Position numbers and translations under genes: made by a program
Shown here: one piece after another, positions 1 to 64,000 of the stretch
Layout: every line of letters begins with the position of its first letter
Numbering within the stretch: the first letter of the stretch is position 1
Source: Desulfovibrio mangrovi
Lineage (GTDB): Bacteria > Desulfobacterota > Desulfovibrionia > Desulfovibrionales > Desulfovibrionaceae
DNA: 64,000 nt
Assembly: GCF_026230175.1 (NCBI RefSeq)
Contig: NZ_CP104208.1
Coordinates: 1,984,001 to 2,048,000, forward strand
Direction: 5' to 3'
Notes under the pieces: model-generated
What the model was told of the DNA's origin: nothing
Databases searched by the model: none
What the model saw: only the letters and a program-made list of their open reading frames with translations

Positions 1-941
1 GTGCCACCGGGCATGAGGCGGTTTGCGCCCTCGCGGGTGCATATGGCCTTCACCGTTTCGATCTCGCGGGTAATCTGGTCAGCCACGCCATCCAGTTCCA
101 CTATGAGCAGAGAGGCGGTTTCACCTTCCACGGTAAAGGGCAGTTCGTTGCCCACCAGCTGCAGGCACTTATGATCAAGAAACTCCATGGCCGAAGGCAG
201 GTGGCCGGAGGTGAGAATGGCGGTCACGGCGCGCATGGCGTCCGCCATGGAGGGAAACACTGCGGCAAGCCCCACATGGGCTGCGGGCAGCGGAATAAGC
301 TTGAGGGTAAGCTGGGTAATGATACCGAGCGTGCCTTCGGAACCGCAGAGCAGATGCGCCATGTCGTAGCCCACCACGCCCTTACGGGTCTGTACGCCGG
401 CCTTGATGTGTGCACCAAGGGGCGTCACCGCCTCCACGCCGAGCACGTAGTCGCGGGTCACGCCGTACTTCACGCAGGCGGGCCCACCAGCGTTGGTGGC
501 GACATTGCCGCCGATGGTGGATTCATCCATACCAGCGGGGTCCGGCGGATAGAACAGCCCTTTGGCGGCTGCCGCATCACGCAGAGCCTGAGTGATGACG
601 CCGGGCTCCACCACGGCCACAAGGTTTTCCGTATCGATGGAAATAATGCGGTTCATGCGTTCCAGCGAGAGTACCACACCGCCGCCTAGGGCAATGCAGC
701 CGCCGGAGGTACCCGTGCCGCCGCCGCGCGGAAACACGGGAAAACGATGCTCGTTGGCAAGCATCATCACGCACTGTACGTCTTCAGTTGATTCGGGAAA
801 GACCACGCAGTCGGGCATGGCCTTGTAACTTGAGGAGTCGCGGTCGTAGGGTTCGCCGGGATTGCGCAGCACCTTCTCAGGGCCGAGCACGGTTTCCAGC
901 GACTCTAACGCTGCTGCAGAAAGACGGGAAGAAGCGGACAT
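1..941 (-). CDS. FAD-linked oxidase, GlcD/D-lactate dehydrogenase family (C-terminus cut by window edge)
   Basis: The frame is open from an ATG at 941 to the left edge, giving 313 codons. An AGGAGTGATAC Shine-Dalgarno lies just upstream. The FAD-binding PCMH fold is visible: PRGGGTGTSGG near residue 70 (pyrophosphate-binding loop), then DPAGMDESTIGGNVATNAGG, KYGVTRDYVLG and LCGSEGTLGI. These are typical of glycolate oxidase subunit GlcD and D-lactate dehydrogenases, which oxidise 2-hydroxy acids and pass electrons to the membrane or to an Fe-S partner. The C-terminal substrate/flavin cap (about 150 residues) lies outside the window, so the substrate cannot be decided. It follows the amino-acid ABC operon on the same strand after a 125-bp gap and may be transcribed separately. 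Lactate oxidation is the likeliest role in a sulfate reducer, by inference. Confidence 0.88.
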   Translation of the reverse strand, partial: MSASSRLSAAALESLETVLGPEKVLRNPGEPYDRDSSSYKAMPDCVVFPESTEDVQCVMMLANEHRFPVFPRGGGTGTSGGCIALGGGVVLSLERMNRIISIDTENLVAVVEPGVITQALRDAAAAKGLFYPPDPAGMDESTIGGNVATNAGGPACVKYGVTRDYVLGVEAVTPLGAHIKAGVQTRKGVVGYDMAHLLCGSEGTLGIITQLTLKLIPLPAAHVGLAAVFPSMADAMRAVTAILTSGHLPSAMEFLDHKCLQLVGNELPFTVEGETASLLIVELDGVADQITREIETVKAICTREGANRLMPGG

Positions 942-1066
942 GTATCACTCCTGTGTATGAGCGCATGGTCTTCACCACGCGCGTAAACACCGGCCTTTCC
1001 CGCCGAGGAGATGGCCGCCGGAGCGGTCGCCCCAGTATCACGGCAGGGCGGCAGGCGGATAAGCAG

Positions 1067-1738
1067 CTATTTTTGACGTCCGAAACCGGGAATATACAGC
1101 CTGTCCTCAAACTTCTTGAGCAGCCACGAGGCGATGGAAACGAGGAACAGGTAGTACAGCGCCAGCACCATGAACACTTCGGTGAACCGGAAGGTCTTGG
1201 CCGCTATGGCACGGGCCTCGCCGGTCACTTCCATGCAGGAAATGAGATAGGCCAGAGAGGAATACTTGATGAGATAGACTATCTCGTTGCCGCACCCGGG
1301 CAGGGCTCTGCGGAATGCCTGTGGCACCACGATCCACATCACGGTCTGCACACGGCTCATGCCGAGAGCCGCACCGGCCTTGAGCTGACCTTCACGGATG
1401 GAAAGCAGCGCACCGCGCACGTACTCGGAATGATAGGCCGCGCTGCACAGAATGAAGCAGGTAACGGATGCGCCGTAGGCCTCGAAATAGATGCCGAAGG
1501 TCGGCAGGCCAAAATAGAAGACAAAGAGCTGCACCATGAGCGGCACGCCGCGGAACAGGGCGGTATAACCGTCAAAGATGCGCCGCACGGCATTGCTGCC
1601 GAACACGCGCAGGGTGCCCACAATCACGCCGAAAATGGTGCCGAAGATGGCGGAGGGAATGATGAGCAGCGCGCTCATCCACAGGCCCTTGTTCAGGGCG
1701 GGAATGAGCTGGTTCAAAAACTGGGCGTCCACGATCAC
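1067..1738 (-). CDS. polar amino-acid ABC transporter permease (HisM/GlnP type)
   Basis: A 223-residue inner-membrane permease with several hydrophobic segments. It carries the family's cytoplasmic EAA loop (GAALGMSRVQTVMWIVVPQA), which contacts the ATPase. The start is a GTG at 1738 preceded by GAGGAGAA. It overlaps the stop of the upstream ATPase gene by 4 nt (GTGA), which suggests translational coupling. It is the last transporter gene of a four-gene set: binding protein, permease, ATPase, permease. With the permease at 2538-3206 it probably forms a heterodimeric channel. Substrate is not readable from the permease; polar or acidic amino acids are usual for the family. Confidence 0.93.
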   Translation of the reverse strand: MIVDAQFLNQLIPALNKGLWMSALLIIPSAIFGTIFGVIVGTLRVFGSNAVRRIFDGYTALFRGVPLMVQLFVFYFGLPTFGIYFEAYGASVTCFILCSAAYHSEYVRGALLSIREGQLKAGAALGMSRVQTVMWIVVPQAFRRALPGCGNEIVYLIKYSSLAYLISCMEVTGEARAIAAKTFRFTEVFMVLALYYLFLVSIASWLLKKFEDRLYIPGFGRQK

Positions 1739-2526
1739 TTCTCCTCGTACAGGTCGGAGAGCTTGCTGCAGAAATCCGCGGTACGCGTGCCGGAACCGGG
1801 GGCAAGCAGCTTGGACGGCGCGCCCTGTTCGATGATCTGGCCCTGCTGCATGAAAACGATCTCATCCGCCAACGCGCGGGCAAAGTCCATCTGGTGGGTG
1901 GCCATGACCATAGTCAGGCCGGACTGGGCAAGGTCACGGATAACCGCGAGCACTTCGCCGACCAGTTCGGGATCCAGCGCGGACGTGGGCTCATCCAGCA
2001 GCAGCACATTGGGGTCCATGGCAAGGGCACGGGCAATGGCCACGCGCTGCTTCTGACCGCCGGAAAGCTCTGCGGGATAGAGGTTGATCTTGTTGCCGAG
2101 GCCCACGCGTTCCAGTTCACGAACGGCGCGGTCGTGGGCTTCCTTGCGGCCCAGCCCCTTTACCTTGCGCAGCGCTATGGAAACGTTATCCGCGGCGCGC
2201 AAGTGGTCGAACAGGTTGAAATCCTGAAAAATCATGCCAACATGCTGGCGGTATTCATACAGCTTCTTTTTCTGGGCGAGGTCCACCTGACGCCCTTCCA
2301 GCCAGATATGGCCGGAGTCGGGGTGGATAAGGCAGTTGATGCTCTGAAGGAAGGTGGATTTTCCGGCCCCCGAAGGCCCGATGAGCACCTTGAGCTCGCC
2401 CTTGTTCACGGACAGGGACACATCCTTGAGGATGGCCTTGCCGCCGAGGCTGACATTGATGTGCTCGACCCGCAGAACCGGGGTCTCGGTGGAATTGACG
2501 GATGAATGCGCGGGGGTATGGGTCAT
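1735..2526 (-). CDS. polar amino-acid ABC transporter ATP-binding protein (GlnQ/HisP type)
   Basis: A 263-residue ATPase with all ABC motifs: Walker A GPSGAGKST near residue 50, Q-loop in GMIFQDFNLF, signature LSGGQKQRVAIARAL, Walker B VLLLDEPTSALDPE and the switch histidine in MATHQMDF. It powers amino-acid import through the two flanking permeases. The start ATG has AAGGA about 9 nt upstream. An N-terminal extension of about 17 residues precedes the usual start of the fold. The stop overlaps the following permease start by 4 nt. Confidence 0.96.
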   Translation of the reverse strand: MTHTPAHSSVNSTETPVLRVEHINVSLGGKAILKDVSLSVNKGELKVLIGPSGAGKSTFLQSINCLIHPDSGHIWLEGRQVDLAQKKKLYEYRQHVGMIFQDFNLFDHLRAADNVSIALRKVKGLGRKEAHDRAVRELERVGLGNKINLYPAELSGGQKQRVAIARALAMDPNVLLLDEPTSALDPELVGEVLAVIRDLAQSGLTMVMATHQMDFARALADEIVFMQQGQIIEQGAPSKLLAPGSGTRTADFCSKLSDLYEEK

Positions 2527-2537
2527 GGAAACAATCC

Positions 2538-3206
2538 TTACATTGTATAGCCCGGAATCCGGACCTTCTTTTCAAGAGCGAGCAGCAGCTTAACGCCCAC
2601 GAGAGTGATGATGAAATAGAGAACGCCTGCGTTGATGAACAGGGCGAGATGCTCGTAGGTGCGCGAAGCAACAAAGTGGGTGCGGGTGAAAATGTCCATG
2701 GCGCCCACAACGTAGGCAAGCGCCGAGTCCTTGAGAATGATGGAGTATTCGTTGGACCACCCGGGAATGGAAAGACGCAGCGCCTGCGGCAGGATGATGG
2801 AGATGATGCCCTGCATGTCGCTCATGCCAAGCGCACGGGCCGCCTTGAGCTGCCCCTGCGGCAGGGACTGGATGGCCCCGCGGAAAATCTGCGACTGATA
2901 GGCGGCACTGGTGAGCCCCAGCACGATGGACACGGCGGAAATGGCGTTAAGGTCAAGCCCGAGCGCGTCGAAGATGCCGAAGTAGAAAAGGAACATCAGC
3001 ACAAGAATGGGTACGCCACGGAAGAACCAGACGTACAGGCCGATGAGACGACGCAGAATAGGATGCCCGTAGACAAGGCCCACGGCCATGGGAATGCCCA
3101 TGAGAAGCCCCAGGGCCATGGCAAAAACGACGATGGCCAGAGAGACTCCGGCACCTTCCAGAATGTAGGGCAGGGCTTCAAGAATAACGGAAAGCTGCTG
3201 TTGCAT
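2538..3206 (-). CDS. polar amino-acid ABC transporter permease (HisQ/GlnP type)
   Basis: A 222-residue permease with about five membrane segments and the EAA-type loop AARALGMSDMQGIISIILPQ. It belongs to the same binding-protein-dependent transport family as the gene at 1067-1738, and the two are diverged copies. Only 11 nt separate it from the ATPase gene. A strong hairpin lies between it and the binding-protein gene upstream, so its expression is probably set below that of the binding protein. Confidence 0.93.
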   Translation of the reverse strand: MQQQLSVILEALPYILEGAGVSLAIVVFAMALGLLMGIPMAVGLVYGHPILRRLIGLYVWFFRGVPILVLMFLFYFGIFDALGLDLNAISAVSIVLGLTSAAYQSQIFRGAIQSLPQGQLKAARALGMSDMQGIISIILPQALRLSIPGWSNEYSIILKDSALAYVVGAMDIFTRTHFVASRTYEHLALFINAGVLYFIITLVGVKLLLALEKKVRIPGYTM

Positions 3207-3299
3207 GATGGTGACCTGGAAAACCGCAGCGCACGCGGATTAAAACGGCTTTCGTACTCCGTGCTGGTATCGTTGGCGCGTGCAGGCACGCTATACAGA

Positions 3300-3346
3300 A
3301 AAAATGGCCGGAAAGCGACAGGAAATCTTCCTCCGCTTTCCGGCCT
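3300..3346 (-). terminator. intra-operon terminator/attenuator after the binding-protein gene
   Basis: Inverted repeat GGCCGGAAAGCG (3306-3317) / CGCTTTCCGGCC (3334-3345). Read on the minus strand it is followed by ATTTTTTC. It sits between the binding-protein gene and its permease. Such partial terminators commonly keep the abundant periplasmic protein in excess over the membrane subunits. Confidence 0.8.
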
Positions 3347-3368
3347 TACAGCCTTTGCGGCTCAGGGA

Positions 3369-4127
3369 CTAGTGAGCGCCGTCCTTGAGGTGCTTCGCCT
3401 TCAGCTCTTCCCAGTAGGGATCAGCCATCAGCATCTTGAGACCCTTGTTGATGGTCTCGAGCAGTTCCTTGTCTTCCTTGCGAACTGCGATGCCGAAGAA
3501 TTCAGGCTCACCGAACTCACCGACGATTTCAATGTCCTTGCCGTGCTTGATAGCGTCTTCAGCAGGAGCGATGTCCATGGCGGCAGTGGGTACGCGGCCA
3601 TTCAGGATGTCCATGATGGCGAGAGGAGCGGAGTCATAGTACTTCAGTTCGTAGTTATTGCCATCCTTGCCGATCTGGTTCTGCAGCATGTCGGCTTCGG
3701 AGGTACCGGACTGCACGCCCAGCTTCATGCCGCCCTTGAAGGCCTTTTCAACGGAAAGGCCGGAGCCCTTCTTGGCGATAATAACCTGAGCGACCTTCCA
3801 GTAGGGATCGGAGAAGTTGACCTGCTTGGCGCGTTCTTCGGTGATGGACATGCCGGAGTATACCATGTCGATCTTCTTGGAAACCACGCTCTGCACGATG
3901 GTGGACCATTCCATGGCCTTATGCTCAACGGTGAAGCCCATCTTGTTGGCAATCCAGTCCAGAGAATCCACGTCAAAACCGGCAGGCTTGCCGTTGGCGT
4001 CGATGTAGGCAAAGGGCGGGTAGTTGGCGTCAATGCCGTTCACGTAGGCTTTCTTTGCGAATGCCACGGAACCGAAGAGCAGCACGAAGCTGATGGCAGC
4101 GACGAGCAGAGAGCTTTTTCTGAACAT
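3369..4127 (-). CDS. polar amino-acid ABC transporter substrate-binding protein
   Basis: A 252-residue periplasmic binding protein of the SBP_bac_3 family. The start ATG at 4127 follows AAGGAAGAAGGAT and gives a clean signal peptide (MFRKSSLLVAAISFVLLFGS, then AFA). The frame stays open further upstream, but that part looks non-coding. Family motifs are clear: the YPPFAYIDANGKPAGFDVD ligand segment near the mature N-terminus, MVYSGMSITEERAKQVNFSD, and GVQSGTSEAD. It delivers an amino acid to the permease pair encoded downstream. It is the first gene of the operon. The exact ligand cannot be read from sequence. Confidence 0.94.
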   Translation of the reverse strand: MFRKSSLLVAAISFVLLFGSVAFAKKAYVNGIDANYPPFAYIDANGKPAGFDVDSLDWIANKMGFTVEHKAMEWSTIVQSVVSKKIDMVYSGMSITEERAKQVNFSDPYWKVAQVIIAKKGSGLSVEKAFKGGMKLGVQSGTSEADMLQNQIGKDGNNYELKYYDSAPLAIMDILNGRVPTAAMDIAPAEDAIKHGKDIEIVGEFGEPEFFGIAVRKEDKELLETINKGLKMLMADPYWEELKAKHLKDGAH

Positions 4128-4558
4128 ATCCTTCTTCCTTTCGTGAAAATATGGTGATTTCCGAATCGTGCCGGACGGTTGGCCGCAGCAATCACGAAAC
4201 CGCCCGAAAACCCTACACATTCAGAAAGCGCTAGCAGAAACTGTAGCGGCACGCAAGCTTCATAAAGGACAAATTTGGCAATATCGGATGCGAACCGCCA
4301 CATTACAGAAAGCCGTTTATCCAATTTCGTCCTATGGCACATAATCCCGCCCATTTCTCCTTTGTTCCGCAACAAGCTTGTGGTATGTACGGGCCACCAC
4401 AACAAACGGTCCTGCCACACGGGGACCGACCGGTGCTATCCGCAACCGCATGGATGCGGGACACCCAGGACAAGAACGGTACCACACACTAGCCCGACGT
4501 TCCGACGCACGCTCAACCAACGCGCGCCCTGATGACACGTCACCGAGGAGAGCTGATC

Positions 4559-5131
4559 ATGAAAGTATCCCTAGGCGCCAAGACCATTGCCTATCCCACT
4601 CCGCTCTTTCTGGTAGGCACCTATGATAAGGAAAACCGCCCCAATATCATGGCAGCCGCCTGGGGTGGCATCTGCTGTTCCAAGCCCCCGAGCGTGGCCG
4701 TCTCGCTTCGTTCCGCCACCTATTCCCACGCAAGCATACTTGAACGCGGGGCGTTCACCATCAACATCACCCCGCGCGGATTCGCAGCGCAGGCTGACTA
4801 CGCAGGCATTTTCTCAGGCCGCGATGAAGACAAGTTCTCCTCGCTGGGGCTTACCCCCATCAAGGCAGAGTACGTGGACGCCCCCTATGTGGGTGAATTC
4901 CCTGTGGTGCTTGAATGTTCCCTCGTCCAGACCGTGGAAGTGGGACTGCACACGCAGTTCATCGGCGAAATCAAGGACGTGAAGGCGGAAAAGGATGTGC
5001 TGCGCGAAGACGGTCTGCCGGATATTCTGAAGGTTGACCCCGTCATCTTCACTCCGGTCAGCCGCGAGTACTATGCAGTGGGCGATTTTCTGGGCAAGGC
5101 CTTTTCCATCGGCAAAAAGCTGAAAGGCTAG
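4559..5131 (+). CDS. flr: flavoredoxin-like FMN protein (flavin reductase-like domain)
   Basis: A 190-residue cytoplasmic protein of the flavin-reductase/FMN-binding split-barrel family. Length and N-terminus match Desulfovibrio flavoredoxin, including the PTPLFLVGTYDKENRPN segment, AAWGGICCSKPP and FTINITPRGFA. Flavoredoxin is an FMN electron carrier implicated in thiosulfate and sulfite reduction. The start is set at 4559 because GAGGAG lies 8-14 nt upstream; an in-frame ATG at 4532 has no such site. A terminator follows at once, so the gene is probably monocistronic. It diverges from the amino-acid ABC operon across about 430 bp in which I found no convincing promoter. Confidence 0.87.
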   Translation: MKVSLGAKTIAYPTPLFLVGTYDKENRPNIMAAAWGGICCSKPPSVAVSLRSATYSHASILERGAFTINITPRGFAAQADYAGIFSGRDEDKFSSLGLTPIKAEYVDAPYVGEFPVVLECSLVQTVEVGLHTQFIGEIKDVKAEKDVLREDGLPDILKVDPVIFTPVSREYYAVGDFLGKAFSIGKKLKG

Positions 5132-5160
5132 CCGGCGCAAGCCCAGACCATGAAAAGCAC

Positions 5161-5195
5161 CAAAGCCGTGATGCCACTGCGCACCACGGCTTTTT
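5161..5195 (+). terminator. intrinsic terminator after flavoredoxin
   Basis: Stem AAAGCCGTG (5162-5170) / CACGGCTTT (5185-5193) followed by a short T run, 30 nt after the stop codon. Confidence 0.85.
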
Positions 5196-5252
5196 CGTTG
5201 ATATGAAGAAAAGTTGGGGTATACTCCCTGAAAAACTACTCCGGAGTACATC

Positions 5253-6080
5253 ATGGAAGCACTTTTCACCCAGTACAAGGATCTGGTGATCTTCTGGGCC
5301 GCAAGAAACGGCACCAACATTCTGGTGGCCCTCATCATCCTTCTGGCTGGTCACTGGCTGGCGAAACGCATCGCCCATCTGCTGCAGAAAGGCATGCAAC
5401 TCAAGGCTATGGACCTGCTGCTCATCAACTTCCTCAAAGGGGTCACCTACTACGCTATCATGGCGGCCGTATTCATCGCCGTAGCAGCGCAGGTCGGCAT
5501 AGACACCACATCCTTCCTCGCCATTCTCGGCTCCGTCGGCCTGGCCGTCGGTCTGGCCATGAAAGACAACCTTTCAAACTTTTCATCCGGCGTCATGCTG
5601 GTGCTGTTCCGCCCCTTCACCTTCGGCGACTTTGTCAATGTAGCGGGGGTTTCCGGTTCGGTGGTCACGATCAACCTCTTTCACACTGAACTCAAGTCTC
5701 CTGACAACCAGCGTATCATCATCCCCAACAGCCTCATCATGGGGCAGGTCATCACCAACGTCACCGGTAACGCCACCCGCCGCATAGACATGGTCTTCGG
5801 CATCGGCTACGGCGATGACATTGCCAAGGCGCGGGATGTCATCATTGCCGCTCTTGAAGCCGAATCCAAGGTGCTGAAGGACCCCGCTTACACGGTCGCC
5901 GTTTCCGAACTGGCCGACTCCAGCGTGAATTTCGTTGTCCGCCCCTGGGTCGCCACCGTCGACTACTGGGATGTCCGCTTCCGCCTTACCGAGTCCATCA
6001 AGCTGGCTCTGGAAGCCAATGGCATTTCCATCCCCTTCCCGCAGCGGGATGTTCACATCATCCAGAGCACACAGGCCTAG
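5253..6080 (+). CDS. mscS: small-conductance mechanosensitive channel, MscS family
   Basis: A 275-residue inner-membrane channel that releases solutes on hypo-osmotic shock. The length matches classical MscS. Three membrane segments occupy about residues 20-110. The pore helix region is rich in Gly and Ala (GSVGLAVGLAMKDNLSNF), followed by the signature RPFTFGDFVNVAG and the beta domain. The C-terminal alpha/beta cage holds the residues after IPNSLI. The start ATG at 5253 has GGAG about 9 nt upstream. The gene is flanked by terminators on both sides, so it is probably a single-gene unit. Confidence 0.95.
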   Translation: MEALFTQYKDLVIFWAARNGTNILVALIILLAGHWLAKRIAHLLQKGMQLKAMDLLLINFLKGVTYYAIMAAVFIAVAAQVGIDTTSFLAILGSVGLAVGLAMKDNLSNFSSGVMLVLFRPFTFGDFVNVAGVSGSVVTINLFHTELKSPDNQRIIIPNSLIMGQVITNVTGNATRRIDMVFGIGYGDDIAKARDVIIAALEAESKVLKDPAYTVAVSELADSSVNFVVRPWVATVDYWDVRFRLTESIKLALEANGISIPFPQRDVHIIQSTQA

Positions 6081-6101
6081 CCTGTTCAAGGCCCGTAAAA
6101 A

Positions 6102-6131
6102 AAGCCCCCGCAGGTATCGCTGCGGGGGCTT
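6102..6131. terminator. bidirectional terminator between convergent genes
   Basis: Inverted repeat AAGCCCCCGCA (6102-6112) / TGCGGGGGCTT (6121-6131), with an A run before and a T-rich stretch after. It can serve the mscS gene on the plus strand and the convergent gene ending at 6139. Confidence 0.88.
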
Positions 6132-6138
6132 CACTTTT

Positions 6139-7134
6139 TCAGTCAACCCAGACGATCTTTCTGTTGGACAAGGAGTCAGCATTCAGATGCCATCGCTCCA
6201 TTTCGGAACGGCTGAAAACCAGCGAGGGATCAATGGTGATGAGCTTGGTCGTTTCCTGCGTTCCGCTGAAAAAGCTCTTGGCCAGCATTGCTGCGGCATA
6301 GCCCTGATCCTCCCCGCGCAACATGAAGCCGGCAGCCGCCTTGCCCTTGCCTATACTAAAATCCCACAAGGCAAAAAGCGGTACAGGCGAGTTGGCATTC
6401 AGCCACTTGATGGCTTCGTCCTCATGCACAACATCGCTGCTGTCGCCCAATAGGGTGTGATACGTGCCGAGCAGAATGGCATCATACCCATTTTGCTTGC
6501 TCTCAAGCACAAGTTGCTTCCAATTCTTGTAGAAGGTGGCACGTACAAACTCGCACTCCACAGCATAAAGCGTAAACTCTGTCTCTCCACTCAGCTGCGT
6601 GTTGGCAATCTCAAATGACGTTGTACTGTCGTCGAACAGAATGAGCATCCGCCTGATTTCGGGGGACAGCGTAGAGAGCAGCATGACAGACCGCTTAACC
6701 AAGGGGCGCTCAAGCACCCCCAACACGTTGGGAGCATTGTGCAGCCCGTAATTTCTCGGATTGCCGTTAATCCCCAGATAAACAAGGGGGATCCGTTCCG
6801 CAACGAAGCGCCTGCCCAGCAAGGAAGCGGCGTTATCGTCCGCCAGCATGACCAGATCTGGCTTCAGTTGTTTGTAATAATCAAATGCTGCCTCCGCGCG
6901 TGCCGGAAACCGATCGCGCGGCAACCGTTTGGTATTCATCTGAAAGGAGTACAGTTCCGCAACATCGCCCAGCCCCTTTCGGATACCGCGCATAAAACTC
7001 ATATCCCAAGCATAATCGGCATGATAGCTTTCCACCACGAGCACTTTCTTTTGCTCCCCGGCTTGAGACGGCGCAATACAGCTCAGCAGCAAGACAACGA
7101 TCAGCAACGCCTGAGGAATACGTCCAAACACCAT
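6139..7134 (-). CDS. periplasmic ABC-type substrate-binding protein (ABC_sub_bind-like)
   Basis: A 331-residue exported protein. The start ATG at 7134 has CGGAGG 7 nt upstream and opens a signal peptide ending near SQAGEQ; an open extension further upstream lacks a ribosome site. The body (VLVVESYHADYAWDMSFMRG, LVMLADDNAASLLGRRF, IPLVYLGINGNP) matches the ABC_sub_bind family of periplasmic proteins, which often work with sensor kinases rather than permeases. No permease or ATPase gene is adjacent. It diverges from the hybrid kinase at 7304 across 170 bp, so I infer a sensory partnership. The ligand is unknown. Confidence 0.75.
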   Translation of the reverse strand: MVFGRIPQALLIVVLLLSCIAPSQAGEQKKVLVVESYHADYAWDMSFMRGIRKGLGDVAELYSFQMNTKRLPRDRFPARAEAAFDYYKQLKPDLVMLADDNAASLLGRRFVAERIPLVYLGINGNPRNYGLHNAPNVLGVLERPLVKRSVMLLSTLSPEIRRMLILFDDSTTSFEIANTQLSGETEFTLYAVECEFVRATFYKNWKQLVLESKQNGYDAILLGTYHTLLGDSSDVVHEDEAIKWLNANSPVPLFALWDFSIGKGKAAAGFMLRGEDQGYAAAMLAKSFFSGTQETTKLITIDPSLVFSRSEMERWHLNADSLSNRKIVWVD

Positions 7135-7303
7135 ATGCGCCTCCGTGCAGACTGGTTCTTTATTAGACCATACCACATACCAACGGTATAGCAACACGAT
7201 GATTTAGCAAACACGAGGCATATAATGGTATTATACAGGGGAAGTGCTAGAGTGGCACACAGCCTGTATTTCCATGACAATACGCTCAACAAGAGTCTGC
7301 ACC

Positions 7304-9577
7304 ATGAAACGTGCCATCATCGCCAGCCTGCTTGCCACACTCCTTTGGACTTTCCTGTCGTTCTACACCTACGACAGAGCAGTAAACGACTACTTACTCA
7401 GCCAATACAACGCAGCCCTCACGGACGCCCGAAGAGCCTATGACACCGACCTTACCTACCGGCGCTGGAATGCTAAAACCGGCGGGGTATATGCCGAGGT
7501 CTCCGACTATATCAAACCCAACCCCTACCTGAGTGATCCCAACCGAGAAATCACCACCAAGGACGGCAGGGTGTTCACGCTGGTCAACCCCGCCTACATG
7601 ACACGCATGGTGCATGACATCATGAGTGAATCAGGCGGATTACAAGGACACATCACAAGCCTTGCCCCCCTGAACCCCGCCAACGCCCCCACCCCTTGGG
7701 AAGAAACCGTGCTCAAAGCCTTTACCCAAAAGCCGGAAGAGCATCACAGGCTTACGGAAGAAAATGAAAGCCGCGTCGTTCTGCAATACATGCGTCCAAT
7801 GCTCACGGAAGAATTCTGCCTGAAGTGCCACGCCCACCAAGGGTACAAAATCGGAGACATCCGCGGCGGCATCAGCATCACCGTTCCCATGGCCGGTTAT
7901 TACAAGGACCTCGCACAGGTCAGACAGAGAGAACTGCTCCGCAGTCTGGGGATTTTCATTACAGGACTGCTGCTCAGCAGCACCATACTCTATTCCCTGC
8001 ACCGCTACGCCCGACTCAGAAACCGCAGTGAAGCAGCGCTCCGCAAAAGCGAAATGCGGTTCCGCACCCTGTTTACAAAAGCCCCGCTGCCAATGCTGCT
8101 CATAGATGAAGACGACAGGGTTCTGGAATGCAACAAGGCTGCACTGACCATGTTCGGACAGGACAGACAACGGTTTCTTTTGCAGCAACTTCAGGGCGTG
8201 CTCCAGTGCACTTCCCTGCCCGGGCAATTGAACACCCTAAAATCAGAGGGCACCCTGCAGCTTGAAGACGAATGCATCCTGCCGCCGGAGACAGCCCCCC
8301 GCCACTTGCGGATACTTGCATTCAGAATCCATGAAAGCTTGTATGTCACCATCATAGATGACCAAACAGAACGGGTTGCCGCCCAGGAACAGCTTTTTGC
8401 GGCCAAGGAAGATGCGGAAAAGGCAAACAGGGTCAAAACGGAGTTTCTGGCCATCATGAGCCATGAGATACGGACTCCGCTCAACGGTATTATCGGCATG
8501 CTGCAACTGGCCCAGGCCCAGCCCCTGACGGAAAAACTGCAAGAATACCACCGCATGGCACTGGAATGCAGCCACAATCTGCTGCGCATACTGACGGACA
8601 TACTCGATATCAGCCGGATAGAGTCCGGCAACATGAAGCTTTATGAGTCGGCCTTCAACTTCAGAGAGGTGCTGGCTCCCGTATGCGCCCTGTTCGCCGA
8701 AGACGTGGAGAAAAAGCAACTGCACTTCACCGTGAATCTGGACAACTCCGTGCCGGAACAGCTCATCGGAGACAGCGGACGCCTGCGGCAGATAATCTAC
8801 AATCTCATAGGCAACGCCGTTAAGTACACGGAATCGGGCAGCATAGCCGTTAACGTCTATCCCCTGCCCAATTCAGGCATACCGCCCAAGACAACCATCC
8901 ACGTCGAGATCATTGATACGGGCATCGGCATACCGGACGAAAAGCTGGGGCACGTTCTTGAACCCTTCACCCAAAGCGAAAACGTATTTACAAGACGCTT
9001 CGGTGGCGCCGGACTGGGGCTTGCGATTGTCAAACGACTGGTCCAGATGATGGATGGAAGCCTGTGCCTTGTCTCGGAACAAGGTGCAGGCACAGAGGCA
9101 CATTTGACCCTTCGTTTTGCAGACATGGAGCACTTCTCCGCCCCTGTTGAAGATGGACCGCCTGAAATTCCGGCAGATCCGGTTCCGCCCTGCCGGATAC
9201 TTGTTGTTGAAGATGACCCCGTCAACCGCAAAACGTTGCGCTATCTGCTGGACAAGCTCGGCCATGAATCCGATGAGGCTGAAAACGGAAGGAAGGCATT
9301 GGACATGATTACCAACAACCACTTTGAGCTGGTACTCATGGACATCCAGATGCCTGAAATGAACGGGCTGGAAGCCACCAGACTCATCCGGTCTTTGCCT
9401 CAAAAGGAAAAACGGCGTATTCCCGTTATTGCCATTACAGCACACGCCATGAGGGGAGACAGGGACACCTTTCTGCAAGAAGGCATGGACGACTATCTTG
9501 CAAAACCCATCGACATGCAGGCGCTTGACCAATGTATCCGCAAGGCCCTTCGCCGGCACGTCAAGGAAAATGGATAG
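7304..9577 (+). CDS. hybrid sensor histidine kinase with DUF3365 (Tll0287-like) heme-type sensor domain
   Basis: A 757-residue membrane kinase. Order: TM1 (residues 5-22); periplasmic DUF3365 domain with a single c-type heme motif CLKCH at residues 172-176; TM2 (about 212-230); PAS (about 245-370); HisKA with the phospho-His in SHEIRTPLNG (about residue 387); HATPase (NLIGNAVKYTESG, GAGLGLAI); and a C-terminal receiver with phospho-Asp in LVLMDIQMPEMNG (about residue 680) and the conserved Lys in LAKPID. DUF3365 domains bind heme and are thought to sense redox or gases. No separate output regulator is adjacent. The start at 7304 gives a normal TM anchor; the Shine-Dalgarno (AAGAG) is weak. 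Confidence 0.9.
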   Translation: MKRAIIASLLATLLWTFLSFYTYDRAVNDYLLSQYNAALTDARRAYDTDLTYRRWNAKTGGVYAEVSDYIKPNPYLSDPNREITTKDGRVFTLVNPAYMTRMVHDIMSESGGLQGHITSLAPLNPANAPTPWEETVLKAFTQKPEEHHRLTEENESRVVLQYMRPMLTEEFCLKCHAHQGYKIGDIRGGISITVPMAGYYKDLAQVRQRELLRSLGIFITGLLLSSTILYSLHRYARLRNRSEAALRKSEMRFRTLFTKAPLPMLLIDEDDRVLECNKAALTMFGQDRQRFLLQQLQGVLQCTSLPGQLNTLKSEGTLQLEDECILPPETAPRHLRILAFRIHESLYVTIIDDQTERVAAQEQLFAAKEDAEKANRVKTEFLAIMSHEIRTPLNGIIGMLQLAQAQPLTEKLQEYHRMALECSHNLLRILTDILDISRIESGNMKLYESAFNFREVLAPVCALFAEDVEKKQLHFTVNLDNSVPEQLIGDSGRLRQIIYNLIGNAVKYTESGSIAVNVYPLPNSGIPPKTTIHVEIIDTGIGIPDEKLGHVLEPFTQSENVFTRRFGGAGLGLAIVKRLVQMMDGSLCLVSEQGAGTEAHLTLRFADMEHFSAPVEDGPPEIPADPVPPCRILVVEDDPVNRKTLRYLLDKLGHESDEAENGRKALDMITNNHFELVLMDIQMPEMNGLEATRLIRSLPQKEKRRIPVIAITAHAMRGDRDTFLQEGMDDYLAKPIDMQALDQCIRKALRRHVKENG

Positions 9578-9644
9578 AACGGCGTGTCGTCTGCCTGCTC
9601 TGCGGCAAATACAACCGTGAACAGCGATATGGGGGAAAACCCGA

Positions 9645-11747
9645 CTAACCTTCCATCAATGTCCCTGCCGGACCGCATTCATCCATGGTTTCATGCTTAA
9701 GTGGAAGGCGGACATGAAAGATCGTGCCGCCGCCCGGGGCAGACTCCACCCTGATCTCCCCGTTGTGGTTGCGGGTGACGATCATGAACACCACGGAAAG
9801 CCCAAGGCCGGTGCCCTCTCCGGGAGCCTTGGTCGTGAAAAAGGGCTCGAAAATGCGTCTTTTTGTCTCGGTATCCATACCAGGACCGTTATCGGCCACA
9901 TCCACGAATATATATCCCTCTTCCTCCCTGATCGTAATCGTTATTCTGCCCGGCTGCTCGCGCCCTGTCTGAGAGGCAATGGCCTGAGCGGCATTGTGGA
10001 TGAGATTGAAAAGCACCTGCACGATTTCCGTCTCGGAACACTCCAGCGGGGAAAGATCCGGCGCAAAGTCCCTGACCAGTGCAATGCTCTTGAAGTCATA
10101 TTTCCGTTTGGGATCGTATTCGGCGCTGGCCAGACTTATTGCCCGCTCCACCAGAACGGGCATGGAGTTGAGGGCAAAATGAGATTCGCTCTTGCGGCTG
10201 AAGTTGAGCATGTTGGCCACAATGGCCGCTGCCCGCTGCCCGCATTCCTGAATGCCTTCCAGCATATAGTCCACTTTGCGTAGCCGGAAATATTCACGGA
10301 TGCACTCAATGCTGCATCCGGCCTTCTCCGCCGCTTCCCTGTTGGCCGCCATATCCGGTGAGACACGCCGGAAAATGTTCTGTATGCCCTGAAGAATCCC
10401 TCCGAGGGGATTATTGATCTCATGCGCCATGCCTGCGGCAAGCCCGCCCACGGACAGCAGCTTTTCCGACTGGACAAGCAGATCGGCGGTACGGTTGCGT
10501 TCAGTCACATCGGCCATGATGACCAGCATATCGGCTCCGAGCCGTCGGTAACGGAACTCGACATCACGAACAACCCCGCTTTTGGTGGTCACCAGCCATT
10601 CCCGGTTGTTGCCCGCCTGCAGCAGGTCGTTGCTGTTGTCGGTGAGCATGCTTTTCCATGCGCCTTTCACCCTGTTCCGATAGATCTTGTCCGGATAAGC
10701 CAGTTGCCACCATGCTTCCACATCGGGAATATCTTCAATTGTATACCCCGCCATCCGGCTGAATTCGGAATTGAGGTACAGCACCTTGCCGGAAGCAGAA
10801 ACAAGGGCCATTCCCAGCGGACAACTTTCCACCAATGTCTTGAAATGCTCCCTGCTCTCCAAAAGCGCCTCGGTACGCTCCCTCACGGCCTTGCGCAGGC
10901 TCCATGTCCAAAGCAGGAAAAAGGCCAGCAACAGCAACAGCGGAACAAAGAAAAACAGAAAAATACGCAAAAGCTTCTGCTTGAAGCTGCGCCGCTCATA
11001 CACTCCGAACCACTTGTCATGGATTTTCGCGTACTCACCGGAGCTCTTGATCAGCAGCAGTCCCTCGTCAAGGGCGGCTTGCAGAGCCTCATCCCCCTCC
11101 TTCACCACAAAACAGTATCGTCTTGGCTCCAGGGGAGGCCCCACGAATATCACATTCTCGTATTTGCCACCCTGCATGATGTAGAGAGCCTGCAGGCTTG
11201 AAAGCAGTGCAGCATCATGTTTGCCGCTTGCCAGAAGCGCAAGCCCGTCTTCCTGCGATTCAACAGGCACCAGAGCAGTTTTCTTCAGGGTTCGCCGTGC
11301 GAAATCGTGCATGATGTCCCCGTTCTGCACGATGACAGACTTGCCTTCGAGGTCATCCAGGGAGTTGATGTCCGAATCATCACGAACGAAAATGGCATGG
11401 TTCACTATGATATGCGGGGTACTGAAATCCACCAGCTTGTCCCGCTCCGGGGAGTAGTACATGCCGGTCAGAATATCTATCTCTCCACGCTCTATCTGTC
11501 CCCGCACTTCGCTCCACGGGCCAAGGTCAATCCGGATGTTCAGGTTCTTCACCCGCGCGACGGCGCGCATGACATCCACATTGAAACCGGCGGGAACGCC
11601 GCCTTCCAGAAATTCGTATGGAGGATAATTATAGTCTCCCCGAACACGCAGGAGATGCTCCATGGCTGCAGACACCTGTGGCGCAGGCCACAGGCAGCCA
11701 AGCGTGACAAGAAGAAGGATGCATGTCCACCTTGATACAGCCCGCAT
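9645..11747 (-). CDS. sensor histidine kinase with periplasmic solute-binding sensor and PAS domain
   Basis: A 700-residue kinase starting at ATG 11747, with GGGGGA 5 nt upstream; a TTG four codons earlier is the alternative. A signal peptide is followed by an SBP_bac_3 domain (about residues 35-260, with YNYPPYEFLEGGVPAGFNVD and LTGMYYSPERD). One TM follows (about 268-288), then a PAS domain (CPLGMALVSASGKVLYLNSE), a dimerisation helix with phospho-His in GMAHEINNPLGG (about residue 442), and HATPase (FNLIHNAAQAI, GTGLGLSVV). It probably senses an amino acid or another small ligand directly. It has no receiver domain and no cognate regulator nearby. It converges on the hybrid kinase with 67 bp between the stops. 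Confidence 0.91.
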   Translation of the reverse strand: MRAVSRWTCILLLVTLGCLWPAPQVSAAMEHLLRVRGDYNYPPYEFLEGGVPAGFNVDVMRAVARVKNLNIRIDLGPWSEVRGQIERGEIDILTGMYYSPERDKLVDFSTPHIIVNHAIFVRDDSDINSLDDLEGKSVIVQNGDIMHDFARRTLKKTALVPVESQEDGLALLASGKHDAALLSSLQALYIMQGGKYENVIFVGPPLEPRRYCFVVKEGDEALQAALDEGLLLIKSSGEYAKIHDKWFGVYERRSFKQKLLRIFLFFFVPLLLLLAFFLLWTWSLRKAVRERTEALLESREHFKTLVESCPLGMALVSASGKVLYLNSEFSRMAGYTIEDIPDVEAWWQLAYPDKIYRNRVKGAWKSMLTDNSNDLLQAGNNREWLVTTKSGVVRDVEFRYRRLGADMLVIMADVTERNRTADLLVQSEKLLSVGGLAAGMAHEINNPLGGILQGIQNIFRRVSPDMAANREAAEKAGCSIECIREYFRLRKVDYMLEGIQECGQRAAAIVANMLNFSRKSESHFALNSMPVLVERAISLASAEYDPKRKYDFKSIALVRDFAPDLSPLECSETEIVQVLFNLIHNAAQAIASQTGREQPGRITITIREEEGYIFVDVADNGPGMDTETKRRIFEPFFTTKAPGEGTGLGLSVVFMIVTRNHNGEIRVESAPGGGTIFHVRLPLKHETMDECGPAGTLMEG

Positions 11748-12028
11748 GGTATCCCCCAAAATAACAGAAAAATGCCGCCGGATTCCCCTACCTTTTACCC
11801 ACTCCGGCCCATAGAGAAGCTCTACCCATACATTACGCGACTTCCTGAGAATAGGAAAGGAGATGCAGTCTGTAATAAAAAGTGATCATGCATGCGCCTT
11901 TTCGAAAACAGACGGCAGGCGCCCCGTCATACCTGCACCGGCTTGACACAACACCGGCAATTGGGTAGGTCAAACTTCCTTTCCAATGGTGGTTTCACCA
12001 TGTATTTTGTAAGCACCACTCCAAACCA

Positions 12029-12493
12029 ATGCAGCACACCATCATCGACCCGAACACAGCCGGCTATCTTGCCATAGTCGTTCTGTTCCTGCTGACCATC
12101 AGCTTCTTTTTTTCCCAACGCCTGTTGCGCTCCCGCGCCGCCGTCATGCCGGAAGCCTGCCTGAAAAAGAACATACCAGCCGCACCGGACGGGCTCTGCG
12201 CTACCACACTGCGGATAGCCAACTACAGCCACAAACCCATTCAGATCCGTAACATCCATATGGAATGCGGCACGTTTGCGGGCAATGAAATCCGTAACCT
12301 CATGGGCCAGATACAAAGCTACCAGAAAGGGACCGACATCATACGCCATTTCCCCGTGATCATTGAACCGGAAACCCAGAACGAAGACCCCATCGTCTTC
12401 CACGCACAAGTCGGCATCCCCGCAACAGCAGTATTGGTAGGAAGCAACGGCATATACGACGTTCACATCAGACAGGCAGAGGCAACCTACTAG
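12029..12493 (+). CDS. small single-TM membrane protein, unknown function
   Basis: A 154-residue protein with one N-terminal membrane segment (about residues 12-30, rich in Leu/Ile/Phe) and a 120-residue domain on the other side. The domain has beta-like character (TLRIANYSHKPIQIRNIHME, FPVIIEP, DPIVFHAQVGIP). I recognise no family. No strong Shine-Dalgarno precedes the ATG, so the start is uncertain. It stands alone between the divergent kinase at 11747 and the two-component system at 12625. The 280 bp upstream carry nothing I can identify. Confidence 0.6.
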   Translation: MQHTIIDPNTAGYLAIVVLFLLTISFFFSQRLLRSRAAVMPEACLKKNIPAAPDGLCATTLRIANYSHKPIQIRNIHMECGTFAGNEIRNLMGQIQSYQKGTDIIRHFPVIIEPETQNEDPIVFHAQVGIPATAVLVGSNGIYDVHIRQAEATY

Positions 12494-12624
12494 CCCCCCT
12501 CCGGCAACGCCCGCCCAACAATGCCCGTGCTCCACGCATGAAGCATGCCCCCCTGCCTTGCCAAGGCGCTTCCATCCTGCCTATAGTTCGGCAATAGTCC
12601 GCCGGACCGGCAGGGAGAACCGCA

Positions 12625-14292
12625 TTGTCACTGCGCCGCCTGATACACTGGATCAAACCCCGCACCATCCGTTCGCACCTCATCCACATGGTGCTCGTGC
12701 TGCTGTTGCTGCAGATTGCCGTAAGCTGGCTGGTCATCACCGGACCGGTTACGGACATGCTCAAGAACGAAATCGGTGAAAGCGCGCTGCATGCGGCCAA
12801 GACCATCGCCCAGATGCCCACAGTGCGCAGGGCGCTGTTGGCCCGCGACCCCCACGGCACCATTCAGGAACTCGCCGAATCCATTCGCATCAGTATCGGT
12901 GCATCCTATGTCGTGGTGGGGGACCGCAATGGCATACGCTATTCACACCCGGTCAGAGAGCGCATAGGCCAACTCTTCGTTGGCGGTGACACGGGCCCCG
13001 CTCTCATTGAAGGAAAATCCTACATATCGGAGGCCGTCGGCTCGCTCGGGCCATCGCTGCGCGGCATGACGCCCATCTTCGACTACAATGACGACATCAT
13101 CGGCTTTGTCGCCGTTGGATACCTTTCGACCAAGGTTCAGGACGCCATTCCTCCCCATCTCAACAAACCGTTCACACTCATAGCCGCCATGGCGGCCGTT
13201 GGCATTCTGAGCGCCCTTTTCATCGCCCAGCATCTCAAGAACATCACACTGGGGCTTGAACCGACGGAAATCACCAACCTGTACCTTGAACGCGGTGCCA
13301 TTCTGGAAGCCATCAGAGAAGGCGTTGTGGCCGTGGACCCGGAAGGCAAGATACGGCTGGCGAACAAGGCCGCAGTTCTGTATGCGGGGCTTGATCCGGA
13401 AGCCGTGCGCAAGGACCGCAACATTGACACCGTGCTTCCCGGTGCCGGCCTGAAGCGAGCCCTCGCCTCGGGTGAGGCGGAGCACGATCAGGAACGCCGC
13501 ATCAACGACAAGGACATGATATTCAACATCGTGCCCGTCTTCCGGCAGGGCACCCTGCACGGCGTGGTGGCCAGCTTCCGTCCCAAGGATGAGCTGGACC
13601 GTCTTGCCACCGAGCTTTCCAGAGTGCAGGAGTATTCCGAACTCCTGCGCGTGCAGACGCACGAATATTCCAACAAGCTGCACACCATTGCAGGACTCAT
13701 TCAGATTGAGGCCTACAGCGAGGCACTGGAACTGGTCACCCGCGAATCCCATGGTTACGACGATGTCATCCGGTTCCTCAACGAAGCGGTGCCCCATCCG
13801 GTCATTGCCGCCATTCTGCTGGGCAAGTTCAACCGCGCACAGGAACTCAAGCTGGATTTTGCCATAGACAGACAAAGTACACTGGCTGACGTGCCTGCAC
13901 ACATTGATCAAGTGAAGATCGTGACCATTCTGGGCAACCTGCTGGACAACGCCTTTGAGGCCGTGCTGGACCGCGAACTGCACAGACGGCGGGTTGAACT
14001 CTCCTTCACCGACCTTGGCAACGACATTGTCTTCGAGATAGAAGACTCCGGCCCCGGCATTCCCGTGGAGCGGACACAGGCCGTGTTTGAAAAAGGGGTG
14101 TCCTCCAAGGGCAAGGACCGCAGGGGGGTAGGGCTCTACCTTGTGCGGCAGCAACTTGACGAACTGGGTGGTGACGTGCTGATTTCCGACAGCAACCTGG
14201 GGGGCGCACTGTTCACCGTAACGGTACCCAAGAGACCTCCCGGCCGGAATCCGGAGGGAACCAGCGACAACAGCGGAGAGAAGGATGAGTAA
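12625..14292 (+). CDS. DcuS/CitA-family sensor histidine kinase
   Basis: A 555-residue membrane kinase of the C4-dicarboxylate/citrate family. TM1 lies near residues 20-40. A periplasmic sensor (single Cache-like, VVVGDRNGIRYSHP) ends at TM2 (about residues 190-210). A cytoplasmic PAS follows (AILEAIREGVVAVDPEGKIRL), then the atypical H-box RVQTHEYSNKLHTIAG with His at about 346, and HATPase (LGNLLDNAFEAV, GVGLYLVRQQ). The start is a TTG at 12625 with GGGAG 8 nt upstream; no ATG before residue 22 fits better. It overlaps the regulator gene by 8 nt and lies directly upstream of a TRAP transporter operon, so a dicarboxylate-like ligand is likely by inference. Confidence 0.92.
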   Translation: MSLRRLIHWIKPRTIRSHLIHMVLVLLLLQIAVSWLVITGPVTDMLKNEIGESALHAAKTIAQMPTVRRALLARDPHGTIQELAESIRISIGASYVVVGDRNGIRYSHPVRERIGQLFVGGDTGPALIEGKSYISEAVGSLGPSLRGMTPIFDYNDDIIGFVAVGYLSTKVQDAIPPHLNKPFTLIAAMAAVGILSALFIAQHLKNITLGLEPTEITNLYLERGAILEAIREGVVAVDPEGKIRLANKAAVLYAGLDPEAVRKDRNIDTVLPGAGLKRALASGEAEHDQERRINDKDMIFNIVPVFRQGTLHGVVASFRPKDELDRLATELSRVQEYSELLRVQTHEYSNKLHTIAGLIQIEAYSEALELVTRESHGYDDVIRFLNEAVPHPVIAAILLGKFNRAQELKLDFAIDRQSTLADVPAHIDQVKIVTILGNLLDNAFEAVLDRELHRRRVELSFTDLGNDIVFEIEDSGPGIPVERTQAVFEKGVSSKGKDRRGVGLYLVRQQLDELGGDVLISDSNLGGALFTVTVPKRPPGRNPEGTSDNSGEKDE

Positions 14293-14995
14293 AGTACGTG
14301 TCCTGATCGTGGAAGACGACGTGCGCATTGCAGACCTGCACCGGCGTTTCACCATGCGCGTGGAGGACTGCGAGGTGGTAGGGGTGGCGCACAATCTCGA
14401 CGATGCGCGCCTCATGATCGAAACGCTGGAACCCCATCTGGTGCTGCTCGACCTCTATTTTCCGGAAGGCTCCGGAACGGATCTGCTGCGCGAAATCCGC
14501 TCGGAAGGACGCGAGACGGATGTCATCCTCATCACGGCAGCCCGCGAGGTCGGCCCACTGAAGGAAGCCGTCCGGGGCGGCGTGTTCGACTACCTCATCA
14601 AACCAGTGTCGGCCGACCGCTTTCACGACTGTCTGGTCAAGTTCTGCAACTACCGCAAGCGCATCTCCTGTGGCGACAGCATAGAGCAGCAAGACGTTGA
14701 CAGCATGCTGCACCCCGCCAGCGCCAATGCCCCTGTAGCCCAATCGGCCGACCTGCCCAAGGGCATAGACCTGCTCACTCTGGGCAAAATCAAGGCCGCC
14801 ATGGAAAACGCCCCCACGGAAACGGGGCTGAGTGCCGAGGAGGTAGGGGCAAATGTGGGCGTAAGCCGGTCAACCGCAAGGCGTTACCTAGAGTATATGA
14901 CCTCGGCCGGAGCCATATATGCCGACCAGGTATACGGCTCCATCGGCAGACCCGAACGCCGCTACTTCCGCTCTACGGCCCCCGCAGCCGAGTAA
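14285..14995 (+). CDS. DcuR/CitB-family response regulator
   Basis: A 236-residue regulator, partner of the kinase it overlaps. The receiver domain (residues 1-125) has phospho-Asp in VLLDLYFPEG (about residue 56), a conserved Thr in LITAA and Lys in YLIKPVS. The C-terminal helix-turn-helix (GLSAEEVGANVGVSRSTARR) and winged tail (GSIGRPERRYF) are those of the CitB/DcuR class. It probably activates the dctPQM-type operon that begins 180 bp downstream. An exact 10-bp direct repeat in that gap is a candidate binding site. Confidence 0.93.
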   Translation: MSKVRVLIVEDDVRIADLHRRFTMRVEDCEVVGVAHNLDDARLMIETLEPHLVLLDLYFPEGSGTDLLREIRSEGRETDVILITAAREVGPLKEAVRGGVFDYLIKPVSADRFHDCLVKFCNYRKRISCGDSIEQQDVDSMLHPASANAPVAQSADLPKGIDLLTLGKIKAAMENAPTETGLSAEEVGANVGVSRSTARRYLEYMTSAGAIYADQVYGSIGRPERRYFRSTAPAAE

Positions 14996-15019
14996 ACATC
15001 CCCCGGCTCCCTGTCGTGA

Positions 15020-15047
15020 ACAAAATGAACAAAACTCACAAAATGAA
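15020..15047. promoter_or_regulatory. direct repeat, candidate operator of the TRAP operon
   Basis: The sequence ACAAAATGAA occurs exactly twice (15020-15029 and 15038-15047), 18 bp apart start to start. It lies in the gap between the DcuR-type regulator and dctP. AT-rich direct repeats suit binding by CitB/DcuR regulators. The assignment is positional inference. Confidence 0.4.
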
Positions 15048-15175
15048 TTATTCTTCCTTTATCCTCTAAAAAATACTGGCGGTATCATTTCTAGTAGCAT
15101 TCCTTCAGTACAGACAGAATCACAGGCTTGGTGCGCCGTGGGGTTCTGAAACCAACTGTGTAACTTGGAGGAGTT

Positions 15176-16153
15176 ATGATTCGATTCGCCAAAGTACTTG
15201 CCGTTGCCCTGCTCGTTGTCAGCTTTGCCGTTCCCGCCTTTGCGGGTAAGGTAGTGCTCAAACTCGGCCATATCGCCGAACCCGTGCATCCCTATGGTCA
15301 GGGCGCTGACCACTTCGCCAAACTCGTTGCCGAAAAATCCGGCGGAGAAATGGAAGTGCGCGTATTCCCCAGCTCCCAGCTGGGCGGCCAGAAGGACCTG
15401 ATCGAAGGTCTTATCTACGGCACCGTTGACATGGCTCTGGTGGGCACCGCAGTGCTCGGCCAGTTCCAGCCCCAGATTTCCATCTTCGACCTTCCCTTCC
15501 TGTTCAAGGACCGTGCACATGCCTACAAGTCCCTCGACACCGTAGGTATGGAACTGGGCGGCGCTCTTGAGTCCAAGGGCATCAAGCTGCTCGGCTACAT
15601 GGAAAACGGCATCCGCCACATGACCAACAACGTTCACCCCATCAAGACCCCCGAAGACATGAAGGGCCTGAAGATCCGCGTTATGACCAACAAGATATAC
15701 GTGGAAACCATGAAGTCCCTCGGTGCTTCCCCCACCCCCATGGCCTTCGGCGAACTGTACTCCGCCATGCAGCAGGGTACCGTTGACGGTCAGGAAAACC
15801 CCAGCGCCCACATTTTCACCAAGCGCTTCTTTGAAGTGCAGAAGTACGCCTCCCTCACCGCTCACGCATATTCCCCCGAACCCATGGTTATCTCCATGGT
15901 TGCATGGGCACGCCTCACCCCTGCCCAGCAGGACATCCTGAAGTCCGCAGCAGCCGAATCCATCGCTTGGCAGCGTGAACTCTCCGCCAACGAAGATGCT
16001 GCTTACTGGGACAAGATCAAGGAAACCGGCCAGATCGAAGTCATCGACGTTGACCGTGACAAGTTCGCCGAAGCCACCCGCTCCGTTTACAAGGAATTCG
16101 CGGACGTAGTCGGCCAGGACAACATCGACAAGATCGAAGCCCTCAAGAACTAA
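15176..16153 (+). CDS. dctP: TRAP transporter solute-binding protein, DctP family
   Basis: A 325-residue periplasmic receptor with a signal peptide (cleavage near AFAGK). TRAP-family hallmarks: LKLGHIAEPVHPYGQGADHFA at the mature N-terminus; FPSSQLGGQKDLIEGL; the carboxylate-binding Arg segment MKGLKIRVM; and the QQGTVDGQENPSAHIF loop. A strong TTGGAGGAG precedes the ATG. It captures an organic acid and hands it to the DctQM membrane pair encoded next. The ligand is probably a C4-dicarboxylate or related acid. Confidence 0.95.
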   Translation: MIRFAKVLAVALLVVSFAVPAFAGKVVLKLGHIAEPVHPYGQGADHFAKLVAEKSGGEMEVRVFPSSQLGGQKDLIEGLIYGTVDMALVGTAVLGQFQPQISIFDLPFLFKDRAHAYKSLDTVGMELGGALESKGIKLLGYMENGIRHMTNNVHPIKTPEDMKGLKIRVMTNKIYVETMKSLGASPTPMAFGELYSAMQQGTVDGQENPSAHIFTKRFFEVQKYASLTAHAYSPEPMVISMVAWARLTPAQQDILKSAAAESIAWQRELSANEDAAYWDKIKETGQIEVIDVDRDKFAEATRSVYKEFADVVGQDNIDKIEALKN

Positions 16154-16162
16154 TTGATGATG

Positions 16163-16194
16163 CGGCCCGGCCGGTGACGGGCGGGCCGATTTTC
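16163..16194 (+). terminator. intra-operon hairpin after dctP
   Basis: Stem CGGCCCG (16163-16169) / CGGGCCG (16182-16188) followed by ATTTTCC, in the dctP-dctQ gap. It is a likely partial terminator or mRNA-stabilising hairpin keeping the receptor in excess. Confidence 0.6.
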
Positions 16195-16210
16195 CTTCGC
16201 GAGGCGTAGT

Positions 16211-16747
16211 ATGGAAAAATTGCTCAAGTCTTTGAACAAGGTGTTGTTCTGGATATCCGTCTCATCCATGGCGGTCATGCTGGTACTCATCTTTATGCAG
16301 GTCATTACCCGTTACATTTTCAACCACACCTTCGAATGGTCCGAAGAACTGGCCCGATTCCTCTTTGTATGGGTCGTATTCCTCGGCTCCGCCCTCATCA
16401 TGGGCGAAGGTGGCCACCTTGCCGTGCAGTTGCTGCCCCGCAAGTTCGAAGGTACCGCTGTAGGCCATGTCATGAACCTGTTCATCAATGCATGCAGTTA
16501 TGCCTTTATTCTGCTGCTTCTGGTGCAGGGATCTAAAATGACGTCCGTCATGACCTTCCAGACCGCTCCCGGCCTCGGCATTTCCATGAGCTGGGTCTAT
16601 GCGATCATCCCCGTAAGTGCCTGTCTGATGATGCTCTACCTGATCAGGGACACCATAACGATCTTCAAGAAGATCCGTGGTGCGGGAAATTCGCAGGAAG
16701 CCGATGCCCTGACCGTGTCTGAACCCGCAAGCAAGAACGACAAGTAG
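16211..16747 (+). CDS. dctQ: TRAP transporter small permease, DctQ family
   Basis: A 178-residue membrane protein with four hydrophobic segments. It shows the DctQ pattern VITRYIFNHTFEWSEELARFLFVW followed by LGSALIMGEGGHLAV. It forms the small membrane subunit that pairs with DctM. The gene follows dctP and is 9 bp from dctM. The C-terminal 25 residues are polar and cytoplasmic. Confidence 0.94.
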   Translation: MEKLLKSLNKVLFWISVSSMAVMLVLIFMQVITRYIFNHTFEWSEELARFLFVWVVFLGSALIMGEGGHLAVQLLPRKFEGTAVGHVMNLFINACSYAFILLLLVQGSKMTSVMTFQTAPGLGISMSWVYAIIPVSACLMMLYLIRDTITIFKKIRGAGNSQEADALTVSEPASKNDK

Positions 16748-16756
16748 GGGGAAATC

Positions 16757-18031
16757 ATGGAAGGCGTATTGCTCGGCTCTTTTCTGCTGATGACCTTTCT
16801 GGGCGTGCCCGTAGCCTTTGCGCTGGGCCTGTCCGTATCATTAATCCTTTTTCTGTTCCTGGACATGCCGCAGGTATTGATCACCCAGAATATCTATTCC
16901 GGTGTTGATTCTTTCTCCTTCATGGCTGTTCCCTTCTTCATGCTGGCAGGCTCGTTCATGTCCGCCGGTGGCGTGACAAGACGTCTGGTCAACTTTGCGC
17001 AGGCCATGGTGGGCTCATTCACCGGTGGACTTGCGCAGGCTGTTGCCGTTTCCGGCATGTTCTTCGCTGCCATTTCCGGCTCTTCCGCCGCCACCACTGC
17101 GGCCATCGGTTCCACCATGGTTAACGAAATGGAGCAGAAGGGCTACCGGCGCGAACTGGCCACCGGCATCGTTGCCGCTGGCGGTACCGTGGGCATTGTT
17201 ATTCCTCCCTCCATCACGCTGGTGGTATACGGCGTCATCGCGGGCAGTTCCATCGGCGACCTGTTCGTGGGCGGCGTTGTCCCCGGCCTCCTCATGGGAA
17301 TAAGCATGTGCGTGGTAAGCTGGTGGATCGCCAAGAAGGAAGGCATTCCCGCAGAAGGCTCCTTCTCCTTCGCCAAGCTCATCAAGGCATTCCGCGATTC
17401 GTTCTGGGCGCTGATGACACCCGTCATCATCATCGGCGGCATCTACGGCGGCATATTCACCCCCACCGAAGCAGCCGCCGTTGCAGCCATGTACGGCATC
17501 TTCGTGGGTATGTTCATCTACAAGGAACTCAAGCTCAAGGACTTCCCCAAGATCATCTTCGATGCCGTCATGGGCACCACGATCATCATGTTCATCGTGG
17601 GTGCAGCCAACGTATTCGGCTGGATGCTCACCAACCTTGAAATACCCCATCACATCGGTGCGTACGTGGTGTCTCTCACCTCATCGCCCATCCTGTTCCT
17701 CATGATGATGAACGTGCTGCTGCTTGTCATCGGCACCATGATCAACGCATCCGCTGCGGTGGTCATTCTCACCCCCATCTTCCTGCCCGTTGCCCTTCAG
17801 CTGGGTATCGACCCGCTGTTCTTCGGCGTGCTGATGGTGGTGAACCTTGCCATCGGGTGCATCACTCCCCCTGTGGGACTGGACCTCTTCGTGGCCAGCG
17901 CCATCTGCAAGGTGCCGCTGGAACGGGTCATGCGAGCATCTCTGCCTTACCTGTATGCATTGCTCGCGGTGCTGGTCCTCCTGACCATGTGCCCCACACT
18001 CATCACCTTCCTGCCCGGCCTGATGCAATAG
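16757..18031 (+). CDS. dctM: TRAP transporter large permease, DctM family
   Basis: A 424-residue polytopic permease (about 12 segments), the sodium-coupled transport subunit of the TRAP system. Family motifs include VPFFMLAGSFMSAGGVTRRL, FFAAISGSSAATTAAIGS, GTVGIVIPPSITLVVYGVI, GGIFTPTEAAAVAAMYG and INLAIG-like VNLAIGCITPPVGLDLFVA. The length is normal. It is the last gene of the dctPQM operon and is followed by a strong terminator. Regulation is probably by the adjacent DcuS/DcuR-type pair. Confidence 0.95.
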   Translation: MEGVLLGSFLLMTFLGVPVAFALGLSVSLILFLFLDMPQVLITQNIYSGVDSFSFMAVPFFMLAGSFMSAGGVTRRLVNFAQAMVGSFTGGLAQAVAVSGMFFAAISGSSAATTAAIGSTMVNEMEQKGYRRELATGIVAAGGTVGIVIPPSITLVVYGVIAGSSIGDLFVGGVVPGLLMGISMCVVSWWIAKKEGIPAEGSFSFAKLIKAFRDSFWALMTPVIIIGGIYGGIFTPTEAAAVAAMYGIFVGMFIYKELKLKDFPKIIFDAVMGTTIIMFIVGAANVFGWMLTNLEIPHHIGAYVVSLTSSPILFLMMMNVLLLVIGTMINASAAVVILTPIFLPVALQLGIDPLFFGVLMVVNLAIGCITPPVGLDLFVASAICKVPLERVMRASLPYLYALLAVLVLLTMCPTLITFLPGLMQ

Positions 18032-18063
18032 CAGGTTGCCCCCCGTCACGACTTAGAGAACCG

Positions 18064-18097
18064 AAAGGGGACCGGATACTACTCCGGTCCCCTTTTC
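18064..18097. terminator. terminator between dctM and the convergent DUF1566 gene
   Basis: Perfect 13-bp stem AAAGGGGACCGGA (18064-18076) / TCCGGTCCCCTTT (18083-18095) followed by TT. The A-rich 5' side allows use in both directions; the convergent gene ends at 18104. Confidence 0.9.
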
Positions 18098-18103
18098 ATT
18101 GCA

Positions 18104-19792
18104 TCACTGCATTCGGCCTGATGAACCGCCTTCCGGCTCCCCTTCCGGCACGCAGGCCAGCTCGCCTTGCAGCCAACGGCACAGCCCCTCCACCATGCCA
18201 TGCGGAGTGGAAAGGGAGCAGACATCATGCTCGGAGTGTCCTGAGCATGCCGTAACTGCCCGCCGCGGCGGAGCTGGATGACCGCCCTGCAAAGCCCCTC
18301 CATGCCCCGGAGCGTACGGAGATCCGGGATGTATTTCTGACGGAGGCGAGGTACGCCCGAAGGAATGCTGTCTTACGCTTCCTTCATCGCCGACAGTGCC
18401 GCCCTGCTCGGGCATACGCCGCGCCCCATTCGAACGACCTTCAGGCCGGAGCGCGCCACCTGAGCCACCGGAATAAGCATCTGGCGATGCGGCGGCATCC
18501 CGCCCCTTCCACATGCCGCTCCATGGCGGCAAATCCATCTTGTCCGCGTCCTTGCCACCGCCCTGAACCGACACGGCAGCCCCGCCACGCACGCAGCGGA
18601 CAAAGTTGTAGATACGCCTGTCGTCTCCCTGCGGGCCGAAGCCCGTGGGGTACTGCTTCGGACTGCCTGTCTTGGGATCGCTGCGCTGCGCGCCTGCCCC
18701 ATGTACGTCCATCCAGGACTTGCCCGGCATATTCCTGTTGCGGAAATAGCCCACTGCCCTGCCGAAAGCCACGTATACAGCATCTGTCCCTGCGCCCGAC
18801 ATCGCATGCGGCCCATCAAGATGGGTTGTGGAGGTCCAGAAGTAGGATTCGGTGACGGTGGTTTCAAGCAGGGGTGACAAGGCAGGACCGCCCCATGACT
18901 CAGGGCTGCGCGAATAGTCAACGATGCTCTGCAGTTCCTTGGCGTCGGGCAGCCGCCAATCGTCATACCCCGCCAGCGACAGGTTCTCGCAATACGCCAA
19001 TGCATGCGGCCAATCATATTCCTCGCCGCTGTCCCTGCGCTGCCACATGAGTCCCGTGGCTCTGTCCGTGACGGTCGATGCCCCGTCCGCCTTGAAGTCG
19101 TTCTTGCCGTAATCAGGATTACCGCGCACGTAGCGGATATAGCGTTTGTTGCGGGGATTGTTCTCCCCCCTGCCCTTGGGGTAGCCCTTGATGCGACCGT
19201 CCGCGAAGTTAACGCCGAAAACGGCCTCCTCACCTCCCATGACGGTTCCAGTGTATTCGGTCGCCGACCAGTCCTGACAATCAATGGTGCGCTCACCGGT
19301 GGAAACATTACCGTAGGCAAAATCGAAGTAACGGGTGTCCACAAAGGGAATGGAAGCCGTACCGGAAGGCATGGCCCTGCCGCGGAAGTCGATGAGGGAA
19401 TAGAGTTCCTTGATGGTGGGAGCCCGCCAATCCGAATGCCCACCCGTGCGGCAATCACGGGCCCCATTCATGGCATCGTTCCAATACATCTTGTCGCCAC
19501 GGGCCTTCACCCACATGAGCCCCGTGACAAGGTCGGAGACTGTGCCGTCCTTGTTATCCCGGTAGGCTGCAGCATGGCCCGCATACTGGGCATCCTGCCC
19601 GCGATAAAGCCTGCCCGCCGCAGGGCAGGGGATGACGCGCTTATCGTCATAGCAAATCTGCTGTCCCGTCTCCACGACAGGATAGCTGACCGACGTTCCC
19701 GCCATGGCGGCCAAGACACAGGCCTGCACTAAACACGCTGCCAGCCACAGCGCTTTCCACAGACAATTCCTTCGCATCATTAAAAACACCAT
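18104..19792 (-). CDS. exported protein with two DUF1566 (Lcl C-terminal) domains
   Basis: A 562-residue protein starting at ATG 19792 (GGAGG 6 nt upstream), with a signal peptide. Two DUF1566 repeats are visible: GLMWVKARGDKMYWNDAMNG ... SDWRAPTIKELYSLIDF, and GLMWQRRDSGEEYDWPHALA ... DDWRLPDAKELQSIVDY. DUF1566 occurs in surface or adhesin-like bacterial proteins and has a C-type-lectin-like fold. A further 145 residues follow the second domain (which ends near FVRCVRGG). They are rich in Gly, Pro, Ser and Arg, match nothing I know and look like an added or read-through tail. The function is not established. Confidence 0.78.
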   Translation of the reverse strand: MVFLMMRRNCLWKALWLAACLVQACVLAAMAGTSVSYPVVETGQQICYDDKRVIPCPAAGRLYRGQDAQYAGHAAAYRDNKDGTVSDLVTGLMWVKARGDKMYWNDAMNGARDCRTGGHSDWRAPTIKELYSLIDFRGRAMPSGTASIPFVDTRYFDFAYGNVSTGERTIDCQDWSATEYTGTVMGGEEAVFGVNFADGRIKGYPKGRGENNPRNKRYIRYVRGNPDYGKNDFKADGASTVTDRATGLMWQRRDSGEEYDWPHALAYCENLSLAGYDDWRLPDAKELQSIVDYSRSPESWGGPALSPLLETTVTESYFWTSTTHLDGPHAMSGAGTDAVYVAFGRAVGYFRNRNMPGKSWMDVHGAGAQRSDPKTGSPKQYPTGFGPQGDDRRIYNFVRCVRGGAAVSVQGGGKDADKMDLPPWSGMWKGRDAAASPDAYSGGSGGALRPEGRSNGARRMPEQGGTVGDEGSVRQHSFGRTSPPSEIHPGSPYAPGHGGALQGGHPAPPRRAVTACSGHSEHDVCSLSTPHGMVEGLCRWLQGELACVPEGEPEGGSSGRMQ

Positions 19793-19856
19793 GCGGGCCT
19801 CCAGATATGCCATCAAAAACAAGCAAGAACATACATGAAAGCGCGTTTCAAGTCCC

Positions 19857-19891
19857 CAAAAACAACACCGCGCCTTCTGGAAGGCGCGGTG
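19857..19891 (-). terminator. terminator downstream of the binding-protein gene at 19946-20740
   Basis: Stem CACCGCGCCTT (19866-19876) / AAGGCGCGGTG (19881-19891). On the minus strand it is followed by TTGTTTTTGG. It separates the solute-binding-protein gene from the DUF1566 gene downstream. Confidence 0.87.
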
Positions 19892-19945
19892 CGAAGTTTA
19901 CACAATCATGCGTCTGTTCGGGTAACAAAGGAATGACATGCGCCC

Positions 19946-20740
19946 TCAGGGAAGCACCACATGCAATGCCTCTTCCCCCAGATAGCTCTGCACAATCGCA
20001 TCATATGAGCTCTGCCCCTTGGCAGGCTTTTTCTTCATCTCATCCAGCGCATGTTGCAGACGCGCCACCACGGCATCATCGGTCGCCTTGTTCACGGCAA
20101 AATACAAAGGTACTTCCCGTATCACATGGATCATCTCGTACTCTTCCAAGGCATACCCAAGTTCCCGCATGAAGTAGGGAGCCACAGTGTCCACATGGGT
20201 AATCAGGTCCACCCGCTCTGCCTGCAACATGCGGAATTGCTGATTGTTGTCGGTAAGAAGCGTGAGCTTCTCCTTGGGGAAGCCCTCTGCCTGCAGCAAG
20301 GAGGCGGGGGCACTATTATTGATGGCTCCAATGGAATAGTTACGGATTTCATCCTTGTCACGAATACGGATGTGGCGGGACTTCTTTGCAATGAGTCCCA
20401 TCCTTATGGTGCTGAGGGGACCTATCCATTTGAAAAGCGGCTCCCTGTCCGCTGTCCTGACGACCCCGATGAGCAGATGATCGGGGATCAATTCCGTTTC
20501 CTTCAGTGCCCGCGCCCAGGGAGGATTCCGGACAAGCTCGGGGTGAAACGCCATATCGCAACGGCGCATCATCTCGGTCAGTACCTCCACCGAGATGCCC
20601 ACAATGCGTTTATTCGCATCCTCAAAGTGGTAGGGCGGCAAATCACCAGCAAATACGACAAACCCGGCACGGGCTGCAGACACATGCAGCACACAGCAAC
20701 AACAGATAACAAATGATACAAACCAGACTGCAAATCTCAT
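19946..20740 (-). CDS. periplasmic solute-binding protein, SBP_bac_3-like
   Basis: A 264-residue exported protein. A signal peptide rich in Val/Cys/Phe covers the first 23 residues. It is followed by the SBP_bac_3 pattern: VFAGDLPPYHFEDANKRIVG, then VEVLTEMMRRC, and a second lobe with LTLLTDNNQQFRMLQAERVD. No permease or ATPase is adjacent, so it may be an orphan receptor. Many Desulfovibrionaceae carry such solitary family-3 proteins. The Shine-Dalgarno is poor, but the signal peptide supports this start. Confidence 0.82.
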   Translation of the reverse strand: MRFAVWFVSFVICCCCVLHVSAARAGFVVFAGDLPPYHFEDANKRIVGISVEVLTEMMRRCDMAFHPELVRNPPWARALKETELIPDHLLIGVVRTADREPLFKWIGPLSTIRMGLIAKKSRHIRIRDKDEIRNYSIGAINNSAPASLLQAEGFPKEKLTLLTDNNQQFRMLQAERVDLITHVDTVAPYFMRELGYALEEYEMIHVIREVPLYFAVNKATDDAVVARLQHALDEMKKKPAKGQSSYDAIVQSYLGEEALHVVLP

Positions 20741-21181
20741 AACCGGCCTGACAATACCCCTTCATCATGATGATCATATCCACGGCGCCAGCAGTTCACA
20801 GGAAGCACATTCCCGCTGCTCGCGTTCCCCCGCAATGATCCAATATGAAAAACGCAAGGGCACGGTATAGGGAAAGAACCATGTTGTCACCTCGGCAACC
20901 TCACGGATCTTCTCAATAAAAATGGAGAAAATGGAGCAAACCGGCAAAAAGGGAGCACAGCCCTTAACTCTTGCGTTCCGCTTTATCCCGATAAACACAT
21001 TATCCGCAAATTTCCCCAAACCAGCTTGTCAGCAGACAAATTGATGTTTATCCCTTGTCCTTATGCGGCTGGCACGGCCTTCCCCCTCCTCATCATGCGG
21101 CAACGCACGGAAGCTCGGCTCGGCCCTCCCCTGTGAAACAAACGCCCTGAATGGACACCCAACAGGACCAAGGAGCTACCG
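20741..21181. other. intergenic region, 441 bp, no gene found
   Basis: Divergent gap between the solitary binding protein and the PspA-type operon. It holds no convincing gene or RNA. A TGGCACG element at 21070-21076 resembles the -24 box of a sigma-54 promoter, but its partner lacks the invariant GC. A Shine-Dalgarno (AGGAGC) closes the region before the ATG at 21182. Confidence 0.5.
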
Positions 21182-21574
21182 ATGTCCAAGTTTGAATTGG
21201 TGAAACATTACCTGCATGAAATGGAACTGCCCATTCTCTCGGAAGACACCGCCGAAGAGCTGGTCGTTGTTTCCGACCCCGAAAACGGCATTGTGAACCT
21301 CGTCATCGACTGCGAAGATCCCATTCTGGTTATTGAGCAGCTCATCATGAACGTTCCCGCTCAGATCGGCGACCTTTACAAGCGCCTGCTGCAGATGAAC
21401 CGCAACCTCGTGCACGGCGCCTTCGTTCTCAATGACGACGCCACGCTGCTGCTCTTCAGAGACACCCTGCAACTCGAGAATCTCGACCGCAACGAGCTGG
21501 AAGGCTCCGTGCAGGCCCTGAGCCTTGCCATGGCGGAATACGGCCCCGAATTGCTCGGTTACGCTCAACAGTAG
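21182..21574 (+). CDS. YjfI/DUF2170-like or YbjN/CesT-fold small acidic protein
   Basis: A 130-residue acidic cytoplasmic protein with AGGAGC before the ATG. The tail LLLFRDTLQLENLDRNELEG followed by a helical segment resembles the YbjN/CesT chaperone-like fold and the YjfI (DUF2170) family. The position directly upstream of a PspA-family gene (14 bp) is that of yjfI in the E. coli yjfIJKLMC operon. No enzymatic motif is present. A role as a partner or chaperone of the PspA protein is inference from context. Confidence 0.72.
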   Translation: MSKFELVKHYLHEMELPILSEDTAEELVVVSDPENGIVNLVIDCEDPILVIEQLIMNVPAQIGDLYKRLLQMNRNLVHGAFVLNDDATLLLFRDTLQLENLDRNELEGSVQALSLAMAEYGPELLGYAQQ

Positions 21575-21588
21575 GGAGGAAGTCACCC

Positions 21589-22290
21589 ATGTCTATTTTC
21601 CAGAGAATATTCAAGTTTGCTCAGGCCGAAAGCCACGCCGTGCTCGACAAGATCGAAGACCCCATCAAGCTCACCGAGCAGGGCATCCGCGATCTCAAGA
21701 ACGACCTGCAGGCGGCCATGTCCAGCCTTGCCGACGTGAAGAGCATGGCCATTAATACCCGCAAGCAGGCCGAAGCAGCCAAGAGCCGCGCCGCTGAATA
21801 CGAAAAGAAGGCCATGCTGCTGCTCCAGAAGGCCCAGTTCGAAGACATGAACATGGCCGAAGCCGAACGCCTTGCCACCATGGCACTGGAAGAAAAGGGC
21901 CGTCAGGACGAGGAGTTCACCCGCCTGAACGCCGAGGCCGAGCAGCATGAAAAGATGTCTGCCCAGCTGCAGAGCAACGTGAACAAGATCAAGTCCACCA
22001 TCACCAAGTACGAAAATGAGCTGCGCACCCTCAAGGCCCGCGCCAAGACTGCGCAGGCCACCCGCAAGGTGAACGAGCAGATCGCCAAGGTAGACACCTC
22101 GGGCACTGTCGCCATGCTGGAGCGCATGAAGGAAAAGGTGGCTGCGGACGAGTCGCTGGCCGCCGCCTATGCCGACCTTGCAGCCGACAACAACAGCCTT
22201 GAGAACGAAATCGACGCCGCCCTCGGCAGCACGGCCAAGACCGACGCGCAGGACAAGCTTGCCGCGCTCAAGGCCAAGATGGGCATGTAG
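21589..22290 (+). CDS. PspA/IM30-family membrane-associated protein
   Basis: A 233-residue, almost wholly helical protein with long heptad-rich coiled coils. The N-terminus (MSIFQRIFKFAQAESHAVLD, then KIEDPIKLTEQGIRDLKNDL) is the PspA/IM30 (YjfJ) signature. Family members oligomerise on the inner face of the membrane and protect it during stress. It is the second gene of a short operon that ends in a terminator before the DUF4178 gene. The C-terminus EIDAALGSTAKTDAQDKLAAL is also typical of YjfJ-like members. Confidence 0.93.
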   Translation: MSIFQRIFKFAQAESHAVLDKIEDPIKLTEQGIRDLKNDLQAAMSSLADVKSMAINTRKQAEAAKSRAAEYEKKAMLLLQKAQFEDMNMAEAERLATMALEEKGRQDEEFTRLNAEAEQHEKMSAQLQSNVNKIKSTITKYENELRTLKARAKTAQATRKVNEQIAKVDTSGTVAMLERMKEKVAADESLAAAYADLAADNNSLENEIDAALGSTAKTDAQDKLAALKAKMGM

Positions 22291-22325
22291 CCCCGATTTC
22301 CGCGACAGACGATACAAGACGATTT

Positions 22326-22361
22326 CGGGCGTACCGTGCTCCGGCAGGTACGCCCGTTTTT
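22326..22361 (+). terminator. terminator after the pspA-like gene
   Basis: Stem CGGGCGTACC (22326-22335) / GGTACGCCCG (22347-22356) followed by TTTTT. It lies inside the run of three related genes and may act as a partial terminator before the DUF4178 gene. Confidence 0.85.
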
Positions 22362-22397
22362 CAGAGTTCCACACACAACGTAACAGCAAGGTGCCCC

Positions 22398-22970
22398 ATG
22401 GGACTTTTCGATAGATTCAAGAACAAGGCGCAGCACGACGCGCAGGTGGATTCCATCACCAATCTCACCCTCACCTCCATGCGCCCCGGCTTTCTGGTCG
22501 ACTATGATCTCAAGACCTGGGAAGTGAAGGCCGCCAACCGCTACGAGTGGGGCAGCATGATCTCGCTGGAATGGCAGCTGGTTTCCGCTGATGACACCAT
22601 CTATCTTGAGTGCGAGACCGATGACGAAACTGAATGGAGCATTTCCCGCCCCATCAGTTTCCGCAGCCTCGGCGAATCCGTGCGCAGGGCCATTATGGAA
22701 ACCGGCGACGGCCCCGACCAGGTCTCGTGGCAGGGACAGACCTATTATCTGGAAGAAACCGCAGGCGGACACTTCTTCGCCAACGGACAAGTGACCGGCA
22801 AGGCTGCCCAGAGCGATGAGGGTGCCCCCTTGCTGCAGTGGGGCTATGAGACCGAGGACGGCAGCTCCTACCTCACCATCGAACAGTGGGGCGATACCGA
22901 CTTTCAGGCATTTGCGGGCGGGCCCGCCCATGAGTACCAGTTCTCGAACATTCTGCCTCCGGCACGCTGA
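22398..22970 (+). CDS. DUF4178-domain protein
   Basis: A 190-residue cytoplasmic protein starting MGLFDRFKNKAQ. The body repeats a short beta unit: LRPG-like TSMRPGFLVDYDLKTWEVKA, then RYEWGSMISLEWQLVSADDT and YLECETDDETEWSISRP. A second half carries VSWQGQTYYLEE and WGYETEDGSSYLTIEQW. These match DUF4178, a family found with PspA, DUF350 and spermidine-synthase-like genes in many bacteria. The biochemical role is unknown. A strong terminator closes the unit. Confidence 0.8.
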   Translation: MGLFDRFKNKAQHDAQVDSITNLTLTSMRPGFLVDYDLKTWEVKAANRYEWGSMISLEWQLVSADDTIYLECETDDETEWSISRPISFRSLGESVRRAIMETGDGPDQVSWQGQTYYLEETAGGHFFANGQVTGKAAQSDEGAPLLQWGYETEDGSSYLTIEQWGDTDFQAFAGGPAHEYQFSNILPPAR

Positions 22971-22986
22971 TCGCCACAAGGCTACA

Positions 22987-23018
22987 AACGGGAAGGGATG
23001 CCTTCCCGTTTTTTTTTG
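22987..23018 (+). terminator. terminator after the DUF4178 gene
   Basis: Stem AACGGGAAGG (22987-22996) / CCTTCCCGTT (23001-23010) followed by a run of T. A strong intrinsic terminator. Confidence 0.93.
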
Positions 23019-23127
23019 TCTGTCCGCCCAAAACGCTCTGCCCTCTTTTACAATCTTCCAGTTGTCACACAACTCCAGCGTCGCGTACAAGGTCAGCAAC
23101 TACTGATAGTGCACAGGAGCATTGCAC

Positions 23128-23628
23128 ATGACACTGACACACCGCCCTGTCGAACCTGCGGACCTTCCCCTCATCTGCACATTCCCGCAAAGCGCGCAGG
23201 AACTCTGTTACATGTTCCCCATTGGCACCTACCCTCTGACCGTTGAACAACTTGAAGAGGCCATTGCCCGCCGGTCTGATGCCACCGTGGCCCTGCTGCA
23301 AGGAAAGGTCGTCGCCTTTGCCAACTTCTACGAATGGGAAACAGGCGGCAGATGCAGCATAGGCAACGTGGTGGTTGCTCCCGAAGCACGAGGCAGGGGT
23401 GTTGGCCGTTTCATGGTCACAACCATGATAGAAACAGCCTTTACCCGCCACAATGCAAGCGAGGTGAGCCTATTCTGCTTCAACCACAACACTGCAGGGC
23501 TTCTGCTCTATCCTTCCATGGGCTTTCGTCCTGTTGCCATTGAGGAGCGGACAAACTGGGATGGCCAGCGCATTGCCAGCATTCGGATGCGGCTGTTGCG
23601 GGAAGCCTACGAGGCCACGACCAAATAG
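23128..23628 (+). CDS. GNAT-family N-acetyltransferase
   Basis: A 166-residue protein with the GNAT fold. The acetyl-CoA loop is in VVVAPEARGRGVGRFMV (R-G-x-G), and the C-terminal motif B region is SLFCFNHNTAGLLLYPSMGF. The start is at ATG 23128 because AGGAG lies 8 nt upstream. The substrate is unknown. It sits between the two halves of the PspA/aminopropyltransferase system, so a polyamine substrate is possible but unsupported by sequence. The 240 bp downstream hold no gene I can support. Confidence 0.85.
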   Translation: MTLTHRPVEPADLPLICTFPQSAQELCYMFPIGTYPLTVEQLEEAIARRSDATVALLQGKVVAFANFYEWETGGRCSIGNVVVAPEARGRGVGRFMVTTMIETAFTRHNASEVSLFCFNHNTAGLLLYPSMGFRPVAIEERTNWDGQRIASIRMRLLREAYEATTK

Positions 23629-23867
23629 GGTCCACGAATCTACTACGCCGGTCTTACTGCACGCGGCAGCCAGCAGAGACACGCTCGCCGTCTGCCATAT
23701 TCCCGCGCCACACCGCTTATGTACGCAAAACCGAGCAATCTGCCTCTCCGGCGCATTCATCACGCTTCCGCACTGGCATTGTGCGCCGTTCGGGCTTATG
23801 GTCACCCTGTACTCACCCGGAACTACTCGAATCATCAGGCGACAGTCTGACACCCGCAGGACCAGCC

Positions 23868-25070
23868 ATGGACAACTTCACCTTCTGTGCCCCCACTAAA
23901 ATTCTGTTCGGCCGCAACACCATTCCGGCCATTGCCCCGCAGATAACTGCCCACGGCGTACAACGCCTGCTTGTGGTGTTCGGAGGCGGTTCCGTCCGCC
24001 GCAACGGGGTGTATGATTCAATCACCAACGCCCTGCGCGAAGCTGGCATAGCGTGGGAAGAATTCTGGGGCGTGAAGCCCAACCCTTCGCTTGAGCAGGT
24101 GAACGCAGGCATCGTCAGAGCACGGGCATTCGAAGCCCAGGGGGTACTTGCTGTGGGCGGAGGCAGTGTCATCGACTGCGGCAAGGCCATTGCCGCCGGT
24201 GTGTTTCTGGACGACTACTGGGCCTTTGTAGAGACACGCAAACCCGTGGAACAAGCCCTGCCGGTCTTTGCGGTGCTTACACTCTCCGGCACCAGCTCGG
24301 AGATGAACGAGAAGGCGGTCATCACCAACGAACCGGAAGCCAAGAAATGGTCCATAAGCGGCCTGTGCCTCGCCCCCAAAGTCTCGGTCATTGATCCGCA
24401 GGTGCAGGCGGAACTGCCATGGAAGCTCACGGCAACGGGCGGCATAGACGCCATGACGCATGTGATGGAAAACTATTTCAGGGGCAGACCCGCCAACCCG
24501 GAGTCCGGATTCTTCCGCGAAGAAACACAGCTGCAGATCAACGAGGCGCTGCTGCGCAGCATCGTAGCCTCACTGAACGAACTGCAGGCGAATCCCGCCT
24601 CTCACGACGCACGGGCCAACCTCGCGTGGGCTGCCTGCTGGGGACTCAACGGCATGACCGTGGCCGGTCTTTCCGGCGGCGACTGGACCTCCCATGCGCT
24701 GGAACACGCATTAAGCGGTCTATTCCCGCACATTCCTCACGGCGAAGGGCTGGCAGTACTCTTTCCCTCATGGATGGAGGAGGTGCACAGCTTCGCCCCG
24801 GACATTTTCGCACGCTTCGCACGCAATGTCTGGGGCATACAATACGACAGCAAGGACGCCGTTTCGGTTCTCGCCGCAGCCCGTGAAGGGATTGCAGCCA
24901 CGCGCAACGCCTTTTCCGGCTGGGGTGCCCCGAAGGACCTTTCCCACTGGGGCGTCACCGCAGAACATGTGCCTGTAATGGTGCGCAATGCCTTCAGCTA
25001 CCGCGCCCTCGGAAGGCTGGTTCCCCTGAACGGAGAGCAGGTCACGCGCATATTTACGCGAGTGCTGTAA
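23868..25070 (+). CDS. iron-containing alcohol dehydrogenase (BdhA/YqhD-like)
   Basis: A 400-residue group III NAD(P)-dependent, iron- or zinc-dependent alcohol dehydrogenase. The start is ATG 23868 (CAGGA upstream); the frame is open for 29 codons before it without a ribosome site. Motifs: GGGSVRRNGVYD and GGGSVIDCGKAI (cofactor loops), GTSSEMNEKAVI, and metal-ligand segments GGIDAMTHVMENYF and SHALEHALSGLFPHIPHGEGLA. The family reduces aldehydes such as butanal or methylglyoxal. The sequence VVFGGGS and the overall length favour the BdhA/YqhD branch. It seems to be a single gene. Confidence 0.92.
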   Translation: MDNFTFCAPTKILFGRNTIPAIAPQITAHGVQRLLVVFGGGSVRRNGVYDSITNALREAGIAWEEFWGVKPNPSLEQVNAGIVRARAFEAQGVLAVGGGSVIDCGKAIAAGVFLDDYWAFVETRKPVEQALPVFAVLTLSGTSSEMNEKAVITNEPEAKKWSISGLCLAPKVSVIDPQVQAELPWKLTATGGIDAMTHVMENYFRGRPANPESGFFREETQLQINEALLRSIVASLNELQANPASHDARANLAWAACWGLNGMTVAGLSGGDWTSHALEHALSGLFPHIPHGEGLAVLFPSWMEEVHSFAPDIFARFARNVWGIQYDSKDAVSVLAAAREGIAATRNAFSGWGAPKDLSHWGVTAEHVPVMVRNAFSYRALGRLVPLNGEQVTRIFTRVL

Positions 25071-25101
25071 CGAGGACGAACAGAGCTGGAGAAGATAGCA
25101 A

Positions 25102-26061
25102 TCAGAGGTGCAGAATCTCTGTACAGGGACCCAGCGGCGGCAAAGCTGCCGTCACCTCGAAAATGCACTCGCGCAGCCAACGCTGCCCCGCTTCAGCATC
25201 ACGTGAGGCATGCCAGAACAGACGCAGGGTGAATTCCGCATCCGGAAACGGCAGAGGACGTATGCTCAATTCTTCCCCGTGCACGGTCAAACGGGCCAGA
25301 CGCTCCGCCATGGTTCCGGCAAGCCCCGTCTTCCGCACCAGTTCCGGCACCGCCAGCTCCTGCTGGATGGTCACCACGGGAGCAAGCGCATAACCGGTCT
25401 TTTCCAGCACCGAATCCAGCACGTTCTTTCCTGACACACTCAGAGACAGGGCAATGAAGGGCACACCGTCAAATCGTGACGGCTCCAGACCCCCTGCGGC
25501 CAATGGATGATCAAGCTGCACCACGCAGGCTTCACGATCCCTGATCAGGTCGGCACTCAGAATATGCCTGCCCGATATGGGGTGACAACCCATGACGGCA
25601 TCCAGTTCGCCCTCCTCCAACATGCGTAGCCGCTCTTCATGGGTTGTATGCACCACATGCAGCGACACGCCGGACGCTTCGCGCCGGATGCGTTCCGTCA
25701 GAACTGGCAGGACCAGGGCACTGCCATAGTCGTTCATACCGATACGGAACGTCCTGCGAGCCTTGGCCGGATCGAAACTCCCCACGTCGCGCACTGCGCC
25801 CTCCAGCATTTCAAGCCCGGATAGAATCCCCGACGCGATGCTTTCTGCCAGTGCGGTGGGCTCCATGAGATTGCCCTGCCGGATGAAAAGAGGGTCGCCG
25901 AAACGGCTGCGCAGCCTGCCCAAGGCATGACTCACTGCCGACTGGGAAAGGTTCAGATCGCCACCGGCAAGCGTGAGGTTCCGCCTGCGATAGACAGCGG
26001 CAAAGACGGTGAACAGATTGAGGTCCAGAGACTCCAGAGTTGCTGCATGAATTTCATTCAT
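25102..26061 (-). CDS. LysR-family transcriptional regulator
   Basis: A 319-residue regulator. The N-terminal winged helix-turn-helix is clear (DLNLFTVFAAVYRRRNLTLA, GGDLNLSQSAVSHALGRLR). The effector domain starts near residue 95 with RRTFRIGMNDYG. Sequence character is close to the NodD/LinR group. It is divergent from the small EamA-type gene at 26146 across 84 bp, which is the usual arrangement for a LysR protein and its target. It converges on the alcohol dehydrogenase gene. The co-inducer is unknown. Confidence 0.9.
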   Translation of the reverse strand: MNEIHAATLESLDLNLFTVFAAVYRRRNLTLAGGDLNLSQSAVSHALGRLRSRFGDPLFIRQGNLMEPTALAESIASGILSGLEMLEGAVRDVGSFDPAKARRTFRIGMNDYGSALVLPVLTERIRREASGVSLHVVHTTHEERLRMLEEGELDAVMGCHPISGRHILSADLIRDREACVVQLDHPLAAGGLEPSRFDGVPFIALSLSVSGKNVLDSVLEKTGYALAPVVTIQQELAVPELVRKTGLAGTMAERLARLTVHGEELSIRPLPFPDAEFTLRLFWHASRDAEAGQRWLRECIFEVTAALPPLGPCTEILHL

Positions 26062-26145
26062 GGTTACATTGCTATCATTTCATTTGATTCATGTACAGCA
26101 GAGGCATATGTAGTTGGCTGAGGATCTTTCCGGAGGCATTACCCA

Positions 26146-26616
26146 ATGACATCATTCTACATTCCCTTTGCGCTCACCGTGCTCTCCATGGCCACCTATC
26201 ACGTGGCGCAAAAACTGCTTTCTTCCAGCGATTCCCCGTTCTCGCTGCTGGCGGCGGCCTATGCCGTGGCAGCGGTACTGTGCATAGGTGCGGCCATGTT
26301 TGCCGGTTCAACCGCAGGCGAATCCGGCGCGGTGGCGCATCCCTCGGCCCGTGACACCCTGCATCAGGTCTTCAGCCTGAAAAACTGGCCCGTTCTGCTG
26401 CTGGCCGTTGCTGTGGTGGGAATAGAGGTGGGTATTCTGTTCACTTACAAGTACGGCGCATCAATGGGCACCCTGCCGCTGCTGACCAACGCAGGACTGC
26501 TGATAATTACCGTACCTGTCGGGGCGCTCTTCTTCCGTGAGCATGTATCCATGAGCACCCTTGCCGGGGGACTCTGCGTGCTGGGCGGCTTCTGGCTCAT
26601 GACCCGCCACGCGTAG
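26146..26616 (+). CDS. small EamA/DMT-type membrane transporter
   Basis: A 156-residue protein with five hydrophobic segments, about half the length of a ten-TM drug/metabolite exporter. The C-terminal unit GTLPLLTNAGLLIITVPVGA, then FFREHVSMSTLAGGLCVLGG is the EamA signature. CGGAGG lies 10 nt before the ATG. Short members of this family probably act as dimers. It is the likely target of the divergent LysR gene. Confidence 0.82.
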   Translation: MTSFYIPFALTVLSMATYHVAQKLLSSSDSPFSLLAAAYAVAAVLCIGAAMFAGSTAGESGAVAHPSARDTLHQVFSLKNWPVLLLAVAVVGIEVGILFTYKYGASMGTLPLLTNAGLLIITVPVGALFFREHVSMSTLAGGLCVLGGFWLMTRHA

Positions 26617-26678
26617 CGCGGCCTTTGCCGCATCGAGACATCACGGTCTGCCCGCAGTCCCCGGCTGCGGAGGCAAGA

Positions 26679-27050
26679 TCAATCAGATTTCCTCTCCCGT
26701 TGATCGCCCTGTCCTGCCTGCCGGTCCTGCCGCTCGTGGGACAGGGCGTCCGTCATGCTGACCGACACCGCCGTAACCGGAGGCGGGGTATCCACAGGCG
26801 TCCGCACCCGTTGCCAGACATCCCTGCGCCAGCGATTGAGCGGACGGCAGCATCCTTCCCCCACCTGCAGTACAGCTGCGACATCCGGTGATTCGTCGAT
26901 CAGACGGCAACGATAGCACGTGCCATTCCAATACAATCCGGCACACACGCCTTGTTCTCCGTACCGCTGCTGCCCCGGGATGCACTGCGACTTGACGCAG
27001 CAATAACCGCAACCAACGCAATCCCGCTGAAACAACAGAAGATGCAACAT
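26679..27050 (-). CDS. small cysteine-cluster protein, unknown function
   Basis: A 123-residue protein starting at ATG 27050 (GGAGG 4 nt upstream). Its N-terminal half holds a dense cysteine pattern: CVGCGYCCVKSQC at about residues 12-24, then CAGLYWNGTCYRC, then a lone pair in GEGCC. CxxCxxCC with further CxxC motifs suggests a metal or Fe-S cluster site. The C-terminal 50 residues are low-complexity and polar. A longer frame on the same strand (26683-27327) is a shadow: it lacks the cysteine pattern and the ribosome site. It is divergent from the lipoprotein gene at 27322. Confidence 0.72.
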   Translation of the reverse strand: MLHLLLFQRDCVGCGYCCVKSQCIPGQQRYGEQGVCAGLYWNGTCYRCRLIDESPDVAAVLQVGEGCCRPLNRWRRDVWQRVRTPVDTPPPVTAVSVSMTDALSHERQDRQAGQGDQRERKSD

Positions 27051-27321
27051 GCCGCCTCCATATCCCGCCGGGGAAAACAAGGCCGGAAGCCACTGGAAAT
27101 CCGTTAAAGGAATCATTACCGCCTGAGACATTTGCCGCCATTGTAGCCTGCCCGACCGCAATCAGGAAGACGGCCCCCATGATATTTCGGCACTCCGCTA
27201 TAAAAAGGCTGATTCCAAAGGTATTCCGTTTGACAAGGCCGATGCGGGCTAGGTACGGTTCGAGCGGTTTTCTACCGTACAGAAACGCTTTTTCGCGCCA
27301 TCTCTTACGTGGGAGTACGCT

Positions 27322-28074
27322 GTGCATATTTCCGGCCTGTCCAACACCTCATCCGCCCCTCGGAATGCTTTTCATGGCAGCCTTCGCGCCATATGCCGCC
27401 TATCGGCCTGCATGCTGCTGTCCGTCATTCTGCTTTCGGGCTGCGGCGGTTACTCCGGCGATACGCCCATAGAACGGGTCAGCAAGGCACTTGCGGACAA
27501 AGCGAACTTCTCCGTCGTGCTTGCGGACGCCAAGGAAGAAAACGGCCAATACTTCCAGAAGCTTTACGTAGTGGAAGAAGGCAAGGAGCAGCCAGAAGCC
27601 ACCGACTGGCTCGAAACCTCGCAGGAGGATTTCGAGTCGATGATCCCTCTGATGGGCATGACCGTGTTCAGCAAGAAGGACGGGCAGGAGAGCTTTGAAG
27701 CCGCTCCCCCCGGCTACGAATATGTTGGCGATTCCCGCTATGGCGAATGGCAGCGTGACAGCTCCGGCGGCTCCTTCTGGATGTACTACGGCCAGTACCG
27801 CCTGATGTCTGACCTGCTCGGCTGGGGACGCGTACGTCAGGGCGACTACGCCACCTACCAGAACCACCGGCAGAACAGTCAGCCCTATTACGGCCCCAAC
27901 AAGGAATACGGGATGAACGGCGAGGCTACCCGCAAGAAGCATCCCGAATTCTTCCAGCGTGCGCAGTCCAAGGAAGTGATGAAAAAGTCCTCGTTTGCGA
28001 ACAAGGTGCAAAGCCGCATAGGCCGTACCTCCACGTCATCCATGCGCGCCCGTAGCGGCGGAGTGGGGAAATAA
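27322..28074 (+). CDS. lipoprotein of the DUF350/aminopropyltransferase cluster
   Basis: A 250-residue predicted lipoprotein. GTG 27322 has GGGAG 8 nt upstream. A long n-region (about 30 residues) leads to the lipobox LLSGC. The mature part has PPGYEYVGDSRYGEWQ and SSGGSFWMYYGQYRLMSDLL, then a basic Ser/Arg-rich tail. It resembles lipoproteins that sit beside DUF350 and spermidine-synthase-like genes (the YjfM position); the Pfam family is not certain. The next gene starts 2 bp after its stop, so the two are coupled. Confidence 0.75.
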   Translation: MHISGLSNTSSAPRNAFHGSLRAICRLSACMLLSVILLSGCGGYSGDTPIERVSKALADKANFSVVLADAKEENGQYFQKLYVVEEGKEQPEATDWLETSQEDFESMIPLMGMTVFSKKDGQESFEAAPPGYEYVGDSRYGEWQRDSSGGSFWMYYGQYRLMSDLLGWGRVRQGDYATYQNHRQNSQPYYGPNKEYGMNGEATRKKHPEFFQRAQSKEVMKKSSFANKVQSRIGRTSTSSMRARSGGVGK

Positions 28075-28076
28075 CC

Positions 28077-28919
28077 ATGTCCATAACCGAAATTCTTTCC
28101 GGCATCGGCCTGCTGATCGGCTTTTTCGTGGTGTTCTTCACCGGCAAGAAGGTCAACGACCTGTGGCACAGGGATTACGACCTGAACGAGGAACTGGTCA
28201 AAAAAGACAACGCCGCGCTGGCGCTTACCCTCACGGGCTACTACGGCGGCATGCTCATGACCGTGGGCGGCGCGCTGCACGGCCCCAGCGGCGGTTTTCT
28301 CAGCGATATCTGCAACCTGTTCCTGTACGGCATTTCCGGCATCGTACTGCTGAACGTGTCATGGCTTATCTGCGACAAGCTGCTGCTCTACAAATTCCGT
28401 GTGACCGATGAACTCATCCGTGACCAGAATCAGGGCACGGGAGCCGTTGCGGGCGGCGTGTGCCTCGCCACCGGCTTCATCCTCTACGGTGCCATTACCG
28501 GCGAAGGCTCCTTCGTCACCATGCTTGTCTTCTGGGCCAGCGGGCAGGCGCTTCTGCTGGTAGCAGGCTGGGTATACAACCGCATTGTGCCCTACGATGT
28601 GCATGACGAGATAGAAAAGGACAACGTGGCTGCGGGCATCAGCTTCGCCGGAGCGCTCATTGCCATGGGCATGCTGGTGGGTCTTGCCGCTGCGCAGGAC
28701 TTCGAGTCGTGGCACGACACGTATGTGCCTTTTGTCGTCTATTCCGCACTGGGACTTGCCGCCCTGCCCGTAGTGCGCTGGCTGGCGGACAAGGTTCTGC
28801 TGGTGGGCGAATCCCTATCCGACGAAATAGCCAAACAGGAAGTGCCCAACGTCGGCGCGGCATACATTGAAGCCTTTTCCTACATAGCGGGCGCGCTGGC
28901 CATTTACTGGTGCGTGTAG
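28077..28919 (+). CDS. DUF350-family membrane protein, tandem-duplicated
   Basis: A 280-residue protein with about eight membrane segments. Two similar halves are visible: KKVNDLWHRDYDLNEELVKK with DNAALALTLTGYYGG, and YDVHDEIEKDNVAAGISFAG with ALIAMG. The charged repeat before each hydrophobic pair is the DUF350 (YjfL) signature. E. coli YjfL is about 132 residues, so this is a double-length form. Function unknown; DUF350 genes associate with PspA-type membrane stress systems. It is 2 bp from the lipoprotein gene and 58 bp from the aminopropyltransferase. Confidence 0.86.
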   Translation: MSITEILSGIGLLIGFFVVFFTGKKVNDLWHRDYDLNEELVKKDNAALALTLTGYYGGMLMTVGGALHGPSGGFLSDICNLFLYGISGIVLLNVSWLICDKLLLYKFRVTDELIRDQNQGTGAVAGGVCLATGFILYGAITGEGSFVTMLVFWASGQALLLVAGWVYNRIVPYDVHDEIEKDNVAAGISFAGALIAMGMLVGLAAAQDFESWHDTYVPFVVYSALGLAALPVVRWLADKVLLVGESLSDEIAKQEVPNVGAAYIEAFSYIAGALAIYWCV

Positions 28920-28977
28920 CCCTGCCGCCCCGAGGACCGCTAGAGGGCTGCCCCCTTGCGGGCCGGAGAATCAGACA

Positions 28978-30531
28978 GTGAACAGCATTCGCCGTTTCAG
29001 CCTCATTCTGAAGGCTTCCGTCTTTGCCACGGGCCTTGCCGGTATTGTGGCGGAATACGTGCTGAGCACCCTTGCCACCTACCTGCTTGGCAACGCGGTG
29101 TTCCAGTGGACCATCACCATGTCGCTCATGCTCTTTGCCATGGGCCTTGGCAGCCGCATCAGCAAGAGTTTCCGCTGGAACCTGCTCGACCTTTTCATCG
29201 CCGTGGAATTCCTGCTCTCGGTGCTCTGCGCCTCGGCTTCCGTGCTGGCATACGGGCTTGCCGCCTATACGAGCAACATAGGTCTGGTGATCTATGCCCT
29301 CGCCGTTGCCATCGGCCTGCTCATCGGCTTCGAGATACCACTGGTCACGCGCATCAATGAGGACTACGAGGAGCTGCGCACCAACATCGCCAACGTGATG
29401 GAAAAGGACTATTACGGCGCACTGGTTGGTGGGCTGCTGTTCGCCTTCATAGCGCTGCCCTATCTTGGCCTGACCTATACCCCTATCGCACTCGGCGCCA
29501 TCAACTTCGCGGTGGCCTCGCTGTTCCTGTGGTCGTTCCGCCACCTGCTCTACCGCAGCCGCATAGCCATCGGCGGCTTCTTCGTGGTCACGGCCTACCT
29601 TGTCGCTCTGGCTATCTCGGCAAAGCCCATCATCCTCTTCGGCGAGCAGTCCCGTTACAAGGACAAGATCGTGTACGAGGAGCAGAGCATCTACCAGAAA
29701 CTGGTCATCACCCAGTGGAAGAATTACCATTGGCTGTTCATCAACGGGCAGGAACAGTTCTCCACCTATGATGAAGAACGCTACCACGAGCCGCTGGTGC
29801 ACCCCGCCATGCAGCTTGCCACCTCGCACGAACGGATACTCATCCTAGGCGGGGGAGACGGACTCGCCGTGCGCGAGCTGCTGAAGTACAAGGATATCGG
29901 CTCAATCACGCTGGTCGATCTGGACCCGGCCATGCCGCGCCTCGCCAAGACCCACCCCGTTCTGCTTGCCGCCAACGGCAATTCGCTGGCGGACCCGCGA
30001 GTAACCGTGGTGCATGAAGATGCCGGCACGTTCCTGCTCAATTCCGCCGACCTGTTCGATGTGGTCATCATCGACCTGCCCGACCCTGATTCCGTGGACC
30101 TGATGCACCTTTACAGCCTCGATTTCTACCAGACCCTGCGCCATCACCTTTCGGCGGACGGCGTGGTGGTGACGCAGGCAGGCAGCCCCTATTTCGCGAC
30201 AATGGCCTTTCTGTGCATAGACAGAACCATGCGCGCGGCAGGGCTGGTGACGCTGCCCTATCACAATCAGGTGCCCACAATGGGTGAATGGGGCTGGGTG
30301 CTCGCCATGCGGGCTGGCACCCACGGCACAACCGGCATGCGGGAACGTCTGGAACGCGCAGGACTGGACGGCATTCCCACCCGCTTCCTCAATGAAGAAG
30401 CCATGCAGGCCATGTTCAAGTTCGGCAAGGGTGTGTTCGATCACCCCAAGGCCGGAGACGTGGAGGTAAACACCCGCCACAAGCCCGTGCTGTACAGGTA
30501 CTACAAGGATGCGCGGTGGGATGTGTATTAG
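28978..30531 (+). CDS. membrane-anchored spermidine-synthase-like aminopropyltransferase
   Basis: A 517-residue protein. Residues about 1-215 form seven hydrophobic segments (ATGLAGIVAEYVLSTLATYL at the start). Residues about 225-500 are a spermidine synthase-like domain: HPAMQLATSHERILILGGGD with GLAVRELLKY (nucleotide site), VDLDPAMPRLA, and DVVIIDLPDPDS followed by LYSLDFYQTLRHHL. The domain transfers aminopropyl groups from decarboxylated SAM to amines; the true acceptor here is unknown. GTG 28978 has GGAG upstream. It is the last gene of the lipoprotein-DUF350 unit. Confidence 0.9.
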   Translation: MNSIRRFSLILKASVFATGLAGIVAEYVLSTLATYLLGNAVFQWTITMSLMLFAMGLGSRISKSFRWNLLDLFIAVEFLLSVLCASASVLAYGLAAYTSNIGLVIYALAVAIGLLIGFEIPLVTRINEDYEELRTNIANVMEKDYYGALVGGLLFAFIALPYLGLTYTPIALGAINFAVASLFLWSFRHLLYRSRIAIGGFFVVTAYLVALAISAKPIILFGEQSRYKDKIVYEEQSIYQKLVITQWKNYHWLFINGQEQFSTYDEERYHEPLVHPAMQLATSHERILILGGGDGLAVRELLKYKDIGSITLVDLDPAMPRLAKTHPVLLAANGNSLADPRVTVVHEDAGTFLLNSADLFDVVIIDLPDPDSVDLMHLYSLDFYQTLRHHLSADGVVVTQAGSPYFATMAFLCIDRTMRAAGLVTLPYHNQVPTMGEWGWVLAMRAGTHGTTGMRERLERAGLDGIPTRFLNEEAMQAMFKFGKGVFDHPKAGDVEVNTRHKPVLYRYYKDARWDVY

Positions 30532-30595
30532 AGGGATGACTGGAACCAGAGCTTCCCCGTTGTCCGACCGGTTTTAATAGACTGATACAAGTAAG

Positions 30596-30626
30596 AAAGC
30601 CTCGATCAAAAGATCGAGGCTTTTTC
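30596..30626 (+). terminator. terminator after the aminopropyltransferase gene
   Basis: Stem AAAGCCTCGATC (30596-30607) / GATCGAGGCTTT (30612-30623) followed by TT. The stem sequence is the same as in the tRNA-Glu terminator at 32131-32160; see findings. Confidence 0.9.
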
Positions 30627-30791
30627 ATGCGTTTCGGCTCTTCAGGTCACCCGAGGAACTCACAGCCATGAGTGAGACAAGTGAGCCCACCCGAGCCAGA
30701 CACAACCCGAACGTGGAACTCCTTCAAAATGGCTTCATATCCAACCTGCAAAGACGTGATACTGGAATAACGAACAGGGATTTGAATCTGT

Positions 30792-31841
30792 TTATAATCC
30801 GTGCAAATAGTCCTTAAGAAATGCATTCACCTTATTCAACGCTGCGTCCGACTCTGGAGCCCCATACAACGCTGCTTGAAACACGTGTATCATTCCTTCA
30901 TAAATATCCAATTTGACCGTTTGCCCTGCTGTGTCGATATTCTGATAAAGCCGTACGAAATTGCTCAGAAAAATCTCCTTGGTGCCACCTTGGATCAAAG
31001 TCGGAGGAAACCCCTTGGTGTAGTCTCCATAGACTGGTGATACATAAGGATTCTTCTGATCCTCAGGTGCAGCATAGGCATCTGCGGATGGTTTGAGGTG
31101 CTTGGCGTAAACATACGCAGGCTCAGCGTGCTTCAGCGTTTCATAACTGTCACCCGTATCGGTGATGTCGGCCCATGGCGACCAAAGCACCACCGCAACA
31201 GGCATGCCCATCCCTTGATCCCTCATTTTCAGAACAGCCCCGGCGGCCAGCCCGCCACCCGCAGAATCCCCCCAGATTGCGATGTCGTTCATTGCATACC
31301 CAAGACTGCGAAGTGCTTTGAAAACGCTCAGGACCTGATCAGTTATCTGCTGCCACTTGGCGTGCGGAGCCAGCGTGTAGTCTATTGAAATAACACGTAA
31401 CCCTGTTGCGGCAGCCATCGAAGCCGAACAGACTAGCGTGGATTTCGCGCTGAACAGCGTGTAAGCGCCACCATGCGTGTAAACCAGAACCTTGCCATTA
31501 TCCGCCCAATCTCTAGGCTTGATATCCAAAACCGGCACTCCGCCCAATTCCAACGCTGTAACTGTTGGCTGCAATCGCTCAAGTATCTGCCCTTGTCGTT
31601 TAACGGCAAAGGCCTCTCTTTCATCTTGTATGGCCTTCCACGCCTTGATGTCATCAGGACCAGGCAAGGCTGGGCGCAACTCCGGATTGGTTAGCTTTTT
31701 CAAAACATCCTGTGCCTGCCCTGAAATAGTGCTTGGAACATATACAAAGGGTGCCTCCCCCTCCTGAGCAGCAGCAAGATGAACAGGCGAATACAGTAAG
31801 GCAAGAAGGATGGCACACACTTTGATCTTGTTTATGATCAT
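30792..31841 (-). CDS. exported alpha/beta hydrolase, hormone-sensitive-lipase-like esterase
   Basis: A 349-residue exported esterase. ATG 31841 has AAAGGAAT upstream and opens a signal peptide ending near LAAAQEG. HSL-family features: oxyanion motif HGGAY, nucleophile elbow GDSAGGG, VLWSPWADITD, and the catalytic His in EGMIHVF. It should hydrolyse short-chain esters in the periplasm. Base composition is lower in GC than the neighbours. The gene lies alone between two copies of one terminator stem next to tRNA-Glu, so a separate origin is likely. No integrase is present. Confidence 0.87.
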   Translation of the reverse strand: MIINKIKVCAILLALLYSPVHLAAAQEGEAPFVYVPSTISGQAQDVLKKLTNPELRPALPGPDDIKAWKAIQDEREAFAVKRQGQILERLQPTVTALELGGVPVLDIKPRDWADNGKVLVYTHGGAYTLFSAKSTLVCSASMAAATGLRVISIDYTLAPHAKWQQITDQVLSVFKALRSLGYAMNDIAIWGDSAGGGLAAGAVLKMRDQGMGMPVAVVLWSPWADITDTGDSYETLKHAEPAYVYAKHLKPSADAYAAPEDQKNPYVSPVYGDYTKGFPPTLIQGGTKEIFLSNFVRLYQNIDTAGQTVKLDIYEGMIHVFQAALYGAPESDAALNKVNAFLKDYLHGL

Positions 31842-32130
31842 TTTTATTCCTTTGCTATTTTCACGTGAGAAGCATTGGCACATTGGGTCATTTGTGTTTC
31901 TACACAGCAAAGGGGCAACCTGCAATCTGCGTCTTCACAGTCGTGCCAGCACGATATAGCGTTGTCTAGTTGCTGACCATCAGGCGCGGATTAAATCACC
32001 ACATTGCCTCAGGCATTCCCGCAACGGACCAGACAGACCGGCTCGATTCACCTGAATCCGTCGTTGCCGCCCACCTGTATTACTATTGCCTAAATTCAAA
32101 CGCTTCACTGAACCAGATTATGAAAACGAA

Positions 32131-32160
32131 AAAAGCCTCGATCTTGCGATCGAGGCTTTT
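32131..32160 (-). terminator. terminator of the tRNA-Glu transcript
   Basis: Stem AAAAGCCTCGATC (32131-32143) / GATCGAGGCTTTT (32148-32160), with loop TTGC. On the minus strand it lies 7 bp after the tRNA and ends in a T run. Confidence 0.9.
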
Positions 32161-32167
32161 ATTCTCG

Positions 32168-32245
32168 TGGCGTCCCCAAGGGGATTTGAACCCCTGTCGC
32201 CTGCGTGAAAGGCAGGTGTCCTGGGCCAGGCTAGACGATGGGGAC
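32168..32245 (-). tRNA. tRNA-Glu (UUC)
   Basis: On the minus strand a full cloverleaf runs from GTCCCCATCG to GGGGACGCCA, with encoded CCA. The anticodon stem-loop is CCTGC-CTTTCAC-GCAGG, giving anticodon TTC. The T-arm contains GGTTCAAATCC. It closely resembles E. coli tRNA-Glu. It has its own promoter at 32285-32313 and its own terminator. Confidence 0.97.
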
Positions 32246-32284
32246 GCTTGGTGCATCTGCCGTTTCAGGCGACGCGAAGTGGGT

Positions 32285-32313
32285 GTATAAGCAAGCACAC
32301 CCCACTCTGTCAA
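32285..32313 (-). promoter_or_regulatory. sigma-70 promoter of tRNA-Glu
   Basis: On the minus strand, -35 TTGACA (32313-32308) and -10 TTATAC (32290-32285) are separated by exactly 17 bp, about 40 bp upstream of the mature tRNA. Confidence 0.88.
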
Positions 32314-32471
32314 CTGACTTTTTCAAAAATTCTCAAAAACCCACCTTGACCCTTGCCAGCACATGATTACCTTATGGCCGGAAGGAACATGATACATCTC
32401 TTCTTAGTAATATTTAGGAAGGACCCCAACGGAGGGTAAGAAGGATTAATATGGAAGATCAGTTCCGCGGC

Positions 32472-32581
32472 GAGAGAATCTGCTGTTGAAACTACGCCCC
32501 TGAGAGCCGGTACGCACGACGTACGACAGGCCGGGGAGAGCCCACCCGCTCAAAGATATTTCAGGCAGATTCTCTCTTTTT
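32472..32581 (+). ncRNA. unidentified structured RNA candidate
   Basis: A perfect 12-bp closing stem GAGAGAATCTGC (32472-32483) / GCAGATTCTCTC (32565-32576) is followed by TTTTT, so the 3' end looks like an intrinsic terminator. Inside are a long hairpin (CCCC 32497-32500 with GGGG 32533-32536, and inner GTACG/CGTAC) and a small hairpin GAGC-CCACCC-GCTC. The element spans about 110 nt and has no open frame on its strand. It resembles no tRNA, SRP RNA or riboswitch I can recall. It may be a small RNA or a terminating leader. The next gene starts 335 bp downstream. Confidence 0.5.
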
Positions 32582-32916
32582 GTGCCATAAACACCGATTA
32601 CCGGCACCGGAAAGCCCCTCCCCTCCCACAAACATCCGCCCCCATTACGCGCCTGAAAAGGCGTTTTCTGTTTTCCAGCCCCCCGCCTCCTTTCTCCTGC
32701 AACATTCCCCAACCGAACCAAACGGGTCCAAACAGGCCCAAACAGGCGCGGGATTCCTCCAACACCAAGCTTCCTCCTGCGCCAACAACGGTTGCGCATT
32801 CGGCCCTGTAGCACTCCCGCTCCGAACGCTTTACAGGTTACTCATTCTTGGCACTTGCACTTCCAAAGAAATTGTCTATCCTCGCTAGTTCATACCTATT
32901 CTCGCTTGGAGCTACC
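32582..32916. other. intergenic stretch between the RNA candidate and the next gene
   Basis: 335 bp, rich in CCAAACAGGCCC-like runs, with no supported gene. A ribosome site (TTGGAG) closes it before the ATG at 32917. I found no clear promoter. Confidence 0.4.
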
Positions 32917-33789
32917 ATGGTCAGACTGGAACCGCTTACACATCTCTTCGACATGCTGCACCACTTCTGGGAACACCCGAAGACGGAGCGGCGCGTCTCA
33001 CAGATGCTCATTGTCATATTTCTCGGCAGTCTGCTCGGAATCGAGCTGAAACGACAGGGCCTGCTGCCGCCTTCTCTTGCCGCCATAACGCCCGACAATC
33101 ACTTCCACGCCGTAAATCTGGCCTTTTCCATGCTGCTGGTACTGGAAGTGATGAGCCTTGTCTTTGTACTCTCCCAGTCGGTCACAAAATCGCTGGGCAA
33201 GCAGTTCGAAATTCTCACGCTCATCCTTCTGCGCAACTCATTCAAGGAACTCAGCAACATGCATGAACCCATCGACATCATGGCCGATTGGGAATCCATG
33301 CTGCACATCCTGACATCCAGCGTCGGAGCTCTTGTGGTCTTTCTCGGGCTGGGCATCTACTACCGCATGCACCGGTATCAGGGGTACCTGCGCGACCCCA
33401 TGGAAAAGCTCCACTACATCATGACCAAGAAGATACTGGCACTGGGCCTCTTTGTGGTCTTTCTCGGCACCGGAGCCTTCAACCTCTGGGATTTCGCCGT
33501 AAACGGCGTGCGCCATGAGTTCTTCCACACGTTCTATACCGTGCTGATTTTTGCCGACATCCTGCTGGTGCTCATAGCCCAGCGCTATATGCCCAGCTTT
33601 CATGCCGTATTCAGAAACTCAGGTTATCTGATCGCCACCCTGTTCATACGCATCGCCCTTTCTGCACCGCCCTACTATGATGCTGCCGTGGGCATCGGCG
33701 CGACGCTCTTTGCACTCGGCGTGACCTATGCGACCAACATGTTCCATTACGGCAAACTGACGCCAGACCAACCCGCCGCAAAGGAATAA
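32917..33789 (+). CDS. integral membrane protein, unknown function
   Basis: A 290-residue protein with about seven membrane segments. The N-terminus MVRLEPLTHLFDMLHHFWEH is cytoplasmic and amphipathic; TTGGAG lies 6 nt before the ATG. Histidines fall in or near membrane segments (HFHAVNLAFSM, HEFFHTFYTVLIFAD, MFHYGKL). I recognise no family. Residues 70-120 contain FEILTLILLRNSFKELSNMH. A terminator shared with the convergent flavoprotein follows. It appears to be a single gene. Confidence 0.8.
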   Translation: MVRLEPLTHLFDMLHHFWEHPKTERRVSQMLIVIFLGSLLGIELKRQGLLPPSLAAITPDNHFHAVNLAFSMLLVLEVMSLVFVLSQSVTKSLGKQFEILTLILLRNSFKELSNMHEPIDIMADWESMLHILTSSVGALVVFLGLGIYYRMHRYQGYLRDPMEKLHYIMTKKILALGLFVVFLGTGAFNLWDFAVNGVRHEFFHTFYTVLIFADILLVLIAQRYMPSFHAVFRNSGYLIATLFIRIALSAPPYYDAAVGIGATLFALGVTYATNMFHYGKLTPDQPAAKE

Positions 33790-33837
33790 TGATCTGTCCA
33801 GTCGCAAGACCACAGCCCGCAACATCTGACATGAAAA

Positions 33838-33866
33838 AAGCGCCGCAGATTGGCTCTGCGGCGCTT
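33838..33866. terminator. bidirectional terminator between convergent genes
   Basis: Perfect stem AAGCGCCGCAGA (33838-33849) / TCTGCGGCGCTT (33855-33866), with A-rich DNA before and T-rich DNA after. Confidence 0.9.
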
Positions 33867-33890
33867 GTTCTTTATTGAAAGAGAAGGCTG

Positions 33891-35291
33891 CTACTTGTCG
33901 CCTTCCAGACGCCTGATGATTTCCTTGGCAGGAATAAGGCCGGTTGCTGCAGCAGAAACAATGTTGCCAGCCACGCCGGGACCGTCACCGGCCACAAACA
34001 GCCCTTCCAGGGCGGTTTCCAGTTCGTTGCTGGTTTCCACCTGCGTTGCAAAGAACTTGATTTCGGGCGCGTACAGCAGCGTGTTGTCATCCGCAATACC
34101 GGGGATGACATAGTTGAGCTGCTCAAGCCCTTCCACAATGTTGGTCACGATGCGCTCAGGCAGAGCCATGGCGATATCGCCGGGCACCACGTTTGTCATG
34201 GTGGGCTCTATGTTGCCGTTATTGATACGGGTCCACGTGGAACGGCGGCCTCGGCGCAGGTCGCCAAGACGCTGCAGAATGGGCTTGCCCTCGCCGATGA
34301 TGGTGGCAAGTCTGCCGATGGCTGTTCCGTAACCGGTATTGTCGGAAACGGGGTCAGTCAGCACTACCTTGGACAGGAAGGCGAAGTTGGTATTCTCCGA
34401 TTTCCTGTCACGGAAGGCATGGCCGTTCACACAGACGAAATCCTGATAGTTCTCCAGCGCAATGAACCCGCCGGGGTTGGTGCAGAAGGTACGGGTCTGG
34501 TCGTCATAACGCTTGGTACGCACAAAGAAGGTGGGGTCGTAGATCACATCGGTAGTGTCGCGCATGACGTCGTTGTGGGTTTCCACACGTACGCCCACTT
34601 CAATGCCACGCTGCGAGACGTTCAGCCCGAATTCACGGCACACCTCGCCAACCCAGTCGGCACCTACGCGTCCCGGAGCCACGATCACCGCTTTGGCGGA
34701 GTATTCGCCACGGGTTGTGACAACGCCGGTCACCTTGCCGTCCTTGGCGAGAACCTTCTTCACCTCTTCCTCGCAACGGATCTCAACGCCACGGGATTCG
34801 ATATGGGTGGACATGCCGTCTATGTGGTCCGGCAGGCAGTCACTGCCAAGGTGCTTCTGCTTGATGAGAAGCAGTTCGATGCCGTTCTTGCGGGCTTCCT
34901 TGCGGATGGACTTGGCACGTTCCATATCAGAGGGAAACACCGGCCCGTCCATATTGAAACGGTTGAAGATGACTTCGGTCTCGTCGATGAGCGCTTGCGC
35001 CTCGCTCTTGCTCATAAACTGCGTCAGGTCGGTCTTTCCCAGTTTATGAATGTAATTGAGTTTGCCGTCGGAAAAAAGCCCGCCCCCGCCAATACCGGAA
35101 AGGATATGGCAAGGTTTGCATTTAATGCACTTCTGGGTTTTACCGATGGGACAGTTGCGTTTTTTCACACTCTTGCCGCGATCGATCATACAAACGGAAA
35201 GTCCGGAATGTTCGGCCAGATAGTAGGAGGCGAAAAGTCCTGCAGGTCCGCCACCTACAACTATCACGTCGAACTGCATCTTCTTGGTCAT
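33891..35291 (-). CDS. FAD-dependent NAD(P)-type oxidoreductase (FAD-dependent dehydrogenase)
   Basis: A 466-residue flavoprotein. The N-terminal Rossmann motif is FDVIVVGGGPAGLFASYYLA; the C-terminal FAD contact is GLFVAGDGPGVAGNIVSAAA. A cysteine pair motif CIKCKPC lies at about residues 55-61, and IGGGGLFSDGKLN follows, as in the predicted FAD-dependent dehydrogenases of anaerobes. The substrate is unknown. The start ATG 35291 has GGAG upstream. It is transcribed alone, opposite to the membrane protein gene, and shares its terminator. Confidence 0.87.
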   Translation of the reverse strand: MTKKMQFDVIVVGGGPAGLFASYYLAEHSGLSVCMIDRGKSVKKRNCPIGKTQKCIKCKPCHILSGIGGGGLFSDGKLNYIHKLGKTDLTQFMSKSEAQALIDETEVIFNRFNMDGPVFPSDMERAKSIRKEARKNGIELLLIKQKHLGSDCLPDHIDGMSTHIESRGVEIRCEEEVKKVLAKDGKVTGVVTTRGEYSAKAVIVAPGRVGADWVGEVCREFGLNVSQRGIEVGVRVETHNDVMRDTTDVIYDPTFFVRTKRYDDQTRTFCTNPGGFIALENYQDFVCVNGHAFRDRKSENTNFAFLSKVVLTDPVSDNTGYGTAIGRLATIIGEGKPILQRLGDLRRGRRSTWTRINNGNIEPTMTNVVPGDIAMALPERIVTNIVEGLEQLNYVIPGIADDNTLLYAPEIKFFATQVETSNELETALEGLFVAGDGPGVAGNIVSAAATGLIPAKEIIRRLEGDK

Positions 35292-35432
35292 TACCTGTTC
35301 TCCACACTATATATATTGCTCTTGAGCCCACCTTGGAAAGCATGGCGCGCACGAAGGCTTATCCTACCTTGCACACGGAATAATAATTCTGTCAACACGA
35401 TTTTCCCTGTAGTAAAAACAGGATTTTTCCAT

Positions 35433-35456
35433 AAAAAAACCCCGGCATGACCGGGG
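35433..35456 (-). terminator. terminator of the ECF operon
   Basis: CCCCGG (35440-35445) / CCGGGG (35451-35456). On the minus strand this is followed by seven T. It lies 28 bp after the last gene of the operon. Confidence 0.88.
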
Positions 35457-35483
35457 CTTATATTCCGAATTCTCGGCGTTCAG

Positions 35484-36377
35484 CTACTTCTTGCCGCCGC
35501 CGTTTCCACCACCATTGCTACCGCCATTACCGCCGCCCTTGCCGTTACTACCTCCGCCTTTGCCGCCGCCCTTGCCGCCGCCCTTGCCACCGGAACCGGA
35601 GTTACCGGAGCTGGCGCTACGCGAGTCGGCCTTGCTCTGACCAAGACCTACGGACTTACCGTTACCGGAAGCGCCTTTCGCGCCCCCTGGCTCGGAACTG
35701 CCAGTCTTGGTATTGCGGCTGTTGCCGGAAACATTGGCTCCATAAACGCCTTTGGCTTTGGCCTGCGCGTCAACTCTGGCGTTCACCTTGGCCTTGGTCT
35801 GCGCCTTTGCGGTTCCGGCAGCCTTTGCGGAAGTCTTAGCAGCAGTCTGAGCCCGTTTGGTCAACCCCATACCCAGTACGCTGGGATGCAGACCCAACTC
35901 ATGCGCTATCTGGCCCCAGCCCATACCGGCGGCACGCATACCGGCGATGTCGGCCTCGGTAACGGACGTGGATTCGGCCATTACCGTATCAGCCTTTTCG
36001 TTGGCGGCATCCAGAGCTGCCTGAGCTGCGGCGATGGCAGTCTCGTCCTGCGCTTCTTCAGCTGCAGCCAGAGCGGCCTCGGCTTCCTGCACCTCGGTAA
36101 GGGCACCTTCAAGCGCTTCATTGGGCTGCGCAGCCGCAGCTGCAGCAAGATTGGCTGCACGGGCTGCCTGCGTGGGATTATTGAACGAGGGAGCTTCAGG
36201 CTCTGCTTCAGCCTGCTCTTCTCCCGCAACTTCGCCATCAGGTGCCGTGGCATCCGGAGCCTCTGTCACAGTATCAGTAGGCGTCGCCGGATCGTCAGCC
36301 GCAAACGAGGCACTGACAAACACAACCAACGCAACGATCAACACTGCAAAAGCGAGTGAAACTATTTTTTTTGCCAT
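35484..36377 (-). CDS. exported Ala-rich/Gly-Lys-rich protein with GWGQIA motif
   Basis: A 297-residue exported protein. ATG 36377 has GGAGAG upstream and opens a signal peptide ending at SASFAADD. Three zones follow: an acidic Ala/Glu-rich helix (to about residue 140), a conserved-looking motif GMGWGQIAHELGLHPSVLGMG (about 150-170), and a basic Ala/Lys zone that turns into a Gly/Ser/Asn/Lys repeat tail (GGGKGGGKGGG). The GWGQIA motif occurs in other small exported proteobacterial proteins of unknown role. It is the last gene of the ECF sigma operon and may be a cell-wall or surface component. Confidence 0.8.
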   Translation of the reverse strand: MAKKIVSLAFAVLIVALVVFVSASFAADDPATPTDTVTEAPDATAPDGEVAGEEQAEAEPEAPSFNNPTQAARAANLAAAAAAQPNEALEGALTEVQEAEAALAAAEEAQDETAIAAAQAALDAANEKADTVMAESTSVTEADIAGMRAAGMGWGQIAHELGLHPSVLGMGLTKRAQTAAKTSAKAAGTAKAQTKAKVNARVDAQAKAKGVYGANVSGNSRNTKTGSSEPGGAKGASGNGKSVGLGQSKADSRSASSGNSGSGGKGGGKGGGKGGGSNGKGGGNGGSNGGGNGGGKK

Positions 36378-36391
36378 GTCATCTCTCCAAA

Positions 36392-37363
36392 TCACTGCTT
36401 CTCCACCTCCGTGATGAACGAAACAGCTTCTCTGAGGTCCTTGGTCTTCCCACCTGCGGTCACCTTTTCAGGTACGCCGAACCAGCTGAGAGGCAATTGG
36501 GCCGGGGAAACACCCCCGGCATACCCAAGAATGTATTCCCTGATCCGCAAAGCCCGTTTTCTGGCCAGTTCGGGGGCGGCATCCACATACGTCACAATGT
36601 GCACCTTCAACGTCTTCGAATTGCCGAGCATGGCGCCCAACAATTGAAGAGAGGGCTTCGCGTCGTTCTTCAGCTCATCGGTACCGGGTTCGAATTGTAC
36701 AGCTTCGAAACTTACCCGTCGTTTACCGATAAGAAAATTACGCCACGAGAAATCGCCCAAGGCATTCAAACTATCAACAGCCCGCAGTGCAAGCGCACCA
36801 TCGGGGTAATACTTCAAATATGTCAGCCACGCCTTCCGCTCTTCCTCGAACCGTTTGAGGCCGTGCAGTGCACGAGGACGGTTATAGAGGGCATCGGGAT
36901 CATAGCTGTCCCGCCCGAGAACCTTGTCATATGCAGCCAGCGCCCCGTTCCAGTCCTTCCTGTCCAGCAGGTTGTGTCCCATGTACAGGCGGGCGTAGAG
37001 GTTCATCGGGTTCAGGGCCAGAGCCTTTTCATACGAGCGGAGTTCCTCGTCGTATTCCATGAGCGCCCAGTGTGCGATACCCTTCCAGAAAAGATAGGTA
37101 TCGTTCCCCGGCTCCAGCTCGACCGCTTTGGTAATGTAAGGCAGCGCCTGCTCGGGCTTGTCATCGGCCAGATACAGACGGGCCATGTAATACCGGGCTT
37201 CAGCATTTTCAGGATCCTCTGCCAGTATGGCAGAAAAGTCCTGAACACCTTCATTATATTTCTTCGTATTGAGATAATATGGACCCTTCACAACCGTACA
37301 TCCAGTCACAAAACCCACTGCCAGCATTAATAAAAGAAACGCCGGCATGACTGATTTTCTCAT
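36392..37363 (-). CDS. TPR lipoprotein with OmpA-like C-terminal domain
   Basis: A 323-residue lipoprotein with lipobox FVTGC at residues 18-22. Residues about 30-200 form four or so tetratricopeptide repeats (AILAEDPENAEARYYMARLY, AVELEPGNDTYLFWKGIAHW, ALALNPMNLYARLYMGHNLL). The C-terminal part has the OmpA/MotB peptidoglycan-binding pattern: VQFEPGTDELKNDAKPSL, then IVTYVDAAPELARKRALRIR. It probably links the outer membrane to the wall. AGAGG precedes the ATG. Fourth gene of the ECF operon, 14 bp before the Gly-rich gene. Confidence 0.86.
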   Translation of the reverse strand: MRKSVMPAFLLLMLAVGFVTGCTVVKGPYYLNTKKYNEGVQDFSAILAEDPENAEARYYMARLYLADDKPEQALPYITKAVELEPGNDTYLFWKGIAHWALMEYDEELRSYEKALALNPMNLYARLYMGHNLLDRKDWNGALAAYDKVLGRDSYDPDALYNRPRALHGLKRFEEERKAWLTYLKYYPDGALALRAVDSLNALGDFSWRNFLIGKRRVSFEAVQFEPGTDELKNDAKPSLQLLGAMLGNSKTLKVHIVTYVDAAPELARKRALRIREYILGYAGGVSPAQLPLSWFGVPEKVTAGGKTKDLREAVSFITEVEKQ

Positions 37364-37453
37364 CGGAACCTCTCAGATACAATTATTTGATAAGGTTCTT
37401 ACAGTGCATTACGTAAGAACAAGATTCAAAGTCACATCATTTTACAAATTCAT

Positions 37454-38251
37454 TTATTGCCGAACATGTCCCGAGCCGCCAGCACCTTGCAGCGTATCGC
37501 GCGAGGTCAGCCCAAGGGCGTCATACAGATCCTGTAACGGTGCACCGTTACGCAACATGGATTCCGCCTGAGCCATCAGGGAGTCGTCTTCAATTCCCTG
37601 ACGACGGGCAAGTGCGACAAGCCGATTGAATCCTCGCCACCGCGGCATAAGCCCTTCATGAGCGAGTCCGGCGGAAACAAACGAATCCACGCCCGCTTCA
37701 CCGATACCGTCCTTGCGCAGCTGCGCGGCAAGCCTCACGGCCGCCGCCAGATCGTCAGCCGACGACGAGACATGGTCGCGAATCAAGGCTGCGACAACAT
37801 CGAAGGGCAATCCCTGCTGCATCGAAGAGCCAATAATAACGACCGCATGATCACCGGCATTCCTGACTCCGGCATTTCGCAACAGATCTCCTGCGCGCTG
37901 CATGTCATCCTGCAATGCTACGAGCACCGGCAGAATTCTGGCGGCAGAAATTCGCTTTCCCATCCCCTCTTCCACCTTCTCCTCAAGAGGGTAGAGAGGA
38001 ACGTTTTTCTCACAGGCATGCTGCAGAGAATCCAACAGGGAAAAGGCATCTTCCCCGGCCAACCTTCCTTCAACGGAGTCAGCCAGAATCCGGTCTACAA
38101 GCGAAGGCGATATCCCGCATTGGCGAGCCGAAGCAGCAGCGCTCGCCAGATCACCCTGCTCTGCGACAGCCGTGCACGGCAACCCAAGGGCCACCGCAGA
38201 TGCCAGCAAGAGTCCCAGCAACGGCATCAAGAAACCGGACTTAAATCTCAC
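37454..38251 (-). CDS. exported helical protein of the ECF operon, unknown function
   Basis: A 265-residue protein. The GTG at 38251 (GGGGAAGAG upstream) opens a signal peptide (RFKSGFLMPLLGLLLASAVA). A TTG five codons earlier is the alternative. The mature part is helical, with several 30-residue units that each begin after a Gly-x-Pro or Gly-Ile (GISPSLVDRILADS, GLPFDVVAALIRDH, GIGEAGVDSFVSAG, GIEDDSLMAQAES). It overlaps the preceding anti-sigma-like gene by 11 nt. No family is recognised. It is probably periplasmic. Confidence 0.78.
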   Translation of the reverse strand: MRFKSGFLMPLLGLLLASAVALGLPCTAVAEQGDLASAAASARQCGISPSLVDRILADSVEGRLAGEDAFSLLDSLQHACEKNVPLYPLEEKVEEGMGKRISAARILPVLVALQDDMQRAGDLLRNAGVRNAGDHAVVIIGSSMQQGLPFDVVAALIRDHVSSSADDLAAAVRLAAQLRKDGIGEAGVDSFVSAGLAHEGLMPRWRGFNRLVALARRQGIEDDSLMAQAESMLRNGAPLQDLYDALGLTSRDTLQGAGGSGHVRQ

Positions 38252-38867
38252 GGGTCTCTTCCCCAATGTACAGCACAGAGTTCCTGCTGCCGAAGCTGTC
38301 CTCGCGGAACAGGCTCACCCCCGGATCGGGAATAGTCATATGCCCATCCACAAGAAAGACATATTCATGTTCCCCGCGCGGCAAAACGGCTTCCAGCACC
38401 CACGCCTTCGAGCCATCATCATAACGCATGACAAAGCTTCCTTCCTGCCACTGGTTGAACGTACCTATTACCGCCACCGATCGCATGCGTTTCTGTCCGT
38501 CGGCCAGAACAAAACGCACCGGCACACCGTCATACTCCCGGAGAGAGGCTGGCGTGGCTTTGGCAGAATACAATATCGAGGTCCCCGGAGTCATCGGCGC
38601 ACCAGCATCACGCAGCATCACATTCACCGATACAACGACCACTGCGGCTAAAGCCAAAGCACAAAGACCGGTTGCAGGTCTGAAGCTCAAGGTTATCGGC
38701 TGACGAAAGGTGCGCAGCATTCTTTGCCACACAGAAGGCTGCTTGGGTTGGATTCTGGACAGTATGTTCGGCATGAGCTCCGGCGGGGCGCTGATATCCT
38801 CATAGTCCCGAATAGCGTCACGCAGCACAGGTACGCGTTCCTTAGTACCGTTTTCAGGAGTGTGCAT
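38241..38867 (-). CDS. one-TM protein with glycogen-binding (CBM48/AMPK-like) domain, putative anti-sigma factor
   Basis: A 208-residue protein. The cytoplasmic N-terminus is about 70 residues (AIRDYEDISAPPELMPNILS). One TM follows (LCALALAAVVVVSVNVM). The periplasmic part ends in an early-set/CBM48 domain: VAVIGTFNQWQEGSFVM, then WVLEAVLPRGEHEYVFLVDG. ATG 38867 overlaps the sigma-factor stop as TGATG, with GGAGG 5-6 nt upstream. This gene order is typical of an anti-sigma factor, but I see no zinc-binding ZAS motif. The CBM-like domain suggests sensing of a glycan or wall fragment; that is inference. Confidence 0.82.
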   Translation of the reverse strand: MHTPENGTKERVPVLRDAIRDYEDISAPPELMPNILSRIQPKQPSVWQRMLRTFRQPITLSFRPATGLCALALAAVVVVSVNVMLRDAGAPMTPGTSILYSAKATPASLREYDGVPVRFVLADGQKRMRSVAVIGTFNQWQEGSFVMRYDDGSKAWVLEAVLPRGEHEYVFLVDGHMTIPDPGVSLFREDSFGSRNSVLYIGEETREI

Positions 38868-39424
38868 CACTCACCTCCAATCAGGTCACGCAGGAGTTCG
38901 AGCCCCCGCTTGATACGCATCTTTGCCGCGCTCAGACCGATATCCAGAGCGCGGGCCACCTCGGCAAGTTCCAACTCTTCGCGGTAGCGTAATATTAATG
39001 CCTCTCTGTAGAGAAGCGGCAACTGTTCCAGCGCTGCGAACGCCCTGTCCCTGTCGAGCCTGACTTCTGATGACGGCTCCTCAAGGACGGGAATGACTGA
39101 ATCAATATCCACATGCACCACATTCAATCTGGCCTGCTTGCGGTAGTAATCCCTTACGATATTAAGCGCCACGGCATGCAGCCAAGGATAAAACGGGCGA
39201 TTCGGCGAGTACTGTTCCAGCTTTTCATATGCCTGCACAAAGGCATCCTGCGTCAGGTCTGCGGCCAGATGAGGGGAGCGCACCGCGCGAAAGACCATAG
39301 CATAAAGACGTTGCTGATACCGAAGTACGAGCAACGAAAATGCGTCAACATCACCGTCCAGCACATCACGGACGATTTTCGCATCATTGGAAGCACCTTG
39401 CTGGGTGCGGGCAGTTTGTCGCAT
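38867..39424 (-). CDS. RNA polymerase sigma factor, ECF (sigma-70 family)
   Basis: A 185-residue ECF sigma factor. Region 2: AFSLLVLRYQQRLYAMVFRA, then DLTQDAFVQAYEKL and YPWLHAVALNIVRDYYRK. Region 4: ALEQLPLLYREALILRYREE, then LELAEVARALDIGLSAAKMRIKR. The ATG at 39424 has no good ribosome site. A strong AAGGAGG (39455-39449) sits 6 nt before an in-frame CTG at 39442, which could be the true start and would add six residues. It heads an operon with a putative anti-sigma gene and three exported proteins. Confidence 0.93.
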   Translation of the reverse strand: MRQTARTQQGASNDAKIVRDVLDGDVDAFSLLVLRYQQRLYAMVFRAVRSPHLAADLTQDAFVQAYEKLEQYSPNRPFYPWLHAVALNIVRDYYRKQARLNVVHVDIDSVIPVLEEPSSEVRLDRDRAFAALEQLPLLYREALILRYREELELAEVARALDIGLSAAKMRIKRGLELLRDLIGGE

Positions 39425-39492
39425 GCGAAGAATCCGAAACAGTATGTACCTCCTTATACGACATACGAGAGCCTCAGGTCACATGACCATAA

Positions 39493-39523
39493 CAAAAAAA
39501 AGAAGCCCGCAAAAGCGGGCTTC
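39493..39523 (-). terminator. terminator after the DUF4139 gene
   Basis: GAAGCCCGC (39502-39510) / GCGGGCTTC (39515-39523). On the minus strand it is followed by a long T run. Only about 40 bp remain between it and the Shine-Dalgarno of the sigma gene. Confidence 0.92.
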
Positions 39524-39545
39524 CTGTATTTACGTTCGCAGGCTG

Positions 39546-41114
39546 CTAACGTCCCCTGCCGAAATCGACATCCATATCCTTGGGTGCAGTCACAGTCACG
39601 GCATGCCTGATGACCGATTCTCCGCCTGCGGGCAGCTCCAGCTTCCACACAAGCTTGTGTTCCTCGTCCTTTTCAGGGCGTGGTGCGGACTCCATTTCAA
39701 TTCGAATATCCGAATGACCGGATTGCGGCTCAGGCTCTTCAACCGTCAGCACCACAGGATGCTTTCGGTCGTTTTTCAAGGCAATCTCCCAAGCCCAGAC
39801 CATGGTCTGTTTGCGGCCTATGATGCCCTTGTTGCCGGACTGCTTCTCAAGAAGACGCATGGTGGCGGAAACCAGCGGGTCAGCGCCGAAGAAAAGGTCC
39901 GCTTCGGTACCGGACAACCTGAAGCTGCGCTTACCGATAAGCGCCCCATCCACAAGGAACATTGCCATGCCTTGCGGCAGTTCCCTCGGGGCAGGCAGAA
40001 CGACCTGTGCGGTCAGGTATGCCTTACTGTCGCCCGAAGGACGGGCCGTGTAGTTGAAGTCGGTTCGCCAGTATTCCGCCTGCACGGGCAGACTGATACG
40101 CCTGCCGGCAGGCACCGTGCGACGCCCAAGCTCCCATACGGCATAACTTCCACGCTCCACCTTGCGGGGAGCCGGTGCTGCGGCAACGGATTTCATCATT
40201 TCCGGTGCAGCCTCCGCCATCATGGGAGCCCTGCCGCCCACAGCACTGTCATACATGACCACCTGACGTTCTTCCACCAACCAGTCGGGCAGTCCGGGCG
40301 GCACGAGCGCGACAAAACGCTCCACCGTGGCGAGGGCTATATTGGCATCCTTCCAATCCAGGCCGGAAGCCTGTTCTATTTCCGCAGTAAAGGTGAAGGC
40401 CACCTTGCCCTGACCGGGCAGAGCCTCAAAACGATACAGAGGCTGCCAGTTGCAGTTGCCGAGCACATAGCTGTAGCGCACTTCCATTTGCGCAGGCGCA
40501 TTGACGAATGCGGCCTGCACGCGCCAGACCTGCCTATCACCGCCTACGGCACGTTTAATGGCGTCTTCAAGTTCGGCAACTTCAGCCTCCAACGCCGTAC
40601 GGCGCTCCTCCACGTCAAACCGGCTGCGATGCAGCCCCGCAAGGTGTTTGGACATGGCAGCATCAAGTCGCTCCATCTCAGCGGCAGACGAGCCGTCAGC
40701 AGGGGTATCGCTCCACAGCGAGATACGGGAGTCTATGGCTCCCAGCTCACCGGAAACCACGGCAAGCTCCCGTCGCTTGGCCAGCAGTTCCTTGCGCATT
40801 GTTTCAACGACTCCCTGACCCACGGCAGGAACACGGTCCAGACGTACATCCACAAGAGTTCCGGACTTGGCTGCAATACGCAGCGTCTCGGGATCGGCAT
40901 AGGCCGGCAGAGTTACCAGAACCCCGCGCTGTCCGTCCGGCAGAATCTCCTGTGAAAGTACCTCAGTGCATTCAAGCAAGGCACGTCCCGGAAACAGCGT
41001 TACGGAATCAGGGGCAACAGGCTTCTCCGCGGCAAAGACAGGCGATGCGAACACCACCAGCACAGCCAGCAACGCAAGAAAATGCCCGCCACAAGCATAC
41101 GAGTATCGTTTCAT
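39546..41114 (-). CDS. DUF4139-domain protein (mucoidy-inhibitor MuiA family)
   Basis: A 522-residue exported protein. ATG 41114 has AAAGGAG upstream and opens a signal peptide ending at SPVFAAEK. A coiled-coil zone lies at about residues 95-185 (KELLAKRRELAVVSGELGAI). A beta-rich C-terminal half follows (WQPLYRFEALPGQGKVAF, ASGLDWKDANIALATVERF, FFGADPLVSATMRLLEKQSG). This layout is the DUF4140/DUF4139 family of unknown function, linked in some bacteria to mucoidy. It lies directly upstream of the ECF operon on the same strand and ends in its own terminator. Confidence 0.87.
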   Translation of the reverse strand: MKRYSYACGGHFLALLAVLVVFASPVFAAEKPVAPDSVTLFPGRALLECTEVLSQEILPDGQRGVLVTLPAYADPETLRIAAKSGTLVDVRLDRVPAVGQGVVETMRKELLAKRRELAVVSGELGAIDSRISLWSDTPADGSSAAEMERLDAAMSKHLAGLHRSRFDVEERRTALEAEVAELEDAIKRAVGGDRQVWRVQAAFVNAPAQMEVRYSYVLGNCNWQPLYRFEALPGQGKVAFTFTAEIEQASGLDWKDANIALATVERFVALVPPGLPDWLVEERQVVMYDSAVGGRAPMMAEAAPEMMKSVAAAPAPRKVERGSYAVWELGRRTVPAGRRISLPVQAEYWRTDFNYTARPSGDSKAYLTAQVVLPAPRELPQGMAMFLVDGALIGKRSFRLSGTEADLFFGADPLVSATMRLLEKQSGNKGIIGRKQTMVWAWEIALKNDRKHPVVLTVEEPEPQSGHSDIRIEMESAPRPEKDEEHKLVWKLELPAGGESVIRHAVTVTAPKDMDVDFGRGR

Positions 41115-41315
41115 GAAAACTCCTTTATTCGCTGAATGACGAGACACCCTACCATATACAGAGCGAGCATTGCCAGCGCGGATGAACCCGGAAACACAGC
41201 CAGAGCACACTATTTTGTCCAAGCATTGCAATACCGGAAGACAGCGACGAAAGTCCGCCCCCCTCTCACTCCCAAAACCGTTAGCCGTTATCAGCCGCGC
41301 CCCCTCGGCTCACGA

Positions 41316-41696
41316 TTATGAAGGATCGACGTCTGCCTCTACAACCAACTCCGTATCCGAATGCGAATACGCCGGTGAGCAACAGCAAAGAATGCGCAAA
41401 GGCACGCTGCCCGCATTGGCTATGCAATGCGCCGTGCCCGGCGCTATCAACACGGTGTCACCAACCCCGACCTCATAGCTACCTTCGCCGAGCGTCATGC
41501 GGCCCGTTCCGGCAGTCACATGATACAACTCTTCGGTTTCATGGTGCACATGCAGAAGGGTAACGGCCCCCACGGGCACTTCCGCCTCCGCCAGCGACTG
41601 ATTCCTGCTGCCGTGCACTGCGGGATGCATCAGTTCACGAATGATGGAGCCATCCTTGGTCACATAGGCGGGAATGTCGGCATAGACTGTTTTCAT
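41316..41696 (-). CDS. small cupin-domain protein
   Basis: A 126-residue single-domain cupin. ATG 41696 has GAGAGGG upstream; the frame is open further upstream without a ribosome site. The two cupin motifs are visible: LLHVHHETEELYHVTAGTGR and GDTVLIAPGTAHCIANAG, supplying the His/Glu metal ligands. A Cys triplet (LCCCSP) lies near the C-terminus. The substrate is unknown. It is located between the DUF4139 gene and the penicillin-binding protein gene. Confidence 0.87.
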   Translation of the reverse strand: MKTVYADIPAYVTKDGSIIRELMHPAVHGSRNQSLAEAEVPVGAVTLLHVHHETEELYHVTAGTGRMTLGEGSYEVGVGDTVLIAPGTAHCIANAGSVPLRILCCCSPAYSHSDTELVVEADVDPS

Positions 41697-41711
41697 GATC
41701 CCTCTCAAGCA

Positions 41712-41741
41712 AACGCCCCCGCGGGGTTCCACGGGGGCGTT
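41712..41741 (-). terminator. hairpin after the penicillin-binding protein gene
   Basis: AACGCCCCCG (41712-41721) / CGGGGGCGTT (41732-41741), 24 bp after the stop at 41766. The T tail is short, so it may also serve as an mRNA 3' structure before the cupin gene. Confidence 0.7.
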
Positions 41742-41765
41742 GTCTGTTTTCAATAATCCATCAGG

Positions 41766-44192
41766 CTAGAACATCTGCTTGAGCAGTTCTTCGCCGCTGG
41801 TCGCGTCATCCTGCTGGCCTCTCCGCAACGGAGCACCGGACATGACGGTTGGCTGCGTTCCCTGCTTGAAAGGCAGGAAGTAGGTTTCATCCGAAGCGCC
41901 GCCAGCCAGCTGGCCGGTCTTGCCGTCGATCTGCACCTGCACGATGCCGGGCGGCATGGGGAAGTCCATGACCGGATAGCTGTCTTCAACAGCAAGACGG
42001 TAATCCCTGACGATGGGCGACGCGGCTCTTGAGCCGGTCTCCCACTTACCCATGGGAGTCAGCTGGTCAAAGCCAACATAGGCACCGGAAACAAGGTAGG
42101 GGGTAACGCCCATGAACCATGCATCCTGCTCGTCGTTCGTGGTGCCGGTCTTGCCGCCGATGGGGCGGTTCAGGACCTTGAGGCGCGCGCCTGTACCGTC
42201 ACGAACCACTTCCTTGAGAATGCTGGCCATGATGTATGCGGTCTGAGGACTCATGGCCTCATGGGCCTCGGACTCGAAGTTGGCAATGGTTTCGCCCCAT
42301 GCATCCTGAACGGAGCGGATGACGCGATGGTTGATCCATGAACCGCCACGGGCGAAGGTGGTATACGCTTCAGCCAGGTTCAACGGAGTCACTTCCACAG
42401 CACCAAGGCTCACGGAAAGGTTGTTGGGGAACGGCCCTTCAAGGCCCATGGCCTTGGCGCGCTCCACAATAGCGGGAATCCCCACCTTCTGCGCCACACG
42501 GATGGTACAGAGGTTGCGCGACTTCACCAGCGCCGTACGCAGCAGCATGGGACCGGAGAAAGTGCCTTCAAAGTTCTCGGGGCGCCACACCTTGGAGGTG
42601 GACTCGTCCGTATAGACGATGGGGGCATCCAGAACGATGGAGGCCGCCGTAAAGCCATGATCCATGGCTGTGGAGTACACAATGGGCTTGAACGCGGAAC
42701 CGGGCTGACGCTTGGCCTGCGTTGCACGATTGAACTGGCTGTCGGCAAAGGAGTATCCGCCCACAAGGGCCAACACATCGCCGTTGACGGGGTCTATGGA
42801 TACGAAGGCGCCCTGAACGGCGGGGTACTGCTCCAGCGCCAGCGGAATGACATCGTCAACGCCGAGCTCCACGGGGTTCCAGGCGTCCTTCTTTTCCTTG
42901 GGCACACTGACGGAGGCCCACACGACATCGCCGGGCTCCATCACCTGACGGGCATCCTTGACGGAGGGAACCTGATCGGTGGCCAGTTTGGGATCCGGCT
43001 TGCGGCACCAGTGCATGGTGGAAACGGGAATATATCCCTTGTAGGCACCAAGACGCACCGTTGCACCGTTGGCATCAACGGTGGAGACAAGCACCTTGAT
43101 CCATGCGCCGTCTTCGAGCGCTCCGGGGGATACGGCCTCCTGCTGCAGGAAGTCCTCGTATTCCTCCTTGCCCAGCTTCTTCAGCGGACCGGCCCATCCC
43201 CTGCGCTTGGAGGAGTCTTCCAAACCTTTGCGCAGAGCGGCTTCCGCCGCAACCTGATGGTGCATATCCACGGAGGTGTAGATGTGCAGACCGGATTCAT
43301 ACACAGCATCTTCGCCATAACGGGGAAGCGTTACGCCAAGGCGCTGCAGATTCTCTTCGCTGAGGAAATCGATAAGCCTGCGGCGAACTTCTTCAAGATA
43401 CCATGCGCCCTGCTTCCAGCTGGGATCTTCCATGCTCTTGTAGACCAGTTCCTGCGCCATGGCCTCTTCATACTCGGCCTGCGTGATCCACTGCAGTTCC
43501 AGCATGCGGCCGAGCACATAATGCTGACGTGCCACAGCCAGTTCCGGGTTACGCAGGGGATTGTACTTGGAAGGCGACTGGGTCAGGCCCGCCAGCAACG
43601 CACACTCGGCAAGGGTCAGCTCGTTGGCATGCTTGCCAAAGTAGGTACGGGCTGCAGCCTCCGCACCATACGCGCCGCCGCCGAGGTAAATCTGGTTCAG
43701 ATAAATGGTAAGGATTTCGTCCTTGCTGAGATAACGCTCCAATCTGTAGGCCAGAATGGCTTCCTTGATCTTGCGTTCGTACTTCTTCTCCGAAGTGAGC
43801 AGAAGCTGCTTGATGATCTGCTGCGTGATCGTTGAGCCGCCCTGCTTGATGGAGCCAGCCTGCATGTTCTTCACAAAGGCACGCATGATAGCGCGCAGAT
43901 CAATACCATCATGCTGGTAGAAGCTGTCGTCCTCGGCGGCAAGGAAGCTCATGGGCAGCTTGGGAGACATGTTGTCCAGAGAAACGAGGAAACGCTTCTC
44001 GCGGTAGAAGTAGCCCAGCACCGAACCGTCGCGACAGTAGACGGTGGTAACAAGCGGAGGACGATAATCGGCAATCTTGGTAAACCCGGGCAGATCCTTG
44101 GAGGCCCACCAGTAAAGGCCGGAAAGGCCAAGCGCCCCGAGAGCGGCGCACAGCGCCACAACCATGGCGCCATACATGAGAAATTTTTTCAT
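41766..44192 (-). CDS. mrcA: penicillin-binding protein 1A (glycosyltransferase/transpeptidase)
   Basis: An 808-residue class A PBP. A membrane anchor lies near residues 8-28. The transglycosylase domain follows (about 50-230) with EDDSFYQHDGID, GGSTITQQIIKQLLLT and the ERYLSKDEILTIYLNQIYLG segment. An OB-like region comes next. The transpeptidase domain has the SxxK serine in RQPGSAFKPIVY, SxN in SKSRN-like LVKSRNLCTIR, and KTG in GGKTGTTNDEQDAWF. It polymerises and cross-links peptidoglycan at the inner membrane. Length is normal. It is transcribed alone. Confidence 0.96.
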   Translation of the reverse strand: MKKFLMYGAMVVALCAALGALGLSGLYWWASKDLPGFTKIADYRPPLVTTVYCRDGSVLGYFYREKRFLVSLDNMSPKLPMSFLAAEDDSFYQHDGIDLRAIMRAFVKNMQAGSIKQGGSTITQQIIKQLLLTSEKKYERKIKEAILAYRLERYLSKDEILTIYLNQIYLGGGAYGAEAAARTYFGKHANELTLAECALLAGLTQSPSKYNPLRNPELAVARQHYVLGRMLELQWITQAEYEEAMAQELVYKSMEDPSWKQGAWYLEEVRRRLIDFLSEENLQRLGVTLPRYGEDAVYESGLHIYTSVDMHHQVAAEAALRKGLEDSSKRRGWAGPLKKLGKEEYEDFLQQEAVSPGALEDGAWIKVLVSTVDANGATVRLGAYKGYIPVSTMHWCRKPDPKLATDQVPSVKDARQVMEPGDVVWASVSVPKEKKDAWNPVELGVDDVIPLALEQYPAVQGAFVSIDPVNGDVLALVGGYSFADSQFNRATQAKRQPGSAFKPIVYSTAMDHGFTAASIVLDAPIVYTDESTSKVWRPENFEGTFSGPMLLRTALVKSRNLCTIRVAQKVGIPAIVERAKAMGLEGPFPNNLSVSLGAVEVTPLNLAEAYTTFARGGSWINHRVIRSVQDAWGETIANFESEAHEAMSPQTAYIMASILKEVVRDGTGARLKVLNRPIGGKTGTTNDEQDAWFMGVTPYLVSGAYVGFDQLTPMGKWETGSRAASPIVRDYRLAVEDSYPVMDFPMPPGIVQVQIDGKTGQLAGGASDETYFLPFKQGTQPTVMSGAPLRRGQQDDATSGEELLKQMF

Positions 44193-44433
44193 ATCGTGTT
44201 CTCTGATTCGAGCTCAGTTCAAGGTGAAGCAGCGGACCGCAAAAGTCACTGCATCATGATTCGTTCGCCCACCTAGTAGACCCTTGGGCCAAACAAGGCA
44301 ACAGGCGAAAAAACAAAACGCAGGGCCGGAGCCAAAACGCGCCCTACCCCGCTATGGAAAACTCATCCAAACAAATCATCAAAAGCACTATGCAAAAAGA
44401 GCCATTCTCATACGATTCATCCTGCAGAACGGC

Positions 44434-45027
44434 CTACTCATCAGATTCCGGTTCAAATCCCCATGCAAGCTTCAATCGACCGAAAATATACCGGACTTCC
44501 TTGGTCGTGGTGCCGATAAGAACGAGGGACTCCTCAAGGGTCTTCGTCTCACGGCAGACAAGGCAATCCGAGGCCGTAAACATGGTCAGCATCCGCCCCC
44601 GCACCCAGAAGGGAAAAAGCAGGCAGAACCACGGCCGCACATCGCGCGGCAATCGACATCCTTCGGAAGTAAGGAACGCACAGTAGCCCTCTTCGTCTGA
44701 AGCAAGGCGCATATGCGTCCCGTGCGGCGGGAACAGCTCCTCCACTTCCAGATCATGCAGGGGAAACAGACGACGCATGGTATCCACAAAGGGGCGGGAA
44801 TTCCTTTCCTCGGCAAAGCCGCCTTCATCACGGCAATGCTCCACTATCCGCTCCCACTCGGAACGGGACAGGGGAAAACAGAACTCCTCGTTTCCCGGCG
44901 CTACGTGACAGCAAGTCGGCCCCAAACCTGCACAGCGGGCACAAACATGCGGGTCACCATGAGCGAAAGATTTCACGTCATCCTTATCATGCACTGTTAA
45001 AACGCTCCGAAACTCTGTCTGGGCCAT
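44434..45027 (-). CDS. YkgJ-family cysteine-cluster protein
   Basis: A 197-residue protein with the zinc/iron-chelating YkgJ pattern: CARCAGLGPTCCHV near residue 30, CFPLSRSEW, then YCAFLTSEGCRLPRDVRPWFC near 115-135, and SDCLVC. The start overlaps the 3' end of the GT39 gene by 31 nt. A GTG at 44994, just after that gene's stop, is the alternative start. The function of the family is unknown; the conserved cysteines suggest a metal cluster. Co-transcription with the glycosyltransferase is likely. Confidence 0.83.
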   Translation of the reverse strand: MAQTEFRSVLTVHDKDDVKSFAHGDPHVCARCAGLGPTCCHVAPGNEEFCFPLSRSEWERIVEHCRDEGGFAEERNSRPFVDTMRRLFPLHDLEVEELFPPHGTHMRLASDEEGYCAFLTSEGCRLPRDVRPWFCLLFPFWVRGRMLTMFTASDCLVCRETKTLEESLVLIGTTTKEVRYIFGRLKLAWGFEPESDE

Positions 45028-46589
45028 ACGCCCTTGAAATTTCTGAGGGTGACGATGAAAAAGGACCGTCCTTTCCTGCCACCGTGCATAGTCTGATACT
45101 CGATATATGAATATTCTTCAAACATGTCCGCAAACTGTGGAACGATCACGGGATATTCCTTGCAGACATACAGCGCATCCCAGCCTTTCTTGTCCTGCGG
45201 CCCCGGCCAAATGTCGTACTGGCTCATGCGTCTGCCGAAGTCCGCACAGTAGGTGATGGGCTTTCCGGGCGCATAAAAGGCCAGCGCAGCGGTAACATCG
45301 TAGGAATCGGAAAAATAGAACACCTTGTCGGGGGCCGGCAATTCATGCCGCATTTCATCCAGCTTGTTGCCAAGGTCGTGCCAGCCCATGAGCCGCACGG
45401 CAGGATTAAACTTGTCCGGCAACGGCAGATACGGCAGGCTGTGCACCACAACAAAGATGAGGCACCCCAAGACAACGCAGCCTCTGCGGAAGGAAATACG
45501 CTTCTTCCGTGCACTGACGGCTGCCCTGCGCAGCAGCAGCGATCCCCTGTCCGCAGCCGTGGCGGCAAGGATAATGCCTGCCACATAGCTCATGGCGGAC
45601 CAGTTGGGGTAGATACGGGTATGGAAACTCCAGATGATGAAGAAGCCCCACAGCATCCAGAAGGCCGAAGCAAGCAGCATTGCCTGCCGGACATGCACCC
45701 TGTCCTCGCGGACACCGTCCTGCGAGGCGCCTCTCCAGCCAAGCTTGAGGGCACGCCATGCACCCGCGATCATGAACGCGAACCACCACGGCGTAATGAT
45801 GCCTATCTGAGACCCGAAGTATTCGGGGAAACGGTCAAAGCGGATGATCGGCTTGGGTTTGGACGAAGTGACCCCGGCCAAAGTGGAAACATGCTTGAAG
45901 CCCACCCAGTCATTCTGCATATTCCAGATGAGAATGGGAGCAAACCCGATGGCCGTGCCCACTGCCATGGCAAGAAATGCCCGCACGGCAAAACGGCGGG
46001 ACAGCATGCGGTGCCGGTACAGCCCGAGCATATAGAATACTGCTACACCGAACATGGCAAGCATCATGTACTTGGCAAGCATGCCCAGCGCCATACTCAG
46101 CCCCAGCAGCAGATAAGGCCAAACGGCATCCTCCCGTTCGCCGGCTGCATACAGGGAGAACAGGGCCATGGCCCAGCAGACCAGCAGCGGACTGTCCGTG
46201 GTCATGAGAATGCCGGAGACCATGAACAACGGTGTGGTGTTGGCTATGACAAGGGTCCAGAGAGCCACGGAGGGTTTTCTGAACACCCGGGCAACCCCGT
46301 AATACAGAAGCATCTGGGCGAGGCACGAGTGCAGCACAGCCCCGAAACGAACCCCCAACTCCGTATCGCCGAAAACACCGGTCCACAGATGGATGATCCA
46401 CGCGATGAGGGGGCCTTTGGAATAGTAGGAAAGCTGCAGTCTGCGGGTCCAGTCCCAGTACTGGGCTTCGTCCTGAACAAGATCTAGCTGAGAACTGGCC
46501 ACAAACCACAGCCGGACTGCCGTGGTAATGAAGATAATGGCTGCAGCGGCCAGAACCGGCCTGCGCTGCCATATGGGGATATTTTGCAA
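44997..46589 (-). CDS. glycosyltransferase family 39 membrane protein (ArnT/PMT-like)
   Basis: A 530-residue protein with about 11 membrane segments. The first loop has the catalytic acid pair in LVQDEAQYWDWTRR and SYYSKGPLIAWIIHLWTGVFGDTELGVRFGAVL-type features of dolichyl- or undecaprenyl-phosphate sugar transferases. A C-terminal soluble domain (about residues 390-530) follows. It probably adds a sugar from a lipid carrier to lipid A, glycan or protein on the periplasmic face. The start is a TTG at 46589 with GAGAG upstream. The target is unknown. Confidence 0.87.
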   Translation of the reverse strand: MQNIPIWQRRPVLAAAAIIFITTAVRLWFVASSQLDLVQDEAQYWDWTRRLQLSYYSKGPLIAWIIHLWTGVFGDTELGVRFGAVLHSCLAQMLLYYGVARVFRKPSVALWTLVIANTTPLFMVSGILMTTDSPLLVCWAMALFSLYAAGEREDAVWPYLLLGLSMALGMLAKYMMLAMFGVAVFYMLGLYRHRMLSRRFAVRAFLAMAVGTAIGFAPILIWNMQNDWVGFKHVSTLAGVTSSKPKPIIRFDRFPEYFGSQIGIITPWWFAFMIAGAWRALKLGWRGASQDGVREDRVHVRQAMLLASAFWMLWGFFIIWSFHTRIYPNWSAMSYVAGIILAATAADRGSLLLRRAAVSARKKRISFRRGCVVLGCLIFVVVHSLPYLPLPDKFNPAVRLMGWHDLGNKLDEMRHELPAPDKVFYFSDSYDVTAALAFYAPGKPITYCADFGRRMSQYDIWPGPQDKKGWDALYVCKEYPVIVPQFADMFEEYSYIEYQTMHGGRKGRSFFIVTLRNFKGVWPRQSFGAF

Positions 46590-46805
46590 GAAATGTCTCT
46601 CTGGTCGCGGTTACTCGATGCTCCGGCACCTGCCCAAAGCCGCCTTTGAACGCATGGCTGTCATCCTGAGCATTCAAGGCCAGACACCTTACCCCCTCAT
46701 CCACCACCTGTCCAGAACGTGAAGTTATAGTAGAATGGAGGGCAATGACCTGCTATAGTCATGAAGGATGGACATTTCACATTCTGGAACAGGAAGCAGC
46801 CCATC

Positions 46806-48059
46806 ATGCACAAGATCCTCATCATCGAAGACAGCAGGTCCACTGCGAAACTCATCCAGCACGCCATTACCGAGCGACTGGGCATCGCGTGCGACATTGC
46901 CATGAACATGACAGAGGCTGAAGGGTTCATACAGCCCAATCCGGCCGCCTACGACATCGTGCTGTGCGACCTGAACCTGCCGGATGCGCCGCAAGGCGAA
47001 GCCGTGGACATGGTCATGCGCTACCGGCTTCCCTGCGTCGTCGTCAGCGCCAGCATTACCGAAGGCACACGCAGGCAGATGCTGCACCTGCCCATCAGCG
47101 ACTATGTGCTGAAACGCGGAGCGCGCGATATACAGTACCTGATCTCCGTCATAGAGCGCCTGCTGAAAAACGAACAGACCAAGGTTCTGGTGGTGGATGA
47201 TTCAAACACCTACCGCAAGGGGCTGGTGGACCTGCTTACCCGCCAACGACTTCAAGTGCTTGAAGCAGCAAACGGTCTGGAGGCGCTGGAGGTTCTTGAA
47301 AAGAACCCGGACATCATGCTCATCCTTTCAGATTTCAACATGCCTCATATGGACGGGTTCCAGCTCACGGAAGCCGTGCGCACGAAGTATGCGCATGACA
47401 GGCTGGCCATCATAGTCACAACGGGTCTTGAAGAGGATCTTGCGGCCCAGTTCCTGCGCTTCGGCGCCAACGATTTCATTCCCAAGGCTGCGTCCTTCGA
47501 AGAATTGCTGTGCCGCATAAACATGAACCTGACCATGCTTGACCTCATCAAGGTCAACCGCGACCTTTCCGAACGCGACGCCCTGACCGGACTCTACAAC
47601 AGACGCATGCTGTTCAAGGAAGGCAACGGCATGCTGGACAGAATCAAGAACGGCGACCGGATCACCGCAGCCATGCTCGACATAGACTTCTTCAAGAAGG
47701 TAAACGACACATACGGCCATGCAGGGGGCGATCAGGCTCTCAAAAGCATGGGCAAACTCATTGCGCAGGAGTTCCCCCTCCCGTGTATTGCTGCCCGCTA
47801 TGGCGGCGAGGAGTTCTGTATCCTGTTCCCGGAGACTGTCCCCTTCGAGACCGCGCTGCAGCGACTTGAAAGTTTCCGCGAACAAGTCGCGGCAATGCAG
47901 GTTACCTCCGGCGGCAAGGAATTCGGTTTCACCATATCCATCGGGGTAACAAACAAAGCGACCACCAGTCTTGATACTCTTCTAAACGCCGCAGATCTCT
48001 TTCTCTACGAGGCTAAAAAGTCTGGCCGGAACCGTGTCGTCGCAGAGGTACACCAGTAA
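46806..48059 (+). CDS. diguanylate cyclase with two receiver domains (REC-REC-GGDEF)
   Basis: A 417-residue cytoplasmic protein. REC1 (residues about 1-120) has phospho-Asp in DIVLCDLNLPD. REC2 (about 125-245) has KVLVVDDSNTYRKGLVDLL and phospho-Asp in LILSDFNMPHMDG. The GGDEF domain (about 255-412) has DALTGLYNRRML, DIDFFKKVNDTYGHAGGDQAL and the active-site YGGEEF, so it should make cyclic di-GMP. ATG 46806 has AGGAAG upstream. The architecture resembles PleD. No EAL domain and no kinase gene are adjacent. Confidence 0.94.
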   Translation: MHKILIIEDSRSTAKLIQHAITERLGIACDIAMNMTEAEGFIQPNPAAYDIVLCDLNLPDAPQGEAVDMVMRYRLPCVVVSASITEGTRRQMLHLPISDYVLKRGARDIQYLISVIERLLKNEQTKVLVVDDSNTYRKGLVDLLTRQRLQVLEAANGLEALEVLEKNPDIMLILSDFNMPHMDGFQLTEAVRTKYAHDRLAIIVTTGLEEDLAAQFLRFGANDFIPKAASFEELLCRINMNLTMLDLIKVNRDLSERDALTGLYNRRMLFKEGNGMLDRIKNGDRITAAMLDIDFFKKVNDTYGHAGGDQALKSMGKLIAQEFPLPCIAARYGGEEFCILFPETVPFETALQRLESFREQVAAMQVTSGGKEFGFTISIGVTNKATTSLDTLLNAADLFLYEAKKSGRNRVVAEVHQ

Positions 48060-48249
48060 CAATTACTGCTGACGCCCCCTCAGAAATGCAGTACCGTATG
48101 CCACAAACAGCGGTGACACCACGCACAACAGAAGTCATGCAACACTCCTTTCAAAACCAACCTAAACTCTTAGCAGCAAAAGACGACTAGACCAAAAGAC
48201 AGGAAAGACACGAGGCACACCAGCAATACGACAGCAAAAAGGGCCAGCA

Positions 48250-50709
48250 ATGAACATCTTCGCCAACCTTCGCATGCGTCCGAAATTGATCACCCTCTTC
48301 CTCTTGGCCGGCGCTCTCCCTGCGCTCATCATCGGCCTGTGGACAGCCCGCCTTTCAAGCCAGGCACTCCTCGAAAAGAGCCTTGCGCAGCTTGCAACCG
48401 CGCAGAAGATCAAAACCATTCAGGTGGAACGCTTCTTCAGCCAGCAAATGGGGACAGTGGAGGTATTCGCTCAGAACCCCTATTTCATTGAAGCCTTTGC
48501 CAAATTCAGCAGTGCCTTCATGGCATCAGGCGGCAGCAGTTCGGGCAAGGTCAAGGGGCTGGGCAACGGCGAGGTGGAGGCGCCCAACTCCTACAAATCC
48601 GTCATGCGGCGCTACGATGAGGCCATCAAAAACTTCCAGCAAAGCAACGGCTTCAGAGACATACTGTTCCTTACCGCCAACAATGCCCAGATTTGCTACA
48701 CCGCCCAGAAAGGGGCAGATCTCGGGGCCTCGGTCAGCGACTTCAAGTCGGTACTAAGCAACCTGTTCACCACAGCCATTGAAAAGAAAAGCGCTACCAT
48801 TGGCGACATGCAGCCTTATGAACCGGACGGCAACACCCCTGCCCAATTCCTCGCCGCCCCCGTTTTCAATGGCGAAACCCTGCTGGGCACTGTGGTTTTC
48901 CGCATGAACCTGAACGCGCTGAGCAACATAATGCTGGAGCGCGAGGGCATGGGAGAATCCGGCGAGACCTATCTGGTCGGCAGCGACTTCCGCATGCGTT
49001 CCGACTCATGGCGGGACAATGACAACCGCTCCGTAACCAAATCCTTCAGCGGCACGCCGGATGCAAACGGCATCCGGACCGCTCCGGTCAAATCCGCCCT
49101 GTCCGGCACAACGGGCGCAGACGAAACTACCGACTTCGCAGGCAAACTCACCCTCGCAGCCTATGGCCCCGTCAAGGTGGGCGACATGACGTGGGCACTG
49201 GTGGCCGATATCTACAAGGAAGAGGTGCAGGCTCCCATCACACGTCTCTATACCTCCGTCGCCATCATGCTGCTTGTCGTGGCGGCGCTGGTGGCCTTAG
49301 CCGCCCTCATGGTGGCCAATTCCATCACCAACCCGCTCAAGGCGGTGCAGGGCTATGCCCGCAACATCGCACAAGGCAACCTCAACAGCGAGGTAGGCTG
49401 CACCCTCAGTGCCGAACTGGGCGAGCTGTCCAACGACATCTGCACCATGGTCGGTGAACTCAAGGTCCGGCTCGGATTCGCACAGGGCGTGCTCAACGCC
49501 ATTCCCATCGCCGTTGTCACCACGGACCGGCAGGACCGCATCACCTTCGTGAACCAGGCCATGCTGGACCATGCGGACAGGGACGGCACGCCGGAGTCCT
49601 TCATCGGCATGCATGTGGGGGAATTCATCTACGGCGAGGTACGCGACACATACTCCTCCCGCGCCATCCGTGAAGAGCGTACTCTGGACGATGAAGGCAC
49701 CATGCAGACACGCAAGGGCAACACCCGCATATCCCGCGCCGTGGCCACACCGCTCTACGATCTGGATAACGAACTCATCGGCTGCATCGAACTCATTGTG
49801 GACCTGACCGAACTGCGCACACAGCAGGAGGCCATGCGCCGCAAGAACGACATCATCGAAAAGGCCGCAGCGGATGCGGACGCCATCTCGGAACAGGTTT
49901 CCTCGGCGGCAGAACAGCTCGCCGCACAGGTGGAAGAATCCACTCGCGGTTCCGAGATACAACGGGAGCGCACCGGCCAGGCCAGCTCTGCCATTGACCA
50001 GATGAATACGGCTACGCTTGAAGTGGCTCAGGCCGCCTCCACTGCCTCTGAAAACGCCACCACGGCAGTCAACACCGCCCAACACGGCAGCACTGTTGTA
50101 GAGCGTCTCGTCCAGTCCATCGGCGATGTCCGGCAGAAGTCGGACACCCTCAAAAGCCTGCTGGCAGATCTGGGAGTTCAGGCGGAAGGAATCGGCAAGA
50201 TCATGGGCGTCATTTCGGATATCGCCGACCAGACCAACCTGCTTGCCCTGAACGCCGCCATCGAAGCAGCCCGGGCGGGCGATGCCGGTCGCGGATTCGC
50301 CGTGGTAGCGGACGAAGTTCGCAAGCTTGCGGAAAAAACCATGAACGCCACCCGCGAAGTGGATGCCGCCGTCACGGCCATCCAGCAGGGCACCCGCAAA
50401 AACATTGAAGAAATGGAATCGGCGTCCAAGTCCGTCGATACGACGACGAGTCTTGCCGGTGAAGCGGGCGACTCCCTGCGCGAAATAGTCTCCGTCATCG
50501 AACAAACCGGCGACAATGTCCGCGCCATCGCCACTGCGGCGGAAGAGCAATCCGCCACCAGCGAGGAAATAAGCCACGCAGCAGAAGAAATCAGCGTTAT
50601 CGCCTCTGAAACGGCCCACAACATGACGCAGTCCTCGGAAGCCGTGGCCGACCTGGCCCGCCTTGCGCAGGAGCTTCGCACCATCATTCAGGATATGCAG
50701 AAAGAATAG
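48250..50709 (+). CDS. methyl-accepting chemotaxis protein with Cache, HAMP and PAS
   Basis: An 819-residue chemoreceptor. TM1 near residues 15-35; a large periplasmic dCache-like sensor (about 40-330, with [20 protein letters not shown]); TM2 (about 335-360); HAMP; an extra PAS domain (about 415-520, [20 protein letters not shown]); and a methyl-accepting C-terminal domain whose hairpin tip is [20 protein letters not shown], followed by [17 protein letters not shown]. There is no CheR-tethering pentapeptide. It signals to CheA/CheW. The ligand is unknown. A terminator follows. Confidence 0.94.
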
Positions 50710-50731
50710 CCTTTCTCCGCCAGAAAAACAG

Positions 50732-50767
50732 ACGGGGCGCACCGCATGCACGGTACGCCCCGTTTTT
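50732..50767 (+). terminator. terminator after the chemoreceptor gene
   Basis: ACGGGGCGCACCG (50732 on) pairs with CGGTACGCCCCGT, with one mismatch, and is followed by TTTTT. Confidence 0.9.
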
Positions 50768-50802
50768 TGATTCGCTTCAGCCTCTGAAAAAGGCGGGTCG
50801 CG

Positions 50803-51375
50803 CTAGAAGCTCCTGATGGCGCTCTGGCAGAACACCACGGTATCCTGCGCCATTGTCTCGTGGTTGGGCGCGATGGGGCCGAACAGCCTGCGGCGGTTCA
50901 CCCCGACTAGCAGGGTCGCAATAATCACGGAGGTCTGCTGAATGGCGATATCACTGCGCACAGTGCCATCCTTGATCCCGCGGTTGAGGCAGGCCACAAC
51001 GGTCTCTGCAAGGTAGTCGTAGAACGCATCCATGGCCTTGCGGGCGCTGTCTATCGTCGTATAGGCGTTCAGGATAACCTTGAACTCGATGTTGCGGGCG
51101 TCGATGAAGCCGCACAGGTCGAGGATGAGGTTCTCTATCAGGCAATAGCCGGACTTCTGGCGTTCCTTGATCTGGTCCAGAAGCACGCGGTAATCAGCCA
51201 GAAAGGTCTCCACGATCACATCGAAAATCTGCTGCTTCGACTTGTAGTGCCGGTATATTGCGGCATCCGTCACATTGGAGGTCTTGGCTATCTGGGCGAT
51301 GGTGGTGCCCTTGAATCCATTCTCGGCGAAAAGCTGCTTGGCGTTTTCCAGAATCAAGTCTTTGGATGATGCCAT
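50803..51375 (-). CDS. TetR/AcrR-family transcriptional regulator
   Basis: A 190-residue repressor-type protein. The N-terminal helix-turn-helix is ILENAKQLFAENGFKGTTIA, followed by QIAKTSNVTDAAIYRHYKSK. The ligand domain (about residues 60-190) has no recognised subfamily. The start is set at 51375 (GAGG upstream); ATGs at 51378 and 51414 are alternatives, the latter with GGAGG only 2 nt away. It lies just downstream of the ptb-buk genes on the same strand, so it may regulate that unit or an unlinked lipid pathway. Confidence 0.9.
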   Translation of the reverse strand: MASSKDLILENAKQLFAENGFKGTTIAQIAKTSNVTDAAIYRHYKSKQQIFDVIVETFLADYRVLLDQIKERQKSGYCLIENLILDLCGFIDARNIEFKVILNAYTTIDSARKAMDAFYDYLAETVVACLNRGIKDGTVRSDIAIQQTSVIIATLLVGVNRRRLFGPIAPNHETMAQDTVVFCQSAIRSF

Positions 51376-51636
51376 CATTGCCTCGTATTGGTTTGGGATC
51401 TGACCGGACGCCATGGCCTCCGGAGCACGGTCTCAATATGTCTGCAGTATCCCGCCCCCGGTACAGTGGACGGGCAAACCTAACGTACATTCAAGTATGC
51501 AATGCAACACACGCATTGCGTTCACTATACTGCACTGTCAGACCAAAAAAAGCAAACCGCCATGACAGCAGATTCCGAAACGCCCCGTCCGACACCGGCC
51601 AACAGACCGAAGCCCGCCCGGAATCAACGTTCCGCA

Positions 51637-52749
51637 TCAGACAAGATCACGCTCCGTGCCCGTATACTCACGCGGAGTCTCCCGCCCCTCCAGCACGCGC
51701 AGGCAACCGGCTGCCAGCGCCTGCATCTCCTCCACTTCAGGCAAGACAACAAAAGGCGCAAGGAATCCCATTCTGCGGCGAAGCGTCTCAATCAGCCGTA
51801 CACTCCGGGCCATACCGCCCGTAATGACAATGGCGCTGATGCCGTCTTCCCCGCGTGCATCCTCCACTCCTTCAAGCAGGGCTGGGGCAAGAGAGACCAG
51901 TTCCTTGGCAACATTATACGCCATGGCCTCGAAGATTCGTCTGGCCTGCTCGTCACCTTGCTGCATGCGGCGCTCAACCTCGCGCAGGTCGTTGGTGCCC
52001 AGATGCGCCCACAATCCACCTTCCTTGAGGATGATTGTGCGCAGGGCCTCATAGGTATACCTGCCCTCGTGCACCAGATCCAGCACCCCCAATGCAGTGA
52101 GCCTGCCGGTGCGCTCCGGCGTGAAGGGACCGTCGCCATCCAGAGCGTTCACAACATCGCAGATGCGCCCGTGCCGGTGCGCCGCAACGGAAATGCCGCC
52201 CCCCATATGGCAGACGAGGAACTTACCCTTCTCATACTCGATCCCCAGCTTGCGGGCGGCGGTACGGGCAGCGGCGCGCTGCGACAGAGCGTGAAACACG
52301 CTGCGTCGCGGCAGTTCCGGCAGGCCGGAGATGCGGGCCACGTCGTCCATTTCATCCGTAACCACGGGGTCGACGATGACCGCCTCAACGCCGTGCTGTC
52401 TGGCAAATTCCAGCGCCAGCGGAGCCCCGAGGTTGCAGGGGTGTTCACCATGTTTAGCGGAAGCCAGATCATCCAGCATGGCCTGCGTAACCCGCCACGA
52501 ACCACCGTGCATGGGGGCCAGCAGACCACCGCGACCAACCACGGCAGCCAGTTTCACGTCTGCGTAGCCATGTTCGGCAAGCGCCTGCAAAATGGCATCG
52601 CGTCGCAGGGACATTTGTTCCGTAACCCGCGCATAATGGCGCAATTCCTTCTTGTCGTGCTCGACGGTATGGGAAAACAGTTCGGTTTCGCCATCGAACA
52701 ACGCCACCTTGGTGGAGGTGGAACCGGGATTGATCGCAAGTATGTGCAT
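51637..52749 (-). CDS. buk: butyrate kinase
   Basis: A 370-residue acetokinase-family enzyme. The N-terminus MHILAINPGSTSTKVALFDG is the phosphate-binding loop. Family signatures FLVCHMGGGISVAAHRHGRI and GDGPFTPERTGRL follow, with IVITGGMARS near the C-terminus. It converts acyl phosphate and ADP to a short-chain acid and ATP (or the reverse). Its ATG overlaps the ptb stop as TGATG. With Ptb it links butyryl- or branched acyl-CoA to substrate-level phosphorylation. Confidence 0.95.
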   Translation of the reverse strand: MHILAINPGSTSTKVALFDGETELFSHTVEHDKKELRHYARVTEQMSLRRDAILQALAEHGYADVKLAAVVGRGGLLAPMHGGSWRVTQAMLDDLASAKHGEHPCNLGAPLALEFARQHGVEAVIVDPVVTDEMDDVARISGLPELPRRSVFHALSQRAAARTAARKLGIEYEKGKFLVCHMGGGISVAAHRHGRICDVVNALDGDGPFTPERTGRLTALGVLDLVHEGRYTYEALRTIILKEGGLWAHLGTNDLREVERRMQQGDEQARRIFEAMAYNVAKELVSLAPALLEGVEDARGEDGISAIVITGGMARSVRLIETLRRRMGFLAPFVVLPEVEEMQALAAGCLRVLEGRETPREYTGTERDLV

Positions 52750-53675
52750 CAGGGAGCTTCCTTCTGTGCCATGGTCATGAGGGTGGCCAGCGCAATGGAG
52801 TAGAACTTGGTTCTGTCGGTATCGCCACGGGAAGGCAGCACCACGGGCACGCTGCTACCGGCCACAATGCCGGCCATTTCTATATTCATCATGGAAGTCA
52901 AAGCCTTATAGAGAATATTGCCACTTTCAATATCAGGCGCGACCAGAATATCAGCATTCCCGGCCACGGGATTGCACACGCCCTTGCATTCCACGGCCCG
53001 CTGGCTCACGGCAAGGTCAAGCGCAAACGGCCCGGCCACAATGGCATCACCGAACTCGCCCTGCTCGCCCATCTTAGCCACCATCTGAGCATCAAGGGTG
53101 GCAGGCATGGCGGGATAGATAACCTTCTCCGTAGCGGCCAGCATGGCAACGCGGGGAGCCGCAATGCCCAGCGCCTCAGCCACCTTGAGGGCGTTACGCA
53201 GGATATCCGCCTTACGCTGCAGATTCGGCGAAATGTTTATGCCGGCGTCGGTAAGGATCATCAGCTTGTCATGCCCCGGAGCATTGAACACACCGACATG
53301 CGAAAGCACGCCCGTGGGCGGCACGCCGGTTTCCTTGTTCAACACGCCGCGAAGCAGAACATCCGTATTCACCTTGCCCTTCATGATGGCACCTGCGTCA
53401 CCGGCCTTGTAAAGACGGATGCACAGTTCAACCGCTGCCGCGGGATCGGCCACGTCATGCCGTTCAAAGGAAGACATGTCCGCACCAAGCTTGCCTGCAA
53501 TATGGGCCACCTTCTCCTGATCCCCAACGAAAATGGGATCAACCAGCCCCCGTTCATGAGCGGCCAGACACGCCTGAATGACAAAGTCCTCGGCACAGGC
53601 CGCCACGGCCAGACGGGTCCGGACATTCCGGGCGAGCATATGCTCGGCAAGATGCTCAAGAGATCGAATGGTCAT
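52749..53675 (-). CDS. ptb: phosphate butyryltransferase / phosphate acyltransferase
   Basis: A 308-residue cytoplasmic enzyme. ATG 53675 has GGAG 5 nt upstream; the frame is open a little further without a site. Family features: GDQEKVAHIAGKLG, AGAIMKGKVNTDVLLRGVLN, TDAGINISPNLQRKADILRN, CNPVAGNADILVAPDIESGN and SSVPVVLPSRGDT. It interconverts acyl-CoA and acyl phosphate. It is coupled to buk by a 1-nt overlap and starts 13 bp after the IlvN-like gene, so the three probably form one operon. Confidence 0.93.
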   Translation of the reverse strand: MTIRSLEHLAEHMLARNVRTRLAVAACAEDFVIQACLAAHERGLVDPIFVGDQEKVAHIAGKLGADMSSFERHDVADPAAAVELCIRLYKAGDAGAIMKGKVNTDVLLRGVLNKETGVPPTGVLSHVGVFNAPGHDKLMILTDAGINISPNLQRKADILRNALKVAEALGIAAPRVAMLAATEKVIYPAMPATLDAQMVAKMGEQGEFGDAIVAGPFALDLAVSQRAVECKGVCNPVAGNADILVAPDIESGNILYKALTSMMNIEMAGIVAGSSVPVVLPSRGDTDRTKFYSIALATLMTMAQKEAP

Positions 53676-53688
53676 GCTTTCTCCGCTG

Positions 53689-54168
53689 CTATTCATCGCC
53701 ACGCTTCAAGGCCACCACGCCGGTGCGGCACAGGCTGCGTATACCGTGAGGACGAAGCATCTTGATAAGGCCATCCACCTTGTCCTCGTCACCCGTAATC
53801 TCAACGCTGATGGTCTCCTGTCCCATGCCGATGACGTTGGCCCGGAACACCTCGAAAATCTGCATGACCTGCGTCATGGTCTCACGGGTGAAGCCTACCT
53901 TGATCAGCGCCATCTCGCGATCGACGAACTCCTTGCGGGAAAGGTCATCCAGTTCGGCAATGGAATCGAGCAGGCGCACTTCGTCGAGAACCTTTTCCAG
54001 TTGGGCGTCGTGATTTTCCACGGTGATGACCAGACGGGACACGTCAAACTCTTCCGTTTCCGCACAGGAAATGGATTTGAAGTTCACGCCGTTTCTCTTG
54101 AATACATCAGTAACGTCGGCAACTACACCGACCCTGTTTTTCACCAACGCGGAAATGGTATGTTTCAT
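53689..54168 (-). CDS. IlvN/IlvH-like ACT-domain protein (acetolactate synthase small subunit family)
   Basis: A 159-residue protein. ATG 54168 follows AGGAGTAGTACA. The N-terminal ACT domain is KHTISALVKNRVGVVADVTD with NFKSISCAET; the C-terminal regulatory part has RELALIKV-like REMALIKVGF, VIGMGQETISVEITGDEDKV and LLRPHGI-like MLRPHGIRSLCRTG. Length matches IlvH. No large subunit (ilvB) is adjacent; it heads the ptb-buk unit instead. It may sense a branched-chain amino acid and regulate an enzyme encoded elsewhere, or have been recruited to acyl-phosphate metabolism. Confidence 0.87.
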   Translation of the reverse strand: MKHTISALVKNRVGVVADVTDVFKRNGVNFKSISCAETEEFDVSRLVITVENHDAQLEKVLDEVRLLDSIAELDDLSRKEFVDREMALIKVGFTRETMTQVMQIFEVFRANVIGMGQETISVEITGDEDKVDGLIKMLRPHGIRSLCRTGVVALKRGDE

Positions 54169-54301
54169 TGTACTACTCCTTGATAAGCTGGCAGGACTAT
54201 ACCTTTCTCCGCCGCGCATCACAACATCGCCAACCCGCTTTAATCCTTACATAAGACCATTTCTGACAATAATCGTAATTACTGCACCGGCCCCATTCCG
54301 T

Positions 54302-54351
54302 AAAAAACCCCGTCCGGCTCGCTGACACATAAGATGTCTGCCGGACGGGGT
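54302..54351 (-). terminator. terminator after the 100-residue gene
   Basis: CCCCGTCCGGC-type arms at 54308-54318 and 54340-54350 enclose a 21-nt loop. On the minus strand it is followed by TTTTTT. It separates the small gene at 54396 from the IlvN-ptb-buk unit. Confidence 0.88.
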
Positions 54352-54395
54352 TGCCGCCATGTGTCCGCCCTCTGTAAAGAGCGCCTGTCTGTTCA

Positions 54396-54698
54396 TCAGA
54401 TGTCAAAATGCCCCTGCTCATCCATCACCGGACAGACAAGATCAACGCCGGAACGCAGATGAAGATCCATAAGGGTTTGCAGCGAATGTGGCGTGTGACG
54501 TGAAAGCCGTGCCGTGAACGCCCGCAACAGCGCCGGAGAAGCCCGCCCCTGCATATACAGACGGCGCAGCCACTTCCAACGGTCGCGGTACGGGTAGCAC
54601 CGGCCCAGCCCAGTCATTGACACGGCCCTGTCCATGGCTTCCACAGCCAGGTCACCTTGCCTCAGCACCATGAAATCGTGTTGTACTTGCTGTCCCAT
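54396..54698 (-). CDS. small protein of unknown function
   Basis: A 100-residue basic cytoplasmic protein. ATG 54698 has a strong GGGAGGTGACT ribosome site, and a good terminator follows, so the gene is very probably real. The sequence is rich in Arg and Leu (YRDRWKWLRRLYMQGRASPA) and ends DLVCPVMDEQGHFDI. I recognise no family. It stands alone between the IlvN-like gene and the divergent rhodanese. Confidence 0.7.
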   Translation of the reverse strand: MGQQVQHDFMVLRQGDLAVEAMDRAVSMTGLGRCYPYRDRWKWLRRLYMQGRASPALLRAFTARLSRHTPHSLQTLMDLHLRSGVDLVCPVMDEQGHFDI

Positions 54699-54970
54699 AG
54701 TCACCTCCCGCAATCGCTCTTACGGTATCCGCCTTCCGGCTCATATCGCTGCCCGCTTTGACAGATGTCCGGCTCCAGCAAAATATGTCGTCATCCGGAG
54801 GTTCGGCAGAGGAAAAGCGAAGCCCCCGTCCGGGGAAGCAAACTTCTCCTGTTATATAGAAAATGCTTCTCGGATGCCTTTCTGGCAATGATTCTTTCCT
54901 CTCTTGCCCAATTTATCATGGGTGCTTACATTCGAAAACGAGCTACAATACAAAATGTTCGGAGATTACC

Positions 54971-55375
54971 ATGCGCTACATCACTCCCTTGCACCACCTG
55001 CTTGCCTTTCTGCTTGTTCTTTCCATGCACGCCGCAGCTTTTGCCGAGGCCGGAGACGTTACACCGGAAGAGGCCATCCGCCTTATCAACGAGGCCACCC
55101 CGCAGAACGAGCTGGTCATACTCGATATACGGACAGCACCCGAATTCATGATGGGACACATACAGAATGCTGTGCACATGAACTTTTACAACAGCGACTT
55201 CGAAACGCAGCTCAGCACCCTGCCCCGCGACAAGCGCTACCTGCTTTACTGCCATTCCGGCAGCAGAAGCGAGCGCGCCCTTGCCATGATGCGCAAGATG
55301 GGCTTCCACCATGTCTATCATCTGCAATCAGGCATTGTCGGCTGGTACAAAGCCGACCTGCCCCTTGAACACTGA
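54971..55375 (+). CDS. exported rhodanese-domain protein
   Basis: A 134-residue protein. ATG 54971 has GGAG 7 nt upstream and opens a signal peptide ending near AAAFAEAG. One rhodanese domain: LVILDIRTAPEFMMGHIQNA and active-site Cys in LLYCHSGSRSERA, then GIVGWYKADLPL. It probably handles sulfane sulfur in the periplasm. It precedes glmS by 188 bp on the same strand, with a weak hairpin (GCGGGA/TCCCGC at 55424-55438) between them. Confidence 0.9.
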   Translation: MRYITPLHHLLAFLLVLSMHAAAFAEAGDVTPEEAIRLINEATPQNELVILDIRTAPEFMMGHIQNAVHMNFYNSDFETQLSTLPRDKRYLLYCHSGSRSERALAMMRKMGFHHVYHLQSGIVGWYKADLPLEH

Positions 55376-55563
55376 TGCCCGGTCAAACGCCCTTTGCTAC
55401 GATTTTGTAGCGCCCGTGAAAAAGCGGGATTTTCCCGCATCATTATGTTATTATTTCATCGCATTTTCTATACGCCGCTTGCACTGCTGTGCCAAAATCA
55501 GTAGGAAGGGCAACATCAATAACATGCAAAGCCGACTCCGGCCTTTTTTAAGGAGTTATATAT

Positions 55564-57387
55564 ATGTGTGGCATCATCGGATACACTGGACACAGACCTG
55601 CCGTTCCGCTCATTGTTGAAGGCCTGCGCCGTCTGGAATACCGCGGATACGACTCCGCCGGTGTTGCCTTCATCCAGAACAAGCAGCTCACCACCATACG
55701 CGCCGAAGGCAAGCTGCTGAATCTGGAAGCCAAGCTCGAAAGCGTGAACACCACCCTTGCCACTTCCGGCATGGGCCACACCCGTTGGGCTACCCACGGC
55801 ATTCCCGTTGAACGCAACGCGCACCCGCACATGTGTTCCGACGGCTCTCTTGCCATCATCCACAACGGCATCATCGAAAATTACCAGCCCCTGAAGAATG
55901 AACTCATCGCCAAGGGCTACACCTTCAAGTCCGAAACCGACACCGAAGTGCTGGCGAACCTCATCGCCGAAGGCCGCAAGCAGACCGGTGCGCTGGACAA
56001 GGGTATCAGCTGGGCCCTGCAGCGCGTTGAGGGTGCCTACGCCGTGGTGGTTTACGCCACGGATATGCCCGGCATCATCTACGGCGCACGTCTTTCCAGC
56101 CCCTTTGTGATGGGTATCGGCCAGGGCGAGAACTTTGTTGCTTCCGACATCCCCGCCTTCCTGCCCTACACCCGCGACGTAGTCTTCCTTGAAGACGGCG
56201 AGATGGTCCGCATCGAAGCCAACGAGTGGCAGGTGCTGAATGTGAAGACCCTTGAGCCCGTGGAAAAGCAGATTCACCACATCCAGTGGGATATCCAGTC
56301 CGCCCAGAAGGGCGGGTACAAGCACTTCATGCTCAAGGAAATCTTCGAGCAGCCCCGCGTCATCACCGACTGCATGACCGGCAGGGTGGACTGGCAGCGC
56401 AAGGAAGTACTGCTGCCCGAACTGGATGCCATGCCCGTGCCCAAGCGCCTGCACATTGTGGCCTGCGGCACCAGCTACCATGCGGGCATGTGGGGTCAGA
56501 CCCTCATTGAGAACTGGGCGGGCATTCCCGTGAACGTGGAAATTGCCTCCGAATTCCGCTACCGCGATCCCATTCTGCAGGACGGCGACATGATTCTCGT
56601 GATCAGTCAGTCCGGCGAAACCGCCGATACGCTCGCGGGCCTGCGCATTGCCAAGGAACGCGGCATCGAGGTCATCGGCCTGTGTAACGTGGTGGGTTCC
56701 TCCATCGCACGCGAATCCGACACCGTCATCTACACGCAGGCAGGACCGGAAATCTCCGTGGCCTCCACCAAGGCCATGTGTTCGCAGATGACCGTGATCA
56801 CCCTCATGGCGCTCGCATGGGCACGCCGCAACAACACGCTTGCCGACGAAACCCGCCTGAACGCCATCGCGGGACTTTCCAAGCTGGCAGGCCAGCTGGA
56901 AATGGAACTGCCCCGCATGCGCACCGAAGCGCAGACCCTTGCCCGCCAGTACTCCACGGCCCGCAGTTTCTTCTTCCTCGGCCGCGGCCAGTGCTATCCG
57001 CTGGCGCTGGAAGGCGCGCTGAAGCTGAAGGAAATCTCCTACATTCATGCGGAAGGCTATGCCTCCGGCGAAATGAAACATGGCCCCATCGCGCTGATCG
57101 ATCCGGAATTCCCCACCTTTGCGCTGGCGCTGAACGACCACCTGTACACCAAGGTCAAATCCAACCTTGAAGAAGTGCAGGCCCGTTCCGGCAAGGTTAT
57201 CGCCCTTGCCAATCCCGGCCACGACCTCAAGGTCGACCACCCGTGGATTCTGCCCGAAGCATGGGGCCCCCTGAACGCCTTCCTCGCCCTGCCCGCCCTG
57301 CAGCTCTTCAGCTACGAGGCTGCCGACTACCTCGGCAAGGACGTGGACCAGCCGCGCAACCTCGCGAAGAGCGTGACGGTGGAGTAA
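55564..57387 (+). CDS. glmS: glutamine-fructose-6-phosphate aminotransferase
   Basis: A 607-residue enzyme making glucosamine-6-phosphate for wall and LPS synthesis. The N-terminal glutaminase starts MCGIIGYTGH with catalytic Cys2; the GHTRWATHGIP substrate segment follows. Two SIS domains carry VACGTSYHAG, ISQSGETADTLAGLR and FLGRGQCYPLALEGALKLKE; the C-terminus ends NLAKSVTVE as in the family. TTAAGGAG precedes the ATG. No glmS ribozyme is recognisable upstream. A small GCCG/CGGC hairpin with a T run lies just before the ribosome site (55530-55549). A strong terminator follows. Confidence 0.97.
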   Translation: MCGIIGYTGHRPAVPLIVEGLRRLEYRGYDSAGVAFIQNKQLTTIRAEGKLLNLEAKLESVNTTLATSGMGHTRWATHGIPVERNAHPHMCSDGSLAIIHNGIIENYQPLKNELIAKGYTFKSETDTEVLANLIAEGRKQTGALDKGISWALQRVEGAYAVVVYATDMPGIIYGARLSSPFVMGIGQGENFVASDIPAFLPYTRDVVFLEDGEMVRIEANEWQVLNVKTLEPVEKQIHHIQWDIQSAQKGGYKHFMLKEIFEQPRVITDCMTGRVDWQRKEVLLPELDAMPVPKRLHIVACGTSYHAGMWGQTLIENWAGIPVNVEIASEFRYRDPILQDGDMILVISQSGETADTLAGLRIAKERGIEVIGLCNVVGSSIARESDTVIYTQAGPEISVASTKAMCSQMTVITLMALAWARRNNTLADETRLNAIAGLSKLAGQLEMELPRMRTEAQTLARQYSTARSFFFLGRGQCYPLALEGALKLKEISYIHAEGYASGEMKHGPIALIDPEFPTFALALNDHLYTKVKSNLEEVQARSGKVIALANPGHDLKVDHPWILPEAWGPLNAFLALPALQLFSYEAADYLGKDVDQPRNLAKSVTVE

Positions 57388-57447
57388 AATCATCCACAAT
57401 GACTATGTGTTACGTCTAATGTGAGCATAAAGAATAGCTCTTAACAG

Positions 57448-57499
57448 AAAGCGCTCCCTGCCAACCTTCACCAGAAGGTATAGCAGGGAGCGCTTTTTT
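57448..57499 (+). terminator. terminator of glmS
   Basis: AAAGCGCTCCCTGC (57448-57461) pairs with GCAGGGAGCGCTTT (57483-57496), with an inner ACCTTC/GAAGGT stem and a T run after it. Confidence 0.92.
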
Positions 57500-57742
57500 A
57501 TGGCTCGCAGCAGCCTTTCTCGAAAACGATCTGGGACTAACCCTAGAAGGATTCCTCAGAATAGAGTCACCGATGGCCGGGCATTCTGATGCGGAAATAA
57601 GTTGGTTAAAATCAGTGGGTATGACTTTCTCACTCTGATGGTGCTTTTAGCCGCACTCACAGCATGTGATTGCGTAAGCCTCCCCTAAAAGAACACAGGT
57701 CAAAAATAGAGTCTTTTGGCATAACCATGTCAGGAGACGATC
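57500..57742. other. intergenic stretch, probably the left end of an IS3 remnant
   Basis: No gene seen. The last 80 bp, CCTCCCCTAAAAGAACACAG and onward to the AGGAG before 57743, have the look of an IS3 left end. A terminal inverted repeat could not be paired with confidence. Confidence 0.4.
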
Positions 57743-58045
57743 ATGAAACAATCACGATTCACCGAGACACAGATTATTACGATCCTCAAAGAGGGCGAAG
57801 CTGGTATCAAAGCAAAGTATATTTGCCTTAATCGTGGTATTTCAGACGCGACTTACTACAACTGGAAGGCAAAGCATGGTGGCATGCATTAGTCCGCCCT
57901 GAAGCGCATGAGGGATATGGAAGCGGAAACGTATCAGCTTAAGCTGTGGGTTGCTGACATTGCTCTGGAGAACAGAGATCTTAAGGATTTAATTGAAAAC
58001 AAGCTCAAAGGCCGTTCAACAAACGACAAGCTGCGCTCTTTCTGA
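57743..58045 (+). pseudogene. IS3-family transposase OrfA remnant (internal stop)
   Basis: ATG 57743 has AGGAG upstream. The translation begins MKQSRFTETQIITILKEGEA, then YYNWKAKHGGMH, the helix-turn-helix of IS3 OrfA. Codon 50 is TAG (57890-57892), after which the same frame continues with SALKRMRDMEAETYQLK and ENRDLKDLIENKLKG, the usual OrfA leucine-rich tail, to the normal stop at 58045. The gene is therefore inactive by a point nonsense change. It marks the left border of the AT-rich cluster. Confidence 0.85.
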
Positions 58046-58059
58046 ACTTTGAACACAAC

Positions 58060-58176
58060 ATGCACATACAGCGTGGCTGCCGCTGTGTAGGCCCGTCTAG
58101 AACGGCCTACGACTGCATCCCGGCCAGGAATGCCCGAGACAAAGGATTACCAGGAACCAATTACAACTGTGACATG
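58060..58176 (+). pseudogene. IS3-family transposase OrfB 5' fragment
   Basis: In the -1 frame relative to OrfA the translation MHIQRGCRCVGPSRTAYDC, then PARNARDKGL matches the start of IS3 OrfB. The reading is lost before 58177, where the methyltransferase gene on the other strand ends. Only about 40 residues of the roughly 280 remain. Confidence 0.6.
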
Positions 58177-58935
58177 CTACCGCTTTCGCCATACTGCACG
58201 AAAGGCTGCAAATGCTGAACGCCCCGGCAACTGATTGAATAGACTTTCTAGTGGGAAAAGGATGGGGGCCAGGAATGGTTTCGCCTTTAAAGGAACTCGT
58301 GTAATCAAACTATTCAGTATCAAATAAAAAGCAGGACCTCCAAAAAAACTTAAAGAGTGTGGCTCAAAATATGCTTTAGCAAGCTCCAGTATCTCGTCAT
58401 GGCGTAGAGCAGACTCTGACTCAGCTTCAAACCACTTGTCCTTCTTGTACCAAATATTCCTAACTGAATTTAAGAAGAACTCTTCATTAGGCTCTACCAT
58501 AAAAAGATAACCATTAGGTTTTAGCACCCTCGCAATGTTCAAAAAAACAGCATCTAAATTTGAAATGCAGTGATGGAGCCCTCCGACAATAAGGACAGCG
58601 TCGTATTCAGCATCGGCAGTAAAGGGATTGGTAAGATCAACCTGATGCGCCTTGCCCCCTGTATTTTGAACGTACGCCTCACATGCTGCTTGAGAAATAT
58701 CATACCCTGTTGTTGATATTCCGGGGAATAATGTGCGAAGCTCAATGGAGTTATGCCCACTTCCGCAGGCAAAGTCTGCCAGTCTTGCTCCAGAAAGGTC
58801 AAAACCCTTGAATAAAGGAGTATAAATAAATTCACGCCGATACTGCAACGAAGAATTGTCATAGTAGTGCTTTTCATATGCATCATGTACTTTTTCATAA
58901 TGCGCTTTCTGAGGATTCACATTTGGTGAATTCAT
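58177..58935 (-). CDS. class I SAM-dependent methyltransferase
   Basis: A 252-residue methyltransferase. The SAM fold shows LSGARLADFACGSGHNSIEL (motif I), TTGYDISQAACEAY, AVLIVGGLHHCISNLDAVFL and RVLKPNGYLFMVEPN. The C-terminal region has a hydrophobic stretch (PAFYLILNSLITRVPL), as in methyltransferases of surface-glycan clusters. Low GC. No strong ribosome site precedes the ATG. It is the last gene of the cluster on the minus strand. The acceptor is probably a sugar or lipid-linked precursor, by context. Confidence 0.85.
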   Translation of the reverse strand: MNSPNVNPQKAHYEKVHDAYEKHYYDNSSLQYRREFIYTPLFKGFDLSGARLADFACGSGHNSIELRTLFPGISTTGYDISQAACEAYVQNTGGKAHQVDLTNPFTADAEYDAVLIVGGLHHCISNLDAVFLNIARVLKPNGYLFMVEPNEEFFLNSVRNIWYKKDKWFEAESESALRHDEILELAKAYFEPHSLSFFGGPAFYLILNSLITRVPLKAKPFLAPILFPLESLFNQLPGRSAFAAFRAVWRKR

Positions 58936-58983
58936 TGTATTTTCTGCACTTTTGGTAATGATTGATAAATTATATTGCTATGC

Positions 58984-59658
58984 CTATCGCACACCAGAAG
59001 ATATAGGCTTCATTCCTATAAACACATTATTCATCCCATACACAAATCGCTCATGGACAATGTCAATAAAAGAATTATCCTCTAATAGTTTTAAAATTTC
59101 ACCATTATTCATCCCCATCTCTTCATCCTCGTCCACATCTCGATGTTTATCTTCACTGTACCACCAAATTTTGTGCCCTAATGTTCCAAGCGTTCTATTT
59201 ATCATAGTAACAACCACCCTCCCTCCGGGTCGAAGGACCCTGAAAGCCTCTGCTATAGCCTCATTTCTTTCAGGAATATGATTCAGACATGCAATGAAAC
59301 ATATAGTATCAAAGGAATTGCTTTCAAATGGCAGCGCTTTACAATTAGGAACTATAATACAATTGCCACCCCAGTCAACGACATCAAGACCAATGCTATC
59401 ATGAACATTAGAAGCTGATCGTTCCGCATACAGCTTGAGCAACATATTGTCTCCAGCACCAATATCTAAAACTCTACCTTTAAGAAGAGGTAATATTTTT
59501 GCGAATCGTTCTGCGCGGAGAGATGTAATATGAAACCGCTCACAAATATGATCAGGAAGCATTGCCATTCGCAAAGGGATGGCAATAAAATCAACAAGCT
59601 CTTGCAACAGCGTTTTGGGCCTGTTTAACGCCCAAGACGGGACTTTAATTGAATTCAT
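58984..59658 (-). CDS. SAM-dependent methyltransferase (Methyltransf_11 type)
   Basis: A 224-residue protein. Motif I is KGRVLDIGAGDNMLLKLYAE; CFIACLNHIPERNEAIAEAF with RVLRPGGRVVVTMINR gives the post-I and motif III region. AGGAGAACGAT precedes the ATG. It is AT-rich like its neighbours. The two methyltransferases are not close copies, so they probably act on different positions of one glycan. Confidence 0.86.
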   Translation of the reverse strand: MNSIKVPSWALNRPKTLLQELVDFIAIPLRMAMLPDHICERFHITSLRAERFAKILPLLKGRVLDIGAGDNMLLKLYAERSASNVHDSIGLDVVDWGGNCIIVPNCKALPFESNSFDTICFIACLNHIPERNEAIAEAFRVLRPGGRVVVTMINRTLGTLGHKIWWYSEDKHRDVDEDEEMGMNNGEILKLLEDNSFIDIVHERFVYGMNNVFIGMKPISSGVR

Positions 59659-59737
59659 ATCGTTCTCCTATACACAAACGTCGTGCTTATGCTTGTTTTT
59701 TTGAACTGAGTTTCAATCTTGCGTTGCCAGCGGGACC

Positions 59738-60640
59738 CTACTCGTCTTCGTCGATGTAAGGATGGCGACTGGCTAGCCCAGTCAATCTGATCTGACTGAT
59801 CTGGTCCGCGACCAAGCCGAGAGCGACTACGAGCAAGCCGGATAGCATTGCAAACATCCCGGCAACCGGCAGGCCATTATGAAAGTTGTAAGCAATGAAC
59901 AAACTGTAACAAACTCCAAGCATGAAAATTATCATACCTGTAGGCAAGAAGAAACGCATCGGTGCAAAGAGAAGAACAGAACGGATCAACTGCAAAATAG
60001 CTTCGAAGCCGTCTTTCAATCTTACAGTAGAGTTACCCACTCGAGCGTTTGTTTTAACCGGGTGAAACTTCATAGGAAAACCCCGTTCGAGAATGATTAG
60101 CGTTGTAACAAGACTCGAACTGAAGCGATTGGGTATAAGTTGCAGGTAATTTGTGATAACTTTCTTTCGGAATATCCGTAATCCGCAATTGAGATCGGTA
60201 CCGGCTTTAATTTTCAAGCTCTTGCCAATAAGTCTAATTACCCATTTGCCCAAAGCCCTTGTAATTGATGCAGAAGGTGTTGAACGCTGACCGATAACAG
60301 CGACTAGATTCTGAGATTGAGCGAGCTCATATATCTGTTGCAAATCTTCCACTCTGTGCTCATTGTCAGCGTCAAACCATGCGACCCATTCCCTGCTTGC
60401 CAGCATCATTCCGGTACGTAAAGAAGCACCTTGCCCCTGATTAAAGCTATGCTGTACGTACTGTACATTTGGAAATTCTTTGATAACATCTTTGGTTTGA
60501 TCTGTTGACCCATCATTTACAACTATGACTTCTGCCCCAGGAACCCCACTGATAAGCGAAGGGATACTTTCTTTTAGGCCATTTTCTTCATTATAGGCCG
60601 GAACGATTACTGTAAGATTACAATAGTTCTTAGTCTTCAT
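59738..60640 (-). CDS. glycosyltransferase family 2 (dolichyl-phosphate-sugar synthase-like)
   Basis: A 300-residue enzyme. The GT-A domain starts VIVPAYNEENGLKESIPSLI, with VIVVNDGSTDQT, and the DxD-type motif in WVAWFDADNEHRVEDL. Two C-terminal membrane segments (FLPTGMIIFMLGVCYSLFIA; AMLSGLLVVALGLVADQISQ) anchor it. Members transfer a sugar to a polyprenyl phosphate. The ribosome site GAGGA overlaps the asnB stop, so the two are coupled. With the GtrA-like gene nearby it could form a glycan-modification module. Confidence 0.9.
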   Translation of the reverse strand: MKTKNYCNLTVIVPAYNEENGLKESIPSLISGVPGAEVIVVNDGSTDQTKDVIKEFPNVQYVQHSFNQGQGASLRTGMMLASREWVAWFDADNEHRVEDLQQIYELAQSQNLVAVIGQRSTPSASITRALGKWVIRLIGKSLKIKAGTDLNCGLRIFRKKVITNYLQLIPNRFSSSLVTTLIILERGFPMKFHPVKTNARVGNSTVRLKDGFEAILQLIRSVLLFAPMRFFLPTGMIIFMLGVCYSLFIAYNFHNGLPVAGMFAMLSGLLVVALGLVADQISQIRLTGLASRHPYIDEDE

Positions 60641-60649
60641 GCTAAATCC

Positions 60650-62533
60650 TCAGTATATATTTTCAGCTTCTAGCCAAGTTCCAATAGTAAGCAGGGTCCA
60701 AATTGTATATTTACAGTCAATATTTTGTATAAAATGCTCTTTCCAAAGCTGACGGATACCATCAGGATTGAGGTAAGGAGAAAAAATATCAGGATTGGTA
60801 AATAAAAAATACCTGCAACGTTCATAAAGGGGGCCAGACAGAAGGAGACTCACAGGGACGCAAAATCCTTTCTTCTTTCCAGAAACAATTTCGTTAGGAA
60901 GCCCTGTTTTTGCCAAAGCCTTTCTGAGTATAGATTTGCATTGTCCTCTGGAGGTAAAGAAATTGGAACTATCAATCTTTCCCGCAAGCTCCATGACTCT
61001 ACGGTCAAGAAAGGGGACGCGGACTTCTAGTCCGTGCGCCATACTTGTTCTATCAACCTTTACAAGCATGTCTCCAGGAAGATAGTAGCGCTGATCTGCC
61101 ACTAAAGCCTTGTCAATGATATTTCCATCTGTATGTAAAAAAATCTCAGCATATTTTGAGAATGGGTCATTGGAAAGCTCATGCAGCATCATCTTGCCAT
61201 ATATAGATTCGCGCTGTGATGCATGAAGATAATGCCTCCAAACGGCATGCGGAACTCGGTGCGGCAAACCAGAAAGAAATCTAAAAGCTTTTTCAGAATT
61301 AGAGATTCTTTTATTCGATGATTTGACTTGTTTTCTAGCAATGCTAGAGATCCTTTTCCAAAAACAAGCTGGAAGCAATTTGGAAAGGTGTGTAGCAATG
61401 CGGGTTGCCTGATATGTTGGATAACCGCCAAAAAACTCATCACTACCATCGCCTGATAGGGCGACTTTTATATGACGACTTACTGCGCGGCTTAGGGCAA
61501 AGGTTGCAAGCGCACTTGAGTCGGCCAGCTGTCCGTCAACGGCTCGCACGACAGCCTTGAAGTCATCAACAACATCAGCTCCACTCTCTAGCTCCACCCA
61601 TCGGAGTTCACGTTTTGAAGCCTTTGCGACCTGCTCTGCCAAGCGGGATTCATCGTGATCAGTCCCAGGAAAGCGCACAGAATATAGCGGTATATCACGG
61701 TTCTTCGGCGCAACCATTGTAATCAAAGAGGAGTCTACACCTCCGCTTTGCATGATACACACCGGAACATCGCTTGCTAGCTGATCATCAACAACTTTAG
61801 AAAAAGTATCCAAAAAAACAGTCTCAAAATTATTAGAATACTCACTTGATACAAGGCGGTTGGGCAGCCAGAATCGTTTCTCGTACACCTTTTCTGCAGA
61901 AAAGACAAATAATGTTCCCGGAGAAAGCTGCCTAATGCTTTTAAGCAAAGACCCAAAGGGACTTGTATATCCCAACGCAAGCATATGAGCTAATTCGGTT
62001 GATGATATATCCTTGTTAAGCCCAGGATAAGCAAGAATTGCCTTTATTTCGCTTGCAAAAATTATAGTTTCATTGTGCTCTGCAATATATAAAGGCTTTG
62101 TCCCTATACCATCTCTTGCTAAAATAAGTTTTTGCTGCACCTCATCCCAAAGGGCTATAGCAAAAATCCCTTCAAATTTATTGAAAGCCTCAAGCCCCCA
62201 AACTTCGTAAGCCGCTGGAATTATTTCAGTATCTGACTTACTTTTTCGTACAAACCCCGTTAATCGTTCAAGCTCACGCGCAATATCAGTATCATTATAA
62301 ATCTCGCCGTTGAAAACAACACACGTTTTAGACTTTTCATGGATAAAAGGTTGATTTCCAGCAGGGGAAAGCTCCCTAATAGACAACCTTCGATGCCCCA
62401 GTGCAATACTACCATTGTGCCAAACCGCACCAAAGTCTGGGCCCCGGTGTGAAAGTTGCGCACACATAGACTCGATTACACGAAGGTCGACCCTGTCACC
62501 TTTAGTATGCAAAACACCAGCGATACCGCACAT
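60650..62533 (-). CDS. asnB: asparagine synthase (glutamine-hydrolysing), AsnB type
   Basis: A 627-residue enzyme. The glutaminase domain starts MCGIAGVLHTKGDRV with catalytic Cys2, and RLSIRELSPAGNQPF and VFNGEIYND are typical. The synthetase half has the ATP-loop CIMQSGGVDSSLI (SGGxDS) and KVALSGDGSDEFFGGYPTYQ. In glycan clusters such proteins amidate a sugar carboxylate rather than make asparagine. Low GC. It lies between the GT2 gene and a 290-bp AT-rich gap. Confidence 0.92.
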   Translation of the reverse strand: MCGIAGVLHTKGDRVDLRVIESMCAQLSHRGPDFGAVWHNGSIALGHRRLSIRELSPAGNQPFIHEKSKTCVVFNGEIYNDTDIARELERLTGFVRKSKSDTEIIPAAYEVWGLEAFNKFEGIFAIALWDEVQQKLILARDGIGTKPLYIAEHNETIIFASEIKAILAYPGLNKDISSTELAHMLALGYTSPFGSLLKSIRQLSPGTLFVFSAEKVYEKRFWLPNRLVSSEYSNNFETVFLDTFSKVVDDQLASDVPVCIMQSGGVDSSLITMVAPKNRDIPLYSVRFPGTDHDESRLAEQVAKASKRELRWVELESGADVVDDFKAVVRAVDGQLADSSALATFALSRAVSRHIKVALSGDGSDEFFGGYPTYQATRIATHLSKLLPACFWKRISSIARKQVKSSNKRISNSEKAFRFLSGLPHRVPHAVWRHYLHASQRESIYGKMMLHELSNDPFSKYAEIFLHTDGNIIDKALVADQRYYLPGDMLVKVDRTSMAHGLEVRVPFLDRRVMELAGKIDSSNFFTSRGQCKSILRKALAKTGLPNEIVSGKKKGFCVPVSLLLSGPLYERCRYFLFTNPDIFSPYLNPDGIRQLWKEHFIQNIDCKYTIWTLLTIGTWLEAENIY

Positions 62534-62820
62534 TACGCTTTCCTTGGTTTAGTACTTACTATTACCAATTCTATTAAGAATTATGTTATATTAAAACAAG
62601 TACACAAGGTTTATAAAACACCAAGATACAACAACACCATAAACGAACACAGATTATCAATAGCCTTACCAACATTTAACATCAGAATGTATACAGATAG
62701 ACATAATAAACAACATCTTACACTACAGAAGCGCAAGATCGAAGCATATTGATTGAATTAAAACACCACCATAATCCGACACATCTATAAGCAGCACAAC
62801 AAGGACACTATAAAATAAGA
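62534..62820. other. AT-rich intergenic stretch, no gene
   Basis: 287 bp, very AT-rich. It probably holds the promoter of the asnB unit, but no hexamer pair stands out. A 98-residue frame across it (62456-62752) is not credible. Confidence 0.4.
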
Positions 62821-63207
62821 CTACATAACTTTAAATTTCAAAATAAAATACGACAGCACAGTCATACCGATTGCACAAATTGTATTTGACAATAAAATCG
62901 AAAAGCTTGCAATGTTCACTAACACATCAACTGCTCCACCCATAAAAATAGAACTTACGGCTAGAAACATCACATAACGCCAAAGAGATTGAAGTATTTT
63001 TTTATTTTTTGGGAATGTATAAAATCTGTGCATCACATAGTTGAAACATCCGCTAACTATATAAGCCACACATGTCATGATCGGAACTGAAACAGAGAAA
63101 AGAGCAGGAATTCCACTAGAAATAGATAAGTATATTATAAATGTAGACAATCCGACTAAAAGATAGCGAACAACGCTTCGATCAAAAAAGTAATCAAATG
63201 ACTTCAT
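62821..63207 (-). CDS. GtrA-like small membrane protein
   Basis: A 128-residue protein with four hydrophobic segments. VVRYLLVGLSTFIIYLSIS and FNYVMHRFYTFPKNKK match GtrA, a family thought to flip polyprenyl-linked sugars. The start at 63207 gives the usual family length, but no ribosome site is visible. The frame is open to 63354, and an ATG at 63318 would add 37 hydrophobic residues that look unlike GtrA. Very low GC. Confidence 0.72.
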   Translation of the reverse strand: MKSFDYFFDRSVVRYLLVGLSTFIIYLSISSGIPALFSVSVPIMTCVAYIVSGCFNYVMHRFYTFPKNKKILQSLWRYVMFLAVSSIFMGGAVDVLVNIASFSILLSNTICAIGMTVLSYFILKFKVM

Positions 63208-63399
63208 AAACACAACATGGGTAATATTGTTTAATACTGGAAAAGGATTTGCAAAAAGATTAACTACGTCTTTTAATATTGCAACTCCTATGGTTAATTC
63301 GAGGACAATCCCCCCCATCAACAGAACACCTGAAAAGCAGAGACCATGCAGCAACTATCAACTCCTGGACAAGAGCGACTCCCTGACGTCTACGTCTGA

Positions 63400-64000
63400 C
63401 AGTTCTTTGTTGCAGGCTAACAACCAACCGACGACATCCCAACCACACATCTTCAATGTATGAAAAAAGGAACTGCTCAAGCCAATCATAACGGACGACT
63501 TGATTGCGCCACTCCTCGCAGGCGCCCTGCTGGACTACCTTAGTTGAATACGCCCAATGCCCCCCCCGACCCGCAGCCTACGCCAGGGGCTTATTGCCTT
63601 TACACTCCAACCCATTGCCAAAACGATTAGGCCCCAGATTTCACCACAACACGACACCCCGTTCAGAACTGCGGATGACTCGTTTTTTTTGCAGACAGGG
63701 AGAAGTACGCCTCTATAGCCCACCCCTCACGGCTGAAGCAGTCGATTACATTAAACAACCTGACACAGCGTCAAACTTGCAGCTAGTCGCGCACAAAGTC
63801 CATCGGCCACGATCGATTATGGACATCAGGGGTTGGACAAAAGGCTCTGTTATTTTTACCCGCAAAGCGTTTCTTGGACTTGATCCACATGTTGAGTTTT
63901 AGTTCGCAGCATATTCGACACACGCCTATGGCTACGCTGTCCCCTGTCATTGCGCAAATCCAAATAGCACAGACCAATACTCCAGCCCGTTGATCGTGCG
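63400..64000 (-). pseudogene. degenerate IS3-family transposase OrfB (runs off the right edge)
   Basis: Pieces of the integrase (rve) domain are readable on the minus strand in order, in shifting frames. CRICCELKLNMWIKSKKRF and VHNRSWPMDFVRD lie near 63786-63920, interrupted by a TAG. FNVIDCFSREGWAIEAYF lies near 63691-63757. VRYDWLEQFLFSYIEDV lies at about 63444-63499. They match the middle and C-terminal parts of IS3 OrfB (the usual forms are WSMDFVSD and NVIDDFSRE). At least one stop and two frameshifts break it. The 5' part lies beyond 64000. The border at 63400 is approximate. Confidence 0.75.

Follow-up and report, generated by a model that had tools for sequence, protein, structure and literature searches.

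Among the described systems closest to the locus studied here, CnrY belongs to the metal-sensing CnrYXH system of Cupriavidus metallidurans, and RpoE of E. coli is known to be autoregulated. In the SigW-RsiW pair of Bacillus subtilis (5wuq, 5wur), the helix 3-linker-helix 4 part of RsiW sits in a hydrophobic groove on SigW, and regulated proteolysis removes RsiW, according to the accessible part of PMC5358783; the same part likens the short, zinc-less tail of CnrY, the class II partner of CnrH, to RsiW helices 3-4. The available text of PMC8103513 describes RpoE-RseA-RseB as an envelope-stress ECF sigma factor with a one-transmembrane (one-TM) anti-sigma factor and an operon-encoded periplasmic partner. 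Class I (ASDI) members, as far as the available portion of PMC7406223 goes, have a cytoplasmic domain of four helices and about 100 aa on average, and approximately 44% of them are without the zinc motif.

The window, which is the whole 64,000-nucleotide stretch of Desulfovibrio mangrovi DNA that we analysed, carries a five-gene operon that resembles each of these systems in part. Like SigW-RsiW, it pairs an ECF sigma factor with a one-TM protein, and helix 3-linker-helix 4 of RsiW is all that the window-type tails match among PDB sequences; unlike RsiW, the window protein has no zinc bundle and bears a CBM48 outer domain. Its tail is also short, zinc-less and of the RsiW helix 3-4 type, as the source portrays that of CnrY, whereas its outer domain is of CBM48 type and its family also includes zinc-type members. 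With RpoE-RseA-RseB, in the outline given by the source, the locus shares the ECF sigma factor, a one-TM anti-sigma candidate and a periplasmic partner in the operon, but it differs in sensor domain and regulon, and an RseB domain is not among the Pfam matches of the five genes. The outer domain has the fold, the FNxW Trp and the C-terminal Asn of the AMPK beta glycogen-binding domain (1z0m, 4yef), but is without the second sugar Trp and sits on an anti-sigma candidate, not on an enzyme or kinase. We read the locus, with a probability of roughly 80%, as an autoregulated switch of an ECF sigma factor and a membrane anti-sigma factor that controls a small envelope regulon.

Gene order and conservation of the operon

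The operon lies on the minus strand and extends from a predicted promoter to a terminator-like hairpin (39483-35440), in the order ECF sigma factor, one-TM protein with a CBM48/AMPK-type domain, hel, TPR lipoprotein and gly (Table 1). A terminator-like hairpin upstream closes a MuiA-type (DUF4139) gene and separates that gene from the operon. All five genes are found on that strand where the initial annotation had placed them, within a unit drawn from 35484 to 39442. The outer limit of that unit needs correction, since a CTG start at 39442 would nearly coincide with the site where transcription is predicted to begin, which makes the ATG at 39424 at least as likely a start for the sigma gene. 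With the predicted promoter and terminator, the unit extends from 39483 to 35440. The reported overlap of the sigma stop with the next start amounts to one base (TGATG, 38869-38865), and the GTG at 38870 is merely a mechanical first start. Sigma-70 regions 2 and 4 are the only domains in the first product, as in ECF factors (Sigma70_r2 9.9e-16, r4_2 4e-10; TIGR02937 79.6 bits against a cut-off of 42.9). This sigma factor may already bear a name among the published ECF groups.

Table 1. Features of the operon and its flanks, in order of transcription
Feature	Position	Strand	Basis or remark
Terminator-like hairpin, then T run (upstream gene)	39502..39523	-	by sequence reading
P1, TGTGACC-N16-CGTATA, predicted sigma-gene promoter, probably recognised by its own product	39455..39483	-	13/13
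Gene for the ECF sigma factor, 185 aa with the ATG start	38867..39424	-	both Sigma70_r2 and r4_2 exceed their cut-offs
Anti-sigma factor candidate, 208 aa: tail, one TM, outer beta sandwich	38241..38867	-	domains, model, ZAS relatives
Cytoplasmic tail, about residues 1-62, putative minimal anti-sigma domain built like helix 3 - APP linker - helix 4	38682..38867	-	RsiW 5wuq profile match
Transmembrane helix, residues 64-88	38604..38678	-	hydropathy; model helix 64-88
Outer CBM48/early-set domain, residues 114-204	38256..38528	-	AMPK1_CBM over cut-off; Foldseek
hel, exported all-alpha repeat protein, conserved KIEEGLAK-type motif	37454..38266	-	model
P2, TGTGACT-N16-CGTAAT, candidate internal promoter with a weaker match, ahead of the TPR gene	37408..37436	-	10/13
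TPR lipoprotein, lipobox VTGC by eye, divergent C-terminal OmpA-like domain	36392..37363	-	Pfam
gly, exported, MRAAGMGWGQIAHELGLHPS motif and Gly/Lys-rich tail	35484..36377	-	ATG 36377; GTG 36395 possible
Terminator-like hairpin, then T run (operon end)	35440..35457	-	by sequence reading

This gene order recurs in dozens of genomes, which confirms that the five-gene arrangement is real and not a product of chance. By a locus search in which the presence of a sigma gene was no requirement, sigma adjoins the anti-sigma candidate in 62 of 63 non-redundant loci by script and in the 63rd (L051) by coordinates. Homologues of all five genes are kept together in 29 of the 63, as the proposal first made for this operon demanded.

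The one-TM protein as a probable anti-sigma factor

The anti-sigma role first suggested by the topology of the 208-aa protein has strong support from its homologues, from the order of the genes and from a swap of domains, and on these grounds the protein is very probably an anti-sigma factor. Its model (mean pLDDT 80.7, pTM 0.49) places three short helices before the TM. The statement that no ZAS motif is visible holds for the window protein (row L110), but it does not extend to the family: 14 relatives (L118-L129, L131, L135) combine a ZAS H-x3-C-x2-C motif with a PPxL helix, a TM and a CBM, zf-HC2 reaches 28.7 bits in L118, above its cut-off, and 8 of 28 N-termini match zf-HC2. The zinc-less tails themselves are similar to helices 3-4 of RsiW, which bind sigma. 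When a profile of 24 such tails (A7) was compared with the PDB, RsiW 5wuq was the sole sequence at E<=5 (E 0.0045), the match improved to E 1.8e-5 once ZAS rows were included, and the matched part of RsiW is helices 3-4. Two genomes (L152, L153) have the same tail and TM fused to TPR/OmpA in place of the CBM, and their sigma factors group within the window-type clade (99/97). The protein could instead be an activator, or an unrelated envelope protein merely co-resident in the operon, as might be argued from the window tail alone, which has no Pfam anti-sigma match; the ZAS-bearing relatives, the RsiW match, the overlap of the sigma and 38241 genes and a swap that retains only tail and TM make this very improbable.

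As to the class of the anti-sigma domain, the zinc motif and zf-HC2 of class I are present in the 14 relatives and absent from the window protein, and the window tail, whose roughly 62 aa hold just three short helices, is not a four-helix domain. It agrees with a minimal, CnrY-like helix 3-4 domain, being short, zinc-less and matched to RsiW; the equivalence with CnrY is taken from the accessible part of PMC5358783. Among the 14 ZAS loci, hel sits between sigma and anti-sigma in 5, and no sigma gene was seen in 3 within the short stretch covered. The sigma and anti-sigma genes of L078 share one frame. A joint sigma/anti-sigma alignment by way of L078, read through stops, together with separate rows was rejected, because MAFFT aligned the tails of the anti-sigma rows with the sigma region.

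The outer domain and its possible ligand

The early-set beta-sandwich fold of CBM48, first read from sequence motifs, is upheld by Pfam, the model and Foldseek, in which AMPK beta 6c9g is the best match (E 1.1e-7) and 1z0m_B follows at E 1.7e-7 with a TM-score of 0.87 by 1z0m_B length. The profile search that the initial annotation advised for this gene succeeded with AMPK1_CBM (1.7e-9, 38.2 bits against a cut-off of 26.8), but CBM_48 stayed below its cut-off (17.7 against 22.4 bits) and, as stated above, the tail gave no anti-sigma family.

Two sugar-stacking Trp residues belong to the sugar site of AMPK-type CBMs. The first of them (FNxW) and the Asn of FGxxN are invariant among 22 window-type rows, but the second Trp is missing in 43/43 window-type anti-sigmas, window included, and the sensing of glycan or wall fragments that had been proposed is weakened by this absence. 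A true glycan sensor, in which a periplasmic alpha-glucan or other oligosaccharide would bind and free sigma, fits the clear CBM48/AMPK fold, the invariant residues and the second Trp, which all 20 anti-sigmas of two other types (18/18 Bipolaricaulota-type, 2/2 Kiritimatiellota) keep, as do 5 of the 10 additional CBM copies found upstream; against it stand the lost Trp, the Lys after Tyr in AMPK, which is mostly V/A/M in the alignments, and a sensor domain replaceable by TPR/OmpA in two genomes, and we regard it as rather unlikely. There is nearly an even chance that the domain with the CBM fold serves protein-protein contacts and docks hel or the TPR lipoprotein, with the envelope proteins themselves carrying the signal. 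RseA, which docks RseB, sets a precedent for such a sensor, and the degenerate sugar site and the TPR/OmpA domain in the place of the CBM argue in the same direction, as does the presence of hel beside the anti-sigma gene in 44/63 loci by script (45 with L051), 29 of which also have TPR and gly. However, hel was not found in 17 of 18 Bipolaricaulota-type sigma and anti-sigma loci in the stretch covered, where some contigs end early, and a simple deletion that fused adjacent genes may account for the TPR join.

Promoter motif and predicted regulon

The motif P1 scores at least 11/13 upstream of sigma in 38 of 44 non-redundant Desulfobacterota-type regions, always with a spacer of 16, while the maximum in 340 shuffles was 10. 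It is missing in the other six, two of which have the motif before a gly gene preceding sigma. The 20 Bipolaricaulota-type and Kiritimatiellota regions lack it too, and none of the 18 Bipolaricaulota-type loci reaches 11/13. By eye, some Bipolaricaulota-type loci have a TGTATAT-like box. P2 scores 13/13 at the same place in G006/L040, and among the 30 loci that have a TPR or gly gene downstream, 15 show no such site.

The exact 11-base pattern has 27 matches in 14 genomes, against 11 for the reversed-pattern control. Manual sorting assigns 9 of them to sites upstream of sigma, 6 to the gap between hel and tpr (6/14 genomes), 3 to sites ahead of gly paralogues, 3 to sites ahead of a small lipoprotein gene and 6 to other places. 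The motif thus also occurs in trans, before a gly paralogue and a lipoprotein of about 51 aa, clearly in only 3 genomes; in G007, G009 and G016 gly- or lipoprotein-type genes are without it, and in genomes without the operon it precedes 0 of 11 usable genes of these types. The window's own genome has 4 exact sites, one intragenic, and no excess when up to one mismatch is allowed (33 against 39 in the control). Because P1 is conserved and recurs before the TPR gene and in trans, sigma is probably autoregulated and governs a small envelope regulon; judged from these predicted sites, the earlier suggestion that sigma is released for the making of envelope proteins gains support.

Proposed mechanism and its wider meaning

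Gene order, domains, homology, and the promoter motif with its sites were computed; the binding of sigma, the activity of the promoters, the ligand, the proteolysis and what the products do belong to the mechanism that we infer from them. In the resting state, the short tail of the 208-aa protein, corresponding to RsiW helices 3-4, would clamp sigma at the inner membrane. The outer CBM48-type domain would feel a periplasmic change by binding a ligand, either a glycan or an envelope protein, and the 208-aa protein would then be cleaved or change its shape. For such a one-TM topology, the route is usually regulated proteolysis; an RseP-type protease is encoded, but this says little because the family is also found in 14/14 control genomes. 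Freed sigma would transcribe its own operon from P1, use P2 to boost the genes for the TPR lipoprotein and the Gly-rich protein, and activate the Gly-rich paralogue and the 51-aa lipoprotein gene elsewhere. It is probable that the helical solenoid, the TPR/OmpA-like lipoprotein and the Gly-rich proteins strengthen the envelope or form a coat on it; these products may also act back on the sensor.

Literature searches found no description of an anti-sigma factor with AMPK1_CBM or a glycogen recognition site, nothing on ECF classification with Deltaproteobacteria and tetratricopeptide, and, for isoamylase, no CBM-bearing anti-sigma factor among the matches listed. We tentatively suggest, at somewhat less than even odds, that a widespread and apparently undescribed anti-sigma family uses a glycogen-type CBM48 as periplasmic sensor, spans members from the zinc bundle to a CnrY-like two-helix clamp, and drives a surface-coat regulon of exported proteins that are Gly-rich or helical, the Gly-rich tail being on hel or on a separate gly. 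In our view, little of the envelope-stress signalling of sulfate reducers and other anaerobes has been mapped, and the locus offers a concrete sigma/anti-sigma pair, a promoter sequence and a small target list for these organisms. Since the relatives span zinc-type and minimal domains and two sensor domains occur on one tail, they form a natural series for clamp change and sensor swap.

The exported proteins

Exported proteins without an assigned role become testable here as a single regulon, and they may serve a surface layer or wall repair, as originally proposed. All three of those first listed, the helical repeat protein, the TPR lipoprotein with an OmpA-like domain and the Gly/Lys-rich protein, are present. 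Translation of hel starts at TTG 38266 or, more likely, at GTG 38251; the product has a signal peptide by eye and an all-helical model (pLDDT 87.5, pTM 0.79). For hel, Foldseek gave nothing below E 0.001 (best 0.043), VIA only Z < 8 and mostly designed repeats, and the PDB sequence profile nothing below E 0.06; a missing fold match does not show that the fold is new. In the lipoprotein, TPR families score far above cut-off and OmpA just below it (25.4 against 27.2 bits), and the OmpA score is above cut-off in 4 of 8 relatives tested; the RA motif of this OmpA-like domain is mostly kept, and the Asp of the peptidoglycan site is not conserved. Weak HTH-like Pfam scores in hel and gly could suggest DNA binding, a reading that we set aside because both carry signal peptides. 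That of gly was also recognized by eye, and the last 70 residues of this protein are 45% Gly and 12% Lys.

Operon layout and conservation

Reading of the sequence reveals a compact operon of five genes, in which the ECF sigma gene overlaps the gene of a one-TM protein (208 aa) at a TGATG with GGAGG shortly upstream, and the one-TM gene in turn overlaps hel, encoding an exported all-alpha repeat protein, by 26 bases if hel starts at TTG 38266 or by 11 bases if it starts at GTG 38251. A TPR lipoprotein gene and gly, which encodes an exported Gly/Lys-rich protein, complete the set. We regard these five genes as the unit because the flanking MuiA, FAD and membrane-protein neighbours are shared, among the stretches compared, only by the closest relative, locus L040.

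Positions of the operon and nearby features in the window
Feature	Position	Strand
Whole operon	39483-35440	minus
ECF sigma gene	39424-38867	minus
One-TM protein gene	38867-38241	minus
hel	38266-37454	minus
TPR lipoprotein gene	37363-36392	minus
gly	36377-35484	minus
Hairpin and T run, end of upstream MuiA-type gene	39502-39523	
Hairpin and T run, end of operon	35440-35457	
MuiA-type protein (DUF4139/DUF4140), directly upstream of operon	39546-41231	
tRNA-Glu (ttc), near operon	32168-32245	minus

The sigma/anti-sigma operon is real and widespread. The one-TM protein finds a match in 17 of 59 relatives (in the CBM part only for genomes G032 and G033) and 17 of 99 family members have a match to hel, own genome counted. 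Longer stretches around these matches, together with 40 named loci, gave 63 non-redundant loci with a full-length one-TM protein, duplicates L070, L081 and L086 being left out. An ECF sigma gene adjoins the one-TM gene in 62 of the 63 by script and by coordinates in L051, which has an overlong ORF call and also carries hel, TPR and gly. All five genes occur together in 29/63 loci (script), while in another 14/63 TPR and gly are missing and sigma, anti-sigma and hel remain; sigma and anti-sigma stand alone in L087 and in 17 of 18 Bipolaricaulota-type loci, L097 having hel in addition. These gene absences are upper bounds, since some contigs end early.

Evidence for an anti-sigma role

The one-TM protein is very probably an anti-sigma factor, judging from its zinc-motif (ZAS) relatives, the match of the cytoplasmic N-terminal tails to RsiW, a fusion of the same tail to a TPR/OmpA-like domain and the overlap with the sigma gene. 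Fourteen relatives (L118-L129, L131, L135) combine H-x3-C-x2-C, a PPxL helix, a TM segment and a CBM in a single protein; zf-HC2 exceeds its cut-off in L118 and falls slightly below it in L131, and a separate comparison matched it to 8 of 28 N-termini. A sigma gene is present in the short stretch available for 11 of these 14, and in five of the 11 (L118, L120, L121, L123, L128) hel sits between sigma and anti-sigma. A profile of 24 zinc-less tails gave RsiW as its single PDB match at E<=5 (E 0.0045, RsiW 46-76); the full-length profile A1 matched RsiW at E 0.069, and a profile including ZAS rows at E 1.8e-5. The window-type zinc-less tails thus resemble RsiW helix 3-linker-helix 4. According to published work, the SigW groove accommodates helix 3, the linker and helix 4 of RsiW, and CnrY has a short motif equivalent to just RsiW helices 3 and 4 (PMC5358783); helix 4 is reported to touch sigma region 2, and the zinc motif to be missing from about 44% of class I domains (PMC7406223).

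Two loci, L152 and L153, have this tail and TM segment fused to a TPR/OmpA-like domain; neither a CBM nor hel is labelled there, and the simplest origin for this TPR form would be a deletion fusing the tail to the next gene. In the sigma tree, which carries a long-branch warning from the program (L152 foremost) and is rooted at its midpoint, so that it fits loss as well as gain of the zinc bundle, the L152/L153 sigmas fall inside the 49-row window-type clade (support 99/97), and the sigmas linked to ZAS proteins group apart from it (98/94). In a divergent branch (L130, L132, L133, L134) sigma is accompanied by a CBM protein that is zinc-less and by one more small CBM-like gene; hel is labelled in 3/4 loci, and in L130 and L132 its tail is rich in Gly and Ser.

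Promoter motif and predicted regulon

From reading of the upstream regions we proposed the motif TGTGACC-N16-CGTATA for P1, the predicted promoter before the sigma gene. A score of at least 11/13, with spacer 16 in every case, is reached by 41 of 68 upstream regions (64 without duplicates), against a maximum of 10 in 340 shuffles. With duplicates, Bipolaricaulota-type and Kiritimatiellota rows removed, 38 of 44 sigma upstreams reach it; the six that do not are L041, L048, L058, L071 (N run), L082 and the second sigma of L065. In L048 and L082 gly lies ahead of sigma, with the motif before gly at 12/13 and 11/13. P2, a weaker predicted promoter in the hel-TPR gap, scores 10/13 in the window. 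Among 30 non-redundant loci having TPR or gly downstream of hel, it scores 12-13/13 in nine (L040, L050, L055, L056, L058, L059, L075, L078, L091), was seen by eye with spacer 15 or 17 in L051, L057, L060 and L085, was found in L045 by exact-pattern search, and was not seen in 15, including all six Halodesulfovibrio-type loci.

The motif was derived from the sigma upstream regions, and the independent test is therefore a genome search. In the 14 of 25 operon-bearing genomes searched, the exact 11-base pattern gave 27 matches versus 11 for the reversed pattern, with none in G102. By our own sorting from search results and locus coordinates, nine of the 27 lie before sigma, six in the hel-tpr gap, three before gly paralogues (L141 in the own genome, L143 in G006, L148 in G121), three before a lipoprotein of about 51 aa (L142, L144 and L147 in the same genomes) and six elsewhere. 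In the own genome, exact GTGAC-N17-CGTATA occurs at P1, the gly paralogue, the small lipoprotein and one intragenic site; with up to one mismatch allowed, sites are no more frequent than in the control (33 vs 39). In operon-free genomes, none of 13 gly-like or lipoprotein-like matches has a site scoring at least 10, or 0/11 without two poor controls, the G003 lipoprotein (stretch cut by contig end) and G024 (not gly-type). Such genes also lack the motif in operon-bearing G007, G009 and G016, and operon-bearing G013 has 10/13 before its gly-/lipoprotein-like gene. In G121, a response-regulator-like gene (L145) and the gene of a 161-aa exported-looking protein (L146) have exact sites 52 and 124 bases upstream, respectively, which may be further targets or chance matches.

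Exported products and proposed mechanism

Hel is confidently modelled as an all-alpha solenoid, for which a PDB search gave no confident match. Gly has a conserved GMGWGxIA-type motif, which a strict pattern recovers in 13/19 rows, and its tail is Gly-rich, with 31-61% Gly over the last 70 residues (19 rows). The operon output seems to require such a tail, because hel itself carries one in loci lacking gly: 10/14 versus 0/30 with gly among 44 hel loci (Fisher p 4e-7, with related sequences not independent and L053 right at the 30% threshold). The TPR gene product is a lipoprotein judging from its lipobox, and its OmpA-like end is divergent.

From sequence, the system probably works as follows. 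At rest the tail of the one-TM protein would hold sigma; the outer domain would sense a change in the envelope, the one-TM protein would be cleaved or reshaped, and the freed sigma would drive P1, P2 and two trans targets, the gly paralogue and the small lipoprotein, with products that would strengthen the envelope or form a coat on it. A protease of the RseP type occurs as well, from a family also matched in 14/14 control genomes. The switch logic is ordinary; the candidate sensor domain, minimal tail and predicted regulon appear new, and among the papers listed by literature searches outside the main ECF classification none was found on this system.

Outer CBM48 domain

In the model of the one-TM protein (mean pLDDT 80.7, pTM 0.49), three short helices are followed by a TM helix at 64-88, a low-confidence linker at 92-109 and a beta sandwich at 114-201, for which Foldseek ranks AMPK beta subunits top (E 1.1e-7; TM-score 0.87 over 1z0m_B). 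The window protein shares with AMPK beta the fold and the first sugar Trp, but not the second. The first Trp (FNxW) and the FGxxN Asn are invariant across 22 window-type rows. It is doubtful that the window protein binds glucan directly, because the second Trp is absent from 43/43 window-type anti-sigmas; it is present in 18/18 Bipolaricaulota-type and 2/2 Kiritimatiellota ones, and ZAS-type rows are mixed.

An additional CBM gene upstream of sigma was found in L052, L062, L073 and L080 by script and in L061, L079 and L089 by longer ORF calls. In the first four, a second small AMPK1_CBM protein lies directly before sigma (L052 7658-8080, L062 9127-9495, L073 6957-7319, L080 6760-7185), and has a hydrophobic stretch at its N-terminus, either a TM segment or a lipoprotein signal; some operons therefore hold two CBM copies. 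Half of ten upstream copies have Trp at the second site (L079, L080, L089, L111, L114) and half do not (L052, L061, L062, L073, L112). The own genome also encodes a stand-alone small AMPK1_CBM protein of 101 aa without TM (L067 8775-9080, G000:C1:1888834), and similar small proteins occur in L054, L064 and L068.
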